A DNA stretch of 33,209 bases, from the NCBI GenBank assembly GCA_017992765.1, contig JAGOOA010000027.1, positions 1-33,209 of the forward strand. Direction: 5' to 3'. Of the stretch, positions 1 through 33,209 are shown piece by piece; within the stretch, counting starts at the first letter, position 1, and every line of letters starts with the position of its first letter. Made by a program: the position numbers and the translations under genes. The DNA is from Syntrophorhabdaceae bacterium (lineage in GTDB: Bacteria > Desulfobacterota > Syntrophorhabdia > Syntrophorhabdales > Syntrophorhabdaceae). The notes beneath the pieces were generated by a model. That model saw nothing but the letters and a program-made list of their open reading frames with translations, was not told the origin of the DNA and did no database searches.

Positions 1-1
1 G

Positions 2-529
2 AACCCGCCCTTCATCGTCTTCGTCACCGCCTACGATCAGTTCGCCATCAGGGCCTTCGAGGTGAACGCCCTTGACTACCTGCTGAAGCCCGTTGACCCC
101 GAGCGGCTGGAAGGAGCGCTGGGGCGGGCCGTATCAAAAACCTATACACCGGGAGTAACCGGAGGGTCTCTTTCCCATGCTGACCGGGTATTTCTGAACA
201 CAGGAAAGAGGAGCCTTTTTCTTCCCGTCACAAAGATCGCTGCTATTACAGCCGATAAGAACTACACAAATGTCATCGACATCAAAGGCATAAGGTACAT
301 GGTCCGGTCTTCGCTGCGAGACTGGGAGAAGCGCCTCCCGAAAGATGTCTTCGTCGTCCTCGACCGCTCCCTCATGATCAACCGCAACCACATACAGTCA
401 TGGAAGACAGAATCCCGTGGGGCGGAGGTCTTCCTTACGGGTATTCCAACTCCTTTCTACCTCGGCAGGACCGGATATCAGCGATTCAAGGAACTGGCAG
501 TAGCACCGCTTATAGAAAACAAATCCTGA
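2..529 (+). CDS. LytTR-family response regulator, C-terminal part (5' end outside window)
   Basis: This is the end of a two-component response regulator. The reading frame is already open at base 2. Its first residues contain the end of a receiver domain (the T-A-Y-D and L-L-K-P-V-D segments; the Lys of KP is the conserved receiver lysine). After a short linker comes a LytTR DNA-binding domain of about 100 residues (F-L-N-T-G-K-R-S, the I-X-A-D-K-N-Y-T-N-V strand, and R-S-S-L-R-D-W-E...F-V-V-L-D-R-S-L-M-I-N near the end). The phospho-acceptor Asp lies upstream of the window. LytTR regulators usually work with a membrane histidine kinase encoded next to them, and that partner would be outside this window. 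No terminator hairpin is obvious after the stop. Confidence 0.9.
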   Translation, partial: NPPFIVFVTAYDQFAIRAFEVNALDYLLKPVDPERLEGALGRAVSKTYTPGVTGGSLSHADRVFLNTGKRSLFLPVTKIAAITADKNYTNVIDIKGIRYMVRSSLRDWEKRLPKDVFVVLDRSLMINRNHIQSWKTESRGAEVFLTGIPTPFYLGRTGYQRFKELAVAPLIENKS

Positions 530-721
530 ATGCATTGCCTTTTAGACCGCTGATGCCATAATCGACACTTTTTTCGGTTTCCTCAGCCCATTTTGTTTGC
601 ATCATGTAAATACTCTCTATTATCATTGTTCACACAACAAATATCTTAATCTCTTCATCCCACCATGACCGGGGCACACAACATCCTTGTTACCTCATAA
701 GCCCCGGTTCTATTATTGGGG

Positions 722-912
722 CTCACGTCGCCCCCTCTCCGGGCATAAGCCCGAAGAGACTCCCCCTCTCGCGAGCCGTGCTCGCTATAGAATATTCTGC
801 TCTTCGCTCTTCTCACCTTCTCGTTTTCCGCTCTCCGCTGGTTTTATCGTCCTTCGTCCTAGCGGAGCGGACGTCCTTCGTCCTTCGGTCCTTTCCTCAC
901 GTCGCCCCCTCT
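722..912. repeat. 17-bp direct repeats bounding a CT-rich segment
   Basis: CTCACGTCGCCCCCTCT occurs identically at 722-738 and 896-912, 174 bp apart. The DNA between is strongly pyrimidine-biased, with internal TCGTCCTTCGTCCT and CGTCCTTCGTCCTTCGG motifs. It could be a degenerate repeat element or slippage product. I do not recognise a mobile-element protein in it. Confidence 0.6.
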
Positions 913-918
913 AAAAAC

Positions 919-1007
919 CAGCTTTCAGCAGACAGCTTTCAGCTAAAACAAAAAAGGCTTTATGCTGATGGCTGATAGCTGATGGCTGATGGCTGATGGC
1001 TGATGGC
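919..1007. repeat. Inverted word-repeat element (CAGCTTTC / GCTGATG array)
   Basis: The left part (919-944) repeats the word CAGCTTTCAGC. The right part (964-1007) is an array of about six 7-nt units, GCTGATG or GCTGATA. The two parts are roughly inverted relative to each other around an A-rich centre, so the transcript could fold into an imperfect hairpin. The same style of repeat appears in at least five other gaps in this window. Confidence 0.75.
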
Positions 1008-1145
1008 AACGATAACAGAAGAGAAATGTCGTTTCGTCATTTTTATTGGTTAATTGGGAACATTTTGCTTTCAATGACCTTTTGCGCTATGTAGAATCCC
1101 GTCATGGAAGCAAAAGATAAACAGTCTCCACACCCGGAGAGGGGG

Positions 1146-1238
1146 ATGCTATACAAAACATTTTCGAAGAACATCTTGGTCAGGAGGAAGGGGCATGCTA
1201 AACATTTTCGAAGAATATCCTGATAAGGAGGAAGGGGC
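1146..1238 (+). repeat. Tandem duplication covering the start region of the 80-aa gene
   Basis: Copy 1 (1146-1194) and copy 2 (1195-1238) both begin ATGCTA, continue with AACATTTTCGAAGAA-like sequence and end in AGGAGGAAGGGGC. Copy 1 has five extra bases near its start, so the two ATGs are in different frames. The AGGAGG at the end of copy 1 lies 7 nt before the ATG of copy 2 and forms the ribosome binding site of the 80-aa gene. Confidence 0.8.
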
Positions 1239-1437
1239 CTCAAGGCTGAATGTGTGCCTGAAGAGCGGTGAAAAGAGATGGGTAACCAGGCATGAGGCCA
1301 ACCTGCTCCAAAGAAACAGGCAGATAGTCTTTGTAGAGGAGATCGTGACCGAAGATATCGACACCCTTTACACCCTCTATTTCTGCAGCATAAAGAACGG
1401 GATGTTGTACGACTATTCCATACCGGGAAATTTTTGA
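1195..1437 (+). CDS. Hypothetical 80-residue protein
   Basis: I do not recognise this protein. It is small, acidic-to-neutral and likely cytoplasmic, with no signal peptide or membrane segment. A central S-G-E-K-R-W-V-T-R-H-E-A-N stretch is followed by beta-prone sequence (Q-I-V-F-V-E-E-I-V, then T-L-Y-T-L-Y-F-C). The start is supported by an AGGAGG 7 nt upstream, inside the first copy of a tandem duplication. The first 15 codons are themselves the second copy, so the N-terminus may be a recent change. A 9-bp inverted repeat (1420-1428 and 1449-1457) spans the stop codon and leads into the glycosyltransferase gene 43 bp downstream. The two genes may be co-transcribed. Confidence 0.55.
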   Translation: MLNIFEEYPDKEEGASRLNVCLKSGEKRWVTRHEANLLQRNRQIVFVEEIVTEDIDTLYTLYFCSIKNGMLYDYSIPGNF

Positions 1438-1479
1438 TCCTTTTACAATCCCGGTATCTACTGAGGATATTGTTTATAT

Positions 1480-2748
1480 TTGGACATTCTCTTTATCCAT
1501 CAGAACTTTCCCGGACAGTTCAGACACCTTGTGAACCATTTTATCTCCGCAGCGGACAACAGGGTGGTCGGCATCTGCCAGCCTCAGGCGCCGGGCATCC
1601 GGGACAAACAATTCTCTTCCGTGCTGAAGAGCGTCTATAGGCCGCACCGTAAACCCTCAGAAAGCGTTCACCCCTATCTGTTCAAGGTAGAAGATGCCGT
1701 ATTGAACGGCCAGGGGGCTGCCCGCTGTCTTATCGATCTCAAGAAAAAAGGGTTCAGGCCCGATGTAGCCTTTGCCCATATCGGCTGGGGTGAGGCGCTC
1801 TACTTCAAGGACGTCTTCCCCGATGTACCGCTCATAGGACACTGCGAGTTCTACTATCACGGGAATGGGGCCGATGTCGGCTTCGATCCTGAATTTCCCA
1901 CCACAGTAGATGACCGCATGCGGGTGCGCACATGGAACATGACCCAGCTTTTGAGCCTTGTCTCCATCGATGCCGGCGTAAGCCCGACGCTATGGCAGCG
2001 GGATCGTTACCCTTCCGAATTCCACAAAAAAATAGAGATCATCCATGAAGGCATCGATACGGAGAGCATAAAGCCTGACATTGATCAACGCCTTACGCTT
2101 CCTGACGGCGCTACGCTCACAAAGGATATGGAGGTTATTACCTATACCGCACGGGGCCTTGAGCCTTACCGGGGGTTCCACATCTTCATGAAGGGGGCGG
2201 AAGAGATATGCCGCCGCAGGCCGAGATGCCATATCGTCATTACCGGTGGCGATGAGGTGCGGTACGGCAAAAGATTGCCCGATGGCATTAGCTATCGCGA
2301 GAAATTACTGCAAGAAGCTGCTATCGATCACGGCCGCATCCATTTCATGGGCCTTGTCCCTTATGAAACCCACATCAAAACTTTACAGGTTTCCTCCGCC
2401 CATGTCTACCTCACCATCCCGTTCGTCCTCTCCTGGTCGATGATGGAGGCAATGGCCGCACAGTGCGTTATTATAGGTTCCGCGACGCCACCCGTTGAAG
2501 AGGTCATTGAGGATGGCCGGAACGGGTTGTTGTGCGATTTCTTCTCGCCTCAACAGATCGCAGACCGCGTGGATGAGGTGTTCAACGCTCCCGGCCGGAT
2601 GCACCGCCTGGGAGAGACGGCACGGCGTGACATCATCGAACGTTACAACGTAAACGACAAGCTTGCCGAATACCGGAAGCTGTGGCAAGGGTTTTTGCAG
2701 CAAGACCGGTATTATGTAAAACCCCTGAATGGTGATAATAAGGAATAG
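1480..2748 (+). CDS. GT4-family glycosyltransferase (ExpC-like)
   Basis: This is a predicted cytoplasmic GT-B retaining glycosyltransferase that moves a sugar from a nucleotide sugar to a surface polysaccharide or lipid-linked acceptor. The N-terminus reads M-D-I-L-F-I-H-Q-N-F-P-G-Q-F-R-H-L, typical of the GT4 ExpC-like group. The C-terminal half has the GT4 pattern: an A-R-G-L-E-P-Y-R-G-F strand-loop near residue 225, the F-M-G-L-V-P-Y segment, and the donor-site P-F-V-L-S-W-S-M-M-E-A-M-A followed by G-L-L-C-D-F-F-S. At 422 residues it is a normal length. The start is a TTG, because the family N-terminus begins exactly there; a GAGGAT lies 11 nt upstream. No polysaccharide cluster surrounds it, so the acceptor is unknown. 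Confidence 0.88.
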   Translation: MDILFIHQNFPGQFRHLVNHFISAADNRVVGICQPQAPGIRDKQFSSVLKSVYRPHRKPSESVHPYLFKVEDAVLNGQGAARCLIDLKKKGFRPDVAFAHIGWGEALYFKDVFPDVPLIGHCEFYYHGNGADVGFDPEFPTTVDDRMRVRTWNMTQLLSLVSIDAGVSPTLWQRDRYPSEFHKKIEIIHEGIDTESIKPDIDQRLTLPDGATLTKDMEVITYTARGLEPYRGFHIFMKGAEEICRRRPRCHIVITGGDEVRYGKRLPDGISYREKLLQEAAIDHGRIHFMGLVPYETHIKTLQVSSAHVYLTIPFVLSWSMMEAMAAQCVIIGSATPPVEEVIEDGRNGLLCDFFSPQQIADRVDEVFNAPGRMHRLGETARRDIIERYNVNDKLAEYRKLWQGFLQQDRYYVKPLNGDNKE

Positions 2749-2752
2749 TAAT

Positions 2753-3436
2753 ATGCTATTTCGCAGGACAATATCCGGTTTGATCCGCATGATAGCAATA
2801 CATCAATGCCGGGCAACCATCGTCGCGATCGCCGTCAGTTTGTCTGTATGCGTCCCCCATGCAACGGCAGATGAAAACTGGGAGTTCGTCGTATGGACGG
2901 CTGAAGAGGACCACTGGTACACAGGTCCCACAATATCCTACGGATCGAGGGGACGCATACAGAGTACCAAGACATTGCTCAAGTTCGTACCGAGAAAAGG
3001 AAGCTCAACACACCTGAACATCAAGAGATTGCTCCTGCAGGACGGGCTAGACCCTGAACGATTTGAGTATTTTGTGGAAACGGCAGATATTGATTGCAGG
3101 ACCGGGACCTTTTCTATTGCACGGGTAATATTCTACGACAGTGACGACAATATCTTTTGCGATACCCTGTTTCAACAGCCGAAGCAATACACAGCCACAC
3201 CCGGCAGTCCTTACAGGGTAATAGCCGATCATCTATGCGGCCGCGGCAGTTCCACCTTTTCAATAGCAAGAAACCTGCGCTTCATATTGACCCCCGAAGA
3301 AAAACCACCTATCGTGCCATCTTCCCGGATGACCCTGTGGCACGGTATGATGATAGGGATAGGATTTCGCTTCACCGCCTGCCCGACTGCCTGTGCGGCT
3401 ATTTCGTATCCCAGCTGCTTTCCCACCCAAAGGTAG
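2753..3436 (+). CDS. Secreted protein resembling surface-adhesin protein E domain, with antisense-encoded tail
   Basis: I chose ATG 2753 because AAGGA lies 8 nt upstream. The first 45 or so residues form a long signal peptide: a basic n-region, a hydrophobic core (A-T-I-V-A-I-A-V-S-L) and an A-T-A cleavage site before D-E-N-W-E-F. The mature part (W-Y-T-G-P-T-I-S, an I-D-C strand, V-I-F-Y-D-S-D-D-N, and a final P-G-S-P-Y-R-V-I-A-D-H-L-C-G) matches the layout of small surface-adhesin-E-type domains, which normally end at that last Cys (codon at 3236). The frame nevertheless continues for about 65 more codons, antisense to the last third of ogt. That tail looks non-native, so the true stop may have been lost. 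Function is unknown; periplasmic or surface location is inferred. Confidence 0.6.
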   Translation: MLFRRTISGLIRMIAIHQCRATIVAIAVSLSVCVPHATADENWEFVVWTAEEDHWYTGPTISYGSRGRIQSTKTLLKFVPRKGSSTHLNIKRLLLQDGLDPERFEYFVETADIDCRTGTFSIARVIFYDSDDNIFCDTLFQQPKQYTATPGSPYRVIADHLCGRGSSTFSIARNLRFILTPEEKPPIVPSSRMTLWHGMMIGIGFRFTACPTACAAISYPSCFPTQR

Positions 3437-3771
3437 CTTCTCACCTCACCGTACGGGATACCCTGCAGCACCCGGAGCACCTTCTGTGTGAACGGCGTCT
3501 CTGCCGAAACATCGACGGGGATATCAAAATCAACCTTCTGGCCTCTCAGATACCTGTCGAGAAGAAGGCGTACCCTGTTAAAAGGTTTCCCCGTCCTCGC
3601 TGCCTGCGGATACCGTACATTCATCAGCCGGGCGAGCCTGTATTCGTCTTCCTGTGTCATTTTAAGGGCAACGAGCCGCCCGTCCTTCGCAATAAGGCTC
3701 AAGGTGCCGATGGACGATTCGTAGATGTCATATTCTATGAGGGCCAATTTGACATACCTCGATGGGTTCAC
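3229..3771 (-). CDS. ogt: Methylated-DNA--[protein]-cysteine S-methyltransferase
   Basis: This is a suicidal DNA-repair protein that transfers the alkyl group of O6-alkylguanine to its own cysteine. The signature P-C-H-R-V is present (acceptor Cys about residue 144), preceded by N-P-I-P-I-I-I and followed by G-T-I-G-G-F-S-S-G and K-R-R-F-L-A-I-E. The DNA-binding helix segment I-P-Y-G-E-V-R-S-Y is at about 105-113. Length (180) is normal. The start is uncertain: GTG 3771 has no visible Shine-Dalgarno, while an in-frame TTG at 3747 has GAGG 9 nt upstream. The 3' end overlaps the convergent secreted-protein gene by 208 bp. The promoter of the divergent hydrolase gene overlaps this gene's first codons. 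Confidence 0.93.
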   Translation of the reverse strand: MNPSRYVKLALIEYDIYESSIGTLSLIAKDGRLVALKMTQEDEYRLARLMNVRYPQAARTGKPFNRVRLLLDRYLRGQKVDFDIPVDVSAETPFTQKVLRVLQGIPYGEVRSYLWVGKQLGYEIAAQAVGQAVKRNPIPIIIPCHRVIREDGTIGGFSSGVNMKRRFLAIEKVELPRPHR

Positions 3772-3777
3772 TACAAT
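3749..3777 (+). promoter_or_regulatory. Sigma-70 promoter for the MBL-fold hydrolase gene
   Basis: TTGACA (3749-3754) and TACAAT (3772-3777) are separated by exactly 17 bp, close to the housekeeping consensus. Transcription would begin near 3784, giving a leader of about 33 nt with GGAAGGGG before ATG 3817. The -35 box lies inside the start of ogt on the other strand, so the two divergent genes could interfere. Confidence 0.7.
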
Positions 3778-3816
3778 AGTACAGTTTTTCTGAGACTACC
3801 ACGGAAGGGGCATGGA

Positions 3817-4581
3817 ATGGAAGGCTTTATTAAGTTCTTCGGGACCGGCGGTGCACGGTTCGTTGTCTCGAAGCAGCTGCGGGCAACAGGAGGTCTCTGG
3901 CTCCATTATAAAGAAACGAACCTCTATATCGATCCCGGCCCTGGCGCCCTGGTACGCGTCCATGCAACAAAGGAACGACCCGATCTCGCCGGCCTTGACG
4001 GCATCATACTCACCCACAAGCATCTCGACCACGCAAATGACGTGAATGTCCTCATTGAGGCCATGACCGAGGGCGGCTTTAAAAAGCGGGGGATACTTTT
4101 CTGCCCGAAAGATGCTGTTGGAGAGGACGCTGTTGTGTTCCAATACGTCCGCCGTCATCTTCAGGCAATCACCTTGCTTCAAGAAAAAGGACGATACACG
4201 ATTAAGGATATCTCCTTCAGCACGCCGGTCCGGCATCGCCACCCGGTGGAGACGTACGGGCTTATCTTTCACCTCAACAAGACCATCGGGCTTATCGCCG
4301 ACACGAAGTTCTTCGACGGCCTTCCGGACCACTACCACGCGGATTGCCTCATCATCAACGTCCTCAGGACGGAGCCTCTGGGAAGCTACGATCATATTGA
4401 ACACCTCGCCCTTGAAGACGCACGAAAGATCATCCTGCAGGCAAGGCCGCAGACGGCGATACTCACCCATTTCGGCATGAACATGATCAAGAAGAAGCCG
4501 CACCTGCTTGCGCAGAAGCTCCGGGCGGAAACCGGCGTGGAGGTCATTGCCGCCCGGGACGGCATGAAGTGGGAATTTTAG
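3817..4581 (+). CDS. Metallo-beta-lactamase-fold hydrolase
   Basis: This is a cytoplasmic metal-dependent hydrolase of the MBL superfamily, 254 residues. The zinc motif H-x-H-x-D-H appears as T-H-K-H-L-D-H about 67 residues in. Later metal-ligand candidates are the R-H-R-H-P segment, I-A-D-T-K-F and T-H-F-G-M near the end. The N-terminus (F-G-T-G-G-A-R) is typical of RNase Z or PhnP-like and other nucleic-acid or phosphoester MBL proteins. The substrate cannot be told from sequence. ATG 3817 is chosen because it starts the conserved F-I-K-F-F-G-T-G-G and has GGAAGGGG 6 nt upstream. The same frame is open far upstream through the antisense of ogt, which I regard as chance. Confidence 0.88.
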   Translation: MEGFIKFFGTGGARFVVSKQLRATGGLWLHYKETNLYIDPGPGALVRVHATKERPDLAGLDGIILTHKHLDHANDVNVLIEAMTEGGFKKRGILFCPKDAVGEDAVVFQYVRRHLQAITLLQEKGRYTIKDISFSTPVRHRHPVETYGLIFHLNKTIGLIADTKFFDGLPDHYHADCLIINVLRTEPLGSYDHIEHLALEDARKIILQARPQTAILTHFGMNMIKKKPHLLAQKLRAETGVEVIAARDGMKWEF

Positions 4582-4756
4582 TACGGCAGTAGCCCACAGT
4601 TCACAGCGCAAGCAAAAAACGTATAGCGCATGTTAAATTCTAATATCGAATCTCTAAACCCTAAACAAATCCGAATGTTCAAAATTCAAAACGTAAGAAA
4701 AAATATATCTGTTTCAGACATTTGATATTACGTAGAAAATAACCTGAGCCTAATGA

Positions 4757-4908
4757 GAGTATGGCATAGGGATATCCCGGAGCAAACCGTCGTGAGGCGA
4801 GGAAGCTCGGTCTTTTGCGAAGCAAAAGTTCCGAAGCCGAACGCGAGCGAATGTAGCCGCAGGAGCTTAAATGAGCGTGTTTGCGGGGGATGTCCCTATG
4901 CCATACTC
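4757..4908. repeat. 152-bp element with ~30-bp terminal inverted repeats
   Basis: The left arm (4757-4787) and right arm (4879-4908) begin with GAGTATGGCATAGGGA on opposite strands and match over about 26 of 30 positions, ending in GCAAAC. The 91-nt centre has its own hairpin (CTTTTGC, GAA loop, GCAAAAG at 4812-4828, extended by CGG/CCG and GCT/AGC pairs). The structure suits a transposase-less miniature element or a structured RNA. I see no clear target-site duplication and no second copy in this window. Confidence 0.75.
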
Positions 4909-4956
4909 ATCCTTGTGAAGTACGGTCCTGAATGCATCATTTTCATTCTTCGAGGG

Positions 4957-4975
4957 TGCCGCGCGTTGCGCGGCA
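4957..4975. repeat. GC-rich perfect hairpin downstream of the histidine kinase gene
   Basis: TGCCGCGC and GCGCGGCA pair perfectly around a GTT loop. It lies about 50 bp after the kinase stop codon on the minus strand and could help end that transcript, but no T-run follows it on either strand, so it may simply be a repeat. Confidence 0.5.
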
Positions 4976-5025
4976 TGGGCAATTGTTTAGAGTTTGGTGC
5001 TTAGAAATTCGTGCTTGATCAGATA

Positions 5026-5913
5026 TCAGGATATTGATGAATGCAGCGGCATGACGAGCTTGAACGTGCTGCCCTGGCCGGGAGCGGACTCGACGGTAAT
5101 ATCCCCTTCGTTTGCCTTCATGAGTTTTTTGCAAAGCGAGAGGCCGAGGCCTGTGCCCTCGCCTTTTTGCTTGGTGGTAAAAAAAGGGTCGAATATCTTT
5201 CCCATGTTTTCCTGTTCGATCCCGCCCCCGCTATCGCTTACAGAGATGTAAACATTCCCATCTTCGACCCCGGACCGGATGCGTATCGTGCCTCCCTGCG
5301 GCATTGATTGCGCTGCATTTATGATAATATTCACCAGCGCCTGCTGTACGTGGATCTTGTCGACCACAACCGGCGGAACATTCTCTCCCTTTTCTACAGA
5401 AACCTCTATGTTCTTAAACCTTGTCAGGTGGTGCTCCATAAAAAGGACCGTATCGTCGATGATCCCGTCAGCCTCGACGCGCTCCTTTCTGGGCACGTCC
5501 ATCCTCGAATACTCCAGAAGTTTCATCAAAACCGTTGACAGCCTTTCTGCCTCTTTTTCGATAAGCCTTGCGTATCTTTCGACCCTTTCTCTATCCTCGG
5601 TCTTTAGTATCCTCCCGGCAAACCCCTGTATAGAGACCAGGGGGTTTTTGATCTCGTGGGCGATGGAGCCGGCGAGCTCGCCGAGGGCAGACAGCTTGTT
5701 TGCCCTCACAAGCTCTTCTTCGAAGGCCTTTATCCTGTCGTCGCGCAGCTTCAGGTCCTGCAGTTTCGCCTTCAGCACCTCGTAGATGTCGCTCAGCTCC
5801 CTGATATTGGCCTCAAGAAGCTTGCTGCGCGCGAGCGATAAGCTTTTCGCCTCTTCGAGGGCTACCTCGAGCTCACGCTTCTGCTGCTCCAGCATTTTTA
5901 TCTTCGATGCCAT
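5026..5913 (-). CDS. Soluble histidine kinase with N-terminal coiled coil
   Basis: This is a sensor-kinase core without membrane segments. Residues 1-75 (from ATG 5913) are charged and heptad-like, so probably a coiled coil. The H box follows (S-I-A-H-E-I-K-N-P-L, phospho-His about residue 86). The ATPase domain has the N box N-I-I-I-N-A-A-Q-S-M, G1 D-S-G-G-G-I, F box F-D-P-F-F-T-T-K and G2 G-T-G-L-G-L-S-L. All catalytic boxes are intact. There is no PAS, GAF or periplasmic sensor. The ATG sits 2 nt after the stop of the V4R gene, so the two are probably translationally coupled and V4R may supply the signal. No response regulator is adjacent; the partner is unknown. Confidence 0.92.
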   Translation of the reverse strand: MASKIKMLEQQKRELEVALEEAKSLSLARSKLLEANIRELSDIYEVLKAKLQDLKLRDDRIKAFEEELVRANKLSALGELAGSIAHEIKNPLVSIQGFAGRILKTEDRERVERYARLIEKEAERLSTVLMKLLEYSRMDVPRKERVEADGIIDDTVLFMEHHLTRFKNIEVSVEKGENVPPVVVDKIHVQQALVNIIINAAQSMPQGGTIRIRSGVEDGNVYISVSDSGGGIEQENMGKIFDPFFTTKQKGEGTGLGLSLCKKLMKANEGDITVESAPGQGSTFKLVMPLHSSIS

Positions 5914-5915
5914 GA

Positions 5916-6365
5916 TCAATACAGGAATATCTCAAATTCACAATAATTGTATCCGACAGACCAGCTTTTTGTCTGGGTTGACCTTGTCTTCTTTTTGAAG
6001 ATCGTTTCGAAAAGGCCTGCGATGATCCCGCTTTCCATATCGCAGAACATCTCCCCGGTATAGCCAAAACCCGCACAGGTGATGCATTCATGCAATTTGA
6101 CGATCATGTGCCCTTCATCTATGGTTTCAACCTCCGCTATCCCCACCTTCAGCTCTTCCATCTTCTTTTTGAAATCTTCGAGGTCCGCAGCGCCCACCAT
6201 ATTCCCCACATTTTTTCCCATCATGTATAACGTTGCCCCCGATGTTTCGCCGAGGAGCTTTCTGATCCCAATGATCCTCAATATCCTGAAAAGGAGCAGC
6301 GGAACATCTTCGCCGAGTCGTGGCCTTACAATGTTCTTTAATTCATCGATGGAGTATTCTTTCAT
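5916..6365 (-). CDS. V4R-domain small-molecule-binding protein
   Basis: This 149-residue protein resembles the V4R (4-vinyl reductase) domain, a fold that binds small ligands and forms sensor modules in regulators such as XylR/DmpR. The C-terminal half carries the family's cysteine pattern: E-C-I-T-C (Cys 94, 97), F-C-D-M-E-S-G (Cys 108) and Y-N-Y-C-E-F-E-I (Cys 142), which in relatives can bind zinc. The N-terminal half is helical (L-L-L-F-R-I-L-R-I-I-G). Its start overlaps the stop of the phosphatase gene by 4 nt (ATGA) and it is followed at once by the histidine kinase, so the three form an operon. I infer that it senses a hydrophobic or aromatic ligand for that kinase; the ligand is unknown. 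Confidence 0.8.
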   Translation of the reverse strand: MKEYSIDELKNIVRPRLGEDVPLLLFRILRIIGIRKLLGETSGATLYMMGKNVGNMVGAADLEDFKKKMEELKVGIAEVETIDEGHMIVKLHECITCAGFGYTGEMFCDMESGIIAGLFETIFKKKTRSTQTKSWSVGYNYCEFEIFLY

Positions 6366-7138
6366 GTCTCCTCCTGCAAAACGCCCAGCAGCGCGTCGTG
6401 GACATTGCCGTTGGATGCGACAATATCATCCTCATAGATGTTGAACTGCCCGCCGCTGAAATTAGAAACGGTTCCGCCGGCCTCTTCCACCATGAGGCAG
6501 CCCGCCGCGGTATCCCATGGGTTGAGCCTCAACTCCCAGAAACCATCGAACCTCCCGCAGGCAACGTAAGAAAGGTTCAGCGCAGCAGACCCGTCGCGCC
6601 GTATTGCCTGTGCCTTATAGAGAAATTTTATAAAGTTGTTGATGTTGTTGTTCCTTGTTGTCGGGAGGTCGTAGGGAAAACCGGTGCTCAGCAAGGCGCC
6701 TTTCAGGATTTTCACATTCGATACAAAGATCCTCTTGTTGTTCAGGTATGCCCCTTCCCCTTTCCGGCAGGTAAATAGCTCTTTAAAGATGGGGTTATAC
6801 ACCACGCCGTATTCGATAACACCAGATTCTTCATAGGCAATGGAGGTACAGAAAAAGGGGTAGCCGTGGGCGTAATTCGTTGTGCCGTCGAGGGGGTCTA
6901 CGATCCACCTGCCTCCCTTGCCGTCAAAGCGGTTCACCTTTTCCTCTGCGATGACCTCGTCATCAGGAAACCTCTCCCTGATGAGTTCTATGATCCGCTC
7001 CTGACAGGCAATATCGACATCGGTCACCAGGTTGATCTCGCCTTTATGGCGTATACCGAACCGCTTCTGATAATACCTGCGCTGTATCTTGCCCGATTCA
7101 AGGGCGCATCGTACCATAAACTCAAGTCGCTCATCCAT
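6362..7138 (-). CDS. suhB: Inositol monophosphatase family protein
   Basis: This is a magnesium-dependent phosphatase of the IMPase/SuhB/FIG superfamily, 258 residues from ATG 7138. Metal and catalytic motifs are intact: V-T-D-V-D near residue 38, A-E-E-K, W-I-V-D-P-L-D-G-T-T-N-Y and, later, N-P-W-D-T-A-A-G-C-L-M-V-E-E-A-G-G. The family hydrolyses inositol-1-phosphate or other sugar phosphates and sometimes has regulatory roles; the true substrate is not readable. ATG 7138 fits family length better than the in-frame TTG at 7174; a GGGAG lies rather far upstream. It heads the operon with the V4R protein and histidine kinase, an unusual partnership. Confidence 0.9.
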   Translation of the reverse strand: MDERLEFMVRCALESGKIQRRYYQKRFGIRHKGEINLVTDVDIACQERIIELIRERFPDDEVIAEEKVNRFDGKGGRWIVDPLDGTTNYAHGYPFFCTSIAYEESGVIEYGVVYNPIFKELFTCRKGEGAYLNNKRIFVSNVKILKGALLSTGFPYDLPTTRNNNINNFIKFLYKAQAIRRDGSAALNLSYVACGRFDGFWELRLNPWDTAAGCLMVEEAGGTVSNFSGGQFNIYEDDIVASNGNVHDALLGVLQEET

Positions 7139-7220
7139 GGTTGTTATTGTAATAATCTCCCGGAGGATTTGCAAGGAAACAGTATTTCTTGAAAAAATTA
7201 TGGTGATTTATCCGGTACAA

Positions 7221-7300
7221 TTATAGTATAATTATTACTAATTATTACTATTTAATACTATAACAGACTATTTGGATATATTATTTACTATAATGCCATA
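7221..7300. promoter_or_regulatory. AT-rich, 10-bp phased array upstream of fdhA
   Basis: Eight consecutive 10-bp blocks end in ACTA or a close variant: ACTA at 7237, 7247, 7257, 7267 and 7287, TATA at 7227 and 7277, CATA at 7297. ATTATTACTA is repeated exactly (7231-7240 and 7241-7250). A 9-bp inverted repeat TTATAGTAT / ATACTATAA sits at 7221-7229 and 7255-7263. TATAAT-like boxes occur at 7227-7232 and 7289-7294, but no good -35 partner is visible. A regulator-binding array or bent DNA controlling fdhA is likely. Confidence 0.55.
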
Positions 7301-7317
7301 GTTTAGGAGGAATATTG

Positions 7318-9999
7318 ATGAACATTACGATCAACGGGAAAGTATGCGAAGCAGTCGAAGGACAGACGATCCTTGATGTAGCCCGGGCCAACGGGTTCAC
7401 TATCCCGACCCTCTGTCACCTGCCCGGATTAAGCCCAACCGGGGCCTGCCGTATATGCGTGGTAGAGGTTGAGGGGATGCGAAACCTGGTGACTGCCTGT
7501 TCGTCTCCGGTTACCGCAGGAATGGTTGTCAAAACAAACACGGAACGGGTCTTGAGCGCCCGCCGCTTTATCGTTGAACTGCTGGTCTCGTGCCATCCTC
7601 TCGATTGCATGACCTGCGAAAAGGCAGGGGACTGTACGCTTCAGAACCTGGCTTACGAACTGGGAGTAACCTCCTCCGGCACGGAAGGGGAAAAATATAA
7701 CTATCCCGTGGATCATTCCAATCCTTTTATAATCCGGGATTACAACAAATGCATCTTATGCCTGAAATGCGTCCGGGTCTGTAATGAGATCCAGGGAATA
7801 GAGGCCATCAAGACCATTAACCGCGGATTTGATACGAAGATATCCACCGCCTTTGATACCACCTTGCAGGACAGCAATTGTGTCTTCTGCGGACAGTGCG
7901 TTCAGGCGTGCCCCGTAGGAGCCCTTACGGCAAAGAAAGCGACAGGGCTGGGGCGTGCCTGGGAGCAGGAAAAGGTACGCACCACCTGCCCCTATTGCGG
8001 CGTCGGATGCCAGATCTATCTGCACATGAAAGGGGAACAGATCGTCAGCACCTCAGCCGTTGAGGATGGTTCGCCCAACAAGGGGCGCCTCTGCGTGAAG
8101 GGACGGTTCGGGTATGACTTCATCTATTCAGGCGAGAGGTTAACGACCCCGCTGATAAAGGAGAACGGCGCCTTCCGCGAGGCATCGTGGGATGAAGCCC
8201 TGGATCTGGTGGCAACCAGGTTCAAGCAGATCATTGCGGAAAGCGGCCCTGATGCCATAGGTGGGGTAAGTTGCGCCCGCAGCATCAATGAAGATTCATA
8301 CCAGATGCAAAAGCTCTTTCGCGCGGTGATCGGCACCAACAATATCGATCACTGCGCCCGTACCTGACACGCCCCCACTGTCGCCGGTCTGGCGCAATCA
8401 TTTGGTTCAGGGGCTATGACAAATTCCTTTGGTGAATTCGCTGACGCCAAAATGTTCTTCTGCATCGGCACGAATATGACAGAGGCACACCCTGTGGCTG
8501 CCACATTCCTGAAAAATGCGCTGCGGAAAGGTGCAAAACTCATCGTTGTCGACCCGCGGAATCAACCCCTCGCAAAATTAGCTGATATCCACTGCCAGAT
8601 AAAAGTGGGCACCGATATCGCCTTCCTGAACGGGGTCATGAACGTGCTTATCACTGAAAACCTTTATGATAAAGATTTTGTTGTGAACAGGTGCGACAAC
8701 TTCGAAGCCTTCAAGGCAAAAATAATGGAGTACCCTGTGAAGCGTGCAGCCGAGATCTCCGGGGTAGACGCCGAAACGATCCGCAAGGTGGCCCATTTGC
8801 TTGCCGCCGTGAAGCCTGCCATGCTCTGCTATACCCTCGGGATCACGGAGCACACAACAGGAAAGGATAACGTCTTGAGCACCGCCAACCTCCAGTTGCT
8901 GCTTGGCAATATGGGAGTGCCTTCCGGCGGGGTAAATCCGCTGCGCGGTCAGAACAACGTCCAGGGCGCCTGCGATATGGGGGCGCTGCCCAATGTCTTC
9001 CCGGGCTATCAGAGGGTGATCGACCCTGCCGCGAGAGAAAAATTCACAAAGGCATGGGACGTGGAAAAATTGCCCGATAAGAACGGCATGATGATGCCCA
9101 ATATGATGGAGGGCCTGGTCGATAAAAAGATCCGGGCATTTTACGTCTTCGGCGAGAATCTTGCAAATACCGAGCCTGATATCCATAAGGTTGAACATGA
9201 ACTGGCTTCTGCAGAATTTCTCGTATGCCAGGACATCTTCCCGACGGAGACAACCCGTTTTGCCCACGTGGTCTTTCCCGCTGCGGCGTGGAGTGAAGAC
9301 GACGGGACGTTCACCAGCAGTGAAAGGAGGGTAAGCCGGGTACGGAAAGTAAAGACCCCCCCAGGTCAAGCGAAGCCAAACTGGTGGATATTCAAGGAAC
9401 TGGCCAAACGCATGGGGCATGCCTGGACATCGAACAGCGGGCCGGAGATATGGGACAACGAGGTTTCGGTCCTCGCGCCGGCGCTCGGCGGCATCAAATA
9501 CGGCCGCATCGAAGAAGATGGCCTCCAGTGGCCATGTCCCACACCGGAGCACCAGGGCACGCAGTTCCTCCATCGAGATGGCATCTTCACCCATGGCAAG
9601 GGGATATTCAGCCCCGTTGACTGGAAGCCGCCTGCGGAGGTCCCCGATAAAGAGTATCCTTTTGTGTTGAGCACGGGCCGGAGGCTCTATCAATACCATA
9701 CACGGACGCAAACGGGACGTTCGGGGATGGATTTTCTCCTGCCCGAGGAAACGGCCGATATATCTCAGGCCGATGCACAGAGGCTTGGCATTCAACCGGA
9801 CGAATACGTAAAGGTCAGGTCGCGGCGGGGAGAAGTGAAGGTCAAAGCCAGGGTAACGCCCGAGGTGCCCCCAGGCATGGTCTGGATGGCATTTCATTTC
9901 CGCGAAGGATGTGCCAACTGGCTGACGAACGCGGTGTATGACCCCAACACGATGACGGCGGAATACAAAGCCTGTGCTGTAACCGTGGAAAAGATATGA
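7318..9999 (+). CDS. fdhA: Selenocysteine-containing formate dehydrogenase alpha subunit with NuoG-like N-terminus
   Basis: The gene is read through an in-frame TGA at 8365-8367, giving 893 residues with selenocysteine at position 350. The enzyme interconverts formate and CO2 at a Mo/W-bis-MGD centre. Domains in order: 2Fe-2S ferredoxin (Cys 33, 44, 47, 61), His-Cys 4Fe-4S (H-P-L-D-C-M-T-C-E-K-A-G-D-C, about 93-106), two 4Fe-4S clusters (Cys 145-155 and 188-198), the 4Fe-4S/molybdopterin domain (Cys 224, 227, 231, 259), then the catalytic H-C-A-R-T-U-H-A-P-T-V-A-G-L and the C-terminal molybdopterin-binding domain. This is the layout of soluble NAD- or ferredoxin-linked FDHs, but no NuoE/NuoF partner is adjacent. 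AGGAGG lies 7 nt before ATG 7318. The stop overlaps the FmdE-like start. Confidence 0.95.
8365..8396 (+). promoter_or_regulatory. Selenocysteine UGA codon and SECIS hairpin within fdhA
   Basis: The TGA at 8365-8367 is followed 11 nt later by a hairpin: U-G, a single unpaired U (8381), CGCC, loop GGUCU (8386-8390), GGCG, C-A (8379-8396). The GGUCU loop and the bulged U below the apical stem match the E. coli fdhF SECIS recognised by SelB. The spacing and the coding context (C-A-R-x-U-H) also agree. The organism must therefore encode SelA, SelB and tRNA-Sec elsewhere. Confidence 0.92.
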
Positions 10000-10604
10000 T
10001 GTTTTCGGCAAACCCGAGCTCAAACGTTATTGTATACAATACTCAGATCCTCGGATATTCCTTTGACGAGTACGTTGATGCAGCGAAACGGTTTCATGGC
10101 CACGCATCCCCTGGCGTTATCATCGGCGGGTTTATGGTAGATGCTGCTGTACGGAACCTGCCCGATGGCATCCTCTATGATGCCATCTGTGAAACCAGGT
10201 CCTGCCTGCCTGACGCCGTCCAACTGCTGACGCCATGCACAATCGGGAACGGCTGGCTTAAAATCATCAATACCGGGCGCTTCGCGCTCGCCCTTTACAA
10301 TAAGCAGGACAATGAAGGCGTGAGGGTCTTTATGGACGCGGAAAAGGTGAAGGCATGGCAGGAAATAAAGGCATGGTACTTCAAACTGAAGTCCGGCAAA
10401 GAACAAAACCAGGAAGCGCTCGCCAGGGAAGTTAAAGAGGCCGGCAACAGCATTTTGAGCGTCCGGCATGTACGGGTCCTGCCGCATATTGCTGAAAAAA
10501 AAGGTAAAGGAGGCATTGTTGTCTGTCCTCAATGCCGGGAAGCCTACCCTGCCAAGGACGGGGAGGCCTGTCTGGCCTGCCAGAAGAATATGCTGTATAT
10601 GTAG
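9996..10604 (+). CDS. FmdE-family protein with C-terminal zinc ribbon
   Basis: This protein belongs to the formylmethanofuran dehydrogenase subunit E family (FmdE). In bacteria it is found beside Mo/W oxidoreductases without any methanofuran pathway. Visible family motifs are F-H-G-H-A-S-P-G (34-40), C-E-T-R-S-C-L-P-D-A-V-Q-L-L-T-P-C-T-I-G-N-G-W-L (65-88) and a C-terminal four-Cys ribbon (C-P-Q-C at 177-180, C-L-A-C at 192-195). The usual Cys of H-G-H-x-C-P-G is Ser38 here. The gene starts within the fdhA stop codon (ATGA overlap), so the two are translationally coupled. A role in cofactor delivery, metal handling or electron transfer for this formate dehydrogenase is inferred, not shown. Confidence 0.85.
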   Translation: MMFSANPSSNVIVYNTQILGYSFDEYVDAAKRFHGHASPGVIIGGFMVDAAVRNLPDGILYDAICETRSCLPDAVQLLTPCTIGNGWLKIINTGRFALALYNKQDNEGVRVFMDAEKVKAWQEIKAWYFKLKSGKEQNQEALAREVKEAGNSILSVRHVRVLPHIAEKKGKGGIVVCPQCREAYPAKDGEACLACQKNMLYM

Positions 10605-10622
10605 GAGCCGAAGAAGACTGCC

Positions 10623-11231
10623 ATGGCGCTCAACAGGCAAACAAACACCATCACGACCGATCCGGAGAGGATAAGGTCTATAATCGATAAACGGCTCATT
10701 CGGGCGCGGCCAGAGGTTAGGGCTACCTTTCCACCGGTCTTGAGACAAGGCAGCGTATCGTCGGCGATCATCTACGAACCGGAGTACCTGATAATCGTCT
10801 TTCTTACCACAGAAGAGGAGAAACGTTTCAGAGAGAGCCTTTCCAGGCAGATCGACCCCTTTGTGGGGCTGATAACTACCGGGCCCGAAAAGGCTGCATG
10901 CAGGGCAGAAAATGTCAGGTATGCCACGGTAAGAAGCTGTACCATTGCGAACTCTTTTGGTATTTCCCTCGGCCCCGATTCTACGATTATCCTTGAGGAC
11001 TATCACCAGATCATTGATACGGACGATGTTGGCACCGTTTCGTACACAGTGCCTCTGGCGTACATAATAAGTTACGGAAACGATATAGGGCGCGAGACAG
11101 CCCATGAGCACCTTGACGGTCTTGTAGCTTACTCCATGAACATGTGGAGGGAGGGCATGGGGCCGATAATCCGGCCGGAGGGTACTGAATGCCTTGCGGC
11201 TTTATACGAGCTTCAGGGGGCGGGAAACTAA
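10623..11231 (+). CDS. Hypothetical protein in the fdhA operon
   Basis: I do not recognise this 202-residue protein. It is soluble, with no signal peptide or membrane helix. An N-terminal helical, Arg-rich part (E-R-I-R-S-I-I-D-K-R-L-I-R-A-R-P) is followed by beta-rich sequence (S-A-I-I-Y-E-P-E-Y-L-I-I-V-F) and a segment with two cysteines (A-A-C-R-A-E-N, R-S-C-T-I-A-N-S). A later acidic part (T-I-I-L-E-D-Y-H-Q-I-I-D-T-D-D) and A-H-E-H-L-D-G could bind metal. It follows the FmdE-like gene by 18 bp, so it is probably co-transcribed with fdhA and may help formate dehydrogenase maturation. GGAG at 10604-10607 is rather far from ATG 10623, so the start is not certain. Confidence 0.7.
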   Translation: MALNRQTNTITTDPERIRSIIDKRLIRARPEVRATFPPVLRQGSVSSAIIYEPEYLIIVFLTTEEEKRFRESLSRQIDPFVGLITTGPEKAACRAENVRYATVRSCTIANSFGISLGPDSTIILEDYHQIIDTDDVGTVSYTVPLAYIISYGNDIGRETAHEHLDGLVAYSMNMWREGMGPIIRPEGTECLAALYELQGAGN

Positions 11232-11267
11232 GCGCGCAGCGAGACCCTCCGGCGTGCAAGATCGGTA

Positions 11268-11690
11268 ATGGAAAAGGCAAACCCAAAAATTGTTATAGCT
11301 GCTGTGATCGAAAGAGATGGCTATATACTTATCGGCAAGAGAAAGCACGGAAAGCGGCATGTTGGAAAATGGGAGCTCCCTGGCGGCACGCTTGAAAAGA
11401 GAGAGACCTATGAGCAATGTCTGAAACGGGAACTCCAGGAAGAACTTGCCATAACAGTTGAAGTCGGCGATCTTATCGGTTCGAGCACGTTCATGTACGC
11501 ACCCGACTGGGTCATCAAGCTGTTGGCGTTTCGGGCGGCCTACGTCTCAGGCACGTTCCACCTTAACGATCATGAGGAGATACGCTGGGTAAAACCGGCA
11601 GACCTTGTCAATTACGACTTCCCTGACGCGGACAGGCCTATTATAGAAAAACTGGCCAGGGAAGGCCGCCGGCGCAGCAAATGTGCCTGA
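11268..11690 (+). CDS. Nudix hydrolase (MutT-like)
   Basis: This is a pyrophosphohydrolase that splits a nucleoside diphosphate linked to another group, possibly oxidised dNTPs. The Nudix box is complete: G40, E46, then R-E-L-Q-E-E-L (54-60), fitting G-x5-E-x7-R-E-U-x-E-E-x-U. The upstream W-E-L-P-G-G and R-K-H-G-K segments are typical of MutT/CTP-pyrophosphohydrolase-like members. At 140 residues it is a single Nudix domain. It starts 36 bp after the unknown protein, probably as the last gene of the fdhA operon. No strong ribosome binding site precedes ATG 11268. Substrate is not predictable. Confidence 0.9.
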   Translation: MEKANPKIVIAAVIERDGYILIGKRKHGKRHVGKWELPGGTLEKRETYEQCLKRELQEELAITVEVGDLIGSSTFMYAPDWVIKLLAFRAAYVSGTFHLNDHEEIRWVKPADLVNYDFPDADRPIIEKLAREGRRRSKCA

Positions 11691-11703
11691 CCTATACAGT
11701 GCG

Positions 11704-11732
11704 TTGACAAAGCATTCCTTATGATCTATGAT
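11704..11732 (+). promoter_or_regulatory. Sigma-70 promoter for galT, likely giving a leaderless mRNA
   Basis: TTGACA (11704-11709) and TATGAT (11727-11732) are 17 bp apart, very near consensus. The expected transcription start (about 11739-11741) coincides with ATG 11740, the start that matches the family N-terminus. No Shine-Dalgarno is visible before that ATG, so translation would start on a leaderless transcript. Confidence 0.6.
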
Positions 11733-11739
11733 GTTAAAA

Positions 11740-12717
11740 ATGTCGGAACTCAGAAAAGATCCCCTGTCCGGAAGCTGGGTCGTTGTCGGATACCATACAA
11801 CAAAATCAAGCAGCACGGGCATCTGCCCTTTTTGCCCGGGCAATGAAAATCTGACGCCCCATCCGATCAGGGAATACAAGGACTCCCAGGATAACTGGCT
11901 TGTCCGCTGTTTCCCCGCAACAAACCCAATATTCGTCATAGAGGTTGACGAAAACAAGAGGGCCGAGGGCATCTACGATAAGATGGAAAATGTCGGCGCC
12001 CATGAGATCGTCGTAGAAAACCGGTCCCACACAAAAACGATGTCCAGCTTTAGCGAACAGGAATTTCTCCTCCTCTTCGACATGTACAGAGAACGGATCA
12101 CAGACCTTAAACGAGACATGCGCTTCAAATACATCCAGGTTTTTAAAAACCATGGAGAGCTCGCCGGTTCATATATCTTTCATCCCCATTCCCACGTCCT
12201 TGCAACACCGATAGTCCCTTCCGGGATAGCCGGGGAGTTTGTCAATGCAAGGAACCATTACCTGCAGAAGGAACGCTGCCTGCTCTGCGATATCATAAGC
12301 CAGGAGATACGGCAGAACAAACGGGTCGTGATGATGAATTCGAACTTCATCGCCATATGCCCCTTCGCATCAAGGTTTCCCTATGAGGTGTGGATGCTGC
12401 CAAGGGTTCACGATGCGCACTTTGAACGTGATACCACGGAAGAGATCAAAAAGGACCTTGCCCGGGCCATGCTTGACATTATGAAGCGCATAGAAAAACT
12501 GGCAAACGCATACACCTTTGTCTTTCATACTTCCCCGAATATGCCGAACGAGGCCATTCACGGCGAGGACGTACCGGTTCATGAATATTTCCACTGGCAC
12601 ATCGAGATACTCCCGAGGGATTTCCGGTCCTCCAAATACAAACGAGAGGACGAGTTTCATGTTGTTTCCATTACACCGGAAGATGCTGCCAACGCGTTAA
12701 AATCGCAGAACGTGTAA
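11740..12717 (+). CDS. galT: Galactose-1-phosphate uridylyltransferase-like protein (GalT family)
   Basis: This is a 325-residue member of the GalT branch of the HIT superfamily, nucleotidyl transferases that work through a covalent nucleotidyl-histidine. The N-terminus (M-S-E-L-R-K-D-P-L-S-G-S-W-V-V-V), zinc cysteines C-P-F-C (29, 32) and C-L-L-C (180, 183), and the second-half motif F-H-W-H-I-E-I-L-P-R are typical. The active-site triad is H-P-H-S-H (148-152), whereas GalT enzymes normally have H-x-H-x-Q. The last His is the state seen in HIT hydrolases, so the reaction could be hydrolysis or phosphorolysis of another sugar nucleotide. ATG 11740 is preferred over 11728/11731, which overlap the -10 box. 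No other Leloir-pathway gene is nearby. Confidence 0.85.
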   Translation: MSELRKDPLSGSWVVVGYHTTKSSSTGICPFCPGNENLTPHPIREYKDSQDNWLVRCFPATNPIFVIEVDENKRAEGIYDKMENVGAHEIVVENRSHTKTMSSFSEQEFLLLFDMYRERITDLKRDMRFKYIQVFKNHGELAGSYIFHPHSHVLATPIVPSGIAGEFVNARNHYLQKERCLLCDIISQEIRQNKRVVMMNSNFIAICPFASRFPYEVWMLPRVHDAHFERDTTEEIKKDLARAMLDIMKRIEKLANAYTFVFHTSPNMPNEAIHGEDVPVHEYFHWHIEILPRDFRSSKYKREDEFHVVSITPEDAANALKSQNV

Positions 12718-12742
12718 AAAAGGGGGAGAGGGGACAGTGTCA

Positions 12743-12763
12743 CCCCGCAGCACGCTGCAGGGG
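12743..12763 (+). terminator. Hairpin after galT, possible terminator
   Basis: CCCC-GCAG pairs with CTGC-A-GGGG around a CACG loop (one bulged A). It follows the galT stop by 25 bp. An overlapping GACAGTGTC palindrome lies just before it. No clean T-run follows, so it may end transcription weakly or be a REP-like repeat. Confidence 0.4.
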
Positions 12764-12921
12764 ATCATCCGTATTGAACATTTCAACATAGTGCTAGTTA
12801 TACAATTATATCAATTCATTACACACTATAGTTCACATAAGATTATTGTAAACCTGCCTAACCTGCTTGCAAATCCTAAAGAAATTTATAAGGTTCTCAG
12901 AGCAAATATTTAAAAAAATCC

Positions 12922-12950
12922 TTGACAAAAAAATATTCCCGCTGTTAAAT
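12922..12950 (+). promoter_or_regulatory. Sigma-70 promoter of the nrdD operon
   Basis: TTGACA (12922-12927) and TTAAAT (12945-12950) are 17 bp apart. The start of transcription would be near 12957, inside the first NrdR-type box, giving a leader of about 120 nt before nrdD. Confidence 0.65.
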
Positions 12951-12996
12951 AACTACATATAGTAGACATATTTAGTATTGATACTATATGTAGTGG
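12950..12996 (+). promoter_or_regulatory. Pair of NrdR boxes upstream of nrdD
   Basis: Two imperfect palindromes, CTACATATAG (12953-12962) and CTATATGTAG (12984-12993), each fit the NrdR-box core CwAtATaTwG with one change. Their centres are 31 bp apart, the usual three-turn spacing of paired NrdR boxes. The pair is also a perfect 12-bp inverted repeat (12953-12964 and 12982-12993). It lies right behind the -10 box, so NrdR bound with ATP/dATP would repress the operon. The nrdR gene is not in the window. Confidence 0.8.
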
Positions 12997-13078
12997 GGAG
13001 AGGGGTTCTTGGTGGGGTCTTTTTCGAAAACAAAATTAAATAATTCTAAGCAGTTTTAATTATCATAAGGGGGTACAA

Positions 13079-15166
13079 ATGGAAACAACTGATCTTAATC
13101 TTTTTGTAAGGACTTCCGAAGAAAGCATCGCCGACTGGGACCGGTCGAAGATCGTTGACGCGCTGATCAGGGAAACACTGATCGACCGTGATACCGCAAA
13201 TGAGGTCAGCAAAGATGCTGAACAGATGATCCGGAGATCCGGCATTAAGGTCATTACGGCGCCGCTCATCAGGGAGCTCGTAAACGCAAAACTGATCGAA
13301 AAAGGCCTGGAAAATACAAGGAAGATGCACACCAGGCTGGGGATGCCCCTTTATGATGTGGATACCCTTATCCTTCATCCGAACAAAGAAAATGCCAACG
13401 TACCCCATGGCCCCGAGGCGACGAACCTCACCCTTTCCGAGAATATCAAAAAGGAGTATGCCCTCCTTTCCGTATTCTCGCAGGACGTTGCTGACGCCCA
13501 TATGAACGGCGATATCCATCTCCACGACCTCGGTTTTATCGATAGGCCTTATTGCAGCGGCCAATCGCTCGAGTATATCAAGAAGTTCGGCCTCGACCTT
13601 CCCCATTCCCTTTCGATGGCTAAACCAGCAAAGCACCCTGAGGTCCTCCTCGCCCACCTCGTCAAGTTCGCCGCCGCCCTCCAGAGCCATTTTGCCGGCG
13701 CGATCGGATGGGATGCCATTAACGTCTTCTTCGCCCCTTACCTTGAGGGTATGAGCGATGGCGAGGTAAAACAGCTTGCCCAGATGCTTATATTCGAATT
13801 TTCACAGCAAGCCGTGGCCCGCGGCGGACAGGCCATCTTCACGGACATCAATATATACTGGGAGATCCCGCAGCACTTTGTCAACGTCCCCGCCATCGGC
13901 CCCGGAGGGAAATTCACCGGCAAGACCTATGGGGAGTACGAAAAAGAGGCCCAGAGATTTGCCTGGTCCCTCTTCGAGGTCTTTAAAGAGGGTGATGGAG
14001 CCGGAAGGCCCTTCTTCTTCCCGAAGCCGATCGTCCACATAACGGAAAAGTTCTTCCGCACCGACGGCCACATGGATTTTCTCAACCTCATTTCTGATGT
14101 AGCGGCAGACAAGGGCAATACTTACTATGTCTTCGACCGTGGCGAAACAGCAAAGATCTCTGAGTGCTGCCGCCTGAGCTTTAAGCTCGATGAAAGAGAC
14201 CTTCTTGACGCAAAGGAACCGTGGAGGATGAGGTACTGCGCCCTTCAGAACGTCTCCCTTAACCTGCCAAGGCTTGCCTACCTTGCAAAAAATGACGATA
14301 CGCAGCTGTTTAACCTCATCACAGAGCGGTTCGTCCTTGCCGTAAAGGCACATAAAGAAAAAAGGGTCTTCATGGAGAAGCTCCTCTCGCTTGGAGAGGA
14401 CGGCCCGCTGGCGCTGCTCACGATGAACAGGGATGGGATGCCCTATCTGCGGTTCAACCTTGCCTCCCATCTCATCGGCATGGTCGGCCTCAACGAAATG
14501 GTACAGATCCACACAGGCGAAGAAATGCACGAGTCCAAACGGGCGCTGAAGTTCGGCATCAAAGTAATGGCACACATGAACCTCCTTACAGACAAGATGA
14601 GGAGGCAGGAGAACATGAAGATCGTCCTCGAACAGACGCCCGCAGAAAGCACAAGCTACAGGTTCGCACGGCTTGACATGAGGTACTTCTCGCCGCTTTC
14701 GGGGAGGGTCGTCAAGGGCGACATCGTGTCCGGCGAGGTATATTACACGAACTCCACGCACTTTAACGTCAAATGTGCCATGAACCCCATTGAGAGGGTC
14801 ACAAGCGAGGGTATCTTCCATCCGCTTATAGAGGCGGGTTCGATCTCCCACGTGTGGCTCGGCGAGTCGCATCCATCCCATGAAGCCATTGCCGACTTTG
14901 TCATCAAGACGTTCAAGCACACGACAAATGACCAGATAGCCTTCTCTCCTGAGTTCACCACCTGCAACAAGTGCCACAGGACCTCAAGGGGGCTTGCCGA
15001 TACGTGCTCCTATTGCGGATCTCCCGATGTCGACGGGATAACGAGGATCACCGGGTACTTTACGAAGGTATCGAGCTGGAACAAGGGCAAGCTGGGAGAA
15101 CTGAAGGACAGGTACAGAAATATAGAGTATTTCTCGGAAGCAAAGAAAAAAGCGGTAAATGAATAA
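13079..15166 (+). CDS. nrdD: Anaerobic (class III) ribonucleoside-triphosphate reductase
   Basis: This glycyl-radical enzyme reduces NTPs to dNTPs without oxygen. The 695 residues comprise an N-terminal ATP-cone (about 5-90; allosteric dATP/ATP switch), the ten-stranded barrel with an S-E-C-C-R-L-S-F segment likely to carry the thiyl cysteine, a zinc site (Cys 629, 632, 643, 646) and the glycyl-radical motif R-I-T-G-Y (Gly659), followed by W-N-K-G-K-L-G-E-L-K-D-R. All key residues are present. It is the first gene of an operon with a glutaredoxin-like gene and nrdG, behind NrdR boxes. Placing a redoxin between nrdD and nrdG suggests a redoxin-reduced rather than formate-reduced subtype. GGGGG precedes ATG 13079. 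Confidence 0.97.
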   Translation: METTDLNLFVRTSEESIADWDRSKIVDALIRETLIDRDTANEVSKDAEQMIRRSGIKVITAPLIRELVNAKLIEKGLENTRKMHTRLGMPLYDVDTLILHPNKENANVPHGPEATNLTLSENIKKEYALLSVFSQDVADAHMNGDIHLHDLGFIDRPYCSGQSLEYIKKFGLDLPHSLSMAKPAKHPEVLLAHLVKFAAALQSHFAGAIGWDAINVFFAPYLEGMSDGEVKQLAQMLIFEFSQQAVARGGQAIFTDINIYWEIPQHFVNVPAIGPGGKFTGKTYGEYEKEAQRFAWSLFEVFKEGDGAGRPFFFPKPIVHITEKFFRTDGHMDFLNLISDVAADKGNTYYVFDRGETAKISECCRLSFKLDERDLLDAKEPWRMRYCALQNVSLNLPRLAYLAKNDDTQLFNLITERFVLAVKAHKEKRVFMEKLLSLGEDGPLALLTMNRDGMPYLRFNLASHLIGMVGLNEMVQIHTGEEMHESKRALKFGIKVMAHMNLLTDKMRRQENMKIVLEQTPAESTSYRFARLDMRYFSPLSGRVVKGDIVSGEVYYTNSTHFNVKCAMNPIERVTSEGIFHPLIEAGSISHVWLGESHPSHEAIADFVIKTFKHTTNDQIAFSPEFTTCNKCHRTSRGLADTCSYCGSPDVDGITRITGYFTKVSSWNKGKLGELKDRYRNIEYFSEAKKKAVNE

Positions 15167-15193
15167 CACTTCTATAAAAAGGAGGTAGCGTAA

Positions 15194-15457
15194 ATGGGGA
15201 CCGTAAAAATTTTCTACAAAGATGATTGCCCGATGTGTCCGATGGCGAAAAAGTTAAGAGACATTCTCCAGGAAAAAAACGTCAATGTCGATGATTTCAA
15301 TGTGGGGACGCTGGAAGGACTCACCGAGGCGACTTATTACCGGGTCATGGCACTGCCGACGGTCGTCGTTGAAGATGAAACGGAAAATTGGGTCGGTGAG
15401 TGGCGGGGAAACGTGCCCAACATCGACGAGGTCCTGCATGTCGTGCACGGTGCATAG
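15194..15457 (+). CDS. Glutaredoxin-like (NrdH-type) redoxin
   Basis: This 87-residue thioredoxin-fold protein has a C-P-M-C active site (Cys 12 and 15) after the first beta strand (V-K-I-F-Y-K-D-D) and a cis-Pro loop A-L-P-T-V-V-V-E-D near residue 56. The layout fits NrdH and small glutaredoxins. GGAGG lies just upstream of ATG 15194. It sits 27 bp after nrdD and overlaps the nrdG start by 20 bp, so it is part of the ribonucleotide reductase operon. I infer that it delivers electrons to NrdD, as known for redoxin-dependent class III enzymes. Its own reductase is not in the window. Confidence 0.88.
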   Translation: MGTVKIFYKDDCPMCPMAKKLRDILQEKNVNVDDFNVGTLEGLTEATYYRVMALPTVVVEDETENWVGEWRGNVPNIDEVLHVVHGA

Positions 15458-16271
15458 CGTTCCCATCCGGGGCTTCCTGGAAACGAGCTTTATTGACTGG
15501 AAGGGTCGCCTCTCATCCGTATTGTTTACCGGCGGGTGCAACTTCAGGTGCCCTTTTTGCCATAATGCCGAGCTTGTCCTTCATCATGACGCGATGGAGG
15601 AGATACCGCTGGAGCACATCATCCTTACCCTGAGGAAATACAAAAAATGGTTGGACAGGATCGTTATTACCGGGGGCGAACCAACGATCCATATGGACCT
15701 CTTTCGCTTGATCGGCCGGATAAAATCTGAAGGCACCAAGGTCAAGCTCGACACGAACGGGTCGTCGCCATTTATGCTGAAAGGGCTTGTAAACGACGGG
15801 CTCATCGATTATATTGCCATGGATGTCAAAGGCCCCGTTGACAGATATAAAAGGTGGTGCGGCGTCGATATAAACACAAAAAACATTGAAGAGAGCATAC
15901 AATTCATCCTCGAAGGAAAGGTAGACTATGAATTCAGGATGACGGTTGTGCCCTTCCTCCACCGCGAAGATGACGTCTACGAGGCCGCGGAATACATCCG
16001 GGACGCAAAGCGGTTTACGATTCAGGAATTTAGGCCCCACAACACCCTTGATCCGTCATACGCAAATATCAAGCCTTTCTCGCCGGACAAGGTTGCAAAG
16101 ATCAGGGAGAACGTTGAGCAGATCATAGCAGGCAACAGCCAGCGCGCAGTAGCCAACAGCAGGCACAAGGTGGCCAGCGAAGAACACGCGGCCCCCGGCC
16201 CCGAGCATACAGCCGTCAGCCATCAGCAGCCAGCCACAAAAAAAACCATATATATCAATACCCACGAATAG
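15438..16271 (+). CDS. nrdG: Anaerobic ribonucleotide reductase activase (radical SAM), with repeat-derived C-terminal tail
   Basis: This radical-SAM enzyme makes the glycyl radical on NrdD using S-adenosylmethionine and a 4Fe-4S cluster. The cluster motif is C-N-F-R-C-P-F-C (Cys 34, 38, 41), followed by the SAM-binding I-T-G-G-E-P-T. ATG 15438 is chosen because it has GAGG 6 nt upstream and overlaps the redoxin stop, so the genes are coupled; the open frame further upstream lies inside the redoxin gene. The body ends near residue 230, where the family normally stops. The last 45 or so residues (Q-R-A-V-A-N-S-R ... H-T-A-V-S-H-Q-Q-P-A-T) are encoded by CAGC-type word repeats and are probably non-functional. 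A terminator shared with rpoD follows. Confidence 0.93.
   Translation: MSCTVHSVPIRGFLETSFIDWKGRLSSVLFTGGCNFRCPFCHNAELVLHHDAMEEIPLEHIILTLRKYKKWLDRIVITGGEPTIHMDLFRLIGRIKSEGTKVKLDTNGSSPFMLKGLVNDGLIDYIAMDVKGPVDRYKRWCGVDINTKNIEESIQFILEGKVDYEFRMTVVPFLHREDDVYEAAEYIRDAKRFTIQEFRPHNTLDPSYANIKPFSPDKVAKIRENVEQIIAGNSQRAVANSRHKVASEEHAAPGPEHTAVSHQQPATKKTIYINTHE
16127..16240. repeat. CAGC-type word repeats inside the 3' end of nrdG
   Basis: The words AACAGCCAGC, AGCCAACAGC and CAGCCGTCAGCCATCAGC recur here. This is the same word family seen in gaps at 919-1007 and 24049-24158, but here it is translated as the NrdG tail. Confidence 0.65.
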
Positions 16272-16280
16272 AAGATAAAA

Positions 16281-16309
16281 AAGGTGAGGCCGGAACCAGG
16301 CCTCACCTT
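16281..16309 (-). terminator. Rho-independent terminator of rpoD (also between rpoD and nrdG)
   Basis: AAGGTGAGGCC (16281-16291) pairs perfectly with GGCCTCACCTT (16299-16309) around a 7-nt loop. Read on the minus strand the stem runs into TTTTTT, so it is a strong terminator for rpoD. On the plus strand the following bases are only mildly T-rich, but the stem probably also stops nrdG transcripts. Confidence 0.88.
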
Positions 16310-16339
16310 CTCATTGTCCAATCTTCGTGATCTCTTTCC

Positions 16340-17854
16340 TTACTCCAGGAAGCTGTCGAGCCTCTTGCGCCTTGAGGGGTGTTTCAATTTCCGCAGGGCC
16401 TTTGCCTCTATCTGCCTGATGCGCTCACGGGTCAGGCCAAAGACCTCGCCGACCTCTTCAAGCGTATAGTCGGTCTTCTCGCCGATGCCGAGCCTCATCC
16501 TGATCACCTTCTCCTCTCTCGGGGTAAGGGTGGACAGAACCTTGTCGATCTCTTCTTTGAGGGAGATGCCGACAAGCTCGTTGAACGGCGAGGGAGACTT
16601 AGGGTCTGCAATAAAATCACCGAGCTTTGATTCATCGTCACCGATAGGGGTCTCGATAGAGATCGGCTCGTTGGAAACCTTCATGATCTTCCGTACCTTT
16701 TCAAGGGGCAAACCGGCCTTCAGAGATATCTCATCAAGGTTCGGCTCCCGCCCCAGGTCCTGAAACAGGGATATGGTCACCTTGGTGATCTTGTTCATCG
16801 TCTCCAGAACGTGGACAGGGACCCTGATCGTCCTTGCATAGTCTGCGATCGCCCTCGTGATGGCCTGGCGTATCCACCATGTCGAATAGGTGGAAAACTT
16901 GTATCCTTTCTGGTAATCATACTTTTCCGCTGCCTTCATGAGGCCCATGTTCCCTTCCTGTATGAGGTCTAAGAAGGAAAGGCCCCTGTTAAGGTACTTC
17001 TTCGCTATATTGATAACAAGCCTGAGGTTTGCCTGTATGAGCCTGTTCTTTACTGCCTTGAGCCCGTTTTCGATGGCCACGATCTCCATCAACCTCCGCT
17101 TGACCTTTTTTACCTCTTTGTCGTCCATGAACTTGATCTGCCTGCCGATCTTCCTGATCACCTCTTCGAGGACCTTCTTGTTCAGGTTGAGGTTTATAAG
17201 GGTCTCTTCCATCTTCAGTTCGGCGGCCTTAAGCTTTTTGTCATATTGCTTCCTTGTAGCAGCATCGACGCCGGTCATCTTCCTGCGGAACTCTTCCTTC
17301 TTTTCAAAAAGATTCTTTACGCTGTTAATGAGAGATATGGTCTTCTTTTTGTATTTCTCTTCATCCTTTTTCGTATAGTTCATCTCGTCAATGTTTTTAA
17401 TGACATCGATGATGTTGATCGTCTCTTTCTTCAGTTGCGACGACAGCTCCTGGAGTTCGCGGACGGCATGGGGCAGATCGAAAAGGAGGTTGCGTATCTT
17501 CCGTTCGCCCTCTTCTATCTTTTTCGCAATGGTATACTCTTCATCTGATGTGAGCAATGATACCCTGCCGATATCTTTGAGGTAGGCCCAGATGATATTA
17601 TCGGTTCTCTCCGAGGGGAATTTCTCTATCTCCCCCCATTCCTGAGACTCTTCCTCCGGTGTCTCCACCTTTTCCTTAATCGTTTCAACAATATCTATGT
17701 TCGACTCGGAGAGGAAATCGAAGATGTCCTCAATATCTTCTGGCGAGAAGATGTTCTGCGGGAGGATATCGTTGATCTCGTCGGGCGTGAGAAAACCCTT
17801 TTCCATGCCCACGTCGATCAGGTGTTTTATTTCGCTGAAATTTTTTATGCTCAT
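16340..17854 (-). CDS. rpoD: RNA polymerase primary sigma factor (sigma-70)
   Basis: This housekeeping sigma factor directs RNA polymerase to TTGACA/TATAAT promoters. The 504 residues contain a short acidic region 1.1, region 1.2 ([12 protein letters not shown]), a charged non-conserved region, region 2 ([26 protein letters not shown]), region 3 and region 4 ending in the helix-turn-helix [26 protein letters not shown] 17854 is preferred because GGAG lies 6 nt upstream and the family N-terminus follows; in-frame codons further upstream fall in a leader hairpin. A clear promoter lies at 17940-17968. The usual dnaG neighbour is absent. Confidence 0.97.
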
Positions 17855-17870
17855 GGCTGGCTCCAAAACA

Positions 17871-17903
17871 TAAAAAATGCCCCAAATCAAGCGATTTGAG
17901 GGC
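17871..17903 (-). promoter_or_regulatory. Terminator-like hairpin in the rpoD leader
   Basis: On the minus strand a stem of about 10 bp with one bulge (GCCCTCAAATC / GATTTGGGGC, GCTT loop; 17903-17879) is followed directly by ATTTTTTA. It lies between the rpoD promoter and its ribosome binding site, so it could act as an attenuator. A six-codon open frame (ATG at 17871) starts just after it and its TGA overlaps the rpoD ATG. Confidence 0.65.
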
Positions 17904-17939
17904 ACCTCTTATTATGTTTCTCAGTTATCTATGCAATAA

Positions 17940-17968
17940 ATATAACAATTCCCTGGTATTTTTGTCAA
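17940..17968 (-). promoter_or_regulatory. Sigma-70 promoter of rpoD
   Basis: On the minus strand TTGACA (17968-17963) and TTATAT (17945-17940) are 17 bp apart. Transcription would start near 17933, giving a leader of about 80 nt that contains the hairpin at 17879-17903. Confidence 0.65.
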
Positions 17969-18111
17969 GCAGGTTTTTATGAAATTGCTCGCCGTGGGCT
18001 TCTTTTGTAAACAAATTTCACATGATGCCTTTTATTATAACTATTTAGGGGGAATCATCCGGATTGAAATAGTCCTGCGCTTATGATACATTACCATTGG
18101 TTTTTAAACCC

Positions 18112-19155
18112 ATGGACATAAGAGAAAGATTAGAAAAAAGGGAAGAGCTTATTCTCTCTCCCTTTGCACAAAAAAGCAACCAGACAAGGGGAAGGCTGAA
18201 ACCGGAGCCTGAATGCGACATTCGGCCTGCTTTTCAGCATGACAGGGACAGGATAACGCACAGCAAATCCTTCCGGAGGCTGAAGCACAAGACGCAAGTC
18301 TTTCTCTCCCCTGCCGGCGATCATTACAGGACAAGGCTCACCCACACCCTTGAGGTTGCACAGATAGGGCGGACCATTGGAAAAGCCCTTGATCTGAACG
18401 AAGATCTCGTTGAAGCGATCTCTCTCGGCCACGACCTCGGCCATACTCCATTCGGCCATGCCGGGGAAGACGTCCTCAATGACATCCATAAGGGCGGGTT
18501 CCGCCATTACGAACAGAGCCTCAGGGTTGCGGATATACTGGAGAGGGACGGCAAAGGGCTCAACCTGACCCATGAAGTGAGAGACGGCATTCTGCGCCAC
18601 TCAAAGGGCAAGGGGGAAATCGTTATCAGGGATGAAGCGGAAAGACCCCTCACAAAAGAGGCTGAAGTGGTAAGGGTCGCCGATGTGATCGCCTATCTAA
18701 ACCACGATATAGACGACGCGATCAGGGGGAACGTAATCGCGGAAGAGGACCTGCCCAAAGAATGCAGGGAGTATCTGGGCGTCACCGTGTCGGACAGGAT
18801 CGATAGCATGGTGCGGGGAGTCATATCAGAGACGCTGAAAGATCCGGAATTACGGGTGAATTTTGGTGAGGAATTGGAGGAACATATAGTCCAGCTGAGA
18901 GATTTCCTTTATGAAGCGGTATACGACAGCAACATCGTCCATGGGGACTTTCTGAAATGTTCCAGGATCATCACCGACCTTTACCAGTACTTTCTGAAAA
19001 ATCCCGACAAATTCCTGGAAGAGACCGAAAAGAGCGATTTTTACGACGACCCGGCAACGTGCGTATGCGATCTTATCGCGGGCATGACAGACCGCTATGC
19101 CTTTAACCTTTTTGAGAAGATATTTCTCCCGTTGCCGTGGAATATACCGCTTTGA
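18112..19155 (+). CDS. dgt: dGTPase-like deoxynucleoside triphosphate triphosphohydrolase
   Basis: This HD-domain enzyme cuts dNTPs to deoxynucleoside and tripolyphosphate, helping to balance dNTP pools. Family motifs are visible: R-I-T-H-S-K-S-F-R-R-L-K-H-K-T-Q-V-F near residue 48, T-R-L-T-H-T-L-E-V-A-Q-I (metal His78), the G-H-D-L-G-H-T-P-F-G-H-A-G-E core (His107, Asp108) and a later V-A-D-V-I-A-Y-L-N-H-D-I-D-D-A. At 347 residues it fits the short dGTPase-like type 2 proteins. ATG 18112 starts the family N-terminus; the TTG 15 nt upstream is less likely. No clear ribosome binding site is seen. It is divergent from rpoD and heads a run of plus-strand genes. Confidence 0.93.
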   Translation: MDIRERLEKREELILSPFAQKSNQTRGRLKPEPECDIRPAFQHDRDRITHSKSFRRLKHKTQVFLSPAGDHYRTRLTHTLEVAQIGRTIGKALDLNEDLVEAISLGHDLGHTPFGHAGEDVLNDIHKGGFRHYEQSLRVADILERDGKGLNLTHEVRDGILRHSKGKGEIVIRDEAERPLTKEAEVVRVADVIAYLNHDIDDAIRGNVIAEEDLPKECREYLGVTVSDRIDSMVRGVISETLKDPELRVNFGEELEEHIVQLRDFLYEAVYDSNIVHGDFLKCSRIITDLYQYFLKNPDKFLEETEKSDFYDDPATCVCDLIAGMTDRYAFNLFEKIFLPLPWNIPL

Positions 19156-19179
19156 CGGAACGAAGACACGATAAAGACC

Positions 19180-19245
19180 GTAAGGCGTCAGGCGTGAGGC
19201 GTGAAGGGTTCAACCCCCTTACGACTTACGCCTCACGGATTCACG
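19180..19245. repeat. GGCGT-type inverted word repeat between dgt and valS
   Basis: Words such as GGCGTCAGGCGTGAGGCGT recur on the left, and TTACGCCTCACG on the right. CGTGAGGCGT (19193-19202) is a perfect inverted match to ACGCCTCACG (19228-19237), with AAGGG/CCCTT inside. The transcript could fold into a hairpin just before valS. Confidence 0.7.
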
Positions 19246-19283
19246 AGAATTTCATGTTTTAATATTGATATTGGAGATTGAAT

Positions 19284-21917
19284 ATGATGGACAAGATTTA
19301 TAATCCTCACGCCATAGAAGAAAAGTGGTACCGGTTCTGGGTTGAAAAGGGATTTTTTACCGCTGAAGGGAGGTCTCCGAAACCTTCCTTTTCCATGGTC
19401 ATCCCTCCCCCGAATGTTACCGGCTCTCTCCATATGGGCCACGCATTGAATAATACCCTGCAAGACATTGTGACCCGATTCAGGAGGATGGCGGGTTCCA
19501 ATGCGCTGTGGCTCCCCGGGACCGATCATGCGGGCATCGCGACGCAGAACGTCGTTGAAAGGGAGCTCGCAAAAGAAGGAAAGACCCGCGAGACGCTCGG
19601 CCGGGAGGCATTCATAGAGAGGGTCTGGCAATGGAAAGAACAGTCAGGGAACACTATCATAGAACAGCTCAAGCGGCTCGGCTGCTCCTGTGACTGGTCC
19701 AGGGAGCGCTTCACAATGGACGAGGGGCTTTCGAGGGCTGTCCGCGAGGTATTCGTAAGGCTTTACAACGAAGGGCTCATCTACAGGGACAACTACATCA
19801 TCAACTGGTGCCCGCGGTGCAAGACTGCCCTTTCAGACCTCGAGGCCGAGCATGAAGAGACCAACGGGCACCTCTACCATATCCGGTATCCTCTGGCAGA
19901 AGGCAAAGGATACCTTACGGTTGCCACGACAAGGCCCGAGACCATGCTTGGCGATACAGCCGTCGCCGTAAACCCCGACGACGAACGATACGGAAAATAC
20001 GTAGGAAAACAGGTCATACTTCCCATTATGGAGAAAAAGATCCCTGTTATCGGCGACAGCTATGTCGATACGTCATTCGGTACGGGCGTGCTCAAGGTTA
20101 CGCCTGCACACGACCTCAATGACTTCGAGATCATGAAGAGGCATTGCCTCGAGGTCGTCAAAGTCATCGATGACGACGGGAAGATGAACGAAAACGCTGT
20201 CCATTACAAAGGCACGGACAGGTTTGAATGCCGCGAAAAGATAGTCCGCGAGCTTGACGAGAAAGGCCTTCTTGAAAAGATCGAGCCCTATAACCTTGGC
20301 GTAGGAAAGTGCTACCGCTGCAAGACCATCGTGGAGCCATCGCTTTCGCTCCAGTGGTTCCTGAAGATGAAGCCCCTCGCACAGCCGGCGATCGAGGCGG
20401 TAAGGTCACACCGGGTCAGGATCATCCCCGAGATGTGGGAGAAGGTTTATTTCGAATGGATGGAGAATATCAGGGACTGGTGCATCTCCCGCCAGATATG
20501 GTGGGGGCACAGAATTCCCGTATGGTACTGCGACAGGTGCAACAAAACCTATGTGTCTGTCGACAACATCGATACCTGCCAGGATTGTAAGGAAAAGCTG
20601 CGCCAGGAGTCCGACGTCCTCGACACATGGTTCTCGTCAGGGCTCTGGCCGTTCACTACTCTCGGCTGGCCTGATAACACCGACGACCTGAAGACCTTCT
20701 ACCCGACGTCTCTTCTCATCACCGGGTTCGATATCCTCTTTTTCTGGGTAGCCCGGATGATCATGATGGGGCTCAAATTCATGGGAGATGTGCCCTTTCG
20801 CGACGTATACATCCACGCGCTTGTAAGGGACGCAGAAGGCAAGAAGATGAGCAAATCAAAAGGGAACGTTATAGACCCCCTTGTCATAATGGACCGGTAC
20901 GGTACGGATTCGTTCAGGTTCATCCTTACCCTCCTCGCCGCACAGGGGCGCGATGTTCTCCTGTCGGAGGAGAGGATCGAGGGCGCAAGGAATTTCGTTA
21001 ACAAGGTCTGGAACGCCTCCAAGCTTGCCCTGGCTTTCCTGCAAGACAGCGAAACAGCTCCGGAGACAAAAAGGTCATCCTACCTGCCCGATGTGTGGAT
21101 CAGATCAAGGGCGCAAAAAGTGATCAGGGAGGTAACGGAGAGCATCAACTCATATAGGTTCAACGAAGCGGCAAGCAGCCTTTACTCCTTTATATGGCAC
21201 GAGTTCTGCGACTGGTACCTGGAGCTCATAAAACCGAACCTCTACGGCAAGGTCACAACCTTTGATGCCGGTGCGACTCGCTCTGTGCTCTACAGGACCC
21301 TCACGGATATCATGAAGCTTTTGCATCCCATCATGCCCTTTGTTACGGAAGAGGTATACCAGCGCCTTCCCGGCCGGGATGCGGAGAGCGTTATGACCTC
21401 CGCATTTCCGGTGTTCAACGAGGCCGAGCTGGACGAAGAAAGCGAGACGAACATGGCAACGATCATGGGGGTAGTTGACGTTGTCCGCAACATCCGCGGC
21501 GAAACGGGGATAGCCCCCAACGTAAAAATAGGGGTCGTTATCCGTGCAAACGGCCAGCAAAAGCTTCTCAAGGCATATGAATTTTACATGAAGGAACTTG
21601 CAAGGATCAAGGACATCCTTTTCTTGGACGGCAATGCGCCGGAGCATTCGGCGGTAGGCGTATACAAAGGCATAGAAGTATTTGTCCCCATCGAGGGCCT
21701 GATAGATGTCCAGAAAGAGCTGGGGCGGATCGAAAAAGAACTTGCCAAGATACATGAAGACAGCGAAAAGATCTCTGCCAAGCTCAACAATTCAGCCTTC
21801 AGGGAAAAGGCGCCTCCGGAGGTGATCGCAAAAAATGAGGCAAGCTTCAACGAGCTGCAGGAGAAGCGCGAAAAGCTCGTGGCGAGCAAAAAAATGCTGG
21901 AGAGCATAGCAGGGTAG
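19284..21917 (+). CDS. valS: Valyl-tRNA synthetase
   Basis: This class I synthetase attaches valine to tRNA-Val in the cytoplasm. The 877 residues show the ATP-site [14 protein letters not shown] (HIGH motif), the large editing insertion ([15 protein letters not shown]), the K-M-S-K-S-K-G-N-V loop, the anticodon-binding helical domain and a C-terminal coiled-coil arm ([14 protein letters not shown]). ATG 19284 has GGAG 7 nt upstream. A hairpin-forming word repeat lies in the leader; I see no T-box. The next gene starts only 3 nt after the stop. Confidence 0.97.
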
Positions 21918-21920
21918 AAG

Positions 21921-23228
21921 ATGCCGCTAAACTTTTCCTTTATCGAATCGTACATCGCAGACCACCAGGATATTATAAAAGACCGCTTCCTTCTGCGAAA
22001 CGAGCGGTACAGGCTTCTTTCCGAGCTCGGGAGCACCTTGCAGTCGACGCTCAAGGATTATGAGATCTTCGAGACAGAGTTCAGGTCGCTCGTGCTCCAC
22101 AAGATCGATGGCGCCACATCGCTCGAGGAGCTGAGGGTATACCACGATATAGCTGTTGCCGGCATAGAAAATTTCTACCTTGAAGAAGAAAGCATCCTCG
22201 ATACCCACGACCTTTTTCGCATCGCCCGGGATAAGCTCATCACCAAGGTATTAACTATGGTGGAAAAGGAGATGGAAGAGGAAGGGATGGGAAAGCCTCC
22301 CACAGACTATGTATGGGGAGGCCTCGGAAGCGAAGGCAGGGACGAGCAGACGATGATCACCGACCAGGACAATATGATCATCTATGAGGAGCCGGATAAA
22401 GACTTCATGTCAAAGGATCTCGGAAAGAGGTTGCATGAAGAGTTTGAGCAGAGGGACATCAAGGTATCAAAAGACGGCCCGGGGCCAAAGCAGGTCGTTG
22501 ACTACTATTATGAGATCTTTTGCCGGAAGGCTACGAACAGCCTCCATGAAGTCGGCTTTGAGCGGTGCAAAGGCAATGTCATGCCGACAAATGAAAAATG
22601 GCGGGGGTCCACCGAAGACTGGAAAAAACGCATAGAAGACAGGATCACCTACGAGCAGGGCATCTTTGAGGCCCTGGACGTGATAATCCTGACAGACGCC
22701 CGGCCCGTAAAGGGCAACGTAAAGCTCCTCGACTCGCTTCTGGAATACTTTTTCAAAAAGCTCACAGATAACAAGCACGTCATGAAGGATTTTATCCAGT
22801 CTGCTGTACTCATGCCGAGCGCCCTTACCTTCTTCGGCGGCTTCAAGACCGAAAAAGAAGGAGAGAACAAGGATAAGTTCAACATCAAGCTTCTCGGCTG
22901 GGCACCGCTTATACTCGCAGTAAGAATGGTCGCTCTCGTGGGCGGCATCTATGAAAGAAATACGCTGCGGCGGATACAGTCGCTCAGGAAGAAGAACATC
23001 ATTAAAAAAGATATGGAAACAGACCTCATAGACGCATATTTTACCTTTGTCAGGTTCAGGATAATGAGCCAGGTCAACTACAGAATTGACAACACAAAAG
23101 ACAAGAATTATCTAAAGCCTGATATGCTTGGGCCCGATGAACAGGAGAGGCTGCGCAAGGCGATGAAAACGGTGGAGGCATTTCAGAAATACATCCAGGA
23201 AACCCAGCTCTTCGGGCAGATGTTATAG
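21921..23228 (+). CDS. DUF294-type putative nucleotidyltransferase
   Basis: This is a 435-residue GlnD-like protein. A helical N-terminal part (1-125) is followed by a nucleotidyltransferase core, G-L-G-S-E-G-R-D-E-Q-T-M-I-T-D-Q-D-N (134-151; Gly-Ser at 136-137 and metal-binding Asp148 and Asp150). A helical C-terminal domain of the DUF294_C type follows (S-A-L-T-F-F-G-G-F ... F-V-R-F-R-I-M-S-Q-V-N-Y). Known relatives usually carry a cyclic-nucleotide domain and a CBS pair at their N-terminus; those are missing here, and a CBS-pair gene follows 56 bp downstream. It probably modifies a target protein or acts as a signalling enzyme; the target is unknown. It is coupled to valS (3-nt gap). Confidence 0.85.
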   Translation: MPLNFSFIESYIADHQDIIKDRFLLRNERYRLLSELGSTLQSTLKDYEIFETEFRSLVLHKIDGATSLEELRVYHDIAVAGIENFYLEEESILDTHDLFRIARDKLITKVLTMVEKEMEEEGMGKPPTDYVWGGLGSEGRDEQTMITDQDNMIIYEEPDKDFMSKDLGKRLHEEFEQRDIKVSKDGPGPKQVVDYYYEIFCRKATNSLHEVGFERCKGNVMPTNEKWRGSTEDWKKRIEDRITYEQGIFEALDVIILTDARPVKGNVKLLDSLLEYFFKKLTDNKHVMKDFIQSAVLMPSALTFFGGFKTEKEGENKDKFNIKLLGWAPLILAVRMVALVGGIYERNTLRRIQSLRKKNIIKKDMETDLIDAYFTFVRFRIMSQVNYRIDNTKDKNYLKPDMLGPDEQERLRKAMKTVEAFQKYIQETQLFGQML

Positions 23229-23284
23229 CGATGAGCATTATATAGAGTGCTTTTGTGCCGCAATGCCATTGTATGGAGGAATAG

Positions 23285-23656
23285 ATGAAAGTAGTGGAAC
23301 TTATGAACAAGAACGTAGTCACATGCCACCCTTCAGAAAAGCTCAACGTCATTATCAACAAGTTCGAGCTCTTTAATATCGCGGGCATGCCTGTGGTCGA
23401 CAAGGGGAACCTCATCGGCATCATCTGCCAGAGCGACGTCCTCAAAGGGCTCAAGGCGGGCAGCATACAGGACCTTTCCGTGAGAGACGTAATGGTCGAG
23501 AATGTTATCACTGCCCCTCCGACGGAGTCCGCTGTTAATATCGCAAAGACCATGATAGAAAAAAAGGTGAACAGGATCCCTATTATTGACAACGGCAAGC
23601 TCGTTGGTATCGTCACAAGGGGCGACATCATAAAGGCTGTAGCTGAATGCGGGTGA
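23285..23656 (+). CDS. Stand-alone CBS-domain-pair protein
   Basis: These 123 residues form two CBS motifs (about 1-60 and 65-123), each with the M-N-K-N-V-V-T or V-R-D-V-M-V-E-N-V-I-T start and a G-M-P-V-V-D-K-G-N-L-I-G-I or R-I-P-I-I-D-N-G-K-L-V-G-I-V end. CBS pairs bind adenine nucleotides or S-adenosylmethionine and regulate attached or partner proteins. GGAGG lies 6-7 nt before ATG 23285. It follows the DUF294 protein, in whose relatives the same CBS pair is fused, so I infer that it regulates that enzyme in trans. Confidence 0.9.
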   Translation: MKVVELMNKNVVTCHPSEKLNVIINKFELFNIAGMPVVDKGNLIGIICQSDVLKGLKAGSIQDLSVRDVMVENVITAPPTESAVNIAKTMIEKKVNRIPIIDNGKLVGIVTRGDIIKAVAECG

Positions 23657-23657
23657 A

Positions 23658-23716
23658 GATGGAGTTCGGAGTTGGGAGTAGAAGCACGGGATCATAGAGT
23701 GCGGAGTAAAAGCATA
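23658..23716. repeat. GGAGT-type word repeat
   Basis: Words such as GGAGTTCGGAGTTGGGAGT and GAGTGCGGAGT recur between the CBS gene and gatC. It resembles the other gap repeats in style but uses a different word. Confidence 0.5.
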
Positions 23717-23739
23717 ATAGAATGCAGGAGGCGTGAAAA

Positions 23740-24036
23740 GTGAAGATCGATAAAGACGTTGTGCAATATGTTGCCCACTTGGGGAGGCTTGCCCTGGAGC
23801 CCCATGAGGTTGATCTATACACCGCTCAGCTAAACAGGATCCTCGAATATATGGACACCCTCAACACCCTTGATACGGAAGGGGTGGAGCCTACGAGCCA
23901 CGCGATTCCTGTGACCTGCGTATTCAGAGACGATCTGGTAAAAGATTCTTTCATCGTAGAGGATTCAATTTTGAATGCACCGGAGAAGATCGGTTCGTCC
24001 TTCAAGGTACCCCCGATCATTGAGGTGGAAGAATAG
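23740..24036 (+). CDS. gatC: Aspartyl/glutamyl-tRNA amidotransferase subunit C
   Basis: GatC is the small subunit that holds GatA and GatB together in the enzyme that amidates misacylated Glu-tRNA-Gln or Asp-tRNA-Asn. The 98 residues show the family pattern: V-A-H-L-G-R-L-A-L near the start, Q-L-N-R-I-L-E-Y-M-D-T-L-N-T-L-D-T-E-G-V-E-P-T in the middle, R-D-D at about 66 and the C-terminal F-K-V-P-P-I-I-E. The start is GTG 23740, with AGGAGG 8 nt upstream. gatA follows after a 139-bp gap full of word repeats. Confidence 0.95.
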   Translation: MKIDKDVVQYVAHLGRLALEPHEVDLYTAQLNRILEYMDTLNTLDTEGVEPTSHAIPVTCVFRDDLVKDSFIVEDSILNAPEKIGSSFKVPPIIEVEE

Positions 24037-24048
24037 ATAAGCACCTAT

Positions 24049-24158
24049 CAGCTTTCAGCCTTCAGCTATCAGCAGAGAGCAAAGGCTGGAAACAAAAGAG
24101 ATGCGCAAGAGAATAAAATGGTTCATAGCTGATAGCTGTTCGCTGAGAGCTGATAGCT
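24049..24158. repeat. TCAGC/GCTGA inverted word-repeat element between gatC and gatA
   Basis: The left part repeats CAGCTTTCAGC and CAGCTATCAGC; the right part repeats GCTGATAGCTG and GAGAGCTGATAGCT. CAGCTATCAGC (24063-24073) is a perfect inverted match to GCTGATAGCTG (24128-24138). It splits the gatC-gatA pair, which must still be expressed together. Confidence 0.75.
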
Positions 24159-24175
24159 AAAAACAAGGAGACATT

Positions 24176-25636
24176 GTGGAAGATATACTCGATATGACCA
24201 TTGCACAGATAAGAGAGCTTCTTCAAAAAAGAGAGATAAGCTCCGTTGAACTGACCAATTACTTCCTCGAGAGGATAAAAAGATTTGACGGGGATATCTC
24301 TGCGTACATCAAAGTGACAGGGGAACATGCCCTTGCGATGGCGAAGGAGGCAGACAAAAAAATAGCAAGCGGTGAAAAAGGCCTGCTCCTTGGAATTCCC
24401 CTCGGCATCAAGGATATCTACTGTACAAAAGGCATCGAGACCACCTGCGCATCCCGGATACTGAAAGGCTTCATTCCCCCCTACGATGCAACGGTGATCA
24501 GGAGGCTGAACGACGAAGGGTATGTACACCTGGGGAGGCTCAATATGGATGAGTTCGCCATGGGTTCATCGACCGAGAACTCATCCTTTCAGACCACAAA
24601 AAATCCATGGGACCTGTCCCGCATTCCCGGCGGTTCCAGCGGCGGATCGGCGGCAGCCACGGCAGCAGGGCTCTGTGTAGCATCCATCGGGACAGACACC
24701 GGGGGCTCTATCCGCCAGCCTGCAGGCCTCTGCGGCGTTGTCGGCATGAAGCCCACCTACGGGAGGGTCTCCCGGTACGGCCTCATCGCGTTCGCCTCAT
24801 CGCTTGACCAGATAGGGCCCATCACGAGGAACGTAAGCGACTGCGCCACCATGATGAATGCAATCGCAGGCCATGACCCTATGGACTCAACATCGATCCC
24901 ACAGCCTGCGCCTGACTATGCCGCTTCCCTCGGACGAGACATAAAAGGCTTAAGGATTGGGATACCGAAGGAATATTTCAAGGATGGGATGGAAAAAGAT
25001 GTCAAGAGGGCTATGGATGAATCGATAGCCCTCTTTGAAAAGCAGGGCGCTTCCGTTGTGAACGTTTCTCTCCCCCATACTGAATATGCGGTAGCGACTT
25101 ACTACATCATATGCACGGCGGAAGCATCTTCCAATCTTGCGCGATATGACGGGGTTAAATACGGGCTGCGGGAACCGGGGAAAGATATTATCGACATGTA
25201 TAAGAAGACAAGGTTCAAGGGATTCGGCAAAGAAGTAAAACGCCGGATCATTCTTGGGACCTATGTCCTCTCCTCGGGATACTACGATGCCTACTACAGG
25301 AAGGCAAGCAAGGTGAGAACGCTGATCAGAAAAGACTTTGACGAGGCCTTCAAGTCATGCGACATTATTATGACCCCCGTCTCTCCCACGACCGCATTCA
25401 CAATCGGCGAAAGGATGGAAGACCCCCTTGCCATGTATCTCTCGGACATCTTTACCATCCCTGTCAATCTTGCAGGTCTCCCCGGGATATCGGTGCCGTC
25501 CGGGCTTGACAGCAAGGGGCTACCCATCGGCCTGCAGATCATCGGAAAACCTCTCGATGAGGCCCTCATGATCCAGGCGGCATATATTTTTGAAACGGAG
25601 CGGAAGGTGGAGAAGATACCGGAACGGTATAAATGA
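24176..25636 (+). CDS. gatA: Aspartyl/glutamyl-tRNA amidotransferase subunit A
   Basis: GatA is the amidase subunit that releases ammonia from glutamine for GatB. The catalytic Lys-Ser-Ser triad is clear: Lys79 in G-I-P-L-G-I-K-D, Ser154 in G-G-S-S-G-G-S and nucleophile Ser178 in T-D-T-G-G-S-I-R. These are the same residue numbers as in the S. aureus enzyme. The 486 residues are full length. The GTG start (24176) has AAGGAG 5 nt upstream; an in-frame ATG at 24194 would cut the N-terminus. gatB is not adjacent: downstream is a repeat and then the uracil-DNA glycosylase gene. Confidence 0.97.
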
Positions 25637-25642
25637 GAAAAG

Positions 25643-25790
25643 CGGCTCATAGCTCATGGCTCATAGTTCATGGTAACAGCAAGAACCCGGTAGACAGTAA
25701 GCAGTATGCACGAAAATCTTTTCGCTGTCTGCTCCTTAATGTTTACTATGTTTAGTTTTTGCTATCAGCTATGAGCCATGAGCTGCTTTT
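25643..25790. repeat. GCTCATAG/CTATGAGC inverted word-repeat element after gatA
   Basis: AGCTCATGGCTCATAG (25651-25666) is a perfect 16-bp inverted match to CTATGAGCCATGAGCT (25769-25784), about 100 bp apart. The transcript could fold into a long stem ending in TTTTAT, so it may also end gatA transcripts. Confidence 0.75.
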
Positions 25791-25803
25791 ATAGCCATAA
25801 GTT

Positions 25804-26445
25804 ATGAAACCACTTATCACATCATACAATGTCCGCAATTTCATGCATGCCCTTAAAGGTATGGGTGTCGATACCTACCTCTTTGACAAGGGCGATCGGA
25901 TGACCCTTGTAAAACTGCGGAAAGAGGTTCGCCAATGCAGGAAATGCCCCCTTGCCGCAACGCGCAAGAACGTTGTCTTCGGCGAGGGCGATGTGAATGC
26001 GCGATTGGTATTTGTCGGTGAGGCGCCCGGAGAAGAAGAAGACATCCAGGGAAGGCCATTCGTGGGAAGGGCGGGCAAACTCCTCGACCAGCTTATCGAG
26101 AGGATCGGTCTTGGCAGAAGCGATGTCTATATCTGCAATGTTCTCAAATGCAGGCCGCCGGGCAACAGGGACCCCGAGGAGCAGGAAAGGGAGCTATGCA
26201 AGCATTATCTCTTCACGCAGCTCGAGCTCATCGATCCCAAGGTCATCTGCACCCTCGGCCGTCATGCCTACAACACGCTGCTCGGCGTTGACGAGCGGAT
26301 CACCAGGATCCGCGGCGTGCTGACCAGCTACCGCGGAACGCCGCTCCTCCCCACATACCATCCATCGTTCCTCCTGCGCAACCAGAACAAGGTCAACGAG
26401 GCCTGGGACGATATGGAAAGGCTCAAGCAACTCCTGAAACAATGA
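25804..26445 (+). CDS. Family 4 uracil-DNA glycosylase (4Fe-4S)
   Basis: This repair enzyme removes uracil from DNA after cytosine deamination. Family-4 features are present in 213 residues: four cluster cysteines (Cys 45, 48, 116, 132), the active-site G-E-A-P-G-E-E-E-D (73-81), [13 protein letters not shown] and the DNA-contacting T-Y-H-P-S-F-L-L near residue 184. The N-terminal 35 or so residues are a short extension. ATG 25804 is used; no strong ribosome binding site is visible because the repeat lies directly upstream. It converges on an MFS transporter gene with only 16 bp between the stops. Confidence 0.93.
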
Positions 26446-26461
26446 TGCGCGGATCCTTCGA

Positions 26462-27691
26462 TCACCCTTGATCATATCTTTTCTTGCTGAAAGCGGCCAT
26501 GGCGAGGCAGGAGAGCAGGCCGGCAAGGGAAAAGATAAGGCTCATCCGAAAGGAGCCCGTTGCCTCTTTTAAGTACCCTCCAAATGTCGTCCCCAGAAAC
26601 TGCCCAACCCCATGGATCAGGGTGATCAGCCCATAGACAGTGGCCTTCTTTGGCAGCTTCCGGTCCCCGACCATCGCCGCGATGACCGTCACTGTCCCCA
26701 GGAAGGTGGCCCCAAAAAGGAGTGCGGAACAACCGAGAAAGAACGGCTGGCGAAGGAAGAGGGAGATTAAAACGGCAAGAGAGATTATCCCGTTGTTCCA
26801 GATCAGGGCCTCCCGCCTTCCAAAGCGGTCTGAAATAAAACCCCAGAACAATCCGCTGCCCATACACATCCAGCCAAAGATAGCCCATATATCACCGGCG
26901 GCCTTTTCTGAGAACCTGATCTCTTCGACCATGTAGGCGACAAAATAGGTGGTATAGATGTTGTATGCAAATCCAAAGACAAAATAGCTTATAAAGATAG
27001 TCTTAAGGGTAAATCCGCTGTCCTCTCCTGCGCGAGCGGTAAACCTTTTTTCTTCATCGATACCTCCGGGAAATATCGCAGCAGCATGGCGAGGTTTTTC
27101 TTTCAGCAATACCCAGCTGGCCAGGGCTACCAGAATGGTGATCCACGCCAGGAGCGACCAACATTGCCTCCAGGCCTCATTGCCTTCGTTCATCAGCATA
27201 TAGGGAAGGAGCAGGCCTGTGACGATGATGCCAAGGCCCGTACCGACCTGCGTTATGCCGAGCGCCCTCCCCAGTTTTCTCATGTCAAACCATGCCATGG
27301 GCAGGGTGGTCATGGCAATGTGGGCACCGGCGCCTCCTGCGCCCATTGCAAAGGTAAAGACGAGAAGGGAGCCGAACTCAGATAATCTGCTGATGGCATA
27401 CATGGAAAGAGCGCTGCAGAAGAGCGAGGCTATGACAATCTTCTTTGCGCCAAACCTGGTGGTCAGCATGCCGGCAATAAAAGAAAAGAGGAGGTAGCCC
27501 AACATGATCGCCCCGCTTAGAAAACCCATCTCGATATAATTGAACGCGAGAGAGTCCCTCATGCTCGGAATGAGCATGGGATAGGCAAACCTGCCGAACC
27601 CGAGGCCGGTCATCTTAACAAAAAGACCTGCGCCGACAATGATCCATCCGTAGTCTATCACTTTCATCAATGAGACCTTAACGCTCTCCAT
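26462..27691 (-). CDS. MFS transporter (YbfB/YjiJ-like)
   Basis: This is a 12-helix major facilitator in the inner membrane, 409 residues. Helix 1 (W-I-I-V-G-A-G-L-F-V-K-M) is followed by F-G-R-F-A-Y-P-M-L-I-P-S-M-R, typical of the YbfB/YjiJ family, whose substrates are mostly unknown. The loop motif D-R-F-G-R-R lies between helices 8 and 9 (F-I-S-D-R-F-G-R-R-E-A). Between the two halves there is a charged loop (K-E-K-P-R-H). The start may be ATG 27691 or ATG 27667 (M-K-V-I-D-Y-G-W), and the latter has AAGGT upstream. No neighbour reveals the substrate. Confidence 0.88.
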   Translation of the reverse strand: MESVKVSLMKVIDYGWIIVGAGLFVKMTGLGFGRFAYPMLIPSMRDSLAFNYIEMGFLSGAIMLGYLLFSFIAGMLTTRFGAKKIVIASLFCSALSMYAISRLSEFGSLLVFTFAMGAGGAGAHIAMTTLPMAWFDMRKLGRALGITQVGTGLGIIVTGLLLPYMLMNEGNEAWRQCWSLLAWITILVALASWVLLKEKPRHAAAIFPGGIDEEKRFTARAGEDSGFTLKTIFISYFVFGFAYNIYTTYFVAYMVEEIRFSEKAAGDIWAIFGWMCMGSGLFWGFISDRFGRREALIWNNGIISLAVLISLFLRQPFFLGCSALLFGATFLGTVTVIAAMVGDRKLPKKATVYGLITLIHGVGQFLGTTFGGYLKEATGSFRMSLIFSLAGLLSCLAMAAFSKKRYDQG

Positions 27692-27821
27692 ATGATGAAG
27701 TCAAACATTTTGAACGTGAATAGCCAAGCTCAGAGATATGTCTGAAAGAAGCGGAAGGAAGGAACGAAAGGACGGAAGAGATGCTCGTGAGATGTTGGCG
27801 TCTTCTTGAGAAGCCCGGTTT

Positions 27822-29984
27822 TTACCTCCCGCCCTTTTGTTCTGCCCTGGGCGCCGCCTCCCTGATCGTCATCCCCCTGGGCGCTGCAGATATCTGCATG
27901 CCCTCCTTCCTCGGCGATTGAGCCTGAGGTGTCGCTGAGGTGGACTTTACATTTGGCTGCGCCTGAGGCGCAGCTGATGGAGTCTTTGCGGATGGCTGCA
28001 TTGGATGCGCTGCCGAAGGAGGATCTATAGTTGGTTGCGCTTGACGCGTCACCGAAAGAGTCCTCGCAGGCGCCCGGGTTTGAGGCGTGACCGGCCTTGG
28101 CGATTGAGCAGCTGCCGAAGAAGGCCTCGCCGGAAGCGTTTGGGATGTTGCCGCTGGGGACCGCGTTCTTTGCCGTACGATCGATGAGGCTTGCGTTCTT
28201 TGCGTCAAGGCCGACGTTGTTGGCGCTTGCTGCGTCCTCAGCGAAGTCACCGGTGGAGGCTGCGTCCTCGTTTGCATATATGGCCTCGCCTGCTGGACAA
28301 CAGGAGGAACTGAGGCAAAACGGGCGGGCACAGAAGGCTTCGGCTGTTTTGCCGCCCCGGGAGCACGCACTTGTCCTGTTGCGGCTTTTGTCTCCTGGCT
28401 GGCAACCGGGGCCGCTGGCGCCTTATTCACTGCGCCGATCCTTTGTGATTCTGTCCTTGCATAGTGCGTGGACGTTCGTTGTCCTGTCGTCGTGGACGGA
28501 ACCTCATTTCCATTAGGCGTTCCTCGCTGTAATGACGTTCTTGAAGATTGTGTCGGAGGCCGCGATATCCTTTGGACGGCCTGGCTCCCTGTTGCAGGAT
28601 CCTCCTTCCTCGTTCCTGCCGGGGTATTATATGTTCTCCGCGGCATGTCAGCCCTTCTTTCATCTGTTCGCTTCAACTGGTTTGATATTCCCGATTCCCG
28701 GCCGGCAATCCTTGCCGGCGGCTGCTTCGTTTTTGGTATATCTTTAATGACAGGCATATGCGTTGTTCTCTCCGGCCTGATCTCCGGAGCGCCCATGATC
28801 CTTTTTTCCTTCAGGAAAAGATTTTCCTTAGCTATCGTATTCATCGGCCTGCCGGTTATGAAGGTATCCCGGTGCAAAGTAGTGACGGCACGATCCACGT
28901 GTACGTTTTTATACGCCGTACGGTTGACCGTAATGTTCTGTACGGTCACATTCTTTATATTAACGCTGTAGGGACCGTAGTAGCCGCGGCCGTAGTAAAC
29001 CTCCCGCGGGGCAAGGGGCACCCATGAGATATGCGTCGGAGTATGGACCCATCCGACATATCCAGGACCCCAGTGCGCGAATCCTCTGCGCGGGGGCACC
29101 CAGCACCATCCGCACGTTTTAATAAATGCCCACCTGCCGTAATGATACGGCACCCATCCCCACGGCTCGTAGGAGATCCATACGTAATCGCCATGCATCC
29201 AGACCCACCGGCCGACCCTGTAAGGTGACCAGTCCTGTACGACGATAACTGTAGGCGTCCAGACATAGCCGTATTCCTGTTCGTATATCCACTTTCCGTT
29301 CTTGTTGAGGTCATAAGAATAGGGCTTGAGCTCATCGGGAAGATAGGCCGTTGTATTCCCAGGCTCAGGCCTTGAAAACTCACGGTCCCTTGCCGTGTTC
29401 CACTGTTCCCATTCGTCGGCCTGGAGAAGCTTCGCGAGGACCGGGTATTGGGCATCTTTCTTCAGGACCATCCTTTCCCCCGCGCCGATCCTCATCTGCC
29501 CTGTACCGCGGTCTGCGTACAGCTCGCCCTGCAAAACAGAAGCGGCTGAATCTTCATTCTCCGCCACGTCGATCCTGAAGACAGAGTTCGTGCGTGCGAT
29601 AAAAGATGCCGCCGGGGTCTCCAGGATCACAGCGTTCCCCTTTTCAACGACCACATTCCCGTATAAGCGCCCTTCACCCACGTAGAACCTTTCCTGTTTG
29701 TCCCCTGACGCGGGCATCTCCAAAAAGGTGTGCCTGTCAAGCCTGACGATCGTACCGTTTCTTAAAAAAAGCTCAGCCCTCCCGTTATCAGGGACCCATA
29801 TTTGATCGCTGTCTGATAAGGGCATATTGATCGATGCCGGCAGCCACTCGTTAGTATCTGCTGTTTTTACCTGCACATCCCCTTCAAGGTATCTCAGGTA
29901 AATGCTCCCAGGATCAGCTGTATAGCCCTGCAGAGGAAGTGCGATCGCGCATACCATACAAAACAAAGCCGCCAAATGTTTCAT
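27822..29984 (-). CDS. Secreted FecR-domain / DUF6600-type protein with Pro/Gln/Thr-rich tail
   Basis: This 720-residue envelope protein starts at ATG 29984, with AAAGGAGG 7 nt upstream; the open frame further upstream is the promoter region. Residues 1-22 are a signal peptide (L-P-L-Q-G-Y-T-A end). Next is a FecR-like beta domain (about 25-190: Y-L-E-G-D-V-Q-V, R-A-E-L-F-L-R-N-G-T-I-V-R-L-D). Then comes an aromatic repeat region (about 230-340: Y-V-W-T-P-T, D-W-S-P-Y-R-V-G-R-W-V-W, W-G-W-V-P-Y-H-Y-G-R-W) typical of DUF6600. The last 300 or so residues are low complexity, rich in Ala, Pro, Gln, Thr and Arg, with degenerate S-A-A-P-Q-A-Q-P repeats. It is probably surface or periplasmic; function unknown. 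A sigma-54 promoter precedes it. Confidence 0.88.
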   Translation of the reverse strand: MKHLAALFCMVCAIALPLQGYTADPGSIYLRYLEGDVQVKTADTNEWLPASINMPLSDSDQIWVPDNGRAELFLRNGTIVRLDRHTFLEMPASGDKQERFYVGEGRLYGNVVVEKGNAVILETPAASFIARTNSVFRIDVAENEDSAASVLQGELYADRGTGQMRIGAGERMVLKKDAQYPVLAKLLQADEWEQWNTARDREFSRPEPGNTTAYLPDELKPYSYDLNKNGKWIYEQEYGYVWTPTVIVVQDWSPYRVGRWVWMHGDYVWISYEPWGWVPYHYGRWAFIKTCGWCWVPPRRGFAHWGPGYVGWVHTPTHISWVPLAPREVYYGRGYYGPYSVNIKNVTVQNITVNRTAYKNVHVDRAVTTLHRDTFITGRPMNTIAKENLFLKEKRIMGAPEIRPERTTHMPVIKDIPKTKQPPARIAGRESGISNQLKRTDERRADMPRRTYNTPAGTRKEDPATGSQAVQRISRPPTQSSRTSLQRGTPNGNEVPSTTTGQRTSTHYARTESQRIGAVNKAPAAPVASQETKAATGQVRAPGAAKQPKPSVPARFASVPPVVQQARPYMQTRTQPPPVTSLRTQQAPTTSALTQRTQASSIVRQRTRSPAATSQTLPARPSSAAAQSPRPVTPQTRAPARTLSVTRQAQPTIDPPSAAHPMQPSAKTPSAAPQAQPNVKSTSATPQAQSPRKEGMQISAAPRGMTIREAAPRAEQKGGR

Positions 29985-30023
29985 TGTATCGCCTCCTTTA
30001 CACGTTCTGCATACCTTTGTAAA

Positions 30024-30040
30024 AGCAATATGCGTGCCAG
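30024..30040 (-). promoter_or_regulatory. Sigma-54 (-24/-12) promoter of the FecR/DUF6600-type gene
   Basis: On the minus strand CTGGCACG-CATA-TTGCT fits the sigma-54 consensus TGGCACG-N4-TTGCW exactly, with 10 nt between the GG and GC dinucleotides. Transcription would start near 30013, about 30 nt before the ATG. Such promoters need an enhancer-binding activator. Confidence 0.85.
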
Positions 30041-30103
30041 CGCCCTGTCTATCTAATATATTGATTATAATAGGTTTTATTACACGGCGACCGTTGCCGC
30101 AGT

Positions 30104-30145
30104 ACAAAATTGTCGAAACGGGGCTTTCCTCATCGACAATTTTGT
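30104..30145. promoter_or_regulatory. Perfect 13-bp inverted repeat, probable enhancer-binding site
   Basis: ACAAAATTGTCGA (30104-30116) and TCGACAATTTTGT (30133-30145) are perfect inverted copies 16 nt apart. They lie about 90-130 bp upstream of the predicted sigma-54 start site, where activator binding sites normally sit. Confidence 0.75.
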
Positions 30146-30210
30146 CTAATAGTGAAATAGAGATGGCGGACAGCAGACAAAAAATCAGGTTGAGGTTCCT
30201 GATTCTTCCT

Positions 30211-30307
30211 AAGGAGCTATGGACTATGAGCCGCCTCTCGCCCAACACCTTACGCCGAGGTTTTTTGCGGTTCCGATATACGATATACGAACTACGATAT
30301 ACGATTT
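30211..30307. repeat. Word repeats (GATATACGA type) downstream of an MFS gene
   Basis: CGATATACGATATACGA and TACGATATACGA recur at 30274-30307. GAGCTATGGACTATGAGCC lies at about 30215-30233, related to the CTATGAGC words after gatA. Confidence 0.6.
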
Positions 30308-30315
30308 GTCATGAG

Positions 30316-31665
30316 CTATTTCAGCAGCTTTGCGGTCACCGTCTCCAGCGCATCCTTCTTGACGGCAACAGGGTAAAGCGCAACGAGAAGCACGCACACG
30401 AAGCAGGGCAGTGAAAAAAGCATAAAGAACTGGCTTACGCTGAGGCCGGTCATCTGGATCGCACCGCCCGCGATAGGCCCGCTTATCGATCCGATCCTCC
30501 CCATTGCATATGCCCACCCTGCCCCGGTCGAACGGATGTGGGTAGGATATGTCTCGCCGGCTACCACGTGAAGCGCCACGGGGACGCTTACCACAAAGAC
30601 CCCTGTTGCCAATCCGGCGAAGTAAAGGGGCATTTCCGATGTCACGGCCCCGAACCAGATAATGGATAACCCGCCCACGAAATAGGTAAGACAGAGGCCT
30701 CGTTTCCGTCCGAAGGCATCAAGGATGCAGCCCAGAAAAAATCCTCCTACCGTTGACCCGATGGCCTGCACGATCCCGTAGCTGAAGCTTTTTGCCAGCG
30801 AAAAACCCGCATTGGCGAGGAGCGATGGCAGCCAGGTAGACAGCCCGTAGATGGCGAGGAAGTTGAAGAGGTAGCTGCACCACACCAGCAAGGTCATGCC
30901 CCTCAGGCCGGGACGAAAAAGTTCCCTCAGCTTTGCCTTTGGCTCTGCGTGCGGCTGCGCAAAATTATCAGGCTTCCATTCCTTATGCTCGAAGCGCCCC
31001 ATCTTTTCTACCCTTTTTATCTCCCTCAGGGCTTCATCATACCGCATCTTGCCCGCGAGAAATCGAATTGATTCCGGGAGATAAAACTGGAGCATGGGAA
31101 GTAAGAATACAGGGAGGAGCCCGAAAAGAAGCACCACGCGCCATCCGTAATCGGGTATCAGCGCCGTGCCGATAAGTCCTGCTACCGCCCAGCCGAGAGT
31201 AAAGCCGCCTGCTGCCGCGGTAAGAAGCCTCGCCCTGATCGCAGCAGGGGCAAACTCCGAAACTATCGTTGACGAGAGCGGCACCGCGCCGCCGATCCCC
31301 AGGCCCGCGATCACGCGCAGCACGCAAAACACCTCGTAGTTGGGAGCGAAATAGGCAGCGCTGCTGAAGACAGACAGCGATGCAACGGCCAGCATGATGG
31401 TCTTCTTTCTTCCTATGCGGTCCGATGCCATCCCGAACCCGATGGCGCCAAGCATGAGGCCGAAATGGCTCGCCGACATCATGGTGCCCGCTGCAAGCGG
31501 CGTCAGGTGCCACTCTTTGAGGGCAAGCGGCAGGACGTACGCTACGACCTGTGAATTGTATCCTCCTGCGATAAATATGAGGCCTATGAGCGTGGTGAGA
31601 ATTATGTGGAAGCGGTTGAACTTAAGCTTGTCGAGCCAATCAAATACCAGGATCGTGGGGTTCAT
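30316..31665 (-). CDS. MFS transporter, aromatic-acid:H+ symporter-like
   Basis: This is a 12-helix inner-membrane transporter, 449 residues from ATG 31665. The loop-2 signature G-M-A-S-D-R-I-G-R-K-K and its second-half counterpart (I-L-D-A-F-G-R-K-R-G) are present, as are R-V-I-A-G-L-G-I-G-G-A-V-P and P-E-S-I-R-F-L-A-G-K, typical of the AAHS/sugar-porter branch that imports aromatic or other organic acids with protons. Upstream GGAGG is 11 nt from ATG 31665; the longer frame to 31749 lacks family similarity. It lies downstream of a PaaK-like ligase gene in the same direction (140 bp apart). Import followed by CoA activation of the same acid is a reasonable inference. Confidence 0.9.
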   Translation of the reverse strand: MNPTILVFDWLDKLKFNRFHIILTTLIGLIFIAGGYNSQVVAYVLPLALKEWHLTPLAAGTMMSASHFGLMLGAIGFGMASDRIGRKKTIMLAVASLSVFSSAAYFAPNYEVFCVLRVIAGLGIGGAVPLSSTIVSEFAPAAIRARLLTAAAGGFTLGWAVAGLIGTALIPDYGWRVVLLFGLLPVFLLPMLQFYLPESIRFLAGKMRYDEALREIKRVEKMGRFEHKEWKPDNFAQPHAEPKAKLRELFRPGLRGMTLLVWCSYLFNFLAIYGLSTWLPSLLANAGFSLAKSFSYGIVQAIGSTVGGFFLGCILDAFGRKRGLCLTYFVGGLSIIWFGAVTSEMPLYFAGLATGVFVVSVPVALHVVAGETYPTHIRSTGAGWAYAMGRIGSISGPIAGGAIQMTGLSVSQFFMLFSLPCFVCVLLVALYPVAVKKDALETVTAKLLK

Positions 31666-31754
31666 GTCTTCTATTTCCTCCCCTGGGATCGATGAAGACC
31701 TCTTGCAAAACACCTTTCCAGCCGCAACAGCTCTGCATGTGCGGAGCATATTTC

Positions 31755-31792
31755 AACAGGGTGCGAATAGCCCGCGCCATCCGCACCCTGTT
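31755..31792 (-). terminator. Hairpin after the paaK-like gene, probable terminator
   Basis: AACAGGGTGCG (31755-31765) pairs perfectly with CGCACCCTGTT (31782-31792) around a 16-nt loop. It lies 14 bp past the ligase stop codon on the minus strand. No strong T-run follows on that strand, so it may be partial or act by stabilising the 3' end. Confidence 0.55.
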
Positions 31793-31805
31793 TAGTTTAC
31801 ATCTT

Positions 31806-33125
31806 TTAACTTTCTTTGATAACTCTTTTTGCCTTTCCTTCGAACCTCGGCAAGCTCCCCGGGTCGACGAGATCGATGTCGGCGGTAACCTTTATATTGT
31901 AGGCGATGCTCTCCGACAACTGTTTTACTGCGTTTTTGGCCTCTTCGTCCGATACGGCTGCCGATGCCGGCTCCACCTTGATTTTCATTCTCTTCCCGGT
32001 GCCCTGTTTGGGGATGATCAGCTGATATTCATTCGCAAACGTCGGGATGCCCCTGATGAAATTCTCGATCGCCGAGGGAAAGATGTTTACTCCGCCAAAG
32101 GTGAACATATCGTCTGCCCTTCCCAATACGCCGCCGTCCATGCGCAGAAATGTCCTTCCGCAATCGCACTTCTTGTAATTGAACCTTACGAGGTCTTTTG
32201 TCTTATAGCGTATAAGCGGCGCGCTCTCGCAGAAAAGGTTGGAAAGCACAAGCTCGCCGGCCTCGCCTTCTGCAGCCGGCTTGCCTGTCTCCGTATCGAG
32301 GGATTCGGGCAGGAACATCGCCTCTGACATGTGAGTGCCCTTTTGCGCTACGCATTCATACCCGAAGTTCGATATCTCCGTGCTTCCTATATCATCGTAG
32401 TTCTTTGCCCCATACAGCTTTTCCACTAGTTTTTTTGTTGCAGGGACCTGCGCGCCCGGCTCGCCCGCGGTGACCACGATCCTTACCTTCGAGTTGGGAA
32501 GATCGATCCCCATCTTTTGAGCCAGCTCGCCGAGGTAAATGACGTAGGTAGGCGTCCCGCAGACGATCGTTGCGCCCCAGTCAACAATACTTTTCACGCG
32601 CGCGTCCGAGCTCTGGCCGCCGCCGGGGACTATCGTGATCTCGTGCTGCTCCATCGCCGCCTGTATCCCCCACCAGGCGATAAAGGTCCCGTAGGTGAAC
32701 GGGAAAAATGCCACGTCCTTTTTCTCCATGCCGTAGCCGTATATAAAGTAACTGAACTGCTCATAATACGTTTTAAACCAATCCTTTTTGCTGAAGGGGA
32801 TCTTGAGGGGCTTGCCGGTAGTGCCCGATGTCTGGAAGACCCTTGTCGCTTCTTCCGGCTTGATGCACGGGAAATCTCCGAATATGGGATGTTCTTCCTG
32901 GGATTGCAGCAGCTCCTGTTTTGTCGTAAAAGGTACCCTCCTCACATCCTCCATCGTCTTTATGTCGCTGGGCGTTACCCCTGCTGCTTTGAATTTTTTC
33001 TTGTAAAAAGGGCTGTTCTCTATGACATACTTCATCTGCTTCCTGAAATATTTCAACTGTCTTTTCTCCAGCTCTTCCCGCGGTAATGTCTCTAATTCCG
33101 GCTTCCACATCTTTACCTTTGCCAT
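31806..33125 (-). CDS. paaK: Phenylacetate-CoA ligase family protein
   Basis: This adenylate-forming enzyme joins an aromatic (or similar) acid to CoA using ATP. The 439 residues show the P-loop Q-T-S-G-T-T-G-K-P (about 98-106), Y-G-T-F near residue 144, the A-G-E-P-G motif, D-I-G-S-T-E-I, Y-K-T-K-D-L-V near 310 and the C-terminal lysine domain (G-R-A-D-D-M-F-T-F-G-G-V-N-I-F-P, ending F-E-G-K-A-K-R-V). Length and motifs fit PaaK, whose relatives also use benzoate- or aryl-acid-type substrates. A four-Cys-like C-D-C-G precedes the hinge, as in many anaerobe homologues. AGGAGG lies just before ATG 33125. Substrate is inferred from family and the adjacent aromatic-acid-type transporter. Confidence 0.93.
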   Translation of the reverse strand: MAKVKMWKPELETLPREELEKRQLKYFRKQMKYVIENSPFYKKKFKAAGVTPSDIKTMEDVRRVPFTTKQELLQSQEEHPIFGDFPCIKPEEATRVFQTSGTTGKPLKIPFSKKDWFKTYYEQFSYFIYGYGMEKKDVAFFPFTYGTFIAWWGIQAAMEQHEITIVPGGGQSSDARVKSIVDWGATIVCGTPTYVIYLGELAQKMGIDLPNSKVRIVVTAGEPGAQVPATKKLVEKLYGAKNYDDIGSTEISNFGYECVAQKGTHMSEAMFLPESLDTETGKPAAEGEAGELVLSNLFCESAPLIRYKTKDLVRFNYKKCDCGRTFLRMDGGVLGRADDMFTFGGVNIFPSAIENFIRGIPTFANEYQLIIPKQGTGKRMKIKVEPASAAVSDEEAKNAVKQLSESIAYNIKVTADIDLVDPGSLPRFEGKAKRVIKES

Positions 33126-33209
33126 AAAAACCTCCTTACATTAGGTCAGTAAATTTTACTCTATATCTTTAATAAGCATCCTTCTCGTTCGTTATTGCAT
33201 CGAACACCT

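Follow-up and report, generated by a model that had tools for sequence, protein, structure and literature searches.

A predicted sigma-54 promoter with paired operators in front of a FecR/DUF6600 gene in Syntrophorhabdaceae and the predicted regulon of a ZraR-like two-component system

In a 33,209-nucleotide stretch of Syntrophorhabdaceae DNA, here called the window, a gene encoding a FecR/DUF6600 protein is preceded by a control region that is predicted to combine a sigma-54 promoter with paired dimer sites for a two-component regulator encoded on contig C64 of the same genome. This regulator would drive the operon in which it is encoded as well as the DUF6600 gene and a third locus beside engA, and we assign to this reading a probability of about 85%. 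The sequence-based facts behind it are shared operators, a fixed geometry, the content of the C64 operon and conservation in 38 of 60 genomes.

The DUF6600 gene occupies positions 27822..29984 on the minus strand and was characterized by Pfam domains, tail composition and a hydrophobic stretch. From N- to C-terminus, its product of 720 aa consists of the hydrophobic stretch, a FecR domain (PF04773, residues 60–154; 26.1 bits against a Pfam cut-off of 24), a DUF6600 domain (PF20245, residues 224–327; 101.5 bits against a cut-off of 27), which places it in the DUF6600 family, and a basic tail of about 290 aa rich in Pro, Gln, Thr and Arg. The initial annotation had described a surface protein. 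Of this description, the sequence supports an N-terminal hydrophobic stretch of the signal-peptide type. Structure prediction for residues 1–431 yielded no usable model (mean pLDDT of 28.7), and no papers naming DUF6600 were found in the open-licence PMC literature.

An exact -24/-12 promoter had been proposed for this gene, and TGGCACN5TTGC is indeed present without a mismatch (TGGCACGCATATTGC; positions 30025–30039, minus strand), 55 bp upstream of the start codon (ATG, 29984–29982); it is kept in the orthologues. With C30025, the last C of the -12 element, assigned to position -12, transcription is predicted to start 12 nt past this C, at about 30013 on the minus strand. The start had been placed about 30 nt before a strong ribosome binding site. 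It does lie about 29 nt upstream of the ATG, but the Shine-Dalgarno sequence (AAAGGAGG; about 29992..29999, minus strand) is only about 14 nt away. The -24/-12 element alone was dropped as evidence, since TGGCACN5TTGC with at most one mismatch was matched 99 times genome-wide (eight times exactly), which is below the 123 matches of the reversed control. The significance of the promoter derives from the recurrence of its combination with the operator pair, which is found at three places in the genome, the pair itself being matched 96 times in 60 genomes. In a relaxed form, the -24/-12 element is present at all 17 family orthologues of the DUF6600 gene. Two other good -24/-12 promoters of the window's genome (G000, C2:20684–20698 and C2:25623–25637) have different upstream sequences and lie near another sigma-54 activator on contig C2; they possibly form a second regulon.

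Upstream of the promoter, a perfect 13-bp inverted repeat had been noted at 90–130 bp, and it was confirmed at about -91 to -132 relative to the predicted start. Its arms (30104–30116 and 30133–30145) are 100% complementary and are separated by 16 nt; with uniform bases, about 0.015 perfect 13-bp inverted repeats with a loop of at most 30 are expected by chance in the window. As regards its proposed role as the activator site, cross-genome comparison supports a putative enhancer, but one that would be made up of two operators and not of one site. Operator 1, the promoter-distal one (30133..30148, minus strand), is itself a dyad, TAGACAAAATTGTCGA, with the core GACA-N3-TTGTCG. Operator 2, the promoter-proximal one (30106..30116, minus strand), reads TCGACAATTTT and keeps only its core TCGACA (30111–30116) firmly, i.e., a half-dyad about 16–17 bp beyond the distal dyad. 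Since the proximal operator is firm only in TCGACA, the perfect 13-bp repeat is a trait of the DUF6600 copy and a few others rather than the rule. The repeat was rejected as a single site; in most copies, its halves form no such long inverted repeat. GACANNNTTGTCG and TCGACA are the sequences predicted to be contacted by the response regulator. The control region is adjoined by an intergenic repeat, CGATATACGATATACGAACTACGATATA, at 30274–30301 of the window, and a similar string is located near engA on contig C63 (L082, about 5800–5840).

The first lead to further copies was the overrepresentation of one repeat arm, with two exact copies (both in the window) and ten copies with one mismatch, compared to two in the control; two of the ten proved to be parts of operator pairs. 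The pattern GACANNNTTGTCGN17TCGACA occurs perfectly at exactly three places in the window's genome. When up to three mismatches were allowed, 26 matches were obtained against 13 in the control, the remainder having three mismatches save for overlapping readings of the same sites. The genome search for further copies near sigma-54 promoters, as the initial annotation had proposed, thus revealed two more places, on contigs C64 and C63. The three pairs precede the DUF6600 gene, the CpxP/ZraP-kinase-regulator operon on C64 and a place on C63 that has no ORF and carries a C-loop hairpin. From TTGTCGA-N16-TCGACA to the exact TGGCACN5TTGC, the distance is 71 bp at the DUF6600 gene, 83 bp on C64 and 85 bp on C63. 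The view that this control is specific to the DUF6600 gene had to be given up, as the same elements stand at two other loci.

Conservation was analyzed in 60 genomes, comprising the window's own and others of its genus, family, order and phylum, with 16 from outside the order. The refined pattern TGTCGAN{14,18}CGACARNNNYGTC gave 96 matches in 38 of the 60 genomes and a single match in the reversed control; it was absent from all 16 genomes outside the order. After removal of one identical copy (a sequence common to G002 and G000), 95 distinct sites were left. Within the 100 bp scanned, TGGYAYN5TTGC was found at 76 of these sites (0.96% of random windows) and a promoter score of at least 0.92 at 84 (1.3% of random windows). 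The distance between operators and promoter was either 71–76 bp (27 sites) or 82–90 bp (49 sites) and never 77–81 bp; the two bands are roughly one helical turn apart. Within the family, each of the 17 FecR-DUF6600 genes that are of the window's type is preceded by operators and promoter; the reversed control of this upstream search gave 0 matches in 2.03 million strand-bases. This conservation across genomes supports the predicted arrangement of a sigma-54 promoter with an upstream activator site. The 60 genomes contain 27 DUF6600 genes, ten of them without a site (eight of a more distant type and two outside the order). Two of the distant genes, L047 (G023) and L048 (G028), have TGGCATN5TTGC some 283 nt upstream of the presumed start but no such operators and are perhaps under another activator.

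Alternatively, the inverted repeat might belong to the MFS transporter gene upstream, as its hairpin or terminator, or might bind a repressor, the -24/-12 element then being a chance match. The repeat does lie about 170 bp past the end of the MFS gene, and lone -24/-12 matches are not above chance. However, a terminator was rejected, since none was called at the repeat. Moreover, identically spaced copies of these operators precede other, non-homologous genes, nearly always before a -24/-12 element, the two halves occur in most copies without so long an inverted repeat, and the pair is kept 71–90 bp from the -24/-12 element across many genomes. We therefore consider this explanation highly improbable.

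The operon on C64 encodes, in this order, a CpxP/ZraP-like exported protein, a Gly-zipper lipoprotein-like protein, a second LTXXQ-like protein, a histidine kinase and a response regulator. The first protein is of the CpxP/Spy/ZraP type, with 49.4 bits for PF13801 (cut-off 29.2) and 34 bits for PF07813 (cut-off 24.3); the second LTXXQ-like protein reached 26.9 bits for PF07813 (cut-off 24.3). The kinase is a membrane protein whose two TM helices are separated by about 230 aa. The last gene (L083:1451–2812, minus strand) encodes a regulator of the NtrC type, with a receiver, an AAA+ sigma-54 domain and a Fis-type HTH (PF00072, PF00158 and PF02954, each over the cut-off). Its sequence contains GAFTGA and is AtoC/ZraR-type; in NCBIfam, it was called neither ZraR nor AtoC, as the curated cut-offs were not reached. 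A C-terminal motif like GxWxxxPGQWxxGxWVPSHKxWVPVNP is common to the Gly-zipper protein and small regulon proteins (L083:4794–5189 and the first gene at L173); this GxWxxxPGQW-like motif is Trp-rich and resembles parts of DUF6600.

The activator gene had been expected outside the window, and the candidate on C64 agrees with this; judged from sequence, this response regulator is very probably the missing activator. It is the only one of the 12 PF00158 matches in the genome, 11 of them strong, that adjoins any of the three operator pairs. Orthologues with at least 60% identity are present in 41 of the 60 genomes. By comparison of coordinates, the strict site lies just upstream of the activator operon and on the same strand in 22 of these 41, leaving 19 operons without it. 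For seven of the latter, a relaxed pattern was applied; it revealed a site at three (G006, G008 and G018) and was absent at four (G003, where the operon is cut by the contig end, G023, G028 and G043). Overall, the site was found in 35 of the 41 genomes with an orthologue compared to 3 of the 19 without (Fisher p of 3e-7, a value inflated by kinship). Promoter and enhancer might also be real and be served by another of the about 11 sigma-54 activators, or several activators might share the site. The other PF00158 proteins are available in the genome, and three genomes (G007, G015 and G039) have the operator site but lack a close orthologue of the C64 regulator. But the C64 activator alone lies behind the same enhancer in its own operon, this linkage exists in at least 22 genomes, and site and orthologue co-occur, so that we regard a different activator as unlikely.

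The initial annotation had named the lack of rpoN as evidence against sigma-54 control. In the draft genome G000, no match to PF04552, the sigma-54 DNA-binding domain, was found; yet 34 of the 36 genomes sampled have rpoN, as do five of the six other genomes of the genus. The second miss, G003, belongs to this genus too and is likewise a fragmented assembly, so that a gap is probable there as well. Since rpoN is so widely present, the draft reaches 95% completeness with 71 contigs, and the genome has 11 strong activators and conserved sigma-54 promoters, an assembly gap is the likelier explanation.

The third site is found at the same place in six genomes of the genus, divergent from xerD-like integrase-type and hslV-like proteasome-type genes (Pfam domains) and convergent with engA. 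In G004, the promoter drives a gene for a 112-aa exported helical protein, which is followed by the hairpin. In G006, this gene is decayed and the hairpin is kept, and in G000, G001, G002 and G005 the gene is lost and the hairpin starts 18 nt past the -12 element. Since promoter and hairpin outlive the loss or decay of the intervening gene, the comparison suggests that the third site encodes a regulatory RNA, and the locus may fairly be read as one for a dedicated RNA with a C-rich loop. The stem (AGGGGCAAGA/TCTTGCCCC) varies so little that it offers no covariation. In the loop, TTCATCC..ACCCYTCC is kept, and loop identity was 0.64 compared to 0.40 for the 3' flank in five genomes (G002, which hardly differs from G000, was left out). 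When a covariance model was derived from four of the six genomes, it found one strong copy in each of the six. The other 13 of the 19 genomes with a match lie outside the genus; their weak matches (E of 3e-4 to 9e-3) were not counted, since most are away from regulon sites, although two of them (G031 and G036) do fall on such sites. No Rfam family was found for the hairpin RNA. A small "QSQ" protein considered at this site was dropped, being an out-of-frame reading over the 112-aa gene of G004, which has a good SD.

The main rival to a regulatory RNA is a terminator left behind after gene loss, and we give it close to an even chance. The hairpin is located where a terminator would be expected, it follows the intact 112-aa gene in G004, and a T run stands behind it in the window's genome. 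On the other hand, enhancer, promoter and hairpin are kept together in the four gene-less genomes and in G006 with its decayed gene, ACCCYTCC is kept in the loop of the five genomes compared, and the T runs of G001, G005 and G006 are poor. In addition, a second genus of the family, g5, has at the corresponding site a different stem 109–251 nt downstream whose loop, TTACCCCTTCCT, is unchanged in 8 of 8 copies; the 20-nt core of this loop occurs once each in 9 of the 60 genomes, all of g5, and in eight of them at the regulon site. For a regulatory RNA with the C-rich loop, mRNAs with GGAGGGGU- or GGAAGGGU-type leaders may be candidate targets. Between hairpin and engA, G005 has a short ORF with a helix-turn-helix-like sequence (L128), possibly a mobile-element remnant. 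In another family of the order, at L137 (G043), the enhancer recurs with an exact promoter; behind them lies a long hairpin, AGGGGCACGGAG...CTCCGTGCCCTT, and no clear ORF.

In order to count classes of genes behind the sites, 10 of the 95 sites were dropped (promoter score below 0.88 or distance outside 66–92 bp). The 85 promoter-linked sites left precede 24 CpxP/ZraP-like first genes, 20 genes for small exported Gly/Tyr/Trp-rich proteins that form one cluster, 15 DUF6600 genes, 14 hairpin loci, two genes of one membrane protein and seven singletons; three have no ORF. The DUF6600 promoters of G018 and G034 are missing among the 15, since their operators are too degenerate for the strict pattern. 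No Pfam family was found for three regulon products tested. As read from their N-termini, most regulon products look exported or membrane-bound, on which the reading as an envelope-stress regulon is based. Since its control elements are common to the stress-sensor operon and a likely small RNA, the DUF6600 protein probably belongs to the envelope-stress response as well. In the proposed mechanism, an envelope disturbance would be sensed by the C64 kinase, and the phosphorylated regulator would bind both operators and loop to E-sigma-54. Transcription would then be switched on at the C64 operon, at the DUF6600 gene and at the RNA or gene beside engA, and DUF6600 would act in the envelope. Going further, we tentatively propose, at somewhat less than even odds, an order-wide envelope-stress regulon of one sigma-54 regulator. 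Its third arm would be a C-loop sRNA derived from the 3' end of a small-protein mRNA, which became stand-alone after gene loss separately in two genera, and the DUF6600 proteins would be co-made factors for envelope repair or reinforcement.

The C64 system resembles ZraPSR of Escherichia and Salmonella, which is linked to zinc and envelope stress, in having a sigma-54 regulator, a kinase and an exported CpxP/LTXXQ-like protein; ZraSR/ZraP is likewise described with autoregulated sigma-54 promoters (PMC4987338). In Salmonella, zraSR and zraP are divergent, whereas C64 has one operon that also includes the Gly-zipper and the second LTXXQ-like protein (PMC4987338). Against the curated models, the C64 proteins reached 425.6 of 760 bits for ZraR, 178.8 of 479 for ZraS and 19.5 of 200 for ZraP, i.e., they fall outside these families. 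By analogy, the C64 system would work like ZraPSR, and it is not filed as a member. Unlike ZraPSR, the predicted regulon takes in DUF6600, small envelope proteins and a hairpin RNA locus. In enterobacteria, QseE/QseF (GlrK/GlrR) is presented as a sigma-54 two-component system whose activator turns on the GlmY sRNA and an envelope-stress gene via upstream activating sequences (PMC6075780). The QseF sites given there, TGTN12ACA (PMC6075780), differ from GACA-N3-TTGTCG with TCGACA about 16–17 bp on. Against the GlrR model, the C64 regulator scored 344.9 bits (cut-off 763). To our knowledge, CpxR is not a sigma-54 activator. For CpxP/CpxQ, PMC9438474 describes an envelope-stress mRNA that encodes a small exported protein and whose 3' part holds a conserved RNA of about 60 nt. 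Unlike in CpxP/CpxQ, the coding part was lost here in several genomes, with promoter and hairpin remaining.

That two-component systems acting through sigma-54 control CpxP/ZraP-like proteins or an sRNA is thus already known, and so is the origin of an sRNA from the 3' end of an envelope-stress mRNA. For Desulfovibrio vulgaris, which was formerly also placed in Deltaproteobacteria, a sigma-54 regulome study reportedly reconstructed activator regulons by comparison. In the main text of the D. vulgaris regulome paper (PMC4641369), the words ZraR, heavy metal, Spy, small RNA and TGTCG are all absent. A search of open-licence PMC papers found nothing on a DUF6600/CpxP-ZraP-like/hairpin regulon. 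As far as these searches go, three things are new: the code of the operators, the membership of DUF6600 in the predicted regulon, and the series at one promoter that leads from a gene to an RNA.

A probable activator, an operator code and a target list can thus be named for relatives that are known here from drafts only. DUF6600, a domain without known role, gains a testable setting, namely its co-control with CpxP/ZraP-like exported proteins. The third locus, at which the gene is present, decayed or absent in relatives, could show how the 3' end of an mRNA turns into an independent small RNA.
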